This document shows positions 1 through 64,000 of a stretch of DNA of 64,000 nucleotides, in pieces (position 1 is the stretch's first letter; each line of letters begins with the position of its first letter). The notes under the pieces are model-generated. The model was given only the letters and a program-made list of their open reading frames with translations, made no database searches and was not told the DNA's origin. Source of the stretch: Alkalimarinus sediminis (GTDB lineage: Bacteria > Pseudomonadota > Gammaproteobacteria > Pseudomonadales > Oleiphilaceae); NCBI RefSeq assembly GCF_026427595.1, contig NZ_CP101527.1, positions 3,095,001 through 3,159,000 of the forward strand. Direction: 5' to 3'. The position numbers and the translations under genes were made by a program.

Positions 1-388
1 GAACACATCAGATAAGGCTTCAATGAAAGGTAAGAAAGTAGGTGTTCAGCGAGGCACATTGCAGGACAATTATGTTACAGATAACCTAGGTGATGTAGTT
101 GAAGTTAAACGCTACACCACTGCAGATGATCTAGTACTTGACCTTAAAGGTGGCCGTCTGGATGTTGTATTTTTAGATTACCCAGTAGGTGAAAAGACAA
201 TTATCAACGATAGCGACTATGAAACTGTTGGTGACACTATCCCAGTAGGTGATGGTATCGGTGTTGCGTTCCGTAAGCGAGATACAGAGCTAGCTGATAA
301 GTTCAACAAAGCTCTTAAGAAGCTCAAAGAAGATGGTACATACGACACTATCATGAAGAAGTACTTTACTTACAACATTAAGATATAA
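1..388 (+). CDS. Arginine/ornithine ABC transporter periplasmic binding protein, C-terminal part
   Basis: This is the 3' end of a periplasmic amino-acid binding protein of the HisJ/ArtJ/AotJ family (SBP_bac_3). The frame is open from the window edge, so the signal peptide and lobe I lie outside. Visible are the second-lobe features: a GKKVGVQRGT strand, a DLKGGRLDVVFLD segment and the usual ending with KLKEDGTYDTIMKKYF. Such proteins capture arginine, ornithine or a related cationic amino acid and deliver it to the permeases encoded immediately downstream. Substrate is inferred from the following permeases and astE and from the catabolic operon facing it. A hairpin follows the stop codon. The ATPase partner (AotP/HisP-like) is not in the window and is probably upstream. 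Confidence 0.9.
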   Translation, partial: NTSDKASMKGKKVGVQRGTLQDNYVTDNLGDVVEVKRYTTADDLVLDLKGGRLDVVFLDYPVGEKTIINDSDYETVGDTIPVGDGIGVAFRKRDTELADKFNKALKKLKEDGTYDTIMKKYFTYNIKI

Positions 389-426
389 CTTAGTTCAATA
401 CGCTAGCGATTAGCTGGCTCAACTAT

Positions 427-448
427 GGGGTCAATATGCGTTGACCCC
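427..448 (+). terminator. Intercistronic hairpin between binding protein and permease genes
   Basis: GGGGTCAA, a six-base loop and TTGACCCC form a perfect 8-bp stem followed by TTTCGC, not a full T-run. It sits in the 88-base gap between the binding-protein gene and the first permease. In comparable transport operons such a structure protects the 3' end of the abundant binding-protein mRNA or partly terminates transcription; that role is inferred. Confidence 0.55.
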
Positions 449-476
449 TTTCGCTAAACCTTAACGGTATTTAATT

Positions 477-1178
477 ATGCTAGATCTTCATGGATACGGA
501 CCATCAATTCTAAAAGGCGCCGTACTAACCGTTGAGGTTGCGATACTCTCCTTGTTGCTTGCCATATTGCTTGGCCTATTGGGTGCCATGGCAAAGTTAT
601 CACCCAACCCCATTTTCAAAGGCATCGCGACCGTCTACACCACGCTTATTCGCGGTGTACCAGACCTTGTATTGATGATGCTGATATTCTTCGGCGGGCA
701 AATGTTGATGAACAATGTTTCCGACTGGTTAAGTGATACATTCGACACTGACATTTGGATTAATGTAGATGAGTTTACCGCTGGGGTCATTACCATTGGG
801 TTTATTTTCGGCGCCTATATGGCAGAGACTTTCCGAGGGGCTTTTCAGTCAGTCGAACTGGGACAAATTGAAGCAGGTAAAGCGTATGGAATGACGTCCT
901 GGCAAATTTTTAGTGGTATTATGTTTCCTCAAATGATGAGGCATGCTCTGCCTGGTATTGGTAATAACTGGCTTGTATTACTGAAAACAACGGCTCTGGT
1001 CTCCGTTATTGGCCTTTCAGATATGGTTCGACTCGCCTCAGAGGCAGCAAAAGCCACACATGAGCCTTTTCGCTTTCTGCTGCCAGTAATCATCGGCTTT
1101 CTATTGATGACAGCAGTTTCTGAATGGGGGCTGAAAAAGCTTGAACAGAAATACAGCGCTGGCGTGGTAAAGGGGTAA
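477..1178 (+). CDS. aotQ: ABC transporter permease, arginine/ornithine type (AotQ/HisQ-like)
   Basis: This is one of two inner-membrane subunits of a polar amino-acid ABC importer. The 233-residue protein has the length and the hydrophobic segments of the HisQ/ArtQ/AotQ family. The cytoplasmic EAA loop that contacts the ATPase is visible at about residues 126-160 (EAGKAYGMTSWQIF ... PQMMRHALPGIGNNW). It lies 88 bases after the binding-protein gene and 3 bases before the second permease, so the three are one transcription unit. The name follows the P. aeruginosa aotJQM order; assignment to arginine/ornithine rests on the neighbouring arginine catabolic genes. Confidence 0.88.
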   Translation: MLDLHGYGPSILKGAVLTVEVAILSLLLAILLGLLGAMAKLSPNPIFKGIATVYTTLIRGVPDLVLMMLIFFGGQMLMNNVSDWLSDTFDTDIWINVDEFTAGVITIGFIFGAYMAETFRGAFQSVELGQIEAGKAYGMTSWQIFSGIMFPQMMRHALPGIGNNWLVLLKTTALVSVIGLSDMVRLASEAAKATHEPFRFLLPVIIGFLLMTAVSEWGLKKLEQKYSAGVVKG

Positions 1179-1181
1179 GTT

Positions 1182-1904
1182 ATGCTTGAACAACTAAACC
1201 AGCTACTTGCTCAGAATGAAATTTTTACCCCCGCAACCCTTGCCCATTATTGGGGAGGATTTGTCGTTACGGTTCAACTGGTGTTTTTGGCACTGATAAT
1301 TGGCGCTATTATCGCACTACCTCTGGGCATTCTCAGAACCTCTAAAAACCCATGGATAAGCAAGCCTATTTGGCTTTATGTATATGTATTCCGCGGTACA
1401 CCGCTCATTGTGCAACTATTTTTAATCTACTATGGTACAGCACAAATCACTGCCATCAAGGACACCTGGCTTTGGGACAATGTTCTAAGCGAAGCATTCT
1501 ACCCTTGCCTTATTGCGTTTGTACTTAACACAGCGGCATACACCACTGAAATTATTAAGGGCGCGATCGATAACACCCCAGCGGGTGAAATTGAGGCAGC
1601 AAAAGCTTACGGGATGTCTTGGACACAAAGAATGCGTCGTATTATCTTACCTAGCGCTTTTCGACGAGCCCTACCCGCCTATGCTAATGAAGTAATATTT
1701 ATGCTACACGCTAGCGCAATAGCCAGTGTTGTCACCATTGTTGATTTAACCGGCGCTGCCAGGGATATCTATTCACGCCACTATGCTCCCTTTGATGCAT
1801 TTCTATTTGTAGCAGCTATTTACCTATGTATTACATTCGCACTGATTTTTGGCTTTAGATACCTAGAAAATAAACTATTGGCGCACCTTAAACCTTTGTC
1901 ATGA
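1182..1904 (+). CDS. aotM: ABC transporter permease, arginine/ornithine type (AotM/HisM-like)
   Basis: This is the second inner-membrane subunit, pairing with the preceding permease to form the translocation channel. At 240 residues it is normal for HisM/ArtM/AotM. The EAA motif reads EIEAAKAYGMSWTQRMRRIILP near residues 137-158, followed by SAFRRALPAYANE. GGTAAG is a plausible ribosome-binding site just before the ATG. Its stop codon overlaps the astE start as ATGA, which indicates translational coupling between transport and the last enzyme of arginine degradation. Confidence 0.88.
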   Translation: MLEQLNQLLAQNEIFTPATLAHYWGGFVVTVQLVFLALIIGAIIALPLGILRTSKNPWISKPIWLYVYVFRGTPLIVQLFLIYYGTAQITAIKDTWLWDNVLSEAFYPCLIAFVLNTAAYTTEIIKGAIDNTPAGEIEAAKAYGMSWTQRMRRIILPSAFRRALPAYANEVIFMLHASAIASVVTIVDLTGAARDIYSRHYAPFDAFLFVAAIYLCITFALIFGFRYLENKLLAHLKPLS

Positions 1905-2992
1905 CAGATACTAACTTATCAGCTAGGCAAGCTCTTTTTGGCACATCAACTGACTTTCTAGCTCATACGCTTGAGCATGCGACACAGTCAATTGAGTCAC
2001 GCTCGGCCCGCTTGGAAGACGGCACCACGGTCATCATGCATGAGCTAGGTGTGCTTGAGTTTGTTCCGGTAACAAGCAGCAATAGCATAAAACCTATCAA
2101 GCTAATTTTATCGGCTGGCATTCATGGCAACGAAACAGCACCGATTGAGTTTTGCAACCAACTCATTAATGAAGCTATCGACGGATTATACTCTGTTAAA
2201 GTACCGACACTTTTTATCTTCGGTCACCCCCAGGCTATGGTGGCAGGTGAGCGCTTTATCGAACACAACCTCAACCGCTTATTTTGTGGTACACATGCAT
2301 CGGCCACCTATTGCGACTCTATAGAGGGAAAGCGAGCAGCACTTATTGAGCATCATGTGAAGTTGTTTGTTAAGCAGGGAGGCGAGCACCTTGTAAATCA
2401 TTATGACCTCCACACCGCTATTCGAAGCTCTGTGTTTGAGCGTTTTGCTATCTACCCATACATTGCAGGCAGAACAACAAACCCTACGCAACTTCAGTTT
2501 TTGGCATTTAGCGATATAGAGGCTTTTCTTTTTCAAACAGCCCCAGCTACTACGTTTTCATCCCACACTGCGGAAAATTATGCCGCCGAAAGCTTTACGG
2601 TTGAATTAGGTAAAGTGAGACCTTTTGGTCAAAACCCTGACTTCAAATATCGTGCAATCACAGACAACCTTAGGTTAAGACTTAAAGGGCGATGGCCTCA
2701 GCCTAGAAGAGCTGAACACCGCGTTCAGTGCTTTATTGCCACTCATGAAATTATTAACACGGGTAAAGATTTCGTACTGCACATCCCTGAAGATGTCAGT
2801 AACTTTAGAGAGTACCCAAAGGGCAGCCTAATATGGGAAGACAATGAAAGAAGTTATCGTGTAAAAGACCAGGTTGAGTATATTGTATTTCCCAATAGCA
2901 AGGTCGGCGTTGGTCAACGAGCAGGAATTATGCTCCGGTTAGTCAACATGGGTGAGGCGCCCGATCAGTCTACCTCACCTGTGGTACATTAA
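1901..2992 (+). CDS. astE: Succinylglutamate desuccinylase
   Basis: AstE hydrolyses N-succinylglutamate to succinate and glutamate, the last step of the arginine succinyltransferase pathway. The 363-residue protein has the zinc-carboxypeptidase-like signature of the family: SAGIHGNETAP with presumed zinc ligands His75 and Glu78, DLHTAIR with His171, and ELGK with catalytic Glu235, then PFGQN as in E. coli AstE. It overlaps the upstream permease by four bases (ATGA) and so belongs to the transporter operon, unlike P. aeruginosa aruCFGDBE where aruE ends the catabolic operon. The P. aeruginosa aot operon has an AstE-like gene, aotO, at this position, so it may be the AotO equivalent. The stop lies only 10 bases from the convergent astB. 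Confidence 0.88.
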   Translation: MTDTNLSARQALFGTSTDFLAHTLEHATQSIESRSARLEDGTTVIMHELGVLEFVPVTSSNSIKPIKLILSAGIHGNETAPIEFCNQLINEAIDGLYSVKVPTLFIFGHPQAMVAGERFIEHNLNRLFCGTHASATYCDSIEGKRAALIEHHVKLFVKQGGEHLVNHYDLHTAIRSSVFERFAIYPYIAGRTTNPTQLQFLAFSDIEAFLFQTAPATTFSSHTAENYAAESFTVELGKVRPFGQNPDFKYRAITDNLRLRLKGRWPQPRRAEHRVQCFIATHEIINTGKDFVLHIPEDVSNFREYPKGSLIWEDNERSYRVKDQVEYIVFPNSKVGVGQRAGIMLRLVNMGEAPDQSTSPVVH

Positions 2993-3002
2993 AGCAGTAA
3001 TA

Positions 3003-4340
3003 TCACTTCTGAAAAGGATACACCGAGCCAAGGTTCAGTATTTGCGTCAGCTCATCCAAAGCAGTTTCTGACTCCCTCAAAAGTGAAATATCAGCCAAAT
3101 CTTCTGTGGATAGCCTATCTCTATAGTGCTTATCAACCCAGTTGTTTAGCCTGATAAATAGCTGATCAGACATCATGACCTGTGGGTTAATCACAGCCTG
3201 CTCTGCTTCTGTCAGAACAACTCTGAGCCTCAAACAGGCTGGCCCACCACCGTTTTGCATACTTTGTTTAAGGTCAAACATTTCAACTTGGTTAATCGCA
3301 CCACCAGATGCCACTAACTGGTCAAGATAAGATGCAACTGACGCTATCTCTTTGCACTCCGTCGGCACAACTAGCATCATTTTTCCATCAGGTTTAGATA
3401 GCAATTGGCTATTGAAAAGGTATGAGCGAACAGCATCGTTAATAGTTACATCTGTGTTACTAACCTTTATAGCTTCTAATGAGGCTCCTTTCAGTTTTCG
3501 ATTTAATTCAGATAATACCTGCTCAGTATTGAGAAACGCTTCTTCGTGATAGAACAACACATTGCCATTACCGACTGAAATCACATCATTGTGAAACACA
3601 CCTGCATCAATAGTAGAAGGTTTTTGTTGTGCGTAAACAACCTGCTCATCTGGTAGTTGGTGCAACCTGGCAATAGCTTCAGATGCTTCTAGTGTTTGGC
3701 GCGCAGGGTACTTCTTGGGTTTGGGGGCTGCTTCATCAAACGCTCTTCGACCATAAACAAAAAACTCAACCCCTCCTGATCCATAATCAGAACAAAACCG
3801 GGTGTGGTTTGCTGCACCCTCATCGCCAAACTGAGAGACCGACGGCAGGGCATTATGATGAGCAAAGTAGCGTTCATCTGAAAAAGATGCCTGCATAATT
3901 TGAGAGGTCAAAGAGTGCTCTATGGACCGATGGAACTTTGCATTCAAATTAGCAGCAGTAAAGTGCACTCTGCCATCTAATGTATCGGCGCTAGGTGAGA
4001 CGGTGACCGCATTTGCGGTCCACATGCATGAGGCTGATGAAACCGCTGCTAACAAGACAGGCGATGATCGACACACGTCTGCTAGCACCTTCTCATCACT
4101 GCCGCTAAAGCCAAGGGCTCTCAGCACTTCAATATTTGGTCTATGGTGAGGCGCTAACACACCTTGCTTAAACCCCATGTCGTGCAGAGCTTTCATCTTT
4201 CTAAGCCCTTGCTTTGCCGCCTCTTTTGGGTTTGAAACAGCCATCACATTCTCTTCAGATGCAACGTTACCGTAAGACAATCCACTATAGTTATGAGTGG
4301 GTCCAACCAGGCCATCGAAGTTGAGTTCATGTGCTGCCAT
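3003..4340 (-). CDS. astB: N-succinylarginine dihydrolase
   Basis: AstB converts N2-succinylarginine to N2-succinylornithine with release of two NH3 and CO2, the second step of the pathway. The 445-residue length matches E. coli AstB (447). Conserved catalytic positions can be placed at Glu174 ([11 protein letters not shown]), His250 (GVFHNDV) and Cys369 ([11 protein letters not shown]). AAGGTAGG precedes the ATG and supports the start. It is the last gene of the - strand unit, 104 bases after astD; this is the widest gap in the operon, so a separate promoter cannot be excluded. Confidence 0.95.
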
Positions 4341-4444
4341 TTATTACCTACCTTTATGCATTTTCTAACGATTACTACTGAATTTATAACACTCTTTTAT
4401 CTCGCATATCGCCACATATAGCTTCAATATTGATGAAGCCAAAG

Positions 4445-6996
<2,552 letters not shown>

Positions 6997-7092
6997 TACG
7001 TTCAGCTCCCATCAATTTATTAGTCTGGATCCGCATCAGATGATGAGCCATAGTGTGTTAACTGATGGTCTCAACATGGAGGTTACGGGATG

Positions 7093-8109
7093 CTAGAGAA
7101 CCGCAAATGTAATACGCTCACTTTCAGATACATTGAGATCCTTAGCTAGCGCTTGATTTATACGAATAACATCTCCTATGCCGTCTGTCAGTTGACCGAT
7201 TACACACCTAAAGTCTGAAAAGGAACCGTTGCAGATGAGATACTTAACACCGCCCCGAGTCGACTCGCTCACCTTGACGCTTTTTGACTGCATACTTTTA
7301 ACCGTATTAAGGTGACCAACCTGCGCCTCAAGAGTGGGCCCCCCATCGAAGATGTCTATATGCTTACCCACTCTAAATCCTTCTCTATGAAGGAGTTGGC
7401 AATTTTTTTCTGCTAATGGATGCGGTGTTCCGATGGCTGCTTGTGCGGCTTCTGTCAGCAACGGAACATAGATCGGATGGGAGGGCATAAGCTCAGCAAT
7501 AAACGTTTTGCTTTTTATTCCGGAGTAATAGTCTGCGGTTGCAAAGTCCATATCAAAGAAGTGACGCCCTAAGCTGTCCCAGAAGGGGTACCCCCCTTCA
7601 TCATCGGAGACTCCCTGTATTTCGATGATAATGTCTTTATCAAACCGCTCTTTAAATAAGCCAATGAGAAGCAACCTAGAGCGAGACAGCAATTCAAAAT
7701 ATTCTGTTCCTCGATACTCTGTATCAATGGTTAATGAACAAAAAAGCGTTTTACCTGTCAACTCATGAGTCATGTAAAGCACTGGAATATGATTATTCAC
7801 ATGCAGTTGGTGAGACGAATGGATCAGCTCATCTTGGCGGTAGTTGTAAAAAGGTTGTCCATTACCCGCGCAACGGTCAACCCCTGCTGTACCCAGCACG
7901 TCACCTGTGTCGGTATTTTCCAACACCAGTAAAAATTGCTCTTTCCCTTCCATCGACTCATCACCTGCAAACGAACGAATAGATGCATCGATTTTTTCAC
8001 TGAGCTTGTCCCGCTGCTGTGGCAAGGTCGATATCTTTGCGCTGTTATGGTTTGCAAGTTTCTCTATACTTGCCAAATCTGAGAAAGTACTGGGTCTTAC
8101 AATTAACAT
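7093..8109 (-). CDS. aruF: Arginine/ornithine N-succinyltransferase, alpha subunit
   Basis: This 338-residue protein is the paralogue and partner of the downstream aruG product. Shared landmarks are MLIVRPSTFSDLASIEKLA at the N-terminus, LTIDTEYRGTEYFELLSRSRLLL, FWDSLGRHFFDMDFATADYYSG, ELMPSHPIYVPLL and HIDIFDGGPTLEAQV. GGAGAGG before the ATG gives a strong ribosome-binding site. Alpha rather than beta is assigned from gene order (C-F-G as in P. aeruginosa), so the two labels could be reversed. The enzyme is cytoplasmic and uses succinyl-CoA. Confidence 0.9.
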   Translation of the reverse strand: MLIVRPSTFSDLASIEKLANHNSAKISTLPQQRDKLSEKIDASIRSFAGDESMEGKEQFLLVLENTDTGDVLGTAGVDRCAGNGQPFYNYRQDELIHSSHQLHVNNHIPVLYMTHELTGKTLFCSLTIDTEYRGTEYFELLSRSRLLLIGLFKERFDKDIIIEIQGVSDDEGGYPFWDSLGRHFFDMDFATADYYSGIKSKTFIAELMPSHPIYVPLLTEAAQAAIGTPHPLAEKNCQLLHREGFRVGKHIDIFDGGPTLEAQVGHLNTVKSMQSKSVKVSESTRGGVKYLICNGSFSDFRCVIGQLTDGIGDVIRINQALAKDLNVSESERITFAVL

Positions 8110-8156
8110 ATTACCTCTCCAATCTGTTTTTATTGTTGGAACTTATCTAGGTAGAG

Positions 8157-9482
<1,326 letters not shown>

Positions 9483-9493
9483 CTAATTAAGGT

Positions 9494-9509
9494 TTGTCAG
9501 AATGCGACA
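9494..9509 (-). promoter_or_regulatory. Candidate ArgR binding half-site upstream of aruC
   Basis: The - strand reads TGTCGC, eight bases, then AA, exactly the first part of the P. aeruginosa ArgR half-site TGTCGC-N8-AA. It lies about 105 bases before the aruC start and just upstream of the weak -35 region, the usual place for an activator. A second, tandem half-site is not convincing. The same bases form an inverted pair TTGTC-N7-GACAA (9494-9510). Confidence 0.5.
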
Positions 9510-9587
9510 AAAGATTACGGAATAAGGACAGAGTAGTGGCGAGCTTTAGACGGTACGGTCAATATGTCGCCACTTTAGGTAAAAGTG

Positions 9588-11561
9588 TTAACTCGTTTTG
9601 AATTCAGAGGCTAACTGTTGCAGTTGAGTAGCCAGCATAGCTTGCTCATGGGATGCTGCGGAGATTTGCTCTCCACCTGTGGCAGCTAACTGGCTCTTAT
9701 CACCAATAGAGTGCATTTTTTGCGCGATATCCTCACTTACCGCCACTTGCTCTTCGGTTGCAGCCGCTATTTGTGTCGTCATATCCGATATTTTTGCGTT
9801 TGCGTCGGCAATGCTCAGCAGTGCTTTTTCGACTTCGGTCACCAACAACACACTACCATCAACATTTTCTCGACTCTCATTCATTTGCTCAAATGCTTTG
9901 GTGCTGTCGCCCTGGAACTGCTGAATCATCGCTTCTATTTCTGCCGTTGACTCCTGTGTTCTTTGTGCCAAGGTTCTCACTTCATCGGCTACTACTGCAA
10001 AACCTCGCCCCTGCTCACCAGCACGTGCTGCCTCAATAGCGGCGTTAAGTGCCAACAGGTTAGTCTGTTCTGCAATACCTTTAATGACATTAATCACCGC
10101 AGATATACTATTGGAGCTTTCATGCAGTCGGTTGATCGACTCCCCCGCTACCTGCACTTGACTAGAGACGTTGTTGATTGAGTCTACCGCTCGCTTAACC
10201 ACATCCCCACCTGCAACAATAATATCATCTGCTTCTTGAGAGGCATCAGCGGTTGCTGTCGTGTTTTCAGCAACCTCTTTTATCGTGGCCGTCATCTCTT
10301 CAATAGCCGCTACGACCTGGAGCGTTTCGTCTTGCTGCTCCATCAGTTCTTTCGCATTTGAAGCAACGGTAGCTGATGACTCTTCAGATGCTGTCGAAAG
10401 CTGATGACTGGAGTCGGTTATCGTATCAACCGCTTTTGAGAAAACATCCAACATATTGTTCAAATTAGTCGCAATAGCACCCAACTCATCCTGCACAACA
10501 ATCTTAGAGCGCTCCGCCAAATTTTTCTTTCTTGATGCTTCGTTCATCGTTTGGAGCAATGTGGCTACCTGAGATTGAATACCTTTCATAATTTTCAGTG
10601 ACAGTATAACTGTTACTGCGGTCACTAATAGCGATAGCACCAGCCAAAACGTAAAGGTTGATTGACTGCTACTCCTAACCTCACCGGCAAAAGTAAGGAG
10701 CTCTTCCGTTAGGTTATCTTCGATTTTTTTCAATAAGTTAATGCGCTTGGTTGCATAAGAAAACCACTGTTCAGATGAGTGGTTCATATCATCATTTCGA
10801 GCGAAGCCTCTATATTCAATGACTTTACGGACAGAGTTTTCGTTCTGCATTTGTTCAAATGCAGAGGTCTGCCCTTCAGTGGTGAACTGTAAAAAACTGG
10901 CAAAATAGGTATTTTGCTCTGTGATCAACTCAATTAGACGCCCAAATCCTTGCTTAGACAACACACCAGCCGAAAACGCACCGCTCAAAACCGCTCGCTC
11001 GATACCTGCCCGCTCTTTACCCTGCAAAAAACTGGAAAAAGCTACTAGCTTTTGTGTCATCTCAGAATTTGGAGAGTAGTCACTTATAATAGACGCGGTT
11101 GATAGCAACTCTGCATTGAGGTTGGTGTAATAAGCAATAGCATCGGCGGTCTTTATATCAAGATTATCTACACGCCCTCTGAGTGAAGTCATTTTCTGCA
11201 AGTCAGATTGAGTTTTTTGAATTAGTTTTAAGACTTGAGACGAGGAGATAAGTGCTGAGTTATCTTTTAAATACTGATTCAACAACGAAAGTTTTTCATC
11301 GGTTGCTTTACGCTGTTCTTTTAACACAGAGCCAAATTTTTCACCGTTAGAGCCTACGAAACCTGCGGTTGCCCCACGCTCTTTTTGCAGTTCATGCACA
11401 AGAGCACTGTTTTTATCAGTCAGCATCACCAACACTTCAACATTGCTAGCTCTTTCACTCTTCTGCCACAACTCCAACAACGTTGAGGTAGAAAAAAACA
11501 GGGCGCAACTAAGAGGAATTAGCACCATCGCTGCTAGTTTAATCTTGACTGAATATTTCAC
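9588..11561 (-). CDS. Methyl-accepting chemotaxis protein with NIT sensor domain
   Basis: This is a 657-residue transmembrane chemoreceptor. The order is TM1 at about 8-30; a periplasmic all-helical NIT (nitrate/nitrite-sensing type) domain at about 45-295, beginning with [20 protein letters not shown]2 at about 302-324; HAMP at about 325-380; and a long cytoplasmic signalling coiled coil. Its conserved tip lies at about 494-536 ([35 protein letters not shown]), which contacts CheA and CheW. It is transcribed in the same direction as the aru operon and lies just upstream of it, but a link to arginine is not shown; NIT domains usually suggest nitrate, nitrite or a related anion. Confidence 0.93.
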
Positions 11562-11706
11562 GTTATTGCCCTATGTAAATCCTGTAGTTAATTAAAAGTT
11601 AGAAATGCCGCCAAGCGTATTCCTGGTTATATTGTTTCAACAATTTTATTGACTAGTTCACCCAATCATAGAGCGTCTTCTAACACTTCCCATGAGGCTC
11701 ACTACG

Positions 11707-12660
11707 CTACCCTCTGGCACGCTCCTCACTAGGGGTTAAACCAAAAAAGTTGCGGTATGCTGTACTAAAATGAGCGCCTGATGAGAAACCACATGATAGC
11801 GCAACATCTGCAATACTGGCCGAATGGTTATGCAGCAAGCTGCGGCCATGATCTAAACGAATTTGCAAATAATACTTAGAAGGTACTGTATCTAAGTATT
11901 TCTTATAGATCCGCTCAAGCTGCCTGCGAGATATAGCAACATGACGAGCAATATCATCTGCCGTGAGCGGCTCTTCTATATTTGCTTCCATAAGGTCAAT
12001 AGCCTCTGCTAACTTTGGTTGCTCTATTCGTTCATGATCTGAAAGTCGTTTGCGCTGAGAAGATGCATCTCCACCTACTCGCTCTCTAACAAAGTACTGC
12101 GCTAACGCTTCACCAATATCACGACCTTGTTGCCGCCCCACTAGCATCAACATCATATCGAGTGCGGCCGTTCCCCCTTTACATGTAAAGCGATCGCAAT
12201 CTAACGAAAAAACATCATTAGATACGTTAACATCAACGAACTGTTGCTTTAGCTGATGATCTCCCCACCAATGAATCGAGGCCTTTCGACCCTTTAATAG
12301 TCCAGCTTCTGCCAGTAGATACCCGCCTGATGAGACCCCTCCTAACGCTGAGAACCTGCGATGGTGAGCCTTTAACCAATCGACCAGCTCAGTTTCGTGT
12401 TGATGGTCTGCGGGTGTACAACCGCAAATCATTAAAACGCTATCGCAAGTATAGTCATCGATTGACTTATCAACCACACAAGGCAGGCCACTGCTTGAAA
12501 CCACCGGCAGCCCATTTTCACTCAGGTATTCAACCTTGTATCGGTCTTCCCCTTCTAATCGATTACAAATTAACAGAGGCTCTACAGCTGATGACATGGG
12601 TAACGAAGAAAACCCCGGCAGCAGTAAAAAAGAGAATACAATCGGGTCGCCGTTTTTCAT
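11707..12660 (-). CDS. GlxA-family AraC-type transcriptional regulator, possible ArgR equivalent
   Basis: This 317-residue regulator joins an N-terminal DJ-1/PfpI-like (GATase1-like) domain at about 8-180 to two AraC helix-turn-helix motifs at about 215-315 (ISRRQLERIYKKY and IADVALSCGFSSGAHFSTAYR). The N-terminal SFLLLPGFSSLPMSSAVEPL and the CKGGTAALDMMLMLVG segment are diagnostic of the GlxA group, which includes P. aeruginosa ArgR, GbdR, CdhR and SouR. Its place near the aru operon, together with the ArgR-like site before aruC, makes it a good candidate activator of arginine catabolism, but the effector (arginine, carnitine, betaine or other) cannot be read from sequence, so I give no symbol. 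Confidence 0.85.
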   Translation of the reverse strand: MKNGDPIVFSFLLLPGFSSLPMSSAVEPLLICNRLEGEDRYKVEYLSENGLPVVSSSGLPCVVDKSIDDYTCDSVLMICGCTPADHQHETELVDWLKAHHRRFSALGGVSSGGYLLAEAGLLKGRKASIHWWGDHQLKQQFVDVNVSNDVFSLDCDRFTCKGGTAALDMMLMLVGRQQGRDIGEALAQYFVRERVGGDASSQRKRLSDHERIEQPKLAEAIDLMEANIEEPLTADDIARHVAISRRQLERIYKKYLDTVPSKYYLQIRLDHGRSLLHNHSASIADVALSCGFSSGAHFSTAYRNFFGLTPSEERARG

Positions 12661-12839
12661 TCATATACCTTTACAAGTGCCACAGATCCTTTTTACCTCT
12701 CTATATCAAACATAACCCCCTACCCGTTGATAACTATATTAGTCTATAAATGGGTAATATCGATTTTTTATCAGGAGATAAATGTTTAACAAATGGCAAC
12801 CCTCTCAATTATTTGGTTACCAGGCTTAACTAACGCAAA

Positions 12840-13955
12840 TCAACCATTTATGCGCTCAACTACGGCCTCAGCGATAGATAGGCAGGAGGTTAAACCGGGA
12901 GACTCAATACCTAAAAGATTCACTAATCCCGGCACCCCATGAATAGCGGCATCCTGTATTATAAAGTCAGATGAACCCTCACCTGGAGCGCATAATTTTG
13001 GTCTGATTCCGGCATAAGCAGGCTGTAGAGAGTCATGCGGAAGGTTCGGCCAGTAGCGCTTAATAGCCTCTTCAAAAGCATTTTTACGGGATTCGTCTAC
13101 AGGGTAATGTTTTTCAGCAACCCACTCGACATCTGGTCCAAAGCGAGCCTGTCCAGCTAAGTCGAGGGTAAGGTGAACCCCTAATCCGCCCGCCTCTGGT
13201 ACGGGGTAAACAAGGTGTTTAAAAGGGGCTCGAGTAGCAAGAGAGAAGTAGTTCCCCTTGGACATATAAAAATCTGGGATATACTCAGCAGGGAAGTACT
13301 TAATGGCAGACAACACATTCACTGCATCAAGCCCTGCACTGTTAACCACCACTTTTGCGGTGAGTCTAAAAGGCGCTTTCTGGTCCACTAGTAGTTCAAT
13401 GCCTTTATCAACTACTTCTCCAGACAAAACCGGGCTGTTTAAAACAAATTGCGCGCCCATCTGCTCGGCGTCATGTTTTAGCTGCAGCATTAACTCGTGA
13501 CTATCGATAATTCCGGTCACAGGTGAACGAATGGCGGCTAACGCATACAACTCTGGCTCTAAGTGTTTGACCGCTCTGCCATCTATGATATCTAATTCTT
13601 CGACGTCGTTAGCCCGACCTTTTAATAGTATATCCTCAAGTTGAGCAACCTGAGAGTGTGTGGTTGCAACAATTAGCTTACCGCATCGTTTATAAGGGAT
13701 TTGCTTCTGGTCACAATACTGATAGAGCTTTCGACGCCCCTGAACACAAAATCTAGCCTTTAAACTATCTTTGGGGTAGTAAATACCTGCGTGAATAACT
13801 TCACTATTACGAGAAGATGTCTCACTCCCTAGCTCGTTAGCAGCTTCCAACAGCCATACTTCACGGCCTGACTTAGCCAACTCTCGAGCAGTTGCGATAC
13901 CAACCACACCCCCGCCAATAACAACACAATCTACATGGTAGTGCTCTGACATCAA
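12840..13955 (-). CDS. FAD-dependent oxidoreductase, L-2-hydroxyglutarate oxidase-like
   Basis: This 371-residue DAO-family flavoprotein starts with an FAD-binding Rossmann motif (VVIGGGVVGIATARELAKSG, residues 11-30), followed by ETSSRNSEVIHAGIYYPKDSLKA, which is typical of L-2-hydroxyglutarate dehydrogenases/oxidases (LhgO, human L2HGDH). The C-terminus has YAGIRPKLC and LLGIESPGLTSCLSIAE. It is shorter than E. coli LhgO (about 422), so the substrate may be another 2-hydroxy acid. It begins five bases after the short-chain dehydrogenase gene and is clearly co-transcribed with it. Confidence 0.82.
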   Translation of the reverse strand: MMSEHYHVDCVVIGGGVVGIATARELAKSGREVWLLEAANELGSETSSRNSEVIHAGIYYPKDSLKARFCVQGRRKLYQYCDQKQIPYKRCGKLIVATTHSQVAQLEDILLKGRANDVEELDIIDGRAVKHLEPELYALAAIRSPVTGIIDSHELMLQLKHDAEQMGAQFVLNSPVLSGEVVDKGIELLVDQKAPFRLTAKVVVNSAGLDAVNVLSAIKYFPAEYIPDFYMSKGNYFSLATRAPFKHLVYPVPEAGGLGVHLTLDLAGQARFGPDVEWVAEKHYPVDESRKNAFEEAIKRYWPNLPHDSLQPAYAGIRPKLCAPGEGSSDFIIQDAAIHGVPGLVNLLGIESPGLTSCLSIAEAVVERING

Positions 13956-13960
13956 TAACC

Positions 13961-14782
13961 TTAGAGTGACTTATTTAAAAACACACCCAGAATACGATCG
14001 TACGCATCAGGGAGAAGCCGCTGGAACCAGTCTACGACTCGCGCATCAGGACCAATTAAGACGCGCTTATTATTCTTCACAATACCGTTAATAATGGTTT
14101 CGGCTGCTTTTTCAGGGGTTGTCCATGTGAATTTATCAAACAAATTCAACGCTTCATCACGATCGAGGGTGCCATCCATACTTTTGTAAAAACGAGCACT
14201 TTTGGCAATGTTTGTCTTTATGCCACCAGGGTGAACACAAATAGGGTTTACCGTCGTCCCTTTTAGCTCCAGTCTTAACGCTTCAGTAAACCCTTTTACA
14301 GCAAATTTACTCGCATTGTATGCAGACTGAGTAGGTAATGAAATCAAACCAAAAATACTCGAGATATTAACAATATAGGCTTCACTAGAGCGCTTTAGAT
14401 AGGGCAAAAATGCCTTAGTGCCATACACAACACCCCAGAAGTTAATATCCATAACCCACTCGAAGTCTTCATAACTCATGTCTTCAACGGTTTCGCTCAG
14501 AGCGACACCTGCGTTATTAATGACGACATCGATACGGCCAAAATCCTGATAGACTTGGTCGGCTAACCCATAAACCGCTTCTTTATTACTAACATCAAGG
14601 GGGTAGCAGCGAACGCTAAGTGCGTTATTTGAAAGCATTCCAGCGGTTACTTGAAGGTTTTCTTCACTAAGATCAACTAAGGCAAGCGCAGCCCCTTTAT
14701 CCGCCAATAATTTTGCTAAGCCCCTCCCTATACCTGATCCCGCACCGGTTATAACGACCGTTTTACCAGAAAAATTTTTCAT
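13961..14782 (-). CDS. Short-chain dehydrogenase/reductase (SDR family)
   Basis: This is a 273-residue classical SDR oxidoreductase. The NAD(P) motif TGAGSGIGRG is at residues 12-21, NNAG at 89-92, and the catalytic Ser141/142, Tyr155 and Lys159 (YNASK) are all present. Asp37 after the second strand (LALVDLS) suggests a preference for NAD(H), an inference. The last 40 residues (WFQRLLPDAYDRIL) resemble SDRs annotated as acetoin or short-chain alcohol dehydrogenases, but the substrate is unknown. It lies 10 bases after the AraC fragment and 5 before the LhgO-like gene. Confidence 0.88.
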   Translation of the reverse strand: MKNFSGKTVVITGAGSGIGRGLAKLLADKGAALALVDLSEENLQVTAGMLSNNALSVRCYPLDVSNKEAVYGLADQVYQDFGRIDVVINNAGVALSETVEDMSYEDFEWVMDINFWGVVYGTKAFLPYLKRSSEAYIVNISSIFGLISLPTQSAYNASKFAVKGFTEALRLELKGTTVNPICVHPGGIKTNIAKSARFYKSMDGTLDRDEALNLFDKFTWTTPEKAAETIINGIVKNNKRVLIGPDARVVDWFQRLLPDAYDRILGVFLNKSL

Positions 14783-14792
14783 TATTATATTC

Positions 14793-15119
14793 TCATAGTT
14801 GTTTTATATATGCTCTCGGGGAGTTACCTGTCCACCGTTTAAATGCTCGAGTAAAGCAACGCCTGTCAGCAAACCCGAGTGCATCGCTGATTTCCTCAAC
14901 ACTTTTCCCCGCTGCCAAAAAGCAAATAGTCAGATCAAGCCTAGCACTATCCTGTAAGCTTAGGTAGCAGGTATTTTCTTCTTTTAGCTTGCGTTGCAAT
15001 GTGCGACGACTCATTTTAAGCTCAGCCGCCATTTGACTCAGACTACAGCACACGGTTTCTGGCTTTTCACGCCATACGAGCTGTATTTTTGTTGCCACAA
15101 AGGTCAAATCAAGAGCCAT
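14793..15119 (-). CDS. Orphan AraC-type DNA-binding domain protein, probably truncated regulator
   Basis: The 108 residues consist almost entirely of the AraC/XylS DNA-binding domain: a first helix-turn-helix at about 27-50 (LSQMAAELKMSRRTLQRKLKEE) and a second at about 75-100 (SVEEISDALGFADRRCFTRAFKRWTGNSPRAY). The closest style is the class with an Arabinose_bd N-terminal domain of about 330 residues; that sensor part is missing. An in-frame TAA lies six codons upstream of the ATG and only about 210 bases remain before the next gene, so it cannot be hidden there. No good ribosome-binding site is visible. It may be a degraded regulator still attached to the SDR operon. Confidence 0.65.
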   Translation of the reverse strand: MALDLTFVATKIQLVWREKPETVCCSLSQMAAELKMSRRTLQRKLKEENTCYLSLQDSARLDLTICFLAAGKSVEEISDALGFADRRCFTRAFKRWTGNSPRAYIKQL

Positions 15120-15331
15120 AAGGAGGGTTCCAGGTTATAGACTTCTTAAGTAAGTTATGAGGTTAGAAGATAAATTAATCAACCCTCATCTGCTGATAAA
15201 TAAACAAGCCTCCAAATGAACAAATCACCGCTCACTACAGCTCCGCTAGATAGACAACTAAAGTTGATGAGAGATAGAATACCCGCCATACTCTACCTTC
15301 AGAATAAACTCAGACAAACAGCGGAGCGTTA

Positions 15332-15736
15332 ATGTCGGATAAAAAGCAGTTCACTATTGTGATGCTAATTGCATCGTTTTTTGTTGCATGGATTGTCTAC
15401 AGCAACATGTCGATTATTTTTGTTAATAACATAGTGCTCGAAGATAAAGAGCTTGCAGAATACCCCTATCCATTTCGCATTCTTAAAAAAGACGCCGACA
15501 CAGCAGTAATGGGTACACTTCGCTCAGCAGATATCCCTGCCTCAATAGCACTAAGGCTTCTTTTTCCTGAACTCGAAGACGAAGCAGACAACAGCAAAGA
15601 GATGCAATACGCTCAAAAAGAGATGGCAAGGCTTCAGGCTAAAGCAAAAAGTATCGTACTATCTAATTCAGAGTTCAAGCACGTTAGATGGGTCATTGAT
15701 GAGAACTGGTTTAGAGTGCAAGGGATAAAGCCCTAA
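15332..15736 (+). CDS. Small membrane-anchored protein of unknown function
   Basis: I do not recognise this 134-residue protein. It has one hydrophobic segment at about 7-29 (FTIVMLIASFFVAWIVYSNMSIIFV), then a soluble part of about 100 residues with an acidic patch (LEDEADNSKEMQY) and a helical, Lys/Ala-rich stretch. GGAG before the ATG supports the start. The single membrane segment suggests an inner-membrane anchor with a periplasmic domain. It is a single gene between the AraC-SDR operon (divergent) and the DUF4136 lipoprotein gene (convergent). Confidence 0.6.
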   Translation: MSDKKQFTIVMLIASFFVAWIVYSNMSIIFVNNIVLEDKELAEYPYPFRILKKDADTAVMGTLRSADIPASIALRLLFPELEDEADNSKEMQYAQKEMARLQAKAKSIVLSNSEFKHVRWVIDENWFRVQGIKP

Positions 15737-15783
15737 TCATCTCATTCAGTCAGATTACCTGACATAGCAATCATGTTAACTGG

Positions 15784-15859
15784 TGTAGCGATCGCTACAG
15801 ATGACATGCCTAGCGCTGCTAGGTATCAGCTATAACATTTGTAGTTACCGCCGATACCT
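15784..15859. repeat. Cluster of nested inverted repeats between convergent genes
   Basis: Three inverted repeats lie within 76 bases: a perfect 16-bp palindrome TGTAGCGATCGCTACA at 15784-15799, a hairpin CCTAGC-GCT-GCTAGG at 15809-15823, and a wider pair AGGTATC/GATACCT at 15821-15827 and 15853-15859. No T-run follows. The position between two 3' ends suggests transcript termination or mRNA 3' protection; the first palindrome could also be a protein site. Confidence 0.5.
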
Positions 15860-15882
15860 AAAGGTCGTTAAATCGGCCTAAA

Positions 15883-16398
15883 CTAGAATAGAGAAGATGG
15901 GTAACCTTCAAAGACCTCGTCTACAGCCTCATCAACAGCTATTTGAGTGAGGTTTTCAATCGTAACTCCGGTAATGTCACTAATAGACGATGCTTTCCAG
16001 ATTATTTTGTCAGATTTAGTATCAATAATATTAATCAATAACGAACCTTCGTTTACAGGCTCCATCTGACTACGAGTATAGACACCTTTACCCGTGCTAA
16101 TTTGCTCTAGCTTCATCTCTTGGCCACGCTCAATTCGGGTTGCATAACGAATCAATAAGTCACCTTTACCACTCTTCGCCTGACTAAGCCCTTTATCTGC
16201 CATCGCACCAACGATGCTATTTTCAATTAGACTGTTTAAGCCCGCAGCTTGTTTACCCTCTTGAATCGCTTGAATGGTATACGTCTTGTAACTATCGAAC
16301 GGTGCACTTTCATCATAATTCATCTGTACATTGCGGCGTGACGATGATGCGCATGCAGTTAGAACAATGCATAAGAATACACAAACTAGTTGCTTCAT
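15883..16398 (-). CDS. DUF4136-type lipoprotein
   Basis: This is a 171-residue predicted lipoprotein. The signal peptide MKQLVCVFLCIVLTAC ends in a lipobox (LTAC, lipidated Cys16) followed by ASSSRR. The remainder matches the DUF4136 pattern: an early SYKTYTI strand, a middle IENSIVGAMADKGL helix, LLIRYATR, and a late SLLINIIDTKSDKIIWKAS strand. Ser at position +2 favours the outer membrane over inner-membrane retention. Function is unknown; members are common and often encoded alone. The start is supported by AGGGAG upstream on the - strand. Confidence 0.8.
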   Translation of the reverse strand: MKQLVCVFLCIVLTACASSSRRNVQMNYDESAPFDSYKTYTIQAIQEGKQAAGLNSLIENSIVGAMADKGLSQAKSGKGDLLIRYATRIERGQEMKLEQISTGKGVYTRSQMEPVNEGSLLINIIDTKSDKIIWKASSISDITGVTIENLTQIAVDEAVDEVFEGYPSSLF

Positions 16399-16642
16399 TT
16401 TTAACTCCCTGTGGATTTATTAAACTGTTATTATTTCACTAACCAATAGACTACTCCGAGCAGACTATACTACAAACGTTATTCATTGAAAGTGCTAGAT
16501 ATGGAAACAACTCTCAATACGTAAAATTTCTAATAGCTGCAACACATTCAGCTTCGATCGATTAACAAAAATATCACGCAGCAAACCGAAACCAGTGTGG
16601 TACTATTCGCCTCTCAGTTTAGACAATCGTTAGAGACTATCA

Positions 16643-17641
16643 ATGGCAAATACTTTAGATCAATCACACCCATATAACGATCTAAAACCAGAAACCGTAA
16701 TTGATGCCGTCGAAAGCCTTGGTATTTTAAGTGACGCTCGAATATTTCCTCTTAATAGCTACGAAAATAGAGTTTATCAGGTCGGTGTTGAAGACGGCTC
16801 GCCGATCATTGCTAAATTTTACCGCCCGTATCGGTGGAGTGAATCATCTATTTTAGAGGAGCATCAGTTCTCATGGGAGCTTTTTGATCATGAGCTTCCT
16901 GTCGTACCGCCTATAAAAAACGAACAAAATCAAACACTGCATCAATATAACGGATTTCAGTTTTCGATTTTTAAACGTCAAGGTGGTCATGCTCCGGAAC
17001 TTGATAACTTAGACAATCTATTTCTAATTGGTCGCCACCTTGGCAGAATGCATGCGATTGGAGCACAAACCTCTTTCAAATACCGACCGACTATTACAGT
17101 AGATGAATGGGCCGTTTCTAGCAGAGAGTTTCTGCTAACAAATGACTTTATTCCTGATGAATTAACACTGGCTTATGAGACATTAACCCAAGACCTGATC
17201 TCAAAAGTAAGCGCTATCTGGAATCGCCTGCCAGACTTAAAGACATTACGGATACATGGTGACTGCCACGGCGGTAATATGCTTTGGCGAAACGACTTAC
17301 CTCACTTTGTCGATTTTGATGACTGCCGTAACGGCCCAGCCATACAGGATATTTGGCTGCTACTATCTGGAGACCGTCAACAAAAGACAGCACAACTCTC
17401 GGAGATAGTGGAAGGCTACAATGAGTTCTATGACTTTGAACCATCCCAATTAGTATTGGTAGAAGCCCTAAGAACACTCAGAATAATGAACTACAGCGCT
17501 TGGCTTGCTAAACGCTGGAGTGACCCAGCCTTCCCTCATCATTTTCCCTGGTTTAATACCGAACGCTATTGGGCTGAGCATGCATTAGAACTTAGAGAGC
17601 AGCTCGCAGCATTAGATGAAGACCCCTTAAAACTATTTTAA
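16643..17641 (+). CDS. srkA: Stress response serine/threonine protein kinase
   Basis: SrkA (YihE/RdoA) is a cytoplasmic aminoglycoside-phosphotransferase-fold protein kinase that counteracts the MazEF programmed death pathway and helps the cell withstand oxidative and envelope stress in E. coli. The 332 residues match the family length. The catalytic HGDCHGGNMLW is at 205-215 and the metal-binding DFDD at 224-227; N-terminal NSYENRVYQVGVEDG binds ATP. In E. coli it precedes dsbA; here it is followed by a small unknown gene and an EamA transporter. Confidence 0.88.
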   Translation: MANTLDQSHPYNDLKPETVIDAVESLGILSDARIFPLNSYENRVYQVGVEDGSPIIAKFYRPYRWSESSILEEHQFSWELFDHELPVVPPIKNEQNQTLHQYNGFQFSIFKRQGGHAPELDNLDNLFLIGRHLGRMHAIGAQTSFKYRPTITVDEWAVSSREFLLTNDFIPDELTLAYETLTQDLISKVSAIWNRLPDLKTLRIHGDCHGGNMLWRNDLPHFVDFDDCRNGPAIQDIWLLLSGDRQQKTAQLSEIVEGYNEFYDFEPSQLVLVEALRTLRIMNYSAWLAKRWSDPAFPHHFPWFNTERYWAEHALELREQLAALDEDPLKLF

Positions 17642-17682
17642 GAGCTTATCAAAATACTCTATGAACCTATTCGGAGGCTCCT

Positions 17683-18000
17683 ATGTCTGAACCAAAAACA
17701 ACAGCTAACAACGATAGCGTTAGTAAAAGTACACTCATCGCATCGGTGATCGGCGCAGTGGTTGCGACCGTTGTTGCATTGGAATTTACCGGCAAAATTA
17801 AGCATAACGAAGCAAAAGATGAGTATCCTGTTAGCAGTTATCAAGCTATTCTCATCAATAAGGGCGAGGAGCACCTGATATCACAAAAGCCCTCAAACCA
17901 AACCGCTCAATGTATAGATGGTTACCTCTTTATTCAGTCTGATGACGACTTAATGCAGGGGCTTATTGTCGACTATAAGAACCGAGGAGTACGCTGCTAG
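17683..18000 (+). CDS. Small single-span membrane protein of unknown function
   Basis: This 105-residue protein is not recognised. It has a polar start, one hydrophobic segment at about 15-37 (KSTLIASVIGAVVATVVALEFTG), and a short soluble domain with two cysteines, at about 88 and at the last residue, that could form a disulfide if periplasmic. CGGAGG before the ATG is a strong ribosome-binding site. Its TAG stop is directly followed by the ATG of the EamA transporter, so the two are probably co-translated. Confidence 0.65.
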   Translation: MSEPKTTANNDSVSKSTLIASVIGAVVATVVALEFTGKIKHNEAKDEYPVSSYQAILINKGEEHLISQKPSNQTAQCIDGYLFIQSDDDLMQGLIVDYKNRGVRC

Positions 18001-18918
18001 ATGGCAACTCCCAGTTTGAAGAAGTCCAACCTGCATTCAAATATACTACTTCTCATCACCGCAGCCATCTGGGGCTTTGCTTTTGTCTTTCAACGTACGG
18101 GAATGGAGCATGTAGGCCCATTTACATTCAATGCCGCACGTTTCGCTCTAGGTACACTTTCGCTTATTCCGGTCTGGTGGTGGCTCTCATCTAGATCGGC
18201 CCAAGCGTCATCCTCAAAGGTGTTTTACTATGGCGCGATAGCAGGCACCTTTTTATTTGCCGGTTCAACCTTACAGCAGGTCGGCATTCAATATACAACA
18301 GCCGGTAAAGCAGGGTTTATCACCGGCCTCTATATCGTGATTGTACCCATTATTGCACTACTCTTTGGTCAATACACACGAAAAGAAACTTGGGTCGGCT
18401 GCGCCTTTGCCCTCGTTGGTCTCTATTTATTGAGTGTAACTGATGACCTAACCATAGAGTATGGTGATACGTTAGTTTTAATCGGTGCTATCTTCTGGGC
18501 TGGTCATGTGCTGATAATCGCAAAGTACTCGCCGAAGGTATCTGCAATAGCCTTGTCGGTCGTACAATTTGCCGTTTGTGCCGCACTAAGCCTTGTTGTC
18601 GCACTTTTCACAGAAGAGATAAAAACCGACAATATCTTACTGGCCGGCGAATCTATTTTATTTACTGGACTAATATCTGTAGGTGTAGCCTACACACTTC
18701 AGGTGATTGCACAGCAAAACGCCCACCCAGCTCACGCCGCGATTATTCTTAGTCTTGAGGCACTATTCGCAGCAGTAGGTGGCTGGATGTTGCTCAATGA
18801 AGTGTTGACGACCAAGGCGATCATTGGTTGTACTCTAATGTTACTCGGTATGGTTATTTCTCAGATAAAGCTTTTCAAAATCCCATCCAAGATTGGGGAA
18901 AAGCCAACAATAAGCTAA
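18001..18918 (+). CDS. EamA/DMT-family transporter
   Basis: This is a 305-residue inner-membrane protein of the drug/metabolite transporter superfamily, with about ten hydrophobic helices in two EamA repeats of about 140 residues. The first begins with LLLITAAIWGFAFVFQRTGMEHVGPFTFNAARF, and the second ends with the typical HAAIILSLEALFAAVGGWMLLNE. Such transporters often export amino acids or other metabolites; the substrate is not readable here. The ATG follows the previous stop codon directly, with GAGGAG about 12 bases upstream inside the previous gene. Confidence 0.9.
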   Translation: MATPSLKKSNLHSNILLLITAAIWGFAFVFQRTGMEHVGPFTFNAARFALGTLSLIPVWWWLSSRSAQASSSKVFYYGAIAGTFLFAGSTLQQVGIQYTTAGKAGFITGLYIVIVPIIALLFGQYTRKETWVGCAFALVGLYLLSVTDDLTIEYGDTLVLIGAIFWAGHVLIIAKYSPKVSAIALSVVQFAVCAALSLVVALFTEEIKTDNILLAGESILFTGLISVGVAYTLQVIAQQNAHPAHAAIILSLEALFAAVGGWMLLNEVLTTKAIIGCTLMLLGMVISQIKLFKIPSKIGEKPTIS

Positions 18919-18979
18919 AATATATACGCTGAATTTTGAGAAATAACCCCTCTATTCATTCAACATATCTGGTAAAAAC

Positions 18980-19714
18980 ATGGTAGATCAAAAGCCCGAT
19001 AATATTTACGCCTCACCACTAGACCGGGTCACAGACTTTGCATTCGATGACGCCGTTGCCAGAGTGTTTCCAGATATGATCCAACGTTCGGTGCCGGGGT
19101 ATACCACTATTATTCCAATGATTGGCCTTATAACTGAACGATACGCCAAATCTGGCACTAACTGTTATGATCTTGGCTGCTCACTCGGCGCATCAACACT
19201 CGCCATGCGGCACGGTCTCAAGAACAACCAATGCACACTCATTGCAATTGATAACTCTGAGGCGATGATAAAGCGGTGCGAACACTATATTGAGCTAGAC
19301 AATGGAGTAGCCCCCGTAGAGCTGCGTTGTGACGACATAAGAGATGTTGAGATTGAGAATGCCTCTGTTGTCACCTTGAACTTTACGCTTCAATTTATAA
19401 GGCAAGAAGACCGGCCAGAAATGTTAAAAAAAATAGCTGACGGCCTACATGATGGCGGTGCACTTATTCTTTCAGAGAAGGTTTACTTTGAACCGTCCCA
19501 AGAACAAGAAATACTAGAAACATTGCACTACGACTTTAAAAGAGCTAACGGCTATAGCGACCTCGAGATAAGCCAGAAGCGCTCAGCATTGGAGCAAGTG
19601 CTTATTCCAGAAACCATCGAGGAGCATAAACAGCGTCTGTTAGACTCTGGTTTTTCAAGCGTCGCGGTGTGGTATCAATGCTTTAACTTTGTATCATTGT
19701 TAGCAATTAAGTAA
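18980..19714 (+). CDS. cmoA: Carboxy-S-adenosyl-L-methionine synthase
   Basis: CmoA makes carboxy-S-adenosylmethionine from SAM and prephenate, the donor for tRNA wobble uridine (cmo5U34) synthesis. The 244-residue methyltransferase-fold protein shows DRVTDFAFDDAVARVFPDMIQRSVPGY near the N-terminus, the SAM motif YDLGCSLGAST at about 58-68 and LNFTLQFI, all typical of CmoA. It is followed 26 to 56 bases later, depending on the start, by cmoB, the enzyme that uses its product. Confidence 0.95.
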   Translation: MVDQKPDNIYASPLDRVTDFAFDDAVARVFPDMIQRSVPGYTTIIPMIGLITERYAKSGTNCYDLGCSLGASTLAMRHGLKNNQCTLIAIDNSEAMIKRCEHYIELDNGVAPVELRCDDIRDVEIENASVVTLNFTLQFIRQEDRPEMLKKIADGLHDGGALILSEKVYFEPSQEQEILETLHYDFKRANGYSDLEISQKRSALEQVLIPETIEEHKQRLLDSGFSSVAVWYQCFNFVSLLAIK

Positions 19715-19770
19715 CGCCGGAAATTAATTAGCGTTTAAAATTGCGTAACTTAACAACTCGGTTGGTGACT

Positions 19771-20754
19771 GTGGATTTTTTTAAAATATACCAAGATTTA
19801 TTTCAATATATGAAACAAGGGCCGCTTAACCGCTGGCTAGATAATTTAATTCCGCAACTTGAACAACGACTCTTAGAAAACCCACACGGTGATCTTGGCA
19901 GATGGCAAGCTGCATTAAATCGATTGCCAGATATTCAAGCAGACAACATAACGCTCACTACATCAGCCATTACCGCCAATAAAGCAGAGGCTCTATCCGA
20001 GGCTGAACTAGTGCAACTAACATCTGGGCTCATGGCTCTTAGCCCTTGGAGAAAGGGTCCATTCCAGTTATTTGATACATATATCAACACCGAGTGGCAC
20101 TCTGACTGGAAGTGGGATCGGGTTGTCCCTCATATATCATCACTCAAAAACAGAGTTGTACTCGATGTTGGTTGCGGTTCAGGTTATCACTGCTGGCGAA
20201 TGCTAGGCGAAGGTGCAGACCGGGTAATTGGTATAGACCCCAACTACTTATTTCTCACACAGTTCGAAGCAATTAAGAAATATTGCGGCCCAAAAAGCCC
20301 TATACACCTGCTGCCAGTCAAAATGGAGGAGGTGCCAAGTAACCTCGAAGCATTTGATACCACCTTCTCAATGGGGGTTCTATACCACCGCCGCTCTCCT
20401 ATTGATCATTTACTTGAACTCAAAAGTACACTGAGAAAAGGCGGGGAACTCGTTCTCGAGACATTAGTTATTGAGGGTGATAATGAACAATGCCTAATGC
20501 CGGAAGACCGCTACGCTATGATGCGTAATGTTTGGTTTATTCCTAGCTGCGACACCCTGGCATTGTGGCTCAAACGAGCAGGGTTTAAAGATATTAAACT
20601 AGTCGACCTGAATCGAACAACAACCGAAGAGCAGAGAGCTACTGAGTGGATGACCTATCAATCTCTTAATAGTTTTCTCGACCCGGAAGACCCAGCCAAA
20701 ACTATCGAGGGTTACCCTGCTCCTCTTAGAGCAACATTCGTTGCAACCAAATAA
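19771..20754 (+). CDS. cmoB: tRNA U34 carboxymethyltransferase
   Basis: CmoB transfers the carboxymethyl group of carboxy-SAM to 5-hydroxyuridine at tRNA position 34, widening codon reading. The SAM site VLDVGCGSGYHCWRM and the stretches MGVLYHRRSPIDHL and TTEEQRATEWM are diagnostic. I start at GTG 19771 (VDFFKIYQ, 327 residues), which aligns with the E. coli N-terminus; the frame is open to TTG at 19741 and another GTG lies at 19765. None has a strong ribosome-binding site. A strong bidirectional terminator follows. Confidence 0.93.
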   Translation: MDFFKIYQDLFQYMKQGPLNRWLDNLIPQLEQRLLENPHGDLGRWQAALNRLPDIQADNITLTTSAITANKAEALSEAELVQLTSGLMALSPWRKGPFQLFDTYINTEWHSDWKWDRVVPHISSLKNRVVLDVGCGSGYHCWRMLGEGADRVIGIDPNYLFLTQFEAIKKYCGPKSPIHLLPVKMEEVPSNLEAFDTTFSMGVLYHRRSPIDHLLELKSTLRKGGELVLETLVIEGDNEQCLMPEDRYAMMRNVWFIPSCDTLALWLKRAGFKDIKLVDLNRTTTEEQRATEWMTYQSLNSFLDPEDPAKTIEGYPAPLRATFVATK

Positions 20755-20775
20755 ACCTTGGACCAAAAACAGCTC

Positions 20776-20817
20776 GCAATAAAAAAGGCAGAGTAAATAC
20801 TCTGCCTTTTTTATTGC
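20776..20817. terminator. Bidirectional Rho-independent terminator between cmoB and purA
   Basis: A perfect 20-bp inverted repeat with a two-base centre runs from GCAATAAAAAAGGCAGAGTA to its complement TACTCTGCCTTTTTTATTGC. Its GC-rich part (GGCAGAGTA/TACTCTGCC) is flanked by A and T runs, giving a terminator in both directions for the convergent genes. Confidence 0.93.
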
Positions 20818-20826
20818 TAATAAGCC

Positions 20827-22122
<1,296 letters not shown>

Positions 22123-22277
22123 TTATATACTCTGTTAAAACAAATACAGTATTAAAGCGGAACTGCCGGTATATTAATGTCTGTTATAAGTGAAAACCAC
22201 TCAAAACATGGACTAAATACACACTCAATTCCCATTCATTTCGTTCAATATGAAAACAGCAGGTGACACACCAATCG

Positions 22278-23465
22278 TTAAATTGGTTTCACTACCCAAC
22301 TACCATTCTCTTTAACTAATTCCCTATCGCAACCTAACTTGACTGCGTCACTCTTCTCGCCTTCAACGGAAAGAGACTGAACTACCTTTTCTGATCTACG
22401 CAACTGCTCAATCGCATCCCAAAGGGTATTATCATCACTAAAAGGCGCTAATATGCCCTTTTTATTTTCAATACCATCTGGAGATGCAAGTGTCGCCAAA
22501 ATCTTTAAGTCTGCACTAAAGCCCGTTGCCGAGCGCTCACTACCAAACTCTTTGCCGATAGCATCATATCGGCCACCTTGCGCGACTGCATGGCCATAAC
22601 CATTATAGTAGGCTGCAAACACTAACCCTGTATGATAGTTGTAACCGCGCAACTCACAGAAATCGAAACCTAACTCGACATTAGGGTAGCGCTGCTGCAA
22701 CTGGTCACAAATGGATTCTAGCTGCTCTACCGCATTAAGTACGTCACTAGACGCTCCAGCCACAATTGATTTAATCTGTTTGATCGCGTCAACACCGCCT
22801 GATGCATTGGCTAACTGCAGCAACATCTTTGCAATTGATACGTCGCCAACCGTTCCAGATAGCAACTCATCTAGCTCTGGAATAGACTTACGACGAATTG
22901 CGTCAAAAATAGCGCTTTCAGTATCGCGTTCAAAACCCGCCTTACTAATTAGACCTCGATATATTCCAACATGAGAAAGATCAACATGGACCTTTTCAAG
23001 ACCCGCTAACTTTAACGTGTCTAGCATTAACGAGATAACTTCTATGTCTGCCGCTAGAGATGCCTCACCAAACAATTCACACCCTAGTTGTATGGGGCAA
23101 CGGTTGGTCAGTAAGTGTGCTGGACGTGCATGAATAACCGCGTCGGCATAACACAACCGTGTTACACCTTTTTGTCTTAGGCAGTGCGCATCAATTCTAG
23201 CAGCTTGAGGAGTAATATCCGCACGGATCCCCATAAGTCGACCAGAGAGCTGATCGGTAACTTTTAGGGTTTGAAGATTAAGGTCGTTTCCGGTTCCAGT
23301 CAGTAAAGACTCGAGAAACTCAATCATCGGGGGGGTAATTAATTCGTATCCCCAGTTAGATATATTATCTAACAACCGTCTTCGCAGCTGCTCAACAACC
23401 CGCGCGTTAGGAGGTAATAATTCATCTACGCCATCGGGAAGCAACCAACGATCTGATACTGTCAT
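22278..23465 (-). CDS. hisZ: ATP phosphoribosyltransferase regulatory subunit
   Basis: HisZ is a histidyl-tRNA-synthetase-like protein that pairs with the short form of HisG and confers histidine feedback control. The 395-residue protein has the class II core: RWLLPDGVDELLPPNARVVEQLRR at the start, LRGYNYHTGLVFAAY and GGRYDAIGKEFG, but lacks the C-terminal anticodon domain of HisS. The purA-hisZ-DUF2065-hflC order is conserved in Pseudomonas. A separate short hisG would be expected elsewhere in this genome. Confidence 0.93.
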   Translation of the reverse strand: MTVSDRWLLPDGVDELLPPNARVVEQLRRRLLDNISNWGYELITPPMIEFLESLLTGTGNDLNLQTLKVTDQLSGRLMGIRADITPQAARIDAHCLRQKGVTRLCYADAVIHARPAHLLTNRCPIQLGCELFGEASLAADIEVISLMLDTLKLAGLEKVHVDLSHVGIYRGLISKAGFERDTESAIFDAIRRKSIPELDELLSGTVGDVSIAKMLLQLANASGGVDAIKQIKSIVAGASSDVLNAVEQLESICDQLQQRYPNVELGFDFCELRGYNYHTGLVFAAYYNGYGHAVAQGGRYDAIGKEFGSERSATGFSADLKILATLASPDGIENKKGILAPFSDDNTLWDAIEQLRRSEKVVQSLSVEGEKSDAVKLGCDRELVKENGSWVVKPI

Positions 23466-23548
23466 TTTTACGCCTGTCAGAATCTATTCAAAGTACATTG
23501 TTAAGTACAGTTTTACCGCACTTATTAAATTAATGTGTTTAGATGCTA

Positions 23549-23734
23549 TCAACGCACCAGGTAGAGCAACCCGGTACCTAACAACATACTGATCAACCCC
23601 ATAATTCTCATCGATCGATTATCGATTTGAGCAAGGGTTTGAACCATGTTTTTCCATCGCTGAGGGTATAAAAATGGGATAATGCCCTCGATAACCAACA
23701 GCATACTGAAGGCTATACCGATTTCTTGCCACAT
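23549..23734 (-). CDS. DUF2065 family small membrane protein (YjeT-like)
   Basis: This is a short inner-membrane protein with two hydrophobic helices around a PFLYPQRWKNM loop, as in E. coli YjeT (65 residues). I start at the internal ATG (MWQEIGIAFSMLL), giving 61 residues; the frame opens 11 codons earlier, but that extension does not resemble the family. It sits between hflC and hisZ as in related genomes. Function is unknown. Confidence 0.82.
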   Translation of the reverse strand: MWQEIGIAFSMLLVIEGIIPFLYPQRWKNMVQTLAQIDNRSMRIMGLISMLLGTGLLYLVR

Positions 23735-23851
23735 CAAACGACCCACCACATTAATGTTTGAACCCACATTTCAGTATAATTAAGTGATCTCACATACTAA
23801 AAAGCGGTCATATAATCATCAAGTGGGCGATTTTACCCTTTTATTGCACAC

Positions 23852-23890
23852 AAAAAAACCGGGGAATTAGTCCGCTAATGCCCCGGTCTT
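23852..23890 (-). terminator. Rho-independent terminator after hflC
   Basis: On the - strand the sequence ACCGGGGCATTAG, a CGGA loop and CTAATTCCCCGGT form a 13-bp stem with one mismatch followed by seven Ts. It closes the hfq-hflX-hflK-hflC unit. A T-rich stretch on the other side may let it work in both directions. Confidence 0.9.
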
Positions 23891-23919
23891 ATTTTTTACG
23901 TTATTTTACCAGACTTTTA

Positions 23920-24795
23920 TTACTTTTTCCCTTGAGATTGGTTCAAGTATTTAAGAAAGTCGCTATCTGGATCAATAACCATAACATCACCTTTGTTAGA
24001 AAAGGCGTTTTCATAGGCGGTTAAGCTTCTGTAGAAAGAGTAGAATTCCGCATTTTTACTATACGCATCAGCATATATTTGCGCGGCGATCTCATCACCT
24101 TCACCACGAGTCATCTCTGATTCACGGTAGGCCTCTGCTTCTACAACGATTTTCTGTCGATCTGCATCAGCCTTGATCCCTTCGGCTAACTCACGTCCTT
24201 TCGAACGGTGCTCTTGAGCTTCTTTTTCTCGCTCACTCCTCATTCGACGGTAAACGTCACTGCTAACCTGTTGGGGAAGATCAATACCCTTAATGCGGAT
24301 ATCTACGATTCTTATGCCAAACTCTTCGCTCATTACAGTGTTCATGGCTGCAGTTAAATCATGCATAAGCTCATCTCGCTCACCAGAAATAACTTCGTGC
24401 ATGGTACGAACACCAAACTGATCTCGCAAGCCGTTATCGATTCGAGATGATAGCAGCATGACCGCACGAGACTCATCACCTGAAGTACTCTTGTAGTATT
24501 TAGCTACATCGTTAACTTGCCAGGTTACAAACGAGTCTACCACAAGCGGTTTTTGCTCAACTGTGAGATACTCTCTTTTCGGCACGTCGAGCGTCAGAAT
24601 TCGTACGTCAAACTTTCGTACTTCATCGATCACTGGGGCTTTGAAGTGAAGACCTGGTTGAATCTCATTCTGAACCAACTCACCAAAACGTAGCCTAACA
24701 CCACTTTGTGTTTCTGGAATGACATAAACAGAAGCAGACCCTATAACAAGAACAATTAAGGCTACAACTATAATGCTAAGCGCTTTAGGACTCAT
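23920..24795 (-). CDS. hflC: Protease modulator HflC
   Basis: HflC forms the HflKC complex that surrounds FtsH in the inner membrane and tunes its proteolysis of membrane proteins. The 291-residue protein has an N-terminal membrane anchor at about 5-25, an SPFH/Band 7 domain (SGVRLRFGELVQNEIQPGLHFKAP) and a coiled helix rich in Glu/Lys/Ala (REKEAQEHRSKGRELAEGIKADADRQ). Its ATG shares one base with the hflK stop codon. Confidence 0.95.
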   Translation of the reverse strand: MSPKALSIIVVALIVLVIGSASVYVIPETQSGVRLRFGELVQNEIQPGLHFKAPVIDEVRKFDVRILTLDVPKREYLTVEQKPLVVDSFVTWQVNDVAKYYKSTSGDESRAVMLLSSRIDNGLRDQFGVRTMHEVISGERDELMHDLTAAMNTVMSEEFGIRIVDIRIKGIDLPQQVSSDVYRRMRSEREKEAQEHRSKGRELAEGIKADADRQKIVVEAEAYRESEMTRGEGDEIAAQIYADAYSKNAEFYSFYRSLTAYENAFSNKGDVMVIDPDSDFLKYLNQSQGKK

Positions 24796-26003
24796 TATTC
24801 TCTCCCTCTTCTAGTCGTGCTTTCAGACTGTCTAACACGCAACTCTTGTAACACACGATCAGTCAAACTTCCTATTTCATCACTACTCAACCGACCTGAT
24901 ACTGAAGAGCCTGATACACTAGGTAACCCTGAAGTCGCTGGCGTAGCTGACATCATTTTGTCTAGAGGCAAGTACATCATATTGTTACCGCCCTCAACAT
25001 CAACCAGCACCTTACTACTATTACTCATAACACGCTGCATAGTGTCGATATAGAGTCGCTCTCGCGTGACGCTTGGCGCTTGTTCATAAACCGATAACAG
25101 TTTAAGAAAACGAGAGGTATCACCCTTAGCCCTAGCAATCACTTCCTCTTTATAAGCACTCGCTTCTTCAAGTATACGCTGAGCCATACCACGCGCCTCT
25201 GGAACTACCTTATTACGGTAGGCTTCTGCCTCTGCTTTAACTCGCTGCTCATCTTCTTTAGCTCGTTGAACATCTTGGAAAGCATCCTGAACTTCGGCAG
25301 GCGCTTGAGTACTCTCAATGTTAACCTTGCTCACCTGTAGCCCTGAGTGATAGAAATCCATAGATTTCTGCAATCTCTCCTGAGTACGCACGGCCAATAC
25401 TGAACGCCCCTCTGTTAGTACTTGGTGCAGTTCAGCACTACCTACTTCATGACGCAGAGCAGCATCAGTTGCATAGTCGAGTGTTCGCTCTGCATTACGA
25501 ATATCGAGAACAAACGCCTTGGGATCTTTTACCACATACTGGACTGCCAAATTAATCTCTACGATGTTTTCATCTTCGGTCAACATGTGTCCGCGAGTGG
25601 ACGCTGAACGCACTCGGGTAACATCAACTTTTTCAACTCGATCAATTAACGGCAGCTTAAACTGGAGACCAGGCCCTAAGGTTTCTGCATATTTACCAAA
25701 TCGCAGTACGACCGCTCTTTCACGTTCATCAACGGTATAAACAGATTCGAACGCCAGTAGAATAAGTAATCCAATAATAACGATGACAAAGATTCCACCC
25801 ATTGCGGCTCCCGAACCATTGCCGTCACCGCCAGAGCCGGGGTTGCCTGAACCACTTGGCTTACCACCAAACAGTTTATTCAACTTTTCCATCCCTTTTT
25901 TTAGTGCTTCGTCTAAATCTGGTGGCCCTTGATCATTACCGCGATTGCCGCCGCCCCAAGGATCTTTATCATTTCGATTACCACCCGGCTCATTCCAGGC
26001 CAT
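24795..26003 (-). CDS. hflK: FtsH protease modulator HflK
   Basis: HflK is the partner of HflC in the large SPFH assembly on FtsH. The 402 residues begin with the typical Gly/Asn-rich cytoplasmic stretch (MAWNEPGGNRNDKDPWGGGNRG), then a membrane helix at about 70-92 and the Band 7 domain (ERAVVLRFGKYAETLGPGLQFKLP). The rest is a long helical domain and a Ser-rich tail. It overlaps hflC by one base. A 240-base gap separates it from hflX, unlike the tight spacing in many relatives. Confidence 0.95.
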   Translation of the reverse strand: MAWNEPGGNRNDKDPWGGGNRGNDQGPPDLDEALKKGMEKLNKLFGGKPSGSGNPGSGGDGNGSGAAMGGIFVIVIIGLLILLAFESVYTVDERERAVVLRFGKYAETLGPGLQFKLPLIDRVEKVDVTRVRSASTRGHMLTEDENIVEINLAVQYVVKDPKAFVLDIRNAERTLDYATDAALRHEVGSAELHQVLTEGRSVLAVRTQERLQKSMDFYHSGLQVSKVNIESTQAPAEVQDAFQDVQRAKEDEQRVKAEAEAYRNKVVPEARGMAQRILEEASAYKEEVIARAKGDTSRFLKLLSVYEQAPSVTRERLYIDTMQRVMSNSSKVLVDVEGGNNMMYLPLDKMMSATPATSGLPSVSGSSVSGRLSSDEIGSLTDRVLQELRVRQSESTTRRGRE

Positions 26004-26243
26004 AAGATTCTCCGTTAGTTTGCATTCTAAAGTTAAAATTAAGATTGTTTGATAGACTTACCGAATACTGCAAGGTTGCGAATGCCTTTATGCCCACTCA
26101 CGCTCACCGGCACTACTTCACGCGAGTCATCTCGCCCCTCGCCTTCTGAAGTCTATATAAATCCTCGCCCATTCTGTTAGCACGAATACTATTGATCTTA
26201 ATCCAATACAGCAAGTTACATTATGGAAATTTAATCTTTCAAG

Positions 26244-27551
26244 TTAATCAACCTGTGGCTCATGGTCTTGAAAAACCAACTCGCTCTCTTGGATCTCAGC
26301 CCGACGCAGTAACTGGTTAAAGTCTTGCCGCTGTATGCGTATTTCTATACAAGCCTTCCCGTTTTCATCATAGCTTTCAGCAACAACAGCGCTAGCCTCA
26401 TAAAACAGTGCCCTCAATCGCCCTTGGGAACCTTCAAGGATCAACCGTTTGTGAACAAGGTCTTCGGCCAGCAGTTCAGATACAGAGTCAAGCAGCAACT
26501 CCATGCCATCCCCCGTATTGGCTGACACCCAAACTCTAGTAGGCTTACCCTCTTCATCCCTATCAACTCTTGGCTGTCGGCCATCTAACAAGTCAAGCTT
26601 GTTATAGACCTGAAGCACTTGAATTTCATGGGCACCGATCTCTTCAAGAACAAGCTTAACCTGCTCAATATTATCGAGGCGATTATCGTCATGACAATCG
26701 ATCACATGCAACAGAAGGTTCGCATTACAGGTTTCTTCTAGTGTCGCTCGAAAAGACTCCACTAGTTTATGGGGCAAGTGCCTAATAAATCCAACCGTAT
26801 CCACAAGAATAACTGAGCCCACATCTGGAAGCTCCATACGCCTTAAAGTGGGATCGAGGGTTGCGAACAACAAATCTGCGGCGAAAACACCAGACTCAGT
26901 AATGCGATTGAATAATGTCGATTTACCGGCATTGGTATAACCAACCAACGAAATAGTCGGTATGTCCGCACGAACGCGTGCGCGCCTACCTTGATCTCGC
27001 TGCTTACGAACCTTATCGAGACGCTTATTGATTGACTTGATTCTAGCTCTGAGTAAACGGCGATCTGTTTCGAGCTGGGTTTCACCCGGCCCTCGCATAC
27101 CTATACCACCTTTTTGCCTTTCCAGGTGTGTCCACCCACGAATCAGACGGGTAGACATATGCTCAAGTTGAGCTAACTCAACTTGCAACTTACCTTCATG
27201 TGTTCTGGCTCGTTGGGCAAAAATATCAAGAATAACACCCGTACGATCTATCACTCGACACTTCAGAGCGGCTTCAATATTACGTTCTTGGCTTGGCGAT
27301 AACGAATGATTAAAAAGAACTACGTCGGCATCATATAACTCGACAGCCTGACGAACCTCTTCTAGTTTTCCTTCGCCCACGAAATAACGCGGACTCGGAT
27401 GTCCTCTTGAACCCTCAATAAGTGTCATTGGCTCAACGCCAGCGGACCTGACTAGCTCTTTAAACTCTTGAGGGTCTTCGCGTTCACGATCGGACGTAAA
27501 ATCCAGGTGAACCAATACCGCTCGTTCACCCGTATCCGGACGTTCAAACAA
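26244..27551 (-). CDS. hflX: Ribosome-associated GTPase HflX
   Basis: HflX binds the 50S subunit and splits stalled 70S ribosomes during stress. The 435-residue protein has the N-terminal nucleotide-binding domain (DVVLFNHSLSPSQERN), a helical linker with RGWTHLERQKGGIGMRGPGETQLE, and the G domain: SLVGYTNAGKSTLFNR (G1), DTVGF (G3) and NKLD (G4). It follows hfq by 17 bases, as in E. coli and Pseudomonas. Confidence 0.96.
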   Translation of the reverse strand: MFERPDTGERAVLVHLDFTSDREREDPQEFKELVRSAGVEPMTLIEGSRGHPSPRYFVGEGKLEEVRQAVELYDADVVLFNHSLSPSQERNIEAALKCRVIDRTGVILDIFAQRARTHEGKLQVELAQLEHMSTRLIRGWTHLERQKGGIGMRGPGETQLETDRRLLRARIKSINKRLDKVRKQRDQGRRARVRADIPTISLVGYTNAGKSTLFNRITESGVFAADLLFATLDPTLRRMELPDVGSVILVDTVGFIRHLPHKLVESFRATLEETCNANLLLHVIDCHDDNRLDNIEQVKLVLEEIGAHEIQVLQVYNKLDLLDGRQPRVDRDEEGKPTRVWVSANTGDGMELLLDSVSELLAEDLVHKRLILEGSQGRLRALFYEASAVVAESYDENGKACIEIRIQRQDFNQLLRRAEIQESELVFQDHEPQVD

Positions 27552-27568
27552 ATTAATTATTTCCTATC

Positions 27569-27820
27569 TTAGGTATTTCCTTCGCCTTCTTCAGCAGGAT
27601 TTGCTGGAGCTAAGCGAACATTTCTAGCAGGAACAACCGTAGAAATGGCATGTTTGTAAACCATTTGACTAACGGTGTTCTTCAACAAAATAACAAACTG
27701 GTCAAATGACTCGATCTGCCCTTGTAACTTAATGCCGTTTACCAGGAAAATGGATACTGGAATGCGCTCCTTGCGCAATGCATTTAAATAAGGGTCTTGT
27801 AGTGAGTGCCCTTTCGACAT
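27569..27820 (-). CDS. hfq: RNA chaperone Hfq
   Basis: Hfq is the hexameric Sm-like RNA chaperone that pairs small RNAs with mRNAs. The Sm core is complete: [40 protein letters not shown] (Sm1) and [11 protein letters not shown] (Sm2, with the Lys56-His57 pair). The ATG at 27820 has AGGAGA upstream and gives the standard 83-residue form; the frame extends 15 codons further without support. The short C-terminal tail ([10 protein letters not shown]) resembles Pseudomonas more than E. coli. Confidence 0.97.
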
Positions 27821-27906
27821 CTCTAATCTCCTGTTTTTATGTTTAATTCTTCCTTCAGTCTGCAAAAGACAAACTAAAAATGTTTAAAACGATTAAAATT
27901 ACAATT

Positions 27907-28956
27907 CTATTTTGTGGCAGAGTGTACTATTTTCAATACCTTGGCAAGTAATTCTGGATCTTCTGATTCAAACCAGTTCAGATTCGGCCATCGTCGCAGC
28001 CAAGTTAGCTGCCTTTTTGCCAGCTGTCGCGTAGCAATAATGCCTCTCTCAACCATTTCATCATAGCTGAGTTTCCCGTCTAGGTACTCCCAAACCTGCC
28101 TATAACCTACACACCTCATGGAAGGCATTGATAAATCTAGCTTACCAGATTGATGAAGAGCTTTAACTTCTTCAACAAAACCATTGCTCAACATTTGGTT
28201 AAATCTTAGCGCAATTCTGTCGTGAAGTGTCGAGCGCTCCTTGGGTGATACAGCAATACTGATCGCATTATACGACAAAGCATTTAAAGAGTCCCTTCCC
28301 CAATTAGTGTAATGCGCTTCAATATTCTGTCCAGTATCTTGTTTTTCTTTTAATTCTGCCTGATCAGCCCAAAAGTCAGTGAGGGTTCTGCCAGATATTT
28401 CATAAACTTCCAGTGCCCGCTGCAAACGTTGAGGGTCATTGGGGTGTATCCGCTCCGCAGAGACAGGGTCAATCTTAGCGAGCTTTTGATGCATAACCCC
28501 CCACCCCTTCTCTTCAGCTTCATCCAGTATTCTCTGTCTTATAACCGGGTCTGCTGAAGGGAGTGTTGCAAGCCCTTGATCCAATGCTTTGAAATACATC
28601 ATGGTGCCACCGACCAACAAAGGAATACGACCCTTTTCTATAATCGCCGCCATCTCTCTTAGCGCATCTTCTCTAAAGTGAGCAGCAGAGTATGATTCCG
28701 TCGCCTCACAGACATTGATTAGTCGATGAGGCGCTTCTTTTAGTACCGTTTCTTCGGGTTTGGCTGTGCCAATGTCCATACCCTTGTATACCAAGGCTGA
28801 ATCGACACTAATAATATCGCATGGCAACGCTTTAGTGAGCGCTACCGCAAGGTCTGTCTTACCCGAGGCAGTAGGCCCCATCAAATAGATCACGATTGGA
28901 CGCTGATCTAGTGATTTTAAAGCCCCGTCAACCGTTTCGCTCTCTGCTGTACTCAT
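27907..28956 (-). CDS. miaA: tRNA dimethylallyltransferase
   Basis: MiaA adds a dimethylallyl group to N6 of A37 in tRNAs that read UNN codons. The 349-residue protein has the P-loop [14 protein letters not shown] at about 27-40, [32 protein letters not shown], and [14 protein letters not shown], all conserved in the family. It is somewhat longer than E. coli MiaA (316) because of an N-terminal extension of about 20 residues. Its start overlaps the mutL stop codon by one base. Confidence 0.96.
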
Positions 28957-30893
28957 TAGCGCCCCCGAAGAAAGAGCTTGTCTAACTCAGACATCGTCAC
29001 CAATGTCCAAGTGGGACGGCCATGGTTGCACTGGCCGCTTCGCTCAGTTGCCTCCATATCTCTAAGCAATGCGTTCATTTCAGGGATCGTCAGCTGCCGA
29101 TTAGCGCGAACCGATCCATGACAGGCCATGGTGCCCATCATCTCATTCGCCAACGCTTCAACCCGATCACTGGTTCCATGCTCGGTAACATCTGAAATAA
29201 CGTCTCTGACTAATTGTTCACTATCGGCGTCTCTCAAAAAAGCGGGCACCTGTCTTACCACTAGCGACTCAGGTCCAATACGGTCAATTTGCAAACCTAA
29301 CTTGATAAATGCATCTTTAAACTCTTCAGCCACTGATGCCTCACGCTGACTCACAGCAATTGTCACAGGCACTAACAGCGGTTGAGCCTTGACACCTTCT
29401 GCATAGTAAGCCTTTTTCATTCGCTCATAGGTAATTCTTTCATGCGCAGCGTGCATGTCTACCACAATCATCCCTTTTGAGCTTTGGGATAGGATATAGA
29501 TACCGTGCAGCTGCGCAATAGCATAACCAAGAGGTGGCTCGATTTGATCTGATTCGTCTATACTGGTCTGCGTGGCCAATGTATTTTCGGTAACGACACC
29601 ACTGGCTGGATGCAGTGCGCCGTAGCCAGACATTTGCTCTTCAATTTGACGACTAGAGAGCGACTCTCTTAGTGGCATGGCTGCCTGAGCCCCAAATGAG
29701 GGAGTTATAGGTGTCACACCTGCAGCTGATACAGCACCCTGTCCGCCTCCAGAAGAGACTAGCGAGCCTGGGGTAACCCCAGCCGCACCCTCAAGGCGAG
29801 CAGGATCATTCAAGTTCATTCGGTCATCAGGTCGGACGTCAGCCAATGCTTTATGTAAACTGCGAAAGATAAAGTCGTGCACTAAACGACCATCTCGAAA
29901 ACGAACTTCATGCTTAGTTGGGTGCACATTAACGTCAACATTTGCAGGGTCCAACTCTAAGTAGAGTACGAATGCGGAGTGCCTTCCATGATATAGCACA
30001 TCACGATACGCTTGTTTTACAGCGTGTGCGACTAGGCGGTCACGTATTACCCGGCCATTAACAAAGAAGTACTGAAGATCAGCCTGACTTCTGGAAAAGG
30101 TGGGCAGTGCAACCCAGCCCCATAATTTTAGCCCTGACGCCTCGACATCAATAACAACCGAGTTCTCCATAAACTGAGTACCACACAAGGCAGCAATTCG
30201 GCGCTCTTTATCTTGTAAAGAAGTAGCAGGTCTTAGTGAGTGGATAGTACGCTGGTTATGCCGCAATGAAAAGCCGACTTCAAAACGGCTTAATGCTTGC
30301 CGCTTAACAACCTCTTCAAGATGCCCAAACTCAGTTTTTTCAGTTCTGAGAAATTTTCGCCTGGCCGGGGTGTTAAAAAAAAGATCTCGAACTTCTACCG
30401 TGGCACCTTCAGGGTGAGCTGCAGGGCTCACCTTGGCATCCATATCTCTACCTTCCGCCTCTACCTTCCATGCGCCTTCAGCTGCACTTGAGTCTGCCTG
30501 AATAAGCGGTGCTGCATCTTCAGTCGAGACACTGCTCCCATTAGCTCTTGGCCGCGAAGTTAGCGACAGTCGTGAGACAGAACTAATACTTGCGAGAGCC
30601 TCCCCGCGAAACCCCAACGTCGCAACGGCTTCAAGGTCGTCCAACGTATCAATTTTACTGGTCGCATGCCGACTCAATGCAAGTGGCAGATCATCTTGAG
30701 CGATTCCAATACCGTTATCTCTGATCCTGATAAGTTTGATACCGCCATTTTCAACATCGATATCTACTCTGCGAGCCCCAGCATCAAGGGAGTTTTCTAA
30801 CAACTCTTTAACGACAGAAGCAGGCCGCTCAACCACTTCTCCAGCAGCGATTTGGTTAGCCAGCCGGGGAGATAACTTATGTATTCGACTCAT
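28956..30893 (-). CDS. mutL: DNA mismatch repair protein MutL
   Basis: MutL couples mismatch recognition by MutS to downstream endonuclease and helicase steps. The 645-residue protein has the GHKL ATPase domain: [19 protein letters not shown] (Glu/Asn of motif I), [23 protein letters not shown] and the [11 protein letters not shown] element. A variable Ser/Gly-rich linker spans about 355-450 and the C-terminal dimer domain starts near 455 ([16 protein letters not shown]). The DQHA(x)2E(x)4E endonuclease motif is replaced by [12 protein letters not shown], as in gammaproteobacterial MutL that rely on MutH or other nucleases. Confidence 0.96.
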
Positions 30894-30939
30894 TGTTTGT
30901 AATATACCTTAGGCGGTTTAACACAGTATTTTGATAGTT

Positions 30940-32295
30940 TTAAGATGCAGGGATACGAATCACCTGCCCTATTTTGACCTGGTCTGACCGCAAACTATTC
31001 TCTTTTCTTAACTGACTAACAGTGACTTGATTGCGTTTTGCGATGCCTGAAAGGGTATCGCCACGCTGTATTTTATATTTTTTTGGACTCTTGGCATTCC
31101 TATTATACTGCTGATATGAAAGCAGCGTACCGGGTGGAGGAGTTGTTCGAAAGTGTGTATCCAAACCTCTATAAATCGCCTTTGCCATCTTCTTCTGATA
31201 CTTTCTGGTTTTCAAGCGGCTTGCTTCTGCCGGGTTTGAAATAAAACCAGTCTCAACCAGAATAGAGGGGATATCAGGAGATTTAAGCACAACAAACCCC
31301 GCCTGCTCAACACGCTTCTTATGCAGCTTGGTCATACCTCCCATAGCCTTTAAGACATGACTGCCCACGCCTAAACTAGCATTCAAGCTTGCAGTCATCG
31401 ACAAATCCAACAGGACCCCTGCTAGTACATCATCTTTATCATCGAGGCTAACACCACCAACACCACCAATCAGGTCTGCACTATTCTCTTTCTTTGCTAG
31501 CCATCTGGCCGCTTCGCTGGTGGCCCCTCGTTTAGACAGTGCATAGACCGAAGCGCCGCTCGCTTGAGGCTTGTTAAAGGCATCAGCATGAACAGACACA
31601 AATAGGTCTGCATTGTGTTTTCTTGCCAAGCCTGTTCGCTGCCTAAGACCTACATAATAGTCGCCATTACGAGTCATTTGAGCTTGCATACCAGTCTTGT
31701 TGTCAATCAGTGCTTTAAGCTCTCTCGATATCGCCAAAACGACATCTTTCTCTCTTACTCGGCCAGGGCCAAGTGCACCAGGGTCTTCACCACCGTGTCC
31801 GGCATCAATGACCACAACAATATCTCTTCGTTGATGCTGATCGTCAATTGACTTAACTACTTTTGGAGCTTTCTTTTTCGTCTCTCTTTCATGAAGGTCA
31901 ATAACCAAACGATTGCCATATTGCTGATTAGGCTTTAACAAAAAACTCTTTGGTTCAACTTGTCTCGCGACATCTAACACGACCCTTAAGTCGTGACTAT
32001 TTCTGACGGCTGAGCGAATCCTCTTAATGGGGCTCCCCTTCAGCGATAATTCAGACAGATCTGTCAGCAACTTTGCGTTACTCATATCAATCACAATGCG
32101 GTCGGGCTTACTCATGCTAAATAGCTTGTGCTCTACCCCCTTGGTAATTTCAAACACCAATCTTGTGTGATCGGGCGCAGGCCAAACCCTCGCATTGGTA
32201 ACATTGGCGGCTTGCGATGCAGCACTAAAACACAGCATCAACAGGGCCAACATTACCGCAATATAAGCGTCTGTTTTATTTTTACGTGTACTCAT
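30940..32295 (-). CDS. amiB: N-acetylmuramoyl-L-alanine amidase (AmiB/AmiC type, AMIN + Amidase_3 + LysM)
   Basis: This periplasmic zinc amidase cleaves the stem peptide from peptidoglycan during daughter-cell separation. After a signal peptide (VMLALLMLCFSAASQA) come an AMIN septal-targeting domain, the Amidase_3 catalytic domain (VVIDAGHGGEDPGALG, SVHADAF, VLKSPDIPSILVETGFISN) and a C-terminal LysM (YKIQRGDTLSGIAKRNQVTVSQLRKEN). I use the ATG at 32295 (MSTRKNK, 451 residues); the frame reaches an ATG 11 codons earlier. The tsaE-amiB-mutL-miaA-hfq order is conserved widely in gammaproteobacteria. Confidence 0.92.
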   Translation of the reverse strand: MSTRKNKTDAYIAVMLALLMLCFSAASQAANVTNARVWPAPDHTRLVFEITKGVEHKLFSMSKPDRIVIDMSNAKLLTDLSELSLKGSPIKRIRSAVRNSHDLRVVLDVARQVEPKSFLLKPNQQYGNRLVIDLHERETKKKAPKVVKSIDDQHQRRDIVVVIDAGHGGEDPGALGPGRVREKDVVLAISRELKALIDNKTGMQAQMTRNGDYYVGLRQRTGLARKHNADLFVSVHADAFNKPQASGASVYALSKRGATSEAARWLAKKENSADLIGGVGGVSLDDKDDVLAGVLLDLSMTASLNASLGVGSHVLKAMGGMTKLHKKRVEQAGFVVLKSPDIPSILVETGFISNPAEASRLKTRKYQKKMAKAIYRGLDTHFRTTPPPGTLLSYQQYNRNAKSPKKYKIQRGDTLSGIAKRNQVTVSQLRKENSLRSDQVKIGQVIRIPAS

Positions 32296-32330
32296 CGACT
32301 TCACACCACTAAACAACAAAACAACCAATC

Positions 32331-32825
32331 TTATGACAAACTCTCAGCAAGCCTTGAGGCAATTTCGTGACCTCGTTCGGTGTTCCCCTTCCAGCGCACC
32401 AAACGCCCCGTCCCCTGCAACTCAAAAAACACATCAATATCGGAATCAGGCAAAACTCCAAATCCTTTTTCTGGCCACTCAATTATCACCAAAGCTTGCT
32501 CTTCAAGGTAATCTCTTATCCCCATAAATTCGAGTTCTTCGGGGTCGCCAAGCCTGTATAGATCAAAATGATAGACCATACCAGTGACTAACTCATAAGG
32601 CTCTACCAGTGTATATGTTGGACTTTTTACACGCCCTTGATGTCCCATAGCATTAAGCACACCTCGGCACATAGTGGTTTTGCCCATCCCGAGATTGCCA
32701 TTCAAAAAGATAACGCCCGCGCCTCTACAAGCATTTGCCAACAAGCCACCAAATGCAATCGTATCATCTTCGTTTTGTAATACTGCACTTTGCTTATTAG
32801 CACTTAATTTAATGTGACTGACCAA
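32331..32825 (-). CDS. tsaE: tRNA threonylcarbamoyladenosine biosynthesis protein TsaE
   Basis: TsaE is the ATPase that works with TsaB and TsaD in forming t6A at position 37 of ANN-decoding tRNAs. The 164-residue protein has Walker A NGNLGMGKTT at 42-51, KSPTYTLVEPY, and YHFDLYRLGDPEELEFMGIRDY, closely as in E. coli. The start codon is TTG; alignment with E. coli TsaE supports it although the ribosome-binding site is weak. Confidence 0.95.
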   Translation of the reverse strand: MVSHIKLSANKQSAVLQNEDDTIAFGGLLANACRGAGVIFLNGNLGMGKTTMCRGVLNAMGHQGRVKSPTYTLVEPYELVTGMVYHFDLYRLGDPEELEFMGIRDYLEEQALVIIEWPEKGFGVLPDSDIDVFFELQGTGRLVRWKGNTERGHEIASRLAESLS

Positions 32826-32974
32826 CGACTCAACCCTACCCGCAAAACATTGAACTTCATGATGAGCATTCTATCAGCTCAAAGCTCACTACATGAACGT
32901 TATTTATCAACTCTTACCGCATTAAATTCTTCATCCTGCTACAGTAAATATTTTTCTACAGCCTGCCCCTCTCT

Positions 32975-34528
32975 TCATACAGACTTAAGCAATTGGGGAA
33001 TTGCTTGCAACAGATCTGATGCCAAGAGACTGTATTCACCTACCGCTAGCTTCGCCACATTTGCCGACTCACCATGCAAAACCACCCCTGTTGGCGCAAT
33101 AATAGATGAATCAATCCCCTTCTGCGCCCTCAGTCCCCCCAAGATGCCACTCAACACATCCCCCATGCCACCACTAGCCATACCTGGATTACCCGTATCG
33201 GCTAACCATAGGGTTATGTCGTTGTCAGCATTGGCTAAGGCAATCAATGTACCTGCTCCCTTAAGGATAATAGTACCACCATAGCGTTGCTGAAGTTCCA
33301 CTACAGCTTTAAAACGGTCATGCTCAACTGCTTCAACGGTACAATCGAGAAGCCTCGCAGCCTCCCCTGGGTGAGGGGTTAATATCCAGTTATCCCTTGC
33401 TTTAAAACGTTGCTCAGCCAATAGGTTGAGGCCATCTGCATCAACCACCATAGGCTTATTAGTCTGCATGGCCTTTTGAAATAGCTGTTGCCCCCATGCA
33501 TCTCGCCCCAATCCCGGACCGATAACAACCACATCTGCCGTTTCGAGCATGGCGTCAATATTATGCGCAAACTCAACGCCTCGCACCATCGCCTCCGGGC
33601 GTCGGGTCACAAATGCTGAAACATGCTCAGGGCGTGTTGCGACATAAACCAACCCAGCACCAACCCTACAGACGGCATCAGCTGCCATTAATGCAGCCCC
33701 TGCCATGCCGTAATCACCACCTATGACCAGTACACGTCCGAAATAGCCTTTATGAGCCACTTTTTCTCTTGCAGGAAGTCGCTGTTCAAACTCATGCCAG
33801 TCCGCCCTTAGACAGCTTGGCGCAATGCTATCCAGTATCGCACTGGGAACACCCAGAGAGTCATACTCCAATTCACCAACCACGTTGGGAGCATCTCCTG
33901 TTAGCAAACCCTGCTTAACAGCGATAAAAGTAATAGTTCTGTGAGCCTTCACCGCACAACCGAGGGTACGACCAGTATCACTACAGAGACCAGAAGGAAT
34001 ATCCACCGCAAATACGGGCCTGCCTGACTCATTAATCTGTTTAATAGCGGCCGCGTAGTCACCTCGAACATTACCCGTTAGCCCGGTTCCCAAAAGACAA
34101 TCTACAATCAAGTCACCATGAATAATCGAGGAAGAATGCCACTGGGTAAGCTGCACTTCAGAACACTCATTTAAACCTTGTAACCATTGCCAAGCGGCTG
34201 CAGCCTCCCCCTTTAATGTCGTAGGCTCGGCCAGCATCGTCAACTCTACAGCAAGCCCTTTTTGGGCAGCAAGGCCTGCTATAACCAAGCCGTCTCCGCC
34301 ATTATTCCCGCCACCACACAGAATCGACAGTGACTGAGTCTCAGGCCAACGGCGCAAAAGCATTCGAAATGCGGTTTTTCCTGCCCGCTTCATCAAATCA
34401 AACCCTGCAATCGGCATCATTTCAATTGCAGCGCGGTCGAGTGCGCGAACTTGGTCTGCTTTATACAACTCGCGCGGAAGCACTTTCCCGTCAAAATACG
34501 TCAATGGCTGTTTTAACCCTCTATTCAT
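32975..34528 (-). CDS. nnr: Bifunctional NAD(P)H-hydrate epimerase/ADP-dependent dehydratase
   Basis: This enzyme repairs damaged NAD(P)H hydrates. The N-terminal YjeF_N domain (about 20-220) epimerises NAD(P)HX and has SILCGGGNNGGDGLVIAGLA. The C-terminal carbohydrate-kinase-like dehydratase (about 240-510) has VLVIGGDYGMAGAALMAADAVCRVGAG, DADGLNLL, LTPHPGEAARLL and the metal/ADP site ADTGNPGMASGGMGDVLSGILGG. The 517 residues agree with the fused bacterial form. It is upstream of tsaE on the same strand and divergent from queG. Confidence 0.96.
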   Translation of the reverse strand: MNRGLKQPLTYFDGKVLPRELYKADQVRALDRAAIEMMPIAGFDLMKRAGKTAFRMLLRRWPETQSLSILCGGGNNGGDGLVIAGLAAQKGLAVELTMLAEPTTLKGEAAAAWQWLQGLNECSEVQLTQWHSSSIIHGDLIVDCLLGTGLTGNVRGDYAAAIKQINESGRPVFAVDIPSGLCSDTGRTLGCAVKAHRTITFIAVKQGLLTGDAPNVVGELEYDSLGVPSAILDSIAPSCLRADWHEFEQRLPAREKVAHKGYFGRVLVIGGDYGMAGAALMAADAVCRVGAGLVYVATRPEHVSAFVTRRPEAMVRGVEFAHNIDAMLETADVVVIGPGLGRDAWGQQLFQKAMQTNKPMVVDADGLNLLAEQRFKARDNWILTPHPGEAARLLDCTVEAVEHDRFKAVVELQQRYGGTIILKGAGTLIALANADNDITLWLADTGNPGMASGGMGDVLSGILGGLRAQKGIDSSIIAPTGVVLHGESANVAKLAVGEYSLLASDLLQAIPQLLKSV

Positions 34529-34786
34529 ATCGTAAATTGCCGTATAATATCCAACCAGGTTGACTCATTGATTCAATGACAACAGTTGTCTGACACGATG
34601 CTAACGCTACTTCAAAGCCAAATTAACATCAGTATCCATCACGAGCAGAAGATAACAATTCGCTTCAAGATTATCGCTTAGACTACTGTTAATAATAGCA
34701 AACCGTCACAAAAAGATCATTTTATAAACAATTTTTAATGTAACAGATAAACCTTGTGTTCACGTCATACTGCTGAGTAATTCCTG

Positions 34787-35917
34787 TTGAATAAACCAAT
34801 AGCCACATCCGCCAGCGATAAGAAAAGCCCCTCAAGTAGCGACCTGCAAGCACTCGCTACCCACATCAAAGCGTGGGCTCGAGAGCTGGGCTTTCAACAG
34901 GTTGGAATTACCGACGTTGACCCGGGCAAACATGAGCAACGCTTTATTCAATGGTTAGAGAACCAGTATCAAGGCGATATGGACTATATGGGCAAGCATG
35001 GCAGCAAACGCTATCACCCCGATCAGTTGGTAGAAGAGACATCTCGCGTAATTTCACTCCGAATGGACTACCTACCAGAAGATAGTCGAATGATCGAAGT
35101 GCTTAAAGATAAGAACAAAGGCTACATCTCCCGCTACACGTTGGGGCGTGACTATCACAAACTCATTCGAAAGCGGCTTAATCTGCTCACTCAAAAAATA
35201 AACGAAACAATGTCTGGCTTTAATTTTCGGGCCTTTGTCGATAGCGCCCCAGTATTGGAGCGTGCTTTTGCGCAAAAAAGTGGGTTAGGATGGTTTGGCA
35301 AAAGTTCGATGATTATCAATCGACAAGCTGGCACCTACTTTTTTCTGGGGGAGATTTTTACCAACATCCCTCTGCCGATCGACCCGCCTTATGAAAAAGA
35401 TCACTGCGGCCAATGCACCGAATGTTTGGATAAGTGCCCCACGAATGCATTTGTATCACCCTATGTCCTGGATGCCAGACGCTGCATTTCATACCTAACT
35501 ATCGAATTGAAAGGCACTATCCCAGAAGAGTTGCGGTCACTTATGGGGAATCGAATTTTTGGTTGCGATGACTGCCAGTTAGTATGTCCTTGGAACCGAT
35601 TTTCTAAATCATCTAATGAGAGTGATTTTTCTCCCCGCCATCAGTTTACGACTCCTGACCTAGTGGACCTGTTTAATTGGGATGAGGAAACATTCCTAAA
35701 GTTAACAGAAGGCTCTGCCATTCGCCGTGCGGGTTACGAAAGCTGGTTGCGCAATATTGCCATTGCACTTGGGAATGCACCGAGCTCAGCGGTCGTCATT
35801 AAGACGTTAAAAGAAAAACAAGACCACCCATCCGACATCGTAAAGGAGCATGTAGAATGGGCATTGGCGCAGCACGAAGACAAGTTACCGCTTATCGATA
35901 TCACCTCTAAAGCTTAA
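34787..35917 (+). CDS. queG: Epoxyqueuosine reductase
   Basis: QueG performs the last step of queuosine synthesis in tRNA, reducing epoxyqueuosine with cobalamin and two [4Fe-4S] clusters. The 376-residue protein has PFAM DUF1730 features ([23 protein letters not shown]), the first cluster motif with Cys207, Cys210, Cys213 and Cys217 ([12 protein letters not shown]) and the second around Cys260-Cys267 ([11 protein letters not shown]). The start codon is TTG and no ATG is close by; the first 20 residues are family-variable. Its 3' end overlaps the convergent orn gene by 11 bases. Confidence 0.95.
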
Positions 35918-36449
35918 AAAAGTGCTCGCGATAGTGTTGCAGCTCCCCAATAGACTCACGAATGTCATCAAGCGCCAAATGAACGCCTTTCTTTTTAAAA
36001 CTACTAGCCACTTCTGGCTTCCATCGTTTAGCCAGCTCTTTAACCGTACTTACATCTAAATTACGGTAATGGAAAAACGCTTCAAGCTCTTTCATATACT
36101 TAACTAAAAAGCGACGATCTTGGCCAATGCTGTTGCCGCAAAGCGGCGAAACACCCTTATCCACATAGTTTGCGATAAACTCAATGGTTTGACGCTCTGC
36201 TTCAGCTTCTGAAATCTGACTATCCTTCACTCGCTGGGTCAACCCCGAAGCACCATGAGTGTTAGTACACCATTCATCCATTTGAGCCAATACGCTGTCG
36301 GGCTGATGTATGGCCAACACAGGGCCCTCAGCCAGGATGTTTAAGTCTGCGTCTGTCACGATGGTTGCGATCTCAATGATACGGTCAACTTCCGGATCTA
36401 GTCCGGTCATTTCTAGGTCGATCCACACTAAGTTTTCATTTCTAGCCAT
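35907..36449 (-). CDS. orn: Oligoribonuclease
   Basis: Orn degrades 2-5 nt RNAs and the linear dinucleotide pGpG produced when c-di-GMP is broken down. The 180-residue DEDDh exonuclease has [23 protein letters not shown] with the first Asp/Glu pair, [15 protein letters not shown] and the final [21 protein letters not shown]. It is divergent from rsgA and overlaps queG tail to tail. The c-di-GMP link is relevant because a FimX-type protein is encoded in the same window. Confidence 0.97.
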
Positions 36450-36564
36450 AAAATTTCCTTAATCAGCCATCAAGGGCTGCTAATAATCTGTAAATCCAAT
36501 ATCATGGGCTCATATTAGCAGTAATTTCTAATGCTCTAAATAAATTAAAGGTCTCCCAGAGAAT

Positions 36565-37668
36565 ATGGCCAAGCGAAAGCTCAACAGACGACAAAAATGG
36601 CGTGTAGAAAAGGTGCAAGAAGAGCGCACGCAACGGGCGCAAAAACGTGAACGAGATATCAGCAGACAACTGCAGGCGGGTGACCTGAGCGCCGAGCAAG
36701 AAGGTATAGTAATCGCTCACTTCGGCCAGCTACTCAGTGTTGAAGCCCTTGAAGGTGAAGATAAGGGCAAAATACATAGCTGTCATGTCAGAGCCAACAT
36801 CGAATCATTAGTAACAGGTGACCGGGTCATCTGGCGTGCGGGAAAAGACTTTACCGGCGTTATTGAAGCCAGGCTTGAGCGCGAAACCATTCTTCAGCGC
36901 CCTGACAACTTTGGCAACCTTAAACCCGTTGCTGCCAATATTGACTATATCGTCATTGTCATTGCTCCTGAGCCAGAGCCATTTCAAGGCTTGGTAGACC
37001 GATATATTGTTGCCGCTGAGACGGTCGGTATACCGCCTGTTATCCTGCTTAATAAAACAGACTTACTGACTGACGAAAACCGAAAACCCATCGACGAGAT
37101 GATGGAACTTTACGAATCTCTGGGCTATCACACGATACGAGCTTCGGTGAAACCCTCTTATGTCATGGCAAGTCAAGAAGATTGCAGTGACGGTGATAGC
37201 AGCGGAAACGAGGGCATGTCAGAGCTATTAGACTGGCTCGACGAACACACCAGCGTCTTTGTCGGCCAATCAGGTGTAGGTAAATCATCGCTCATTCAAG
37301 CACTGCTTCCTGAACACGATATTAGAGTTGGAGCTCTATCTGAAAACACCCGTAAAGGCACACACACAACAACCACAGCGAAGCTATTTCACCTGCCTAG
37401 TGGAGGGGATTTAGTGGACTCACCGGGCATTCGGGAATTTGGTTTGTGGCATATTGGTGAACAAGAGCTACTTGAGGGTTTTATCGAGTTTCGTCCACAT
37501 TTAGGATTTTGTCGATTTAGAGACTGCCACCATGAAAAGGAACCCAACTGCGCCATTATCGGAGCAGTAGCAAGTGGCGAAATTTCAGAGAGGCGAATGG
37601 AGAGCTATCGCCGTATTAAGCATGCAATAAAAGACCAAAATGAACGAGGGTTAATGCTTAGGGATTAA
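36565..37668 (+). CDS. rsgA: Ribosome small subunit-dependent GTPase RsgA
   Basis: RsgA is a circularly permuted GTPase that checks late 30S assembly. The 367-residue protein begins with a Lys/Arg-rich tail (MAKRKLNRRQKWRVEKVQEERTQRAQKRER), followed by an OB-fold. The G motifs come in permuted order: NKTDLL (G4) near 167, GQSGVGKSSLIQ (G1) near 233 and DSPGIREFG (G3) near 283. A zinc-binding C-terminal domain follows (FCRFRDCHHEKEPNCAI). Confidence 0.96.
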   Translation: MAKRKLNRRQKWRVEKVQEERTQRAQKRERDISRQLQAGDLSAEQEGIVIAHFGQLLSVEALEGEDKGKIHSCHVRANIESLVTGDRVIWRAGKDFTGVIEARLERETILQRPDNFGNLKPVAANIDYIVIVIAPEPEPFQGLVDRYIVAAETVGIPPVILLNKTDLLTDENRKPIDEMMELYESLGYHTIRASVKPSYVMASQEDCSDGDSSGNEGMSELLDWLDEHTSVFVGQSGVGKSSLIQALLPEHDIRVGALSENTRKGTHTTTTAKLFHLPSGGDLVDSPGIREFGLWHIGEQELLEGFIEFRPHLGFCRFRDCHHEKEPNCAIIGAVASGEISERRMESYRRIKHAIKDQNERGLMLRD

Positions 37669-37717
37669 AGCTCAAGGTTCAAGGTCATATCACGATATGA
37701 CCTCTTATACCCCGCTT

Positions 37718-38650
37718 TTACCAAGAGACATCATCAGGGTTAACCTCTTCCACATCATCAAACCAGCTGCCACTTTCTAACTGCTTAGAGGCACCTTTGT
37801 TGCTTGTTTCGGCATCTCTAACGCCTGCATTTCGAGTAATTTCATCTTCTGCCTTTCGATTTAAAACAATAATCGCTATGCGACGATTAACCGCAGCATA
37901 GGAGTCGTTTTGATCAAATAATACAGAAGACGCCAACCCAACCACACGAGACACTTGGTCTTCATCAACCCCTCCTGCTACTACAGCTCTACGAGCTGCA
38001 TTGGCTCTATCAGCAGAAAGCTCCCAGTTGGTGTAGCCTTCACGCCCTGAAAAGGGTGCAGCATCGGTATGCCCGGTCAGGCTTATTTTATTGGGTACTT
38101 GAGAAATTGTTTTACCAAGTTCAACCAGAAGGTCTTCTGAGTAGAACTTGAGTTCTGACTTTCCACTATCAAACATTGGTCGTTTTGATTGATCAACAAT
38201 CTGGATTCTTAGCCCCTCGGGAGTAATATCGAGCAACAGTTGATCTTTAAACTCTTTCAGGGTTTCGTTTTGGTCTATTTTTTCTTGCAGCGTCGCCATA
38301 AGATCTTGAAGGCGCTCCTCTTCGATAGTGTCAGCCAATGCTTCGATCTCTTCATCTTCGAACTGTATATCACTATCGTCCTGATCAGCAGAAGAAGAGC
38401 GAACCATAGATGCACTGCCGTCTAGGTCAACAGGGTTAGGGCTTCCTCCCTCAACAAACCCTATCGGATCTTTAAAGTACCCTTCGATCGCCTCCTTCTG
38501 CTCCGGGCTTGCTGTGGCACTCAGCCACAACACCAAAAAAAACGCCATCATCGCCGTCGCAAAGTCAGCAAAGGCGACCTTCCAGGCACCACCATGGTGT
38601 CCAGCCTTCTTAACAACTTTTCGAACAATAATTGGAGGTAAATCTTCCAC
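37718..38650 (-). CDS. motB: Flagellar motor stator protein MotB
   Basis: MotB is the peptidoglycan-anchored stator subunit of the proton-driven flagellar motor. The 310-residue protein has one N-terminal membrane helix (KVAFADFATAMMAFFLVLWLSAT) containing the ion-carrying Asp29, an acidic plug/linker region (DQDDSDIQFEDEEIEALADTIEEERLQ) and a C-terminal OmpA-like domain (about 160-280; LTGHTDAAPFSGREGYTNWELSADRANAARR). It lies 43 bases after motA in the same operon. Confidence 0.95.
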   Translation of the reverse strand: MEDLPPIIVRKVVKKAGHHGGAWKVAFADFATAMMAFFLVLWLSATASPEQKEAIEGYFKDPIGFVEGGSPNPVDLDGSASMVRSSSADQDDSDIQFEDEEIEALADTIEEERLQDLMATLQEKIDQNETLKEFKDQLLLDITPEGLRIQIVDQSKRPMFDSGKSELKFYSEDLLVELGKTISQVPNKISLTGHTDAAPFSGREGYTNWELSADRANAARRAVVAGGVDEDQVSRVVGLASSVLFDQNDSYAAVNRRIAIIVLNRKAEDEITRNAGVRDAETSNKGASKQLESGSWFDDVEEVNPDDVSW

Positions 38651-38693
38651 TCTTAAACCCTAGCCTGATACGCGCTATCGAGATTGCACTAGA

Positions 38694-39545
38694 TTAACGA
38701 GACTTGACGTGATCATTAAGCTCTTGAAACTTTGGTCGAACATCAAAAAACAGCACCTTTCTTCCAAACTCTACCGCCATCTGAGGAGCCATACCGCCCA
38801 TAGTCGCCAAAATACTCACCTTAATACATTCTAGCGCCTTCACTTCTGCGAGAACCATATTTTCCATTAATGCAGACATCGGCCCGACAAAGCCATAAGC
38901 CAACAATATACCCAAAAATGTACCGACCAATGCCGCTGCTACATGTGTACCAATGGCCTCTGGCGGCCCACCAAGAGATCCCATGGTAATGACAATACCC
39001 AACACCGCTGCAACAATACCAAAACCAGGCAGCGCATCTGCAACCTTCTGCAATGCATGAGCAGGTTCTTCTAGCTCAGTTTGTCGTGTCTCGATCTCCA
39101 GGTCCATTAAGCCTTCTAGCTCATGTGAAGCCATGTTACCTGTGCTGATGATCCTCAAATAATCAGTAATGTATTCGATAACCGCGGGCATCTTTAGAAT
39201 GGCTGGGTATCGAGTAAATATTTCACTCGCGTAAGGGTCATCAACATCTGCCTCTATGGACATGACGCCCTGCTTACGGGATTTATCAAAGATATCGTAC
39301 AGCAGACTGAGGAGATCCATATACATCGCTTTATTAAACTTTGACCCCACCAACAAAGATGGCAACGAAGTAAAAACAGTCTTAATAGTGTGAGTCGGGT
39401 TAGAAACAACAAAAGCGCCAAACGCAGCCCCTCCGATAATTAGAATTTCGAACGGCTGCCATAACGCGGCTATCTCTCCATGAGACAACACATACCCACC
39501 CAGCACACTGGCAATGACGATGATAAAACCAATAATTAATGACAT
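38694..39545 (-). CDS. motA: Flagellar motor stator protein MotA
   Basis: MotA makes the proton channel with MotB and pushes on FliG. The 283-residue protein has four hydrophobic segments, two near the N-terminus (1-55) and two at about 170-225, with the conserved ALPGFGIVAAVLGIVITMGSLGGPPEAIGTHVAAALVGTFLGILLAYG-type region in the latter pair. It is divergent from the HDOD gene. I saw no convincing sigma-28 promoter in the 189-base gap upstream. Confidence 0.95.
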   Translation of the reverse strand: MSLIIGFIIVIASVLGGYVLSHGEIAALWQPFEILIIGGAAFGAFVVSNPTHTIKTVFTSLPSLLVGSKFNKAMYMDLLSLLYDIFDKSRKQGVMSIEADVDDPYASEIFTRYPAILKMPAVIEYITDYLRIISTGNMASHELEGLMDLEIETRQTELEEPAHALQKVADALPGFGIVAAVLGIVITMGSLGGPPEAIGTHVAAALVGTFLGILLAYGFVGPMSALMENMVLAEVKALECIKVSILATMGGMAPQMAVEFGRKVLFFDVRPKFQELNDHVKSR

Positions 39546-39734
39546 AGACTACTAACCAACAAAATGAGCACTTAATCCAGAATGTAATTGCTAAAACGTA
39601 AAATAGTGTGCAAAAAACAGGCATATTATTAGAAGACAAAGGATTAGTTCCCTCAGGCTTTACTAATTTGTACCGTTTTTACTATTTCATACTATAGTTA
39701 GTTAAGAACATTTTTAATCATTTAACAAATACTT

Positions 39735-41537
39735 ATGAATAAACAAGATTCACCTGTTGGCGCCAAAGAGTGGTCGGAATTTCTTACTGCACAAATACTC
39801 CCCACAGGCCCTTTTGTTGGAAAGCAAGTTTTAAAGACAATAAAAGAAGACAAACTCCCTTATAAAAAAATTGCGGAGCGGGTCAATAAAGACCCGATTT
39901 TCTCCTATCATGTCATGAGCAAAGCCAATCAAGGTAAAGGAGAAAGCGCGCCGTTCAGCAAAACCCTAGATCATGCTATCAGCATGCTAGGAACTGAGAG
40001 TCTTAAAAAGATCACCCTATCACTCCCCACTATCAGCCCAAAACCCGGCGATTCTGAACAGTTTTACTATGCTCGAGTCATCTGCTCTAGCCTACTTGCA
40101 TCGTACTTGGCTCGTTCGTTTTCTGCTATAAAGCAACTAGGACAAACTGAAGATATATACTGGGGAGCTCTTTTTTGCGGAGTGCCTATGTGGTACTTGT
40201 GGCGCTTTGCTACCCCTCAAATGAAGCAGGTTCGTCACACAATTCATACCGACTATAAAAGCCCCAAGGAAGCAGAAACTGAAGTATTCGGCTGCACCAT
40301 ACCCGAGTTGGCGCAAACTTTAGTCAACCGATTGGACGTCCCCCCTTTAACTAAAGCTTGCTACGCACCAGAGAGTCAGCTCACACCTAAGCAGTGGATA
40401 AAAATGAGCCGTCACGTTAGGCCAAGCGGGCGGCCAATAAAAGTTGACGACAAACGAATAAACCTAGTGAGTTCACGCGCCTCATTTGCCATCACCTTAG
40501 CTAACTTACTTGCGTACTACGCCTCGCAAGATTGGTACTCTACCGCCACTCTAAGAGTGCAAAAGGTAATAGCAGTATATTTGGGCATACCGCTCGACCA
40601 AGCAATAGCCATTACTCATAAATGCGCAGCAGACATGTCCAGGGAGCACCCAATTCCAGATATTCTGCTACCTGCAGCTAGACTCATGCTGCCGCCACGA
40701 GATAAGGCTAAGAAAGAGAGCTTACCTCAACAGAGTAAACCGTTAGTAGATCAGCCTAATGAAACAAGCTCCAGTGCGACTCCACTAACAACAGCCACCA
40801 CCGCAGCATCTGCCGTGGCAACCAAGACTGAGCCACCTTCAGTAACGACACCCGCTGTATCGCCAACTACAACTGAAGCAAATCAATCTGAAAAAGAACC
40901 TGACAAACCAATCAATGAAGAGCCCGCCAAACCAGCAGAGATAAAGGTCAATCACGCACCGAAAAAAGAGGAAGTCACCCAAGAAGATAAGGCTCCTCAA
41001 CGAACTCGAGGGGACAAAGATACCTTTAACGAGTTCACCGATCTCATGCTGAATAACCCAGATAACTTTGTAGACCTTCACGAACTAATGAATGCGGCTA
41101 CGCAGTGTGTTTCGTATGGCATTGGGCTTCAAAAAGCAATTGTCGCGTTAGTAAACACAGGCGAAACCCGCTTAAAAGCCTACTACCATGTCGGCACACG
41201 GGATCATCCCCAATTAAGCGGCTACCAGGCTGACCTGACAAAACCCTCTCTGTTTTCAAGGCTTATCGAAAAGCCATCTAGCATCTGGGTTAAGCCGTCT
41301 AGCAATAAAAATATCTGGGCGATGATTCCCCCTGAGTTTAAGGTCGCAAGTGCCGCCAAAGAGTTTTTCTTGATGTCCATATTCGTCAATCAAAAACCAG
41401 TTGCGGTATTCTATGCAGATTCTGGCGATGAGAGCCATCCGCTTACTGAATATGACTACAAACAGTTCAAATATATGTGCAGCGCTGCAACTCACTGCCT
41501 ACAATATTTAGCCGCTAAACGGGCGAAACAGACATAA
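39735..41537 (+). CDS. HDOD-domain signalling protein with C-terminal GAF-like domain
   Basis: This 600-residue cytoplasmic protein has three parts. Residues about 10-215 resemble an HDOD domain (VLKTIKEDKLPYKKIAERVNKDPIFSYHVMSKANQ, ... LDHAISMLGTESLKKITLS). About 325-425 is a low-complexity linker rich in Thr, Ala, Pro, Lys and Glu. About 435-595 looks GAF-like (MNAATQCVSYGIGLQKAIVALVNTGETRLKAYYHVG ... FLMSIFVNQKPVAVFYADSG). HDOD proteins act as non-catalytic signalling scaffolds in motility, c-di-GMP and stress control. An HDOD gene next to motAB also occurs in Pseudomonas (PA4955). Ligand and partner are unknown. Confidence 0.75.
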   Translation: MNKQDSPVGAKEWSEFLTAQILPTGPFVGKQVLKTIKEDKLPYKKIAERVNKDPIFSYHVMSKANQGKGESAPFSKTLDHAISMLGTESLKKITLSLPTISPKPGDSEQFYYARVICSSLLASYLARSFSAIKQLGQTEDIYWGALFCGVPMWYLWRFATPQMKQVRHTIHTDYKSPKEAETEVFGCTIPELAQTLVNRLDVPPLTKACYAPESQLTPKQWIKMSRHVRPSGRPIKVDDKRINLVSSRASFAITLANLLAYYASQDWYSTATLRVQKVIAVYLGIPLDQAIAITHKCAADMSREHPIPDILLPAARLMLPPRDKAKKESLPQQSKPLVDQPNETSSSATPLTTATTAASAVATKTEPPSVTTPAVSPTTTEANQSEKEPDKPINEEPAKPAEIKVNHAPKKEEVTQEDKAPQRTRGDKDTFNEFTDLMLNNPDNFVDLHELMNAATQCVSYGIGLQKAIVALVNTGETRLKAYYHVGTRDHPQLSGYQADLTKPSLFSRLIEKPSSIWVKPSSNKNIWAMIPPEFKVASAAKEFFLMSIFVNQKPVAVFYADSGDESHPLTEYDYKQFKYMCSAATHCLQYLAAKRAKQT

Positions 41538-41647
41538 ACAAGCCTTTTAAAAGGGGAATTAAGATTCAGGACGATCGCTATAATCTGGTAGTATTGCCAG
41601 ATAGTCATTTTTAATCGATAGCTTTTGCGCATAAAAAGCTTTTAACT

Positions 41648-42472
41648 ATGGAAAACAGTGCAATGAATATCCCCTTATTGCTCGAACCTGAACAACTCCA
41701 AGCATTAATTGGCCAGCCTTCGCTTCTTATTATTGATATTTGCAACCCAACCCGGTATCAGGAAGGTCATATCGAAGGCGCCATTCATATATCACCAGCG
41801 GAGACACAGCTCGGCACACCCCCTGCCCCAGGAAAAATACCAACAGAAGCTTCACTGGATCAGCTATTCAAAAAAATTGGCTTAACCGAAGATAAGCACG
41901 TTGTTGTTTATGATGACGAGGGCGGCGGCTGGGCAGGCCGCTTTATTTGGCTTCTAGATAGCATAGGCCATGTAAAATACTCGTATCTAAATGGTGGCTA
42001 TCTAGCATGGGAAGACGAAAAAAGACCACTGACTACAGAGGTCCCACCGGCCACGCCTTCGACCTATAATACCCGAATCAACCATAACCATACCGCATCA
42101 ATCGACGAAGTGTTAGCACGACTTGACGACCCTGAAACCGCCATTTGGGATGCTAGGTCACCACAAGAATTTAGCGGCGAGAAAGTACTCGCAGCGAAAA
42201 AAGGTCACATTCCCGGCGCTGCTAACTTTGAATGGACGCAAGCCATGGATCCAAAGCGAGCACTTAGAGTAAAAGATCAGCACCTGCTACTTGATACACT
42301 TGCTGCGCTCGGTTTAACAACCGATAAAAAGGTCATTACTCACTGCCAAACCCATCACCGCTCAGGCTTTACCTATCTGGTAGCCAAAATTCTGGGGTTT
42401 AAAGAGATTAAGGCCTATGATGGCTCTTGGTCTGAGTGGGGCAACCACCCAGAAACGCCCGTTGAAAGCTAA
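41648..42472 (+). CDS. Thiosulfate sulfurtransferase (two-domain rhodanese)
   Basis: This 274-residue protein has two rhodanese repeats of about 120 residues. The N-terminal one is inactive, with VVVYDDEGGGWAGRF at the loop position; the C-terminal one carries the persulfide-forming cysteine in THCQTHHRSGFTYLVAKILG. It transfers sulfane sulfur from thiosulfate or a related donor to cyanide or an acceptor protein. P. aeruginosa has rhdA at the same place, before psd. The CQTHHRSG loop supports rhodanese over 3-mercaptopyruvate sulfurtransferase, which usually has CGSGVTA. Confidence 0.88.
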   Translation: MENSAMNIPLLLEPEQLQALIGQPSLLIIDICNPTRYQEGHIEGAIHISPAETQLGTPPAPGKIPTEASLDQLFKKIGLTEDKHVVVYDDEGGGWAGRFIWLLDSIGHVKYSYLNGGYLAWEDEKRPLTTEVPPATPSTYNTRINHNHTASIDEVLARLDDPETAIWDARSPQEFSGEKVLAAKKGHIPGAANFEWTQAMDPKRALRVKDQHLLLDTLAALGLTTDKKVITHCQTHHRSGFTYLVAKILGFKEIKAYDGSWSEWGNHPETPVES

Positions 42473-42650
42473 AACTTACGAGCAGGGTTGAACAAAGCGC
42501 TAACCTCTAAAGTTCGGAGTTAACAATTAGCTCAACCTTGAGTTCTAACACCAAAGCAGTAAAATTGCAGAAAAATGCAGCGGGATCATCGATGCTTTAT
42601 GGTCGACCCCACCCATACTCGAATTTACTTACCATAGGCAAACACGATTA

Positions 42651-43511
42651 ATGCTTGATAACCTATTTGTTCTCAGCCAATACCTAACCCCTCAGCATAC
42701 GCTCTCTAGAACGGTTGGCATGCTAGCTGATTGTAAGCAACCGCAAATTAAAGATGCATTTATTAAATGGTTTATTAAAAAATACCAGGTCAATATGGCT
42801 GAAGCTGCTAAAGAAAACCCAAGCGACTTCCCATGTTTTAATGACTTCTTTACCCGAGAACTCAAGCCAGGCTTGCGCCCAATTGCAGACGGGGAACATC
42901 AGGTTTCGTGCCCTGTTGATGGCGCCATTAGCCAGTTAGGGGATATTAAACACGGCCAAATATTTCAAGCTAAAGGGCAAGACTACAGCCTAATAGACCT
43001 TCTAGGTGGCAATGTTGCACGGGCCAAGCCTTTTATGGGCGGTAAGTTTGCGACCATCTATCTATCGCCAAAAGACTACCACCGAATTCATATGCCTCTT
43101 AGTGGAACGCTCAGAGAGATGATCTATGTACCTGGAAAGTTGTTTTCAGTAAACCCTGTGACCGCAGAGAATGTACCTGGGCTATTTGCACGAAATGAGC
43201 GCTTAGTTGCTATTTTTGATACCGAGTTTGGACCAATGGCAATGGTGTTAGTTGGCGCGATGATTGTTGCCGCCATTGAAACAGTCTGGTCAGGTCAAGT
43301 TGCGCCCCCTGCCAGAAAGCTAAAAGTAACCGAGTACCCAGCAGAACCGACTAACCCAATCACTCTAAATAAAGGTGATGAAATGGGGCGATTTAAATTA
43401 GGTTCTACAGTAGTGCTAGCCTTCCCTGAAAACATGGTCGAGTTTACAGAAGAGCTCAAAGCGGGAACGGTCGTCAGAATGGGCCAGGAGTTTGGTAAAC
43501 TGCCTAGCTAA
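42651..43511 (+). CDS. psd: Phosphatidylserine decarboxylase proenzyme
   Basis: Psd makes phosphatidylethanolamine, the main membrane phospholipid, at the inner membrane. The 286-residue proenzyme is cut within LGST (residues 250-253) to leave a pyruvoyl group on Ser252 of the alpha chain. Other landmarks are FFTRELKPGLRPIA, CPVDGAISQLG (catalytic Asp), YLSPKDYHRIHMP (His) and LFSVNPVTAENVPGLFARNER. It follows the rhodanese gene by 178 bases and converges with epmA. Confidence 0.96.
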   Translation: MLDNLFVLSQYLTPQHTLSRTVGMLADCKQPQIKDAFIKWFIKKYQVNMAEAAKENPSDFPCFNDFFTRELKPGLRPIADGEHQVSCPVDGAISQLGDIKHGQIFQAKGQDYSLIDLLGGNVARAKPFMGGKFATIYLSPKDYHRIHMPLSGTLREMIYVPGKLFSVNPVTAENVPGLFARNERLVAIFDTEFGPMAMVLVGAMIVAAIETVWSGQVAPPARKLKVTEYPAEPTNPITLNKGDEMGRFKLGSTVVLAFPENMVEFTEELKAGTVVRMGQEFGKLPS

Positions 43512-43579
43512 CATGATAGCTTGATGCAGCAAAATCGTTTCGCGGCCGAGCCACACTTTTACATTGCGGAGGTCAATAT

Positions 43580-43636
43580 TGTAAGAGTGGGGCTTGTGAA
43601 TATAGGAGTGAGGCTTGATTGTAGGAGTAAGGCTTG
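43580..43636. repeat. Three degenerate 17-bp REP-like direct repeats between psd and epmA
   Basis: Three copies of a consensus T(G/A)TA(A/G)GAGT(A/G)(G/A)GGCTTG start at 43580, 43601 and 43620. They resemble the conserved head of Pseudomonas-type REP elements (GTAGGAG...GGCTTG), though here they are AT-richer and tandem. A related piece lies between minC and minD. They fill the space between two 3' ends. Confidence 0.5.
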
Positions 43637-43653
43637 GCCTAAAAAGCTTAGTG

Positions 43654-44616
43654 CTAAGCCCGATCAACAGGAAAGGCTATGACCTCGTGAATTGAGGATG
43701 CGCCCTGCATTACCATTTGCAATCGGTCTAGCCCTAACGCCACTCCCGAACATTTAGATAAACCAGACTTCAATGCGTCGACCAAGTGATGGTCAATGGG
43801 TATTTCAGGCAAGCCATTAGCGCGCCGCTCTTCGTTATCAATCTGAAAACGCTTTAGTTGCTCTTCACCGTCTATCAATTCATCGTATCCATTGGCTAAC
43901 TCCAGGCCACCGGCATAGAGCTCAAATCGTTGCGCTAAAAGCACACCATCAACCTCTTTAACATTTGCCAAAGACGCCTGACTGGCTGGGTACTCTGTCA
44001 TAAACACAGGGCGATCACACCCCAACTGAGACTCGAAACAATGCGTTAATAGCAGATCTAGACAATCATCTCGAGAAAGGTCATCAGCGGATATGCCTGT
44101 TCTGTCTTGGGTGATTTGATAGAGTGATTGGTCATCAATTTTGTGAGGATCAATATCGAGGTATTGCTGAAAAGCTTGTTGATAAGTGATCACAGCGGGA
44201 GTTTCAAGACCGGCAACTGCCGTAATGAAGTCCGCAACTTCCGACATTAGTTCCCTCAGACCAAAACCAGGGCGATACCATTCTAGCATGGTGAACTCTG
44301 GATTATGTCGCTTGCCAAACTCTCCATCTCTAAAGGATTTAGTTGTTTGATAGATAGGGCCTGCACCAGCGGCTAGCAGTCTTTTCATCGCAAACTCAGG
44401 CGATGTCTGCAAATACATCTGTATTGGTTTTGGTTGATGCGGTAGATCAACAGACGCTGAAATACTGGCTAAATGAAGATCTGTAGCGGTGGAGTGCGAC
44501 AAGATCGGCGTGTCCACTTCTAACACCGATCTATCAGAGAAAAACCGTCGTGTTGACGCCAAAATCTCAGCCCGCAGCCTTAACGCTGAAAGCTGACAAC
44601 TAGGGCGCCAATTCAC
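43654..44616 (-). CDS. epmA: Elongation factor P (R)-beta-lysine ligase
   Basis: EpmA (GenX/PoxA/YjeA) attaches (R)-beta-lysine to Lys34 of EF-P. The 320-residue protein is a class II lysyl-tRNA-synthetase catalytic core without an anticodon domain: VLEVDTPILSHSTATDLHL, YLQTSPEFAMKRLLAAGAGPIYQTTKSFRDGEFGKRHNPEFTMLEWYRPG (motif 2) and CSGVALGLDRLQMVM (motif 3). It begins 15 bases after efp and is presumably co-transcribed with its substrate. Confidence 0.95.
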   Translation of the reverse strand: MNWRPSCQLSALRLRAEILASTRRFFSDRSVLEVDTPILSHSTATDLHLASISASVDLPHQPKPIQMYLQTSPEFAMKRLLAAGAGPIYQTTKSFRDGEFGKRHNPEFTMLEWYRPGFGLRELMSEVADFITAVAGLETPAVITYQQAFQQYLDIDPHKIDDQSLYQITQDRTGISADDLSRDDCLDLLLTHCFESQLGCDRPVFMTEYPASQASLANVKEVDGVLLAQRFELYAGGLELANGYDELIDGEEQLKRFQIDNEERRANGLPEIPIDHHLVDALKSGLSKCSGVALGLDRLQMVMQGASSIHEVIAFPVDRA

Positions 44617-44631
44617 TGAGCTAATACCCTA

Positions 44632-45204
44632 TTAACCTTTGGCACGACTCACATATTCACCTGTGCGGGTGTCAATCTTAAGTACTTCGCCAACGTTAAC
44701 AAATAGTGGTACGTTAACCACTGCACCTGTCGTAAAGGTTGCCGGCTTGGTACCGCCCTGTGCAGTATCACCCTTTAAACCTGGATCAGTATCAACGACT
44801 TCAAGATCAACGAAGTTAGGTGGAGTAACTGAAAGCGGCGCGCCATTATAAAGAGTCACACCGTAAACAACTTGCTCTTTAAGCCATAGTTTTGCGTCAC
44901 CAACGGCCGTTTCATCTGCTCCGTACTGCTCAAAAGAGCCATCGGTCAACATGAAGTGCCAAAACTCGCCATCAGAATACAAGTATTCCATATCGAGATC
45001 GATAACATCAGCCCCTTCTAGCGTTTCACCTGACTTAAAGGTGCGCTCCCATACTCGCCCAGTTCTAAGGTTTCTTAACTTTACTCGGCTAAAGGCCTGT
45101 CCTTTTCCAGGCTTTACGAACTCAACGTCAAGCATGGCGCAAGGGTCGCCTTCTAGCATAACCTTAACACCTGATTTGAATTCATTGGTAGAATAGTTGG
45201 CCAT
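44632..45204 (-). CDS. efp: Elongation factor P
   Basis: EF-P helps the ribosome through polyproline stretches. The 190-residue protein has the three beta-barrel domains of the family. The modification loop reads VKPGKGQAF with Lys34 at its tip, the residue beta-lysylated by EpmA after EpmB makes beta-lysine; both enzymes are encoded here. Pseudomonas EF-P instead carries a rhamnosylated arginine, so this protein belongs to the E. coli-type modification group. Confidence 0.97.
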
Positions 45205-45310
45205 TGTTCCTCACCGATCTGTAGAATTAACGATAAAATTTCTGAGCGCTATTATATCTTAAATTTGCCTCAGAGAAATTGTTTATAAATATTGTTATGG
45301 AAAGTAGCTA

Positions 45311-46324
45311 ATGATACCGCGAACCCTTGATGCTGTCGAAGTTCCTAGCTGGAAAGAGATACTTTCTAATGCAATTACATCACCGCAATTGCTATCTGAG
45401 CACTTAAACATACCCATTTCCAGCATATCGGAGCAAGCAAATAGGGATTTCAAGCTATTTGTACCCGAACCTTACCTCCAGAGAATAGAGAAAGAGAACG
45501 TAAATGATCCTCTGCTAAAGCAGGTTTTACCCACTCACCAAGAAGCTCTGTCACCAGCAGGTTATTCTAAAGACCCTTTAGCTGAAGAGTCTTACAATGC
45601 TTTACCTGGGTTAATTCACAAATACAAAAGTCGAGTCTTACTGGTCTCTGGTTCCACCTGTGCAATAAATTGCCGCTACTGTTTTCGTAGACATTTCCCT
45701 TATGCAGAAAACAGACAGTCTAAAGAGCAGTGGTCAACGTCTATCACCTATATCCAACAACACCCTGAGTTAAACGAAGTCATTTTAAGCGGCGGAGACC
45801 CATTAGTAAGCAATGACAAACAACTCCAGTGGCTTACCAATCAACTGTGCAATATTCCTCATATTAAGCGATTAAGAATACACACTCGTTTGCCCGTTGT
45901 GATTCCCCAACGAGTTGATAGTGCTCTGCTCGACTGGTTATCAGCACTCCCCCTACAAAAGATCATGGTACTTCATATTAACCACCCAAACGAGATTGAT
46001 GAAAGCGTAAGGCAGGCAGTTAAACGCATTAAGGCGACCGATACGTTAGTACTTAATCAATCAGTACTACTCGCAGAAGTCAATGACAATGCCGACACAT
46101 TAAGCTCACTTAGCGAAGCATTGTTTGATATGGGCGCTCTGCCATACTACCTTCACAGGCTTGATAAGATAGAAGGGGCTGCTCACTTTGACCTGCCTCA
46201 CGCCAGAATAAAAGAGATTTATGCGGAGATGCTCGCAACATTGCCAGGGTATCTTATTCCTAAATTGGTAGCAGAAATACCTCACAGAGCTTCAAAAACA
46301 CCTCTGGATCTCTATCTTGAATAA
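45311..46324 (+). CDS. epmB: EF-P lysine 2,3-aminomutase EpmB
   Basis: EpmB (YjeK) is a radical SAM, PLP-dependent enzyme converting (S)-alpha-lysine to (R)-beta-lysine for EF-P. The 337-residue protein has the [4Fe-4S] motif with Cys117, Cys121 and Cys124 (CAINCRYCFRRHFPY), VILSGGDPLVSND, and RIHTRLPVVIPQRV. The PLP lysine lies in the C-terminal part (IPKLVAEIP). GGAAAG precedes the ATG. It is divergent from efp with 106 bases between, the same arrangement as in many gammaproteobacteria. Confidence 0.95.
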   Translation: MIPRTLDAVEVPSWKEILSNAITSPQLLSEHLNIPISSISEQANRDFKLFVPEPYLQRIEKENVNDPLLKQVLPTHQEALSPAGYSKDPLAEESYNALPGLIHKYKSRVLLVSGSTCAINCRYCFRRHFPYAENRQSKEQWSTSITYIQQHPELNEVILSGGDPLVSNDKQLQWLTNQLCNIPHIKRLRIHTRLPVVIPQRVDSALLDWLSALPLQKIMVLHINHPNEIDESVRQAVKRIKATDTLVLNQSVLLAEVNDNADTLSSLSEALFDMGALPYYLHRLDKIEGAAHFDLPHARIKEIYAEMLATLPGYLIPKLVAEIPHRASKTPLDLYLE

Positions 46325-46691
46325 ACTCAGCAGGATAAACTAAACACTTAATCTAGCGGGTTGGTATATAAATAATCGACTACAGCTCAAAAATTACAGT
46401 TTTTTACAATAATTCAGACATGAAATAGTGATAGAAATGCAATACTATTAACCAGCCCAAAAGTAAAATAATGAAAAATCTAATCTATTTGGGATAAATA
46501 TCAGAGCATCAAGTAGTTTTTGCTGACACTTCGTAAATCTCTGCTATTCTTTCCGGTAGGTGCTTGTATTCTATAGATAGTTGCGTAGCAACTTAACTCA
46601 CGCATCAACAACTTTCTACCATTATTGAGAGTGATTTCACTTTCTAATGATTAGTGCTGTGTAATTTGTATGACAAATATGGTGTTTCTTG
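46325..46691 (+). other. Long AT-rich leader region upstream of the PilZ-like gene
   Basis: No gene is seen in these 367 bases. A possible promoter is CTGACA-N16-TATTCT, with the -10 at 46545-46550. A perfect hairpin AGTTGC-GTA-GCAACT at 46579-46593 would lie in the transcript leader about 100 bases before the coding region. No terminator with a T-run is visible after epmB. Confidence 0.35.
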
Positions 46692-48503
46692 ATGACTAGC
46701 CAGGTAAAAAATCTTAATCTCACTGTTCCAGAACAAAGCCTGGCCACCCTCTCTTTTTGCGATGCAACGCCACATCATGTTGAAGAGTGGGTAAGCTCAC
46801 TCCCTATGGCGAATATTGGCGAGACCGCGCGCCAACTCTATCATGCAATTATTGAGTTAAACCAACTGATTATTAGCTCGCAAATACGCAGCCAATTGCT
46901 TGAGCTGATTCGCCCAGCTATTCAATATGTATGCAACGAGCTATCGAAACACTACCTTAACCAACCCATCATTTTGCCAGAGAAGCAGCGTAAGATAGCC
47001 AATTTATCTCAAGCGCTACAGATACACCTGGCAACAGGCTACAAAGTCGTTATTCTTGAAAATGCTGAAAATCCTAAGAATGAGAAAGCCAAGAAGAGCC
47101 TTGCTGTAGCATGCCATAGAGTTATCAGCGAATACGGCCGTACAGCCTTAAGGTCGTCGCAACTATACTGCCCTAGCCCGAAAAATGTATGGCTTGAGTC
47201 TCATGCTATTTTTAAGTTCGCCGAAGCATCTGACCTGCTGAAATATGCGATCAAAGATGAGCGAAACATTAGCAAACCCGAGACCACTATCGAAGAGGCC
47301 TACAAGCGACTATTACTGCTAGGCTGCTGCAAAACCAACCAGTTGAGACAAAGTGATCTCACTCAAATTTACAACGCATTTGAAGTTTGGGCGTCTTACA
47401 CCGATATTGGTGAATACTACTCTTCAAACTCTACATTTGTTCTAAACATGGAGAGCGACGCACCTCCAGTTTACCGAAGCCTTTTACATGATTCGTTAAC
47501 TGATCATTTCTATGGTTTCGATACATCGACACTCGTACAGCATCTAACAGACTTCTTGTCGTCTAATGGGCGCAAAGATCAAGGCGATGATAGCGTCATC
47601 GAAATGCCTAGCAATATTCAAGATCAACTCATAGCTCACTTGGCTCAAGCGCTAGGTATTTTGACCAAGCGTAACTTCAAGCGCATGTCGAGTAAGGGTC
47701 ACTTGCAGCTATGCACAGGACTAAGTGCTGCACACTACTTCTGCTCCGGCGAAGTTGAGTTCAATACTCAGTTGATTCAAGATGTGATTAAGCGACAGTT
47801 GGCTTCAGATGAAGAAAACATGTTTCTTCATCGCAGCAAAAAACAGAATGATGCCTGGTCTGGCGCTTTTGATGCGGGCCCTTCTGGAGGCGATACTGAA
47901 GAGCATGCCAGCATACCGGTAAACTTTACCCGATCTATTTATGATGAAGAGAAGCATAAAAAGCCGACCTTCAAACACTATAACGCCCCGCTAATCAACA
48001 CCAGCCCAGGTGGATACTGCCTGCAATGGCTTGGAGAGATACCTGGCAATATACAGGCGGGTGAAATCTTAGGTATCAGAGAGAATGAAGCTCACCCTTG
48101 GAGCGTAGCCGTCATCCGCTGGATTCGTCAGGTAAAACAACACGGCACTCAAATTGGCATAGAGTTACTAGCACCGTCAGCCCAACCTTGCGGCGTGCAG
48201 CTTATCCAGAAAACCGGCGAGAACAGCGAGTATCTTAGAGGCCTACTCTTACCGGAGCTTTCCGCTATCGGGCAAGCAGCAACACTTATCACCCCGAGAC
48301 TGCCATTTCAGACCGGTCAGAAAATACTGCTTAATCAGCAGGGCGAAGAGACTAAGTGTCAACTTAATCGCCGAGTGGCAGCAACAGGCAGTTTTAGCCA
48401 GTTTGAGTTAAAAATATTCTCAGGCGGTGGTATCGAAGAGCTACCTAAAGCCACCAAAAGCAGCTCAGATGATGACTTTGACTCACTGTGGCCATCACTC
48501 TAG
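46692..48503 (+). CDS. Conserved FimX-adjacent protein with PilZ-like C-terminal region
   Basis: This is a 603-residue soluble protein found before fimX, as PA4958 is in P. aeruginosa. The first 400 residues are mostly helical and not recognised. The C-terminal 200 contain a segment resembling PilZ: NTSPGGYCLQW fits the (D/N)xSxxG motif, and VIRWIRQVKQHGTQIGIELLAP fits the closing strands, although the preceding RxxxR is not evident. It may therefore be a c-di-GMP effector or a degenerate relative. ATG at 46692 is preferred over TTG at 46689. It ends 180 bases before fimX on the same strand. Confidence 0.7.
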   Translation: MTSQVKNLNLTVPEQSLATLSFCDATPHHVEEWVSSLPMANIGETARQLYHAIIELNQLIISSQIRSQLLELIRPAIQYVCNELSKHYLNQPIILPEKQRKIANLSQALQIHLATGYKVVILENAENPKNEKAKKSLAVACHRVISEYGRTALRSSQLYCPSPKNVWLESHAIFKFAEASDLLKYAIKDERNISKPETTIEEAYKRLLLLGCCKTNQLRQSDLTQIYNAFEVWASYTDIGEYYSSNSTFVLNMESDAPPVYRSLLHDSLTDHFYGFDTSTLVQHLTDFLSSNGRKDQGDDSVIEMPSNIQDQLIAHLAQALGILTKRNFKRMSSKGHLQLCTGLSAAHYFCSGEVEFNTQLIQDVIKRQLASDEENMFLHRSKKQNDAWSGAFDAGPSGGDTEEHASIPVNFTRSIYDEEKHKKPTFKHYNAPLINTSPGGYCLQWLGEIPGNIQAGEILGIRENEAHPWSVAVIRWIRQVKQHGTQIGIELLAPSAQPCGVQLIQKTGENSEYLRGLLLPELSAIGQAATLITPRLPFQTGQKILLNQQGEETKCQLNRRVAATGSFSQFELKIFSGGGIEELPKATKSSSDDDFDSLWPSL

Positions 48504-48683
48504 ACAGCAGAAAATATAACGATAAGATAGCAGTATCATGTGATTTAGACGCGGACCATAACCGGTATATGAACTGCATCAGCGATAGACGCGCAACAAA
48601 TAGAGAGGGTATCCCCCTCTCTCAATGATACTCAGTTGTGCATCAAGCAAGCGAAACCAACATATCCTATAGAAGTAGAGTTA

Positions 48684-50768
48684 ATGCGAAAGAAAAACGA
48701 AACAGTCCACCTTCTTATATTGGATCAATCACAAAACGATGCTGAAGAGCTGGTCAGCCTTCTGAGAAATTCTGGAAGAGCAACCAGGGCTCACAAGGTC
48801 ACTTCAGAAGAAGACTTACTGGAATCACTCAAAGAACATACCTGGGATCTCTTTCTAGCTCGAGAAGAAGAGACCGAGTTTACTGCATCTGATTCGCTTG
48901 CTCATATAAAACGCCTAGATAAAGATATTCCGTTTATCGTCTTAAATAGCAGCCTTGACGATGAAAGTATTGTTAAATACATGAGAGCGGGCGCACAAGA
49001 CGTTATCCCCTTTGCAGATCGAAAACACCTGATTTTGGCTATCAATCGAGAGCTTAATAACCTTTATGAACGAAGAAACCGTCGTGCTATAGAGGTACAT
49101 CTCCGAGAGGCAGAGAAGCGCTGCCAACTGTTGCTAGATAGCTCAAAAGATGCCATTGCCTATATCAATGATGGCATGCATATCTACGCAAACAGCTCTT
49201 ATATGGACTTTCTCGGATATGATGATATCGATGAGCTGATCTGCATACCGGTATTAGATACGTTAACCCAAGAAAGCCAAGACGAGTTTAAAGAGGTCAC
49301 TAAACTCTATACTGATGGCGAAGAAGAACCCAGGCAAATCACCTGCGTATCACGCAGAAGCGATGACTCAGAAGTGAAAGTGCAGATGTCGTTCTCTGTA
49401 GCCTCCTATGATAGTGAACCATGCACTCAAATTGTCATAAGACCTGAGCAAGATAGTGCAGAGCTAGAAGAGCGTCTTAAAGAGATCAGCAGCCAAGACC
49501 TGCTTACAGGTCTCTATAATCGTCAATACTTGATGGATAAGGTCAATAGCGCCATCGAATTAGCTGTCGCTAAAGGCCAAACAGGGGCACTCTATTACAT
49601 TGCACTAGATAACTTTAACCAGATCAAATCAAACGCGGGCATTGCGGGTGCAGATCTGGTGCTAAGCGATATAGCTAACGTACTACGAGAGCAAATCGAA
49701 GAGGGTTGGACGTTAGCCCGAATAAGCGACGACGCATATGGCTTGCTTGTCATGTCGCAAGATGACAAAGAAGCTCAAGCAACCGCCGAAAAAATCCGCA
49801 ACGCGGTCGAACAACACTTATCAGATGTCTCGGGTAAAACGATTCAGGTAACGACCAGTATTGGTATTGCATTAATTAATGATAACGCACCAAAAGCGCA
49901 GGACTTACTGGGGCGCTCTCATAGTGCATCTGATAATGTACGACAAACCGAGGGGCACGAAAGCGGTAACGGAGTGGTGGTTTACACTCAAAAAGTTATT
50001 GCCGGTGACGAAAGTGAAACCACTGTATCAAGCCTGCAAAAAGCCTTGGACGACAATCGTTTCAAACTACTCTTTCAACCTATTATTGGTTTACGAGGAG
50101 AAAGCGAAGAGCACTACGAAGCATTTTTAAGAATGCTCGACAACGAAGGTAACGACGTCTCTCCTTATGATTTTCTGCCACCTTCAGGGCCTTCTGAAAT
50201 GGCAAGTAAAATAGACCGTTGGGTTATCTTGCAGACCATCAAACATTTGAGCAGTCACCGTTCGAAAGGACATCAAACTAAGTTGTTTCTCAACTTAACC
50301 GCTGAGACTATTCAAGATCAAACCTTCATGCCTTGGCTAAGTGTTGCATTAAAAGCCGCAAGACTGCCTGGCGACTCACTGATATTTCAGTTCAACGAGT
50401 CGGATGCCATCACCTATTTAAAACAAGCAAAAGACTTCGCCAAGGGGCTCAAAGAACTACATTGCAAAGTTTCCATCAGCCGATTTGGTTGTGCACTCAA
50501 CCCATTTAACACGCTGAAGCATGTAGATACCGACTATGTAAAACTTGATGGTTCGTTTACAGATGAAATTCAAAAAGACGACGAAACCAAAGAGCAAGTC
50601 AAAGAGATGGTCAAATCCCTACAAGGACAAGGTAAGTTAACAATAGTGCCGTTGGTCGAAAATGCCGCCATTCTATCAACACTCTGGCAGGCAGGTGTCA
50701 ACTACATTCAAGGCTACTACTTACAACCGCCAACCACTGAAATGAACTACGACTTTAGCGAAGAGTAG
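48684..50768 (+). CDS. fimX: FimX-type degenerate GGDEF/EAL protein
   Basis: This is a 694-residue cytoplasmic protein with a receiver-like domain (about 8-125) whose phosphorylation-site region reads WDLFLAREE with no obvious acceptor Asp, a PAS domain (about 140-255), a GGDEF domain (about 280-430) whose signature is replaced by SDDAY near 347-351, and an EAL domain (about 450-690) whose signature is EAF near 479. This fits FimX, a catalytically weak or inactive c-di-GMP receptor that controls type IV pilus assembly and twitching at the cell pole. Gene order matches P. aeruginosa PA4959. I start at ATG 48684; the frame opens 16 codons earlier at a TTG. Confidence 0.85.
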   Translation: MRKKNETVHLLILDQSQNDAEELVSLLRNSGRATRAHKVTSEEDLLESLKEHTWDLFLAREEETEFTASDSLAHIKRLDKDIPFIVLNSSLDDESIVKYMRAGAQDVIPFADRKHLILAINRELNNLYERRNRRAIEVHLREAEKRCQLLLDSSKDAIAYINDGMHIYANSSYMDFLGYDDIDELICIPVLDTLTQESQDEFKEVTKLYTDGEEEPRQITCVSRRSDDSEVKVQMSFSVASYDSEPCTQIVIRPEQDSAELEERLKEISSQDLLTGLYNRQYLMDKVNSAIELAVAKGQTGALYYIALDNFNQIKSNAGIAGADLVLSDIANVLREQIEEGWTLARISDDAYGLLVMSQDDKEAQATAEKIRNAVEQHLSDVSGKTIQVTTSIGIALINDNAPKAQDLLGRSHSASDNVRQTEGHESGNGVVVYTQKVIAGDESETTVSSLQKALDDNRFKLLFQPIIGLRGESEEHYEAFLRMLDNEGNDVSPYDFLPPSGPSEMASKIDRWVILQTIKHLSSHRSKGHQTKLFLNLTAETIQDQTFMPWLSVALKAARLPGDSLIFQFNESDAITYLKQAKDFAKGLKELHCKVSISRFGCALNPFNTLKHVDTDYVKLDGSFTDEIQKDDETKEQVKEMVKSLQGQGKLTIVPLVENAAILSTLWQAGVNYIQGYYLQPPTTEMNYDFSEE

Positions 50769-50860
50769 GTGAAACCTACAATATTCTCACCCAGCTGCAA
50801 ACAAGCTCAAGGGTTGGGAATCAAGATCAAGAAGTCGTATAAACAATACGATAAGTGACA

Positions 50861-50900
50861 TTAAGCTTGCCACTCCTAAGTCATGGAGCGGCAAGCTTAA
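50861..50900. terminator. Inverted repeat between fimX and serB, likely terminator
   Basis: TTAAGCTTGCCACTCC, an eight-base loop and GGAGCGGCAAGCTTAA form a 16-bp stem with one mismatch. It lies between two convergent genes. The T-run is poor, so termination may be partial or the hairpin may protect 3' ends. Confidence 0.6.
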
Positions 50901-50920
50901 TACTTAAATGATAAAACCGG

Positions 50921-52132
50921 TTATTCGGTCTCTCTATCTCTAAAGCCAATTAAGTACAAAATACCATCCAACCCTAATGTCGAGATCGAATGTTCGGCAC
51001 TCTCTTTGACTAACGGCTTTGCTCTAAAGGCAACCCCGAGCCCAGCTTGGCTTAACATGGGTAAGTCATTAGCACCATCACCCACGGCAATAACTTGCTG
51101 CTGTTGGATATTCTCTTTGGCAGCAATCTCAAGCAACAGTTGAGCTTTACGAGCACCATCCACGACTTGCCCGGTCACCCTGCCGGTTACTTTGCCATCT
51201 TCAATCTCAAGCTCATTGGCATAAACATAATCAATACCAAGTTTCTGTTTGAGGTTATTAGCAAAATAGGTGAAGCCTCCTGATAGTATCGCAGTCTTGT
51301 AACCAAGCCCCTTGAGCGTTCCAATGAGTCTTTCAGCACCTTCCGTTAGCTTTAAACGCGCAGCGACTCTAGCCAGTACTGCTTCATCTAACCCTTTTAG
51401 CAAGGCTACACGGCGGGCAAAACTCTCTGTAAACTCGATCTCTCCACGCATGGCCTGCTCAGTAATCTCAACCACCTGCTCGCCTACACCTGCTTCTTTT
51501 GCAAGCTCATCGATCACTTCTGCATCAATAAGGGTTGAATCCATATCAAAGACCACCAAACGGCGATTACGACGGAACACAGAGTCTTCCTGAAACGCAA
51601 TATCAACATTCATTTTGGCGGCAATTTGAAGAAACTCAGCTCTTAGACGATCGAGATCAGGCGGCGTTCCTCGAACTGAAAATTCGATACAAGCCTGGCT
51701 CTGATTTTCATCGATTTTAACCGGAGGACGGCTCGATAATCGAGTTATATTGTCGATGTTCAAGCCGTTATTAGCGGTCACTTTCGAGACTTTAGCAATT
51801 TGGTCTGCGGTAATCGAACGAGCGAGTAGTGTAACGATATAACGCGCTTTACCCTTGCCTTTTACCCAGTTCTCATACTCTTCTTTAGATACTGGCTCGA
51901 AACGAACAGGCAAGCCTAATTCGTGCATTTTAAACAGCAAATCTTTTAACAGTGGGGACGAAGACTGCTCTTCAGGCAACTCTATTAGAATCCCCCATGT
52001 CAGGTGGTCATGAATAACGGCCTGCCCAATATCCAGAATTCTAATCTGATATTGAGCCATTATTTCAGTAATCTCTGAGGTCAAACCTGGTTTATCCTGG
52101 CCTGACACATTAATTAATACTATTTCACTCAC
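50921..52132 (-). CDS. serB: Phosphoserine phosphatase
   Basis: SerB dephosphorylates phosphoserine, the last step of serine synthesis. The 403-residue protein has two N-terminal ACT-like domains (about 1-85 and 97-180) and a HAD phosphatase domain: VFDMDSTLIDAEVIDELA with nucleophile Asp196 and acid Asp198, SGGFTYFANNLK and AVGDGANDLPML. The long form with ACT domains is the Pseudomonas type. It is convergent with fimX and downstream of parC by 40 bases. Confidence 0.96.
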   Translation of the reverse strand: MSEIVLINVSGQDKPGLTSEITEIMAQYQIRILDIGQAVIHDHLTWGILIELPEEQSSSPLLKDLLFKMHELGLPVRFEPVSKEEYENWVKGKGKARYIVTLLARSITADQIAKVSKVTANNGLNIDNITRLSSRPPVKIDENQSQACIEFSVRGTPPDLDRLRAEFLQIAAKMNVDIAFQEDSVFRRNRRLVVFDMDSTLIDAEVIDELAKEAGVGEQVVEITEQAMRGEIEFTESFARRVALLKGLDEAVLARVAARLKLTEGAERLIGTLKGLGYKTAILSGGFTYFANNLKQKLGIDYVYANELEIEDGKVTGRVTGQVVDGARKAQLLLEIAAKENIQQQQVIAVGDGANDLPMLSQAGLGVAFRAKPLVKESAEHSISTLGLDGILYLIGFRDRETE

Positions 52133-52172
52133 ACGTTGGCCCTTATCAATCAGTTAACAGTTAAATCGAGCG

Positions 52173-54476
52173 TTACGATTCCATTCCATCTATCGAATTT
52201 GCATCGCCAGAGCTATCTCGACGACCCGGAATCACTTCAATTCGATCAACTTTTTGCAAGCCCCTAGGCAACTTGTGCCCTCTTCTTCCTCGCTCACCTA
52301 AGTAATGCTCTAAGTCACTAAAGCGCAATTTCAAATGACGTTTACCTGAGTGGATAACCAAATTGTCCTCTTCACAGAAAACTGCGACCAAAGCCATTAT
52401 CTCTTCTCGACTTTGTACTCGTGCAGAAGGAATACTGATTATTTTATTACCCTTACCTTTAGATAGTTCTGGGAGATCCCTCACAGGAAACGCAAGCATA
52501 CGCCCCTCATTACTAACCGCTACCAGATACTGCCTTGTGGCATCACTGATCGGTATCGGCATCATCACCTCAGCGCCTTTAGGCAGGATTAATGCCGCCT
52601 TACCCGCTTTATTTTTGCTTTGTAGATCTCCAAGGCTGGTGACAAACCCATAACCTCCATCACTCATCATAAGTAACTTACTATCTAAGTTACCCATTAC
52701 CACCCCTTTAAACGTTGCACCAGAAGGAGGGTTGATACGCCCAGTCAGAGGTTCACCCTGGCCTCGCGCCGACGGTAACGTATGAGCAGGGAGCGTATAA
52801 GCGCGGCCAGTAGAATCAAGAAATACGACCCCTTCATTACTTCGCCCCTTAGCAGACAGCGCATAGCTATCACCTGCTTTATAGCTTAGCCCTGCTGGGT
52901 CAATATCATGTCCCTTGGCGGATCGCACCCAGCCTTTATCAGAGAGTACAACGGTTACCGGCTCAGAAGAGACCAGATCGGCTTCTGAGAATGCTTTCGC
53001 CTCTGCTCGAGCCACGATAGGTGAACGGCGATCATCTCCGAAAGTTTCGGCATCTGCTATTAACTCTTTCTTAACCAGAGTTTTGAGACGTTGCGCTGAA
53101 CCTAGAACTTTCTCCAGGTAGATTCTCTCTTTTTCTAGTTCATCTTGCTCACTTCTGATTTTCATCTCTTCCAAACGCGCCAACTGGCGCAATTTAGTAT
53201 CTAAGATGTAATCAGCCTGAATTTCTGTGAGGTCAAATCGCTGCATCAACTCAACTTTTGGCTCATCCTCAGTACGGATAATATGAATCACTTCATCGAT
53301 ATTGAGAAAGGCTGTCAGCAAACCTTCCAATAGGTGCAGTCGTTTAAGAACCTTATCCAGTCGATATTGCAAGCGGCGCCTGACGGTGTCGGTTCGATAG
53401 CGTAACCATTCAGTTAGAAGCGTTAACAGCCCTTTAACTGCAGGCCGCCCATCAATACCAATAACATTGATATTCACTCGATAAGTCTTCTCTAAGTCTG
53501 TACTAGAGAACAAGTGCGCCATCAACGCATTAATATCGATGCGGTTTGATTTAGGTACGATCACTAATCGTGTTGGATTTTCATGGTCAGACTCGTCCCT
53601 TAAATCTGCTACCATGGGTAGCTTTTTGGCCTGCATTTGCGCAGCTATCTGCTCTAATACTTTGGCACCAGACGCTTGGTGTGGGAGTTCGGTTATGACA
53701 ATATCACCACTTTCTTGAGTGTATACCGCCCGCATTCTTAGGGAGCCACGTCCTGTTTCATAAATTTTTTGCAGTTCAGCTTGAGGGGTGATAATTTCAG
53801 CCCCTGTTGGAAAGTCTGGCCCTTTAACATGCTCTAAAAGCTGCTCTGTAGTGGCTGATGGTTCCTCTAGCAATCTTACACAAGCAGCAGCCACCTCTCT
53901 AAGGTTGTGAGGTGGTATATCGGTTGCCATACCTACGGCAATACCCGTAGTGCCATTTAATAACAAGTTGGGGAGTCGCGCAGGTAAGGTTAAAGGCTCC
54001 TCCATCGTACCGTCAAAATTAGGCCCCCAATCGACCGTACCTTGCCCTAGCTCACTCAACAGTGTTTCGGAGTAGTGAGCCAGTCGAGATTCGGTATATC
54101 GCATCGCCGCAAATGATTTAGGGTCATCGGGCGCACCCCAGTTACCTTGACCATCAACCAACGGGTAACGGTATGAAAACGGCTGCGCCATTAACACCAT
54201 GGCTTCGTAACATGCACTATCACCGTGAGGATGAAACTTACCGAGAACATCCCCTACTGTTCTTGCTGACTTCTTGTACTTGGCTGTGGACTTTAAGCCT
54301 AGCTCCGACATCGCATATACAATACGGCGCTGAACAGGCTTTAGGCCATCACCAATATGTGGCAAGGCCCGATCGAGAATGACATACATCGAATAATCGA
54401 GATACGCTTTCTCGGTATACTCTTTAAGCGAAACCCGCTCAACACCTTCATCCAATTGATCAATAATCGTTGTCAT
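52173..54476 (-). CDS. parC: DNA topoisomerase IV subunit A
   Basis: ParC is the DNA-cleaving subunit of topoisomerase IV, which unlinks replicated chromosomes. The 767 residues are normal. The active-site tyrosine is Tyr127 in [11 protein letters not shown]. The quinolone-resistance region [11 protein letters not shown] has Ser87 and Glu91, equivalent to E. coli Ser80 and Glu84, both wild type. The C-terminal beta-pinwheel repeats include [24 protein letters not shown]. parE is not in the window. Confidence 0.97.
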
Positions 54477-54650
54477 GAATTACCCTTAGAAACCTGCTTT
54501 CATTATTATGATTGGTCACTACTCATGTATATGGAAGATCAAACCGTCAACCAAGCGACACTAAAATGCCGTGAATTGCGCTTATTATAGGCATCCGAGA
54601 GCATCAATAAAACAGCAAGCAGAAGAGAATTTTATAATTCCCCACTTTGT

Positions 54651-55721
54651 TTATAACAAAGACAGCTGGCGACTCTCGACAGGGTCATTTTCACCCAGTC
54701 TAACCCCTACACCTAAAAGACGAACAGATTTCCCCTGCCTAGCCCAAGCAGCCTTGAGTAATTCGCCATAAATATCGTCAGAGTCCCACTCTTCGCAAGT
54801 ACTATCTAATTTATGTTCAAGAGTCGTTTGGGTAAAGTCAAAAAACTTCACTTTCACAAACCGCTTGATGACTGTTTTACCCTCCCTCAATTTTTGCTTA
54901 CACCGCCCTCTTAATTCCTGCAACAGTGCAGGTAAGCATTCGATAACCGCAGCAAGGCTTTTTAAATCATTAGAGTATGTTCGTTCTACAGAGACTGATT
55001 TGCGCACTCGATCGACCTGCACCGGTCTATTGTCGATACCTCTAGCAACCGAAAACAAACGTTTCCCATACTGTCCAAATGAGCGAACCAACTCAGTCTC
55101 ACTCAACTTCTGGAGGTCACCACAAGTATTAATACCCATTTGGTTAAGCTTAGATTTAGTGACTCTACCGACACCATTAATCTTTGATACATCCAACCCT
55201 ATTACAAAGTTCGCGACCTCTTCAGGGCGAATAACAAATAGGCCATCAGGCTTATTCCAGTCACTAGCCACCTTTGCGAGAAACTTATTTGGCGCAACTC
55301 CGGCAGAAATGGTAATACCTAGTTGCTGATTTACTCTGGCACGAATCTCTTTCGCCATTAGGGTTGCACTACCCGAGCATTTTGATATATCTGTTACATC
55401 AAGATAAGCCTCATCAAGAGATAAAGGCTCTATGCAATCACTATACTGCTTAAAAATTTCATGCATCGCTCGAGACGCGTCCCGATATTTAGCCATATCA
55501 GACTTCAAAAATACTAACTCAGGGCATAACTGCAAAGCCTTTGCCGATGACATAGCAGACCGAACACCATACGCTCTAGCCTCATAACTACAGGTTGCAA
55601 TCACCCCTCTGGAATTGGGCGACCCTCCTACAGCAACCGGCAAACCACGCAGCTGTGGGTTATCCCTAACTTCTACAGCGGCATAAAAGCAATCACAATC
55701 ACAATGAATGATCTTTCGCAC
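54651..55721 (-). CDS. dinB: DNA polymerase IV (Y family)
   Basis: DinB is an SOS-induced translesion polymerase. The 356-residue protein has the catalytic acidic residues in HCDCDCFYAAVE and SLDEAYLDVT, GVAPNKFLAKVASDWNKPDG, and a little-finger domain ending in RLGVGVRLGE; it lacks a clear beta-clamp motif except the terminal SRQLSLL. I start at GTG 55721 (VRKIIHCD), matching the family start; an in-frame GTG at 55733 would add four residues and lies inside a tandem repeat. A LexA-like site lies about 140 bases upstream. Confidence 0.92.
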   Translation of the reverse strand: MRKIIHCDCDCFYAAVEVRDNPQLRGLPVAVGGSPNSRGVIATCSYEARAYGVRSAMSSAKALQLCPELVFLKSDMAKYRDASRAMHEIFKQYSDCIEPLSLDEAYLDVTDISKCSGSATLMAKEIRARVNQQLGITISAGVAPNKFLAKVASDWNKPDGLFVIRPEEVANFVIGLDVSKINGVGRVTKSKLNQMGINTCGDLQKLSETELVRSFGQYGKRLFSVARGIDNRPVQVDRVRKSVSVERTYSNDLKSLAAVIECLPALLQELRGRCKQKLREGKTVIKRFVKVKFFDFTQTTLEHKLDSTCEEWDSDDIYGELLKAAWARQGKSVRLLGVGVRLGENDPVESRQLSLL

Positions 55722-55730
55722 ACTCGCTCT

Positions 55731-55818
55731 CACTCTTTCACTCTTTCACTCTTTCACTCTTTCACTCTTTCACTTTTTCACTTTTTCACTCTCTAACTCT
55801 CTAACTCTCTAACTCATT
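55731..55818. repeat. Eleven-unit 8-bp tandem repeat in the dinB leader
   Basis: On the + strand five perfect copies of CACTCTTT (55731-55770) are followed by two CACTTTTT, one CACTCTCT, two AACTCTCT and one AACTCATT. Transcribed toward dinB it is a purine-rich (AAAGAGTG)n tract that holds Shine-Dalgarno-like GAAAGAG stretches, GTG codons and, in every frame, TGA stops. It covers most of the leader between the predicted promoter and the dinB start. The unit length and identity suggest slippage. Confidence 0.95.
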
Positions 55819-55846
55819 CTCTCGGAAATCATTCCCACACTTTGCG

Positions 55847-55852
55847 AAAATA
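55847..55852 (-). promoter_or_regulatory. Candidate -10 element of the dinB promoter
   Basis: On the - strand TATTTT lies 17 bases after TTGTAT (55875-55870), which forms the -35 and overlaps the LexA-like site. Transcription would start near 55840, giving a leader of about 120 bases. Confidence 0.45.
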
Positions 55853-55859
55853 GATAACA

Positions 55860-55875
55860 CTGTATATACATACAA
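55860..55875 (-). promoter_or_regulatory. LexA (SOS) box upstream of dinB
   Basis: The sequence CTGTATATACATACAA matches CTG-N10-CAG with one mismatch in the last base and the usual AT-rich centre. Read on the - strand it is TTGTATGTATATACAG and overlaps the presumed -35. Placement before a translesion polymerase gene supports SOS control. Confidence 0.7.
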
Positions 55876-56084
55876 TCTATTATGGCATCGAGATACAAAT
55901 ATGAGCAAGAGAAAGTCAAATCAACAACCAATAACTAAAAAACGTTTAACGTTAAAAAAAGAGTCATAATGTATGGATCGTGTTAATATAGTTTCGATAT
56001 TACAAATAATAACTTTCAGCTAATTACTCTCGGGAATCACCGTCAGGGTGTTGGCATCTCAGGGACGAATGCTAGGACGAACAG

Positions 56085-56936
56085 ATGAATTCAACGGCAT
56101 TATCAGCACAGCAAACAAGCTGCTTACAGCTAAAAGGCTCACTTCTTCCACTTACTGTATTAGAACTTAGCTACTTCGAGCCTTCTCAGTTTTCTGCTGA
56201 GCTAGCAGCAAAAGCAGAGCAAGCACCTGGTTTTTTTAACAACCTCCCTGTGGTGATTGGACTCTCTAAATTTGATACTTCTAAAGGCCCTGCTGACTTT
56301 GAAAAAATAATCCGTATTTGTAGTACTTTTTCGGTCAAGCCTATTGCAGTAAGAGGCGGCAGCGAAACACAACAAATAGCCGCTAAACTGGCAGGCCTAG
56401 CAACCATGCCCGCACAAAAAGAGAAAAGTTCGACTGAGTCAACTGATTTACACGAAGTTAAAGACGCAGCAACAACAGAAACGCATGTTGAGACCAGCAC
56501 TCTAAAAGATGCAGAATCAGAGCAGGTAGAAGTTCAACAAGAGCAACCTGCAAGCAGCACAGCTCAAACGACCGAAGCCCCTCAAACCAAAGAAATAAAA
56601 TCACAAGAAACTCGCATCATCTATCAACCTGTTCGCTCTGGGCAACAGGTCTATGCACAAAATGGTGACCTTATTGTATTAGCCCAAGTCAGCGCTGGGG
56701 CAGAAATATTAGCGGACGGAAATATTCATGTATATGGCCCACTCAGAGGGCGGGCTCTCGCTGGCGTAAAAGGCAACACCAAAGCACGTATTTTTTGCCA
56801 TAGCTTAGAGGCAGAGCTTGTTTCCATTGCGGGACAGTATAAAATTAGCGAAGATTTACAAAATGGATTGTGGAAGAAAGCAGCCCAGATTCATCTTGAA
56901 GATAAAACACTAACAGTAAAAGCATTAGTAGATTAA
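56085..56936 (+). CDS. minC: Septum site-determining protein MinC
   Basis: MinC blocks FtsZ ring formation away from midcell. The 283-residue protein has the N-terminal FtsZ-inhibiting domain (about 10-110; [18 protein letters not shown]), a Glu/Thr/Ser-rich linker of about 60 residues (118-178), longer than in E. coli, and the C-terminal beta-helix that binds MinD (about 180-283; [48 protein letters not shown]). It is separated from minD by 209 structured bases. Confidence 0.95.
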
Positions 56937-57145
56937 GTGCTTCACATTAGTAGATATAAGTACTGCTCATCAGCAGGTTAAGTACTAGGAGCAAGCACTT
57001 TGTTGTAGGTGCGGCTCTCGCAGGATTATCGCAAGCAACACAGAGCTGGCTCTTTAAGCAAGTATTCGCTCAAGCCGGCCATATGTGCTGAAAAAATGAT
57101 AGGGACAATCAGCAACGATTAACCACGACAAACGGGAAATAGACA
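56937..57145 (+). repeat. Structured minC-minD gap with REP-like fragment
   Basis: The region contains an outer inverted pair AGTGCTT/AAGCACT, direct AAGTACT copies and a small hairpin CTGCTCATCAGCAG, then TGTAGGTGCGGCTCTCGCAGG at 57004-57024, which resembles REP-element heads. Such an insertion between minC and minD is unusual since the genes are normally adjacent. Confidence 0.45.
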
Positions 57146-57955
57146 TTGGCTAAGATAATAGTAATTACATCAGGTAAAGGTGGTGTTGGCAAAACCACCA
57201 CTAGCGCATCCGTCTCTACCGGGCTAGCAAAGCGCGGACACAAAACCGTCGTTATCGATTTTGATGTAGGTCTTAGAAACCTTGACCTCATCATGAATTG
57301 CGAACGCCGTGTAGTATATGACTTTGTTAACGTAATTAACGAAGAAGCCACACTCAACCAAGCGCTTATCAAAGACAAACATGTAGAAGACCTTTACATT
57401 TTGCCTGCATCTCAAACTCGAGATAAAGATGCGTTGACTCAGCAAGGTGTTGAACGAGTCCTCAACGAGTTAGCAGAGCGCTTTGAGTATATTATTTGTG
57501 ACTCACCTGCAGGTATTGAGCATGGCGCGCAAATGGCCCTCTATTATGCAGATGAAGCGATCATCGTGACCAATCCTGAAGTCTCTTCAGTTCGAGATTC
57601 CGATCGAATTCTAGGTATATTGCAAAGCAAGTCCAGAAGAGCTGAGATGGGTCTTGACCCTGTGAAAGAGCACTTATTACTAACCCGCTACAACCCGGCT
57701 CGCGCAGAAACTGGCGAGATGCTTGGTGTTGAAGATGTTAAAGATATACTGGCTATCAAACTATTGGGTGTTATCCCTGAGTCACAGACAGTATTAAGTG
57801 CCTCAAACCAAGGTGTTCCAGTCATATTGGACGAAAGCAGCGATGCTGGCCAAGCATACCAAGATGCAGTGGGTCGACTATTAGGAGAGGAGCTTGAACA
57901 TCGCTTTCTTGAAGTCGAGAAAAAAGGGTTCTTTAAAAGGATGTTTAGGGGGTAA
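57146..57955 (+). CDS. minD: Septum site-determining ATPase MinD
   Basis: MinD is the membrane-cycling ATPase that carries MinC and is released by MinE. The 269-residue protein has the deviant Walker A KGGVGKTT at about 10-17, [26 protein letters not shown] and a C-terminal amphipathic membrane helix ([12 protein letters not shown]). The start codon is TTG (aligns with MAKIIV of other MinD). Two bases separate it from minE. Confidence 0.97.
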
Positions 57956-57957
57956 CA

Positions 57958-58206
57958 ATGAGTTTTTTGGACTACTTTAAAACAAAGAAAACAAATACAG
58001 CATCAATTGCCAAAGAACGATTGCAGATCATCGTTGCTCACGAGCGCACCAAACGAGATCAACCTGACTACCTGCCACAATTGCAGCAGGAAATCCTGGA
58101 TGTTATTCGTAAATATGTGCATATAGACCAAGACCAGGTTCAAGTGCAGCTAGATAACAACGGCAACTGCTCAGTGCTTGAGCTAAATGTTACACTGCCC
58201 GAATAA
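57958..58206 (+). CDS. minE: Cell division topological specificity factor MinE
   Basis: MinE stimulates MinD ATPase and drives pole-to-pole oscillation. The 82-residue protein has the N-terminal membrane/MinD-binding part (MSFLDYFK, then [18 protein letters not shown]) and the dimeric topological domain ([20 protein letters not shown]). It begins two bases after minD. Confidence 0.97.
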
Positions 58207-58222
58207 CCTCTTTAAATACTCT

Positions 58223-58275
58223 AGGAGCATCGCTTAGCGCTAAGGATACCTTAAAGCGGCTAAGCGTTACTCCTG
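58223..58275. terminator. Imperfect long hairpin between minE and the DUF2804 gene
   Basis: AGGAG and CGCTTAGC are answered by GCTAAGCG and CTCCT about 20 bases later, with an inner TAAGG/CCTTA pair, giving an interrupted stem between two convergent genes. No T-run follows. It is probably a 3'-end structure for both transcripts. Confidence 0.55.
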
Positions 58276-58304
58276 GGCAGCCCAAACAAAAACGTACTAC
58301 CTGC

Positions 58305-59333
58305 CTACCATTTCGCGTAGTGATCCTCCATAAACCCGGGGATATTGTTGAGTTCAGTCTTTTCGCCCGCAGAATCAATCATCCAGCCGGTAAAATGACC
58401 GAACACTTGCTTGAAGTTAGAAGCAATAACCCATGCATTGATCTTTTCTTCTCGCTTACCAACAGGTTGAAACACTAGTTCTAGCAGACCATCTGTAGTC
58501 TTCACTAGCCACTGTTTTTCAGGCTGATATCGGTCAAACTCAAAAACTGCCATATTTAGTTTTGTCATACTACCATCAACCCACAAACAGTTTTCAGTCA
58601 CCCCCGTTTCATTAACACCCGCTGCCAAGTTAAGGCCTACACGCCGACCATCGGCTAACTTCCCAGAAAAGCAAGCCCAATTCCATGCAGTCTCCCTACG
58701 CATAAAGCCACAACTCCAATCCAAGCTTGCTGAGGTTTCTTGCTGTGTCAGTATATATTTTGCGTTACCACAACTTATACTCCCCTCCGCTGTTAAGCCT
58801 GCCGCTTTTTGGGTATAAACCCAACCGTTATATCCGGCTTTAGAACATACTCTGAGAGGCTTAAACTGCGAGGGCTGAAAAATCGAAATATCGATCGATA
58901 CATTGTGTCCCAAACTCACTTGTATCTTTCGCTCTCTGCCCTCGCCTTTGCAGATGATATCCAGACGATCTCCGAACTGCTTAAAATAACTACTCCCGGC
59001 ATCAGGCTTTGCTTCGATAGACGTCGCGACTGAAAGCGGCTGAAGTATGCTTTTTTCAAACAGTTCGCCAGTTTTGAAATCGTAGACATATACGAATACA
59101 TTGCTGATCAACTTTAAATCAACAATCGCAATACCTGCGATGATGTCGTCATTCATGACCCCAATAAACTGAAACTGATTAAACGACATCTTTTTGCGAA
59201 TGCCTTTAACGGGTTTATCCATGGGGGTTCTGAAATCACATTCGAGATAGTTAACCTCTGCAACTGGCTGCGCTATTTCTCCAAATATAGGCTGGCCGTC
59301 TGCTTGGACCAACTTAATGCTATTTTCTGACAT
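58305..59333 (-). CDS. DUF2804 domain-containing protein
   Basis: This 342-residue protein matches the DUF2804 pattern, with aromatic-rich beta segments such as GYNGWVYTQKAAGL, SLDWSCGFMRRETAWNWACFSGKL and a final GHFTGWMIDSAGEKTELNNIPGFMEDHYAKW-type ending. Such proteins occur in fungi and bacteria and resemble a lipocalin-like beta fold; function is unknown. ATG 59333 follows AGAGGGGG and is preferred; the frame extends 23 codons further without support. No signal peptide is evident. It is divergent from the START-domain gene. Confidence 0.8.
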   Translation of the reverse strand: MSENSIKLVQADGQPIFGEIAQPVAEVNYLECDFRTPMDKPVKGIRKKMSFNQFQFIGVMNDDIIAGIAIVDLKLISNVFVYVYDFKTGELFEKSILQPLSVATSIEAKPDAGSSYFKQFGDRLDIICKGEGRERKIQVSLGHNVSIDISIFQPSQFKPLRVCSKAGYNGWVYTQKAAGLTAEGSISCGNAKYILTQQETSASLDWSCGFMRRETAWNWACFSGKLADGRRVGLNLAAGVNETGVTENCLWVDGSMTKLNMAVFEFDRYQPEKQWLVKTTDGLLELVFQPVGKREEKINAWVIASNFKQVFGHFTGWMIDSAGEKTELNNIPGFMEDHYAKW

Positions 59334-59682
59334 CAAAACCCCCTCTTTATCGTTATATGCGTTCCAGTCACCAACAATTAACGGCTTCAAAACACCGTTC
59401 AACTTATTCGGACATTTTTACCAAAATGTATATGAATTATCATTTATAGCAATCAATCAATGTTACAATTTGTTTCATCACGACATCGCATCGAGCAAAA
59501 AAAGACGTGTAAATAAAAATGGTAATACGCCAGAAATATAACATTGGTATGCTCAAAGCAGAACATAGATCCGTTCGATTAAACACCAATATGCTCGATA
59601 AAACGTCTAAACACACTCAATTTTTTAACTAGTCTTTTTTAACACTAAAAAAGTAGTCATACATTCAGAATCTAATTTAAAT

Positions 59683-60417
59683 ATGCAGAAAAATTCAACT
59701 ATGATCCGCTCCTTTTTATCCTTTATTGCAATACTACTCACTTTAAGCACCTTTGTTACCTCTTCTTTCGCCATTGCTGAAGAAGTTCCAATGGACGCTG
59801 CCGACTGGGAAAAGGTAAAGACCGAGGGAGATATCACCATCTATACACGCCCTCATCCAAACTCTAGTTTTAAAGCATTCAAGGCAGTGGCCATTATAAA
59901 TGCTCCTTTAAACAACTTAATGGCAGTCATGGCTAACCCTAAATCATGCGTAGAGTGGGTGCTGGGCTGCACAAAATCCATGGCCTTTGAAGAAGTGAGT
60001 TTTAATGATCGTTATGCGTATTCTGTTAACGACATGCCATGGCCGTTTAAAGACCGAGACTATGTGCTACATATTAGAACCAGCAATGACACTAAGAGCG
60101 GCGAGATTCTGATGCACATGAACGCAACCGATAACAAAAAAGAAGTCGACGACCAGTTCGAGCGAGTGCGCGTAGCCCAAACGGTTTACACATTTGAAGC
60201 ACTGGACGACAACAAAACCAAAATGATTTGGCTGCAGCACACTGAGTCAGGCGGTATATTGCCTGGTTGGTTAGTCAACGCATTAATAATTGACATCCCA
60301 ATCAAGTCACTTCAGTCGTTGGAGCAGGTTGCCCAACTGCCAAAATACCAAGATGCCACTATCTTATTCGATCAAGCAGGCAACATAACAGGCGTTGACT
60401 CAAAACTAACTCGATAG
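59683..60417 (+). CDS. Exported START-domain protein
   Basis: This 244-residue protein has a signal peptide (SFLSFIAILLTLSTFVTSSFA, cleavage near 30) followed by a START lipid-binding domain: WEKVKTEGDITIYTRPHPNSSFKAFKAVAIINAPLNNL, CVEWVLGCTKS, WPFKDRDYVLHIRTS and GGILPGWLVNALIIDIPIKSLQSL. It is probably a periplasmic lipid- or hydrophobic-ligand-binding protein. Bacterial homologues are frequent in hydrocarbon- and lipid-using marine genera, but no ligand can be named. Confidence 0.82.
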   Translation: MQKNSTMIRSFLSFIAILLTLSTFVTSSFAIAEEVPMDAADWEKVKTEGDITIYTRPHPNSSFKAFKAVAIINAPLNNLMAVMANPKSCVEWVLGCTKSMAFEEVSFNDRYAYSVNDMPWPFKDRDYVLHIRTSNDTKSGEILMHMNATDNKKEVDDQFERVRVAQTVYTFEALDDNKTKMIWLQHTESGGILPGWLVNALIIDIPIKSLQSLEQVAQLPKYQDATILFDQAGNITGVDSKLTR

Positions 60418-60505
60418 CGGGCGATTGCTAAGCCATCTGGCACTTCTAAAAGTTTCATCACAACGTTAGAATGGATAGAACCAAAATAGTGAAAAGGAAC
60501 ATCTA

Positions 60506-60973
60506 ATGACCCTCGTCGCCCGAGACATTATGACCCCTCATGTAAAGTCTGTACCAGAGTCATGGACTATGCAGAAGTTTGCCCAATTCTTGTCCGACAA
60601 CGAGATCAGTGGAAGCCCTGTCATAGATGAAGATGGCGAAGTCGTCGGTATAGCGACATTAAAAGACATCGCAGATTTTCATCTAAACAATGTATCAAGT
60701 GACCATGAAAAAAGAATGTCTGACGAAGAACTAAAAGAAGCTCGTCGTCTCAGACAGTTTATTTTTGAAGAGATGATCAAGGTTCCTGTTGAAGTACGAG
60801 ATATCATGACGCCCATCGTATTCTCTGTAGAAGAAGATGCGCCTATAAAAGAGATTGCTGAACTCATGATGGATGAACATCTCCATCGAGTATTTGTTAT
60901 CCATGCTGGTGAAGTAACAGGAATCATTACCACCTACGACCTGTTAAAAATAATCGCTGACGCCCAACCTTGA
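60506..60973 (+). CDS. CBS-domain pair protein
   Basis: This 155-residue cytoplasmic protein consists of two CBS domains at about 5-60 (ARDIMTPHVKSVPESWTMQKFAQFLSDNEISGSPVIDEDGEVVGIATLKDI-type) and 97-150 (VRDIMTPIVFSVEEDAPIKEIAELMMDEHLHRVFVIHAGEVTGIITTYDLL-type), joined by a charged helix. CBS pairs usually bind adenine nucleotides and report energy state. AAAAGGA precedes the ATG. No partner is evident nearby. Confidence 0.85.
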   Translation: MTLVARDIMTPHVKSVPESWTMQKFAQFLSDNEISGSPVIDEDGEVVGIATLKDIADFHLNNVSSDHEKRMSDEELKEARRLRQFIFEEMIKVPVEVRDIMTPIVFSVEEDAPIKEIAELMMDEHLHRVFVIHAGEVTGIITTYDLLKIIADAQP

Positions 60974-61036
60974 AAGTCTGTACAATATCAAGCATCCGCT
61001 TCTTAACCGCTAAATAGATACAGGGCGCATATCACT

Positions 61037-61705
61037 GTGAGATGTTTGAGCCAAAGACTTAGAGCTATTGATGACAGCGAAAAAGCTGCTAGACGGCAGT
61101 CTATTCTTGATGCGGCCAAAACCCTCTATCTTGCCGACACTAGCGCCTTGCCTTCAGTCATCAGCATTGCACGAAAAGCTGGCTTGGCGAAAGGTACTGT
61201 TTACCTGTACTTTAAAACCAAAGAAGAAATCTTTTTGGCTATGCTATCAGAGGACTATCAAACCCTGATGATTGAAGTCATCAAGCTACTTGATGCGCCC
61301 TCTTCTCCAGATGAGTTAGTGGACGACTTACTCACAACACTTATTCGCTTTCTCGACGACAACCCATTATTCATGCCATTAGCTAGCATGGCTAGCCCGG
61401 TACTGGAACAGAATGTCGAAATAAAGATTGTCGGTGAGTTTAAATTAATGCTGATCGATAAAATAAATTTAATAGACGAGCTCTTCAGAAAAGCATTCCC
61501 GCAGTTTCCCGAAGGCCAATGCGGGAGTCTTTTGCTGCATACCAACGCTCTAATACTCGGTTTATGGCAGATGCAGAATTGGCCCGAAAAACTTAAGCCA
61601 CTTCAACAACAATATCCATTCAATACCGTCATTCCTGATTTCAAGAAAGACCTAGCACTCTCCTTAAAAAACCTTTGGAAAGGCGCCCTTAACAGTCACA
61701 CCTAA
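61037..61705 (+). CDS. TetR-family transcriptional regulator
   Basis: This 222-residue regulator has an N-terminal helix-turn-helix (about 22-68: RRQSILDAAKTLYLADTSALPSVISIARKAGLAKGTVYLYFKTKEEIFLAML) and a ligand/dimer domain of helices that resembles the TetR_C class of AcrR/FadR-like members. The start is GTG at 61037, with no strong ribosome-binding site; TTG at 61046 is an alternative. There is no obvious target operon on either side, so the signal and targets are unknown. Confidence 0.85.
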   Translation: MRCLSQRLRAIDDSEKAARRQSILDAAKTLYLADTSALPSVISIARKAGLAKGTVYLYFKTKEEIFLAMLSEDYQTLMIEVIKLLDAPSSPDELVDDLLTTLIRFLDDNPLFMPLASMASPVLEQNVEIKIVGEFKLMLIDKINLIDELFRKAFPQFPEGQCGSLLLHTNALILGLWQMQNWPEKLKPLQQQYPFNTVIPDFKKDLALSLKNLWKGALNSHT

Positions 61706-61847
61706 CAGATCCTGCAATAAAAACACTTCCATAGCCTGATATTTTTTGTAATTATTGATACCACACCCTTTCAACTAAACTCTAATGACAATGCACCAGT
61801 AACAAGCACGCCGAACCCGACATTTTGCTTATTGAGGTATTTATTGT

Positions 61848-63230
61848 ATGGTTGCCAGCAAAAATAAGAAGAAAGCATACGTACTCGATACTAACGTCCT
61901 TATTCACGACCCAAGCGCCCTCCTGAACTTCGAAGAACATCAAGTCATCATCCCAATGACCGTACTCGAAGAGCTTGATAAGCTGAAATCGGTAAAACAA
62001 TCAATCGCTGCTGATTGCCGTCAGGCGATTCGAATGATAGATCAATTACTAGGGGACGCCACACCTAGCCAAATTGAAAAAGGCGTCCCAATCAAGCGAT
62101 CTGAAAAGTCTCCGCCACTAGGCACTATTTCAATTTTGATGAACCCTGTAGACGGTAAAGGCCCTCACCTACCAGAACACCTCAATGATAATAAGATCAT
62201 CAATAGCCTTGCTGACCTTCAATCACTTCATAAAAACCGCGAAATTATACTCGTTAGCAAAGACATCAATATGCGTTTGAAAGCGAGAGGTTTCGGAGTT
62301 GAAGCACAAGATTACCATAACGATCAACTCATTGATGACGTAGAGTTACTTCCATCAGGTTATACCGAATTCAAAAACTCTTTTTGGGATAACATTAGCA
62401 AAGTAGAAACGATCCAAAGAGAGGGGGTAACAGAGCACATTTTAAAGCGCGAAGGCATACTTGAAACACTTCATATTAATGAATTCGTTATTGATGAGCA
62501 TGGTTTTGTTGGTAAAGTCATAGACCTTGATGATGAAAAAATAGTGCTCGAAGACATGCACCACGATGACCTAATGCAACAAGAGGCTTGGGGGCTCATA
62601 CCAAGAGATATCTATCAGGCAGTTGCGCTTCATTTGTTGCTATCACCAGAAATACACTTGGTTAACCTCACCGGCGCAGCAGGTTCAGGGAAGACCATTC
62701 TTGCACTTGCCGCGGCAATCGAAATGACAGTAGCGAGCAAACTATACAAACGCATTATTGCCACTCGCAGCGTGCAGGGTTTAGATGAAGATATTGGGTT
62801 TCTACCAGGCACCGAAACGGAGAAGATGGAGCCATGGCTAGGTGCTATTACAGACAATTTAGAAGCACTACACCAAGACGACGAAAATACCCACGGGAGT
62901 GTTGAATATATCCTCGACAAGGTACCTCTTCAATTCAAATCGTTAAACTATATTAGAGGGCGTAGCTTTCAATATAGTTTAATCCTGATCGATGAATCCC
63001 AAAACCTTACCCCTCATCAAATTAAAACCATTATTACCCGAGCGGGAACCGGTAGCAAAGTAGTTTGTTTAGGCAATCTCGCCCAAATTGACACACCATA
63101 TCTCAGCCCCCTAAGCTCGGGGTTAACCTACATGACAGAGCGGTTTAAATGCTTTAAACATGGAGGGCATATTCACCTTAAGGGTGTACCCCGTTCAATC
63201 CTCGCCGAGTTTGCCGAAGCTAATTTATAA
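61848..63230 (+). CDS. PIN-PhoH family ATPase
   Basis: This 460-residue protein fuses an N-terminal PIN ribonuclease domain (about 8-160; YVLDTNVLIHDPSALLNFEEH, then VSKDINMRLKARGFGVEAQDY with conserved acidic residues) to a PhoH ATPase/helicase-like domain (about 240-455) with Walker A GAAGSGKT at 275-282 and Walker B LILIDESQNL. Such PhoH2-type proteins unwind and cut RNA in actinobacteria; that activity is inferred here. GAGG precedes the ATG. A perfect hairpin follows. Confidence 0.92.
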   Translation: MVASKNKKKAYVLDTNVLIHDPSALLNFEEHQVIIPMTVLEELDKLKSVKQSIAADCRQAIRMIDQLLGDATPSQIEKGVPIKRSEKSPPLGTISILMNPVDGKGPHLPEHLNDNKIINSLADLQSLHKNREIILVSKDINMRLKARGFGVEAQDYHNDQLIDDVELLPSGYTEFKNSFWDNISKVETIQREGVTEHILKREGILETLHINEFVIDEHGFVGKVIDLDDEKIVLEDMHHDDLMQQEAWGLIPRDIYQAVALHLLLSPEIHLVNLTGAAGSGKTILALAAAIEMTVASKLYKRIIATRSVQGLDEDIGFLPGTETEKMEPWLGAITDNLEALHQDDENTHGSVEYILDKVPLQFKSLNYIRGRSFQYSLILIDESQNLTPHQIKTIITRAGTGSKVVCLGNLAQIDTPYLSPLSSGLTYMTERFKCFKHGGHIHLKGVPRSILAEFAEANL

Positions 63231-63231
63231 C

Positions 63232-63274
63232 CTACAAATGATTAGAGAGTTTAATACTCTCTAATCATTTGTAG
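63232..63274. terminator. Perfect 19-bp hairpin after the PhoH gene
   Basis: CTACAAATGATTAGAGAGT, a five-base TTAAT loop and ACTCTCTAATCATTTGTAG form an uninterrupted 19-bp stem. There is no T-run directly after it on the + strand. It may end both the phoH transcript and a possible small - strand transcript from 63367. Confidence 0.65.
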
Positions 63275-63280
63275 CAGCTC

Positions 63281-63367
63281 TTATCGGGCCATTTTTTTGG
63301 TGTGAACTGGGTCATAACCTTTAAAACTAACCACAATTTCACAATTGATCACAATTGATACTTCCAT
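63281..63367 (-). CDS. Candidate small protein of 28 residues
   Basis: An ATG at 63367 on the - strand is preceded by AAGGAG at a spacing of eight bases and opens a frame encoding MEVSIVINCEIVVSFKGYDP and eight more residues (VHTKKMAR) before TAA. Directly downstream is the 19-bp hairpin. The product has a hydrophobic beta-like start and a basic end. I do not recognise it. The coding stretch contains two direct copies of ATCAATTGTG and a partial third, which could equally be a repeat that happens to be open. Confidence 0.4.
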   Translation of the reverse strand: MEVSIVINCEIVVSFKGYDPVHTKKMAR

Positions 63368-63855
63368 ACCCAAGTCTCCTTAAAATGAAATTATCAGCCA
63401 CCTGCAAAAAACTCACTTTCGAGCATTATTCAACACATACTCACCATATATAAACAATTGTTTCGTTTATGATTATTTTACAGCTCAATTTGTTCTTTTA
63501 TTAACCCTCCATATACCCCACTAACTATAATCCTACTCTAGCAACTTATATTTGTGTACTCCTGTACATTATATATGGCATTTTTGGCCGAAAGCCTTGT
63601 CAACTCAGCCAATAGTTCTCACCTTACAATTCAATTATATTCCTTCCATCAAAGAGTCAATTCAAACTATAAAAACAATCAGAACAATAAAAAACAGAAC
63701 GCTCGTACTCCACGCGTAATGGATAGAAGTTTAAAAACGCCGAACATGGTATACACCATCCGTCACATTAGTTATTAGAGTTACAGTTGTACTCTTAAAG
63801 CTTGCAGGGGAAATGACGGACAAGACCATTCATATGGATATTGGAGACAATAGAT
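63368..63855 (+). other. AT-rich intergenic region before the last gene
   Basis: These 488 bases hold no convincing larger gene. A 74-codon frame at 63554-63778 is Asn/Lys-rich, lacks a ribosome-binding site and is not called. A short inverted pair TGTAC-N4-GTACA at 63555-63568 might be an operator. The stretch probably contains the promoter for the downstream exported protein. Confidence 0.4.
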
Positions 63856-64000
63856 ATGACGCTTAGTATAAATAGCAGCAGCAAGATATTTGCCTTTATG
63901 GCCTCAACCTTAATAGCAGGTATGAGCCATGCAGACTTAAAACCGTTAGAAGAGGGCGACCTGCGCGCGGTTACTGGCCAGTCTGCAATACAGTATTCTG
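63856..64000 (+). CDS. Exported DUF6160-like protein, N-terminal part
   Basis: Only 48 codons are in the window. GGAG precedes the ATG. The protein starts with MTLSINSSSKIFAFMASTLIAGMSHA, a signal peptide with probable cleavage after SHA, and continues with DLKPLEEGDLRAVTGQSAIQYS. The L-x-x-L-x-E-x-x-L-x-x-V-T-G-Q motif just after the signal peptide is typical of DUF6160/FilaE-like surface proteins found in Marinobacter and other marine gammaproteobacteria. Function is unknown and the C-terminal part is cut by the window end. Confidence 0.7.
   Translation, partial: MTLSINSSSKIFAFMASTLIAGMSHADLKPLEEGDLRAVTGQSAIQYS

Follow-up and report, generated by a model that had tools for sequence, protein, structure and literature searches.

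We asked whether a tandem array of 8-bp units in the leader of dinB, the gene for DNA polymerase IV, allows this polymerase to be expressed in a phase-variable way, as a first-pass annotation had proposed. If copy number tunes DinB, the mutator polymerase itself would be under slippage control. The answer that we favour, with a probability of roughly two in three, is that the array is a species-private, nearly neutral minisatellite that has grown by slippage and is now part of the dinB initiation region. Unless another locus is named, positions refer to the window, that is, the whole stretch of 64,000 nucleotides that was analysed; the coordinates of the main features are collected in Table 1.

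Table 1. Features of the dinB locus and of a second array at a gene start
Feature	Position	Strand	Basis or remark
8-bp tandem array	55730..55823	-	TRF period 8, 11.8 copies, score 118; consensus GAGTGAAA = AAAGAGTG
Five identical AAAGAGTG units, gene-proximal	55731..55770	-	Unit-by-unit reading
dinB, DNA polymerase IV, intact, 360 aa	54651..55733	-	NF002677 equivalog, 502 bits vs cut-off 256
GTG closing the last unit; first start from which dinB can be read (M-R-A-S-V-RKIIH)	55731..55733	-	Frame reading
Alternative GTG start immediately preceding RKIIHCDCD	55719..55721	-	Frame reading and family alignment
Likely dinB promoter, TTGCTC - 18 nt - CATAAT	55879..55908	-	By eye
LexA-like operator TTGTATGTATATACAG, which covers the predicted transcription start	55860..55875	-	One base off CTGT-N8-ACAG
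16-bp x 8.9 array at ABC-transporter gene start	L127 7607-7749 (G000:C1:1907607-1907749)		Runs into gene

The array and its promoter

Eleven clear 8-bp units lie on the minus strand at 55731-55818. Read upstream from dinB, they are five copies of AAAGAGTG, two of AAAAAGTG, one AGAGAGTG, two of AGAGAGTT and one AATGAGTT. With the register set to end at 55731, units 1-5 match AAAGAGTG at 8/8 positions, units 6-8 at 7/8 and units 9-11 at 6/8; uniformity is highest beside the gene and decays with distance from it. The earlier count of eleven units, five of them identical, was correct. The five identical units next to the gene are presumably the youngest part of the array.

The array is far above chance. 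It has the highest TRF score of all arrays within the 64-kb window (118), while the best score in 50 randomised windows of the same length and composition (first-order Markov) was 62 and the median was 41. As a tandem short repeat within a promoter, leader or ORF, it has the form expected of the repeat at a phase-variable (contingency) locus. Elsewhere in the window, an imperfect 19-bp x 3.0 tandem repeat was seen at 43578-43636 (TRF score 65). An imperfect 22-bp x 2.9 repeat at 56923-56986 overlaps both the last part of the ORF 56085-56936 and the spacer that precedes the ORF at 57146; these two ORFs look like minC and minD.

The promoter elements recur in two congeners (L006 and L008) and are not plainly seen in two others (L007 and L009); a consensus promoter scan did not return the pair, and its first hexamer is weak. 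At the aligned position of the operator, 4/4 congeners have an exact CTGT-N8-ACAG. The genome contains lexA, the promoter of which shows two CTGT-N8-ACAT boxes by eye. An operator of this kind at the promoter is what a LexA-regulated dinB would be expected to have. One relative (L026) has a tandem pair of LexA-type boxes upstream of dinB, ACTGTATGTAAATACAG and ACTGTATTTACATACAG.

The first-pass annotation had placed the array between a LexA-like promoter and the dinB start codon, and this order of box, array and gene was confirmed. In a transcript that starts at about 55871, as predicted, the eleven units would make up most of the 138 nt ahead of GTG 55733. The statement that the repeat forms most of the leader therefore holds for these 138 nt, although about 50 nt of the predicted leader precede the array.

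Reading frames and the start of dinB

Where does translation of dinB begin? The gene can be read only from GTG 55733 and GTG 55721, with in-frame stops at 55811, 55772 and 55748 blocking every ATG, GTG and TTG further upstream. One of these two GTGs must be the start. Both are possible, since some family members likewise have the start triplet immediately before RKIIH. As had been claimed, the upstream in-frame GTG belongs to the gene-proximal unit, which it closes. Judged from the reading frames, the array occupies the initiation region of dinB whichever GTG serves as the start. The congeners presumably start at an ATG that lies 9 to 12 nt upstream of the RKIIH codons, and the triplet aligned with it reads GCG in this genome. 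Two ATGs here, 55832 and 55817, share the dinB frame but run into the TAG at 55811; the latter belongs to the outermost unit and may be what is left of a former start.

The geometry of the unit (GTG AAA GAG TGA) is such that each unit holds a GTG and a TGA, and each stop overlaps the next GTG. The seven GTGs of the array upstream of 55733 (55789-55741) open frames of three codons each, VKE or VKK, followed by a stop. None of the three frames stays open through the array: each is closed within three units, at any copy number. For this reason, copy number can neither switch dinB on and off by frame nor yield a longer DinB, and we ruled out ON/OFF phase variation by frame switching. The competing GTG starts proposed earlier are likewise not borne out, because no frame switch is possible and only the two GTGs named above read into dinB.

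We calculated the Shine-Dalgarno pairing with an assumed anti-Shine-Dalgarno sequence, since two patterns searched for the tail of this genome's own 16S rRNA gave no match, perhaps because of masking. With this assumed sequence the pairing is -4.7 kcal/mol ahead of those GTGs that follow a perfect unit and -5.3 kcal/mol ahead of GTG 55721, the congeners ranging from -1.7 to -7.4 kcal/mol. Thus the Shine-Dalgarno-like purines and GTG codons noted in the first pass are indeed repeated, but at -4.7 kcal/mol the former are weak. The predicted mean unpaired fraction is 0.65 in the array versus 0.44 in the stretch before it. Around the two starts it is 0.36 and 0.51, and the start regions of the congeners have 0.39-0.57. 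We therefore find an unstructured leader unconvincing as a benefit of the array: the array is more open, yet the start regions are not.

Relatives and other arrays of the genome

The distance from the box to the RKI codons is 53-86 nt in the four congeners versus 141 nt here, and the array is absent from the dinB leaders of all four. In this comparison, the array has lengthened the leader and sits where the congeners have a short leader and their presumed ATG. We then looked for (AAAGAGTG)3 in 390 genomes sampled from the order, a sample that excluded the four congeners, whose leaders were inspected separately. It was found in 1/390, namely this genome, at a single site; one further genome (G387) matched solely the control pattern, which is the pattern read backwards. 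Among 109 other dinB leaders (107 distinct), none had an array of at least 4 copies at a TRF score of at least 30, the maximum being 2.9 copies. These leaders, 300 bp each and one shorter, came from 29 loci of 53 matching genomes (30 loci given in all) and from the best 80 of 579 dinB loci; the closest of these 80 has 74% identity, and the own or very near genomes possibly lie outside them. Among the species compared, the array therefore seems confined to this one. The DNA of dinB and its leader had no match in phage records with the BLAST low-complexity filter on, under which the array itself was hardly searched, and on this result a phage origin was rejected.

To see the array against the background of its genome, we made a census of 800 kb, or 19% of the genome, in 40 pieces of 20 kb each, with 12,500 of these bases masked. 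Arrays were counted if they had at least 4 copies of a unit of 6-22 bp and a TRF score of at least 60, and their positions were compared with ORF proxies. The sample holds 18 arrays, which extrapolates to about 95 per genome; 12 of them score at least 118, and 13 lie outside the ORF proxies. In another sample of this genome (G000) that includes the window, 8/10 arrays are outside ORFs. The dinB array fits these intergenic minisatellites, which are many, have units of 6-22 bp and lie mostly outside ORFs, and it is ordinary for its genome. With some 95 comparable arrays per genome, nothing ties the one at dinB to a mutator function. Smaller samples of other genomes gave 2 and 0 arrays per 200 kb (G001 and G002) and, per 100 kb, 0 in G013, 4 in G014, 2 in G022 and 0 in G041. 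Loss of mismatch repair as a cause of the arrays was rejected on account of a full-length mutS (of mutS and mutL, mutS alone was examined).

Most units in the census differ from each other. The dinB unit occurs in none of the 18 other sampled arrays, and the exact two-unit pattern is found nowhere else in the genome. Since that pattern is unique in the genome and the three-unit pattern is limited to one genome of the order sample, we rejected the idea of a unit common to other loci, that is, of a regulon. CTTACCA recurs in two arrays, L119 16434-16472 and, rotated, L185 10281-10310, and CCTTATCAC is common to two. The separate arrays at L127 10777-10869, L127 10706-10743 and L130 11342-11422, with units of 17-19 bp, have CCTTATCAC in common and are possibly one repeat family. 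Further arrays are AAGTGGC x 13.3 at L195 5913-6005 (100% matches), which looks the most slippage-prone among those sampled, GTGGTGTA x 11.4 at L185 15001-15091 and TGTATGGA x 7.8 at L128 2304-2365.

Arrays in this genome do not favour gene starts: 2/18 sampled arrays lie within 30 bp of the start of an ORF proxy, versus 8/18 at an end. One array at a gene start is nevertheless instructive for dinB. The units of the 16-bp array at L127 (Table 1) agree with the initial 16 nt of the gene that it runs into, ATGCGACACCGTAACT, the consensus at 15/16 positions and the nearest units exactly. Judged from its sequence, this gene probably encodes an ABC transporter. Its ATG is shared by 4/4 congeners, in which the 150 nt read upstream are free of arrays. 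In one of them (L200) the ATG is preceded by GGAGG, a motif missing at the corresponding place here and not plainly seen in L201-L203. This array looks like a minisatellite that has grown from the gene start, and arrays in this genome can apparently do so and displace the old ribosome-binding region. Like the dinB array, it abuts and includes the start codon and is not found upstream of the gene in 4/4 congeners; unlike it, it has a unit of 16 bp that matches the gene's own first codons. The dinB array looks like a second case of this kind, though its seed is not plain.

Origin and possible effects of the array

In the reading that we favour, replication slippage would have expanded an 8-bp unit in the leader that precedes an SOS-type dinB. 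Growth would have taken place at the ribosome-binding and start region, so that the last unit now supplies the first usable GTG and the unit preceding it a weak AGAG as Shine-Dalgarno sequence. Because each unit has a GTG and a TGA, gain or loss of units would leave the start and frame of dinB unaffected. With the frame untouched, a change in copy number would alter only the length of the leader and the number of upstream mini-ORFs, and would shift the DinB level to a small, graded extent at most. From this we infer that the array is nearly neutral. Some observations speak against this reading: the overlap of GTG and TGA, together with Shine-Dalgarno-like purines, recurs in seven units and could have been selected; neutral growth at a gene start has to be set against the census, where starts are the rarer site; and the density of arrays elsewhere, 0 to 4 per 100 kb, was sampled thinly.

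Graded effects of repeats in leaders or promoters are already described. In Haemophilus influenzae, a higher number of 7-bp repeats (ATCTTTC) at hmw1A leads to a graded fall in expression (PMC8262952), and in Moraxella, AGAT repeats upstream of uspA2 alter the mRNA level (PMC7302503). Like the repeat at dinB, that at hmw1A separates a promoter from the start codon, and it falls within the 5'UTR of the P2 transcripts; it differs in that variation and effect were measured, the repeat stands between two promoters and the gene encodes an adhesin and not a repair polymerase (PMC8262952). Nearest in form, by analogy, is the array at gor of Moraxella catarrhalis, an 8-bp unit (GACTGTTT) located 25 bp 5' of the gene of a cytoplasmic redox enzyme; its unit, unlike that at dinB, has neither a Shine-Dalgarno sequence nor a GTG in the form reported (PMC7302503). 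It varies from 2 to 17 units across five strains, and in the assays reported it was unchanged within two strains, with 2 and 6 units (PMC7302503). The comparison suggests that five perfect 8-bp units would slip rarely. For dinB itself, the statement in the first pass that no such case is described agrees with our searches of open-licence literature, in which none of the papers listed describes a repeat-controlled dinB. In meningococcus, DinB overproduction was reported without a global mutator phenotype (PMC4085013).

The proposal that prompted this work, that the number of units changes often and that leader length tunes translation or mRNA of Pol IV, resulting in mixed low and high mutators, draws on the position of the array in the leader, on five identical units that suggest recent growth, and on the precedents of hmw1A (PMC8262952) and uspA2 (PMC7302503). 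Given that no frame switch is possible, that just five 8-bp units are perfect while the gor array did not vary in the two assayed strains (PMC7302503), and that the genome has many arrays without a link to dinB, we consider it unlikely. A narrower version, in which units gained or lost during SOS mutagenesis would grade the translation of Pol IV while the GTG/TGA overlap keeps the frame, so that mutability is set by a frame-proof rheostat, we regard as very doubtful. The same overlap could be the product of selection: ribosomes would enter at any of the weak Shine-Dalgarno-GTG units, make three-codon peptides and pass by termination and reinitiation at GTGA down to the dinB GTG, which would make translation insensitive to slippage. 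The seven consecutive GTG-K-(E/K)-TGA mini-ORFs, in which every stop shares bases with the following GTG, would suit such a ladder, as would the Shine-Dalgarno-like AGAG 7 nt ahead of each GTG preceded by a perfect unit. Yet this geometry arises automatically in any 8-bp unit whose terminal GTG is followed by A and which has TGA in register, the pairing is weak, the array has some predicted structure (by the unpaired values given above, also around the starts) and a single species has it; a selected ladder seems rather improbable to us.

Marine Beggiatoaceae have 169 sets of TAACTGA direct repeats with 2-6 copies, for which a regulatory network was proposed (PMC4679880). Like the dinB array, these repeats are short, lie just 5' of start codons and contain stop codons in sense orientation; by contrast, they are one heptamer at many sites with little Shine-Dalgarno character (PMC4679880). 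By its position, the dinB array might similarly be bound by a protein (of the S1, Csr or Csp type) or act through DNA structure, as was proposed there. However, a network of that type has one unit before many genes, and the dinB unit stands at one site; set beside the 169 sets of one heptamer (PMC4679880), a two-unit pattern unique in its genome and seen in 0/18 other arrays makes binding highly improbable. Least probable of all is an artefact, be it a wrong number of units in the assembly or an array outside the transcript. Short arrays can be miscounted and the transcription start is a prediction, but the genome is a single contig, 99.91% complete, the distinct unit variants follow each other in order, and the promoter-like elements and the box upstream align in the congeners.

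The cases of dinB and the ABC transporter suggest that gene starts can seed arrays in this genome, even though the sampled arrays lie nearer to gene ends more often. Even if the dinB array is neutral, it illustrates how a minisatellite can take over the start codon and ribosome-binding region of a gene and leave the gene unbroken.
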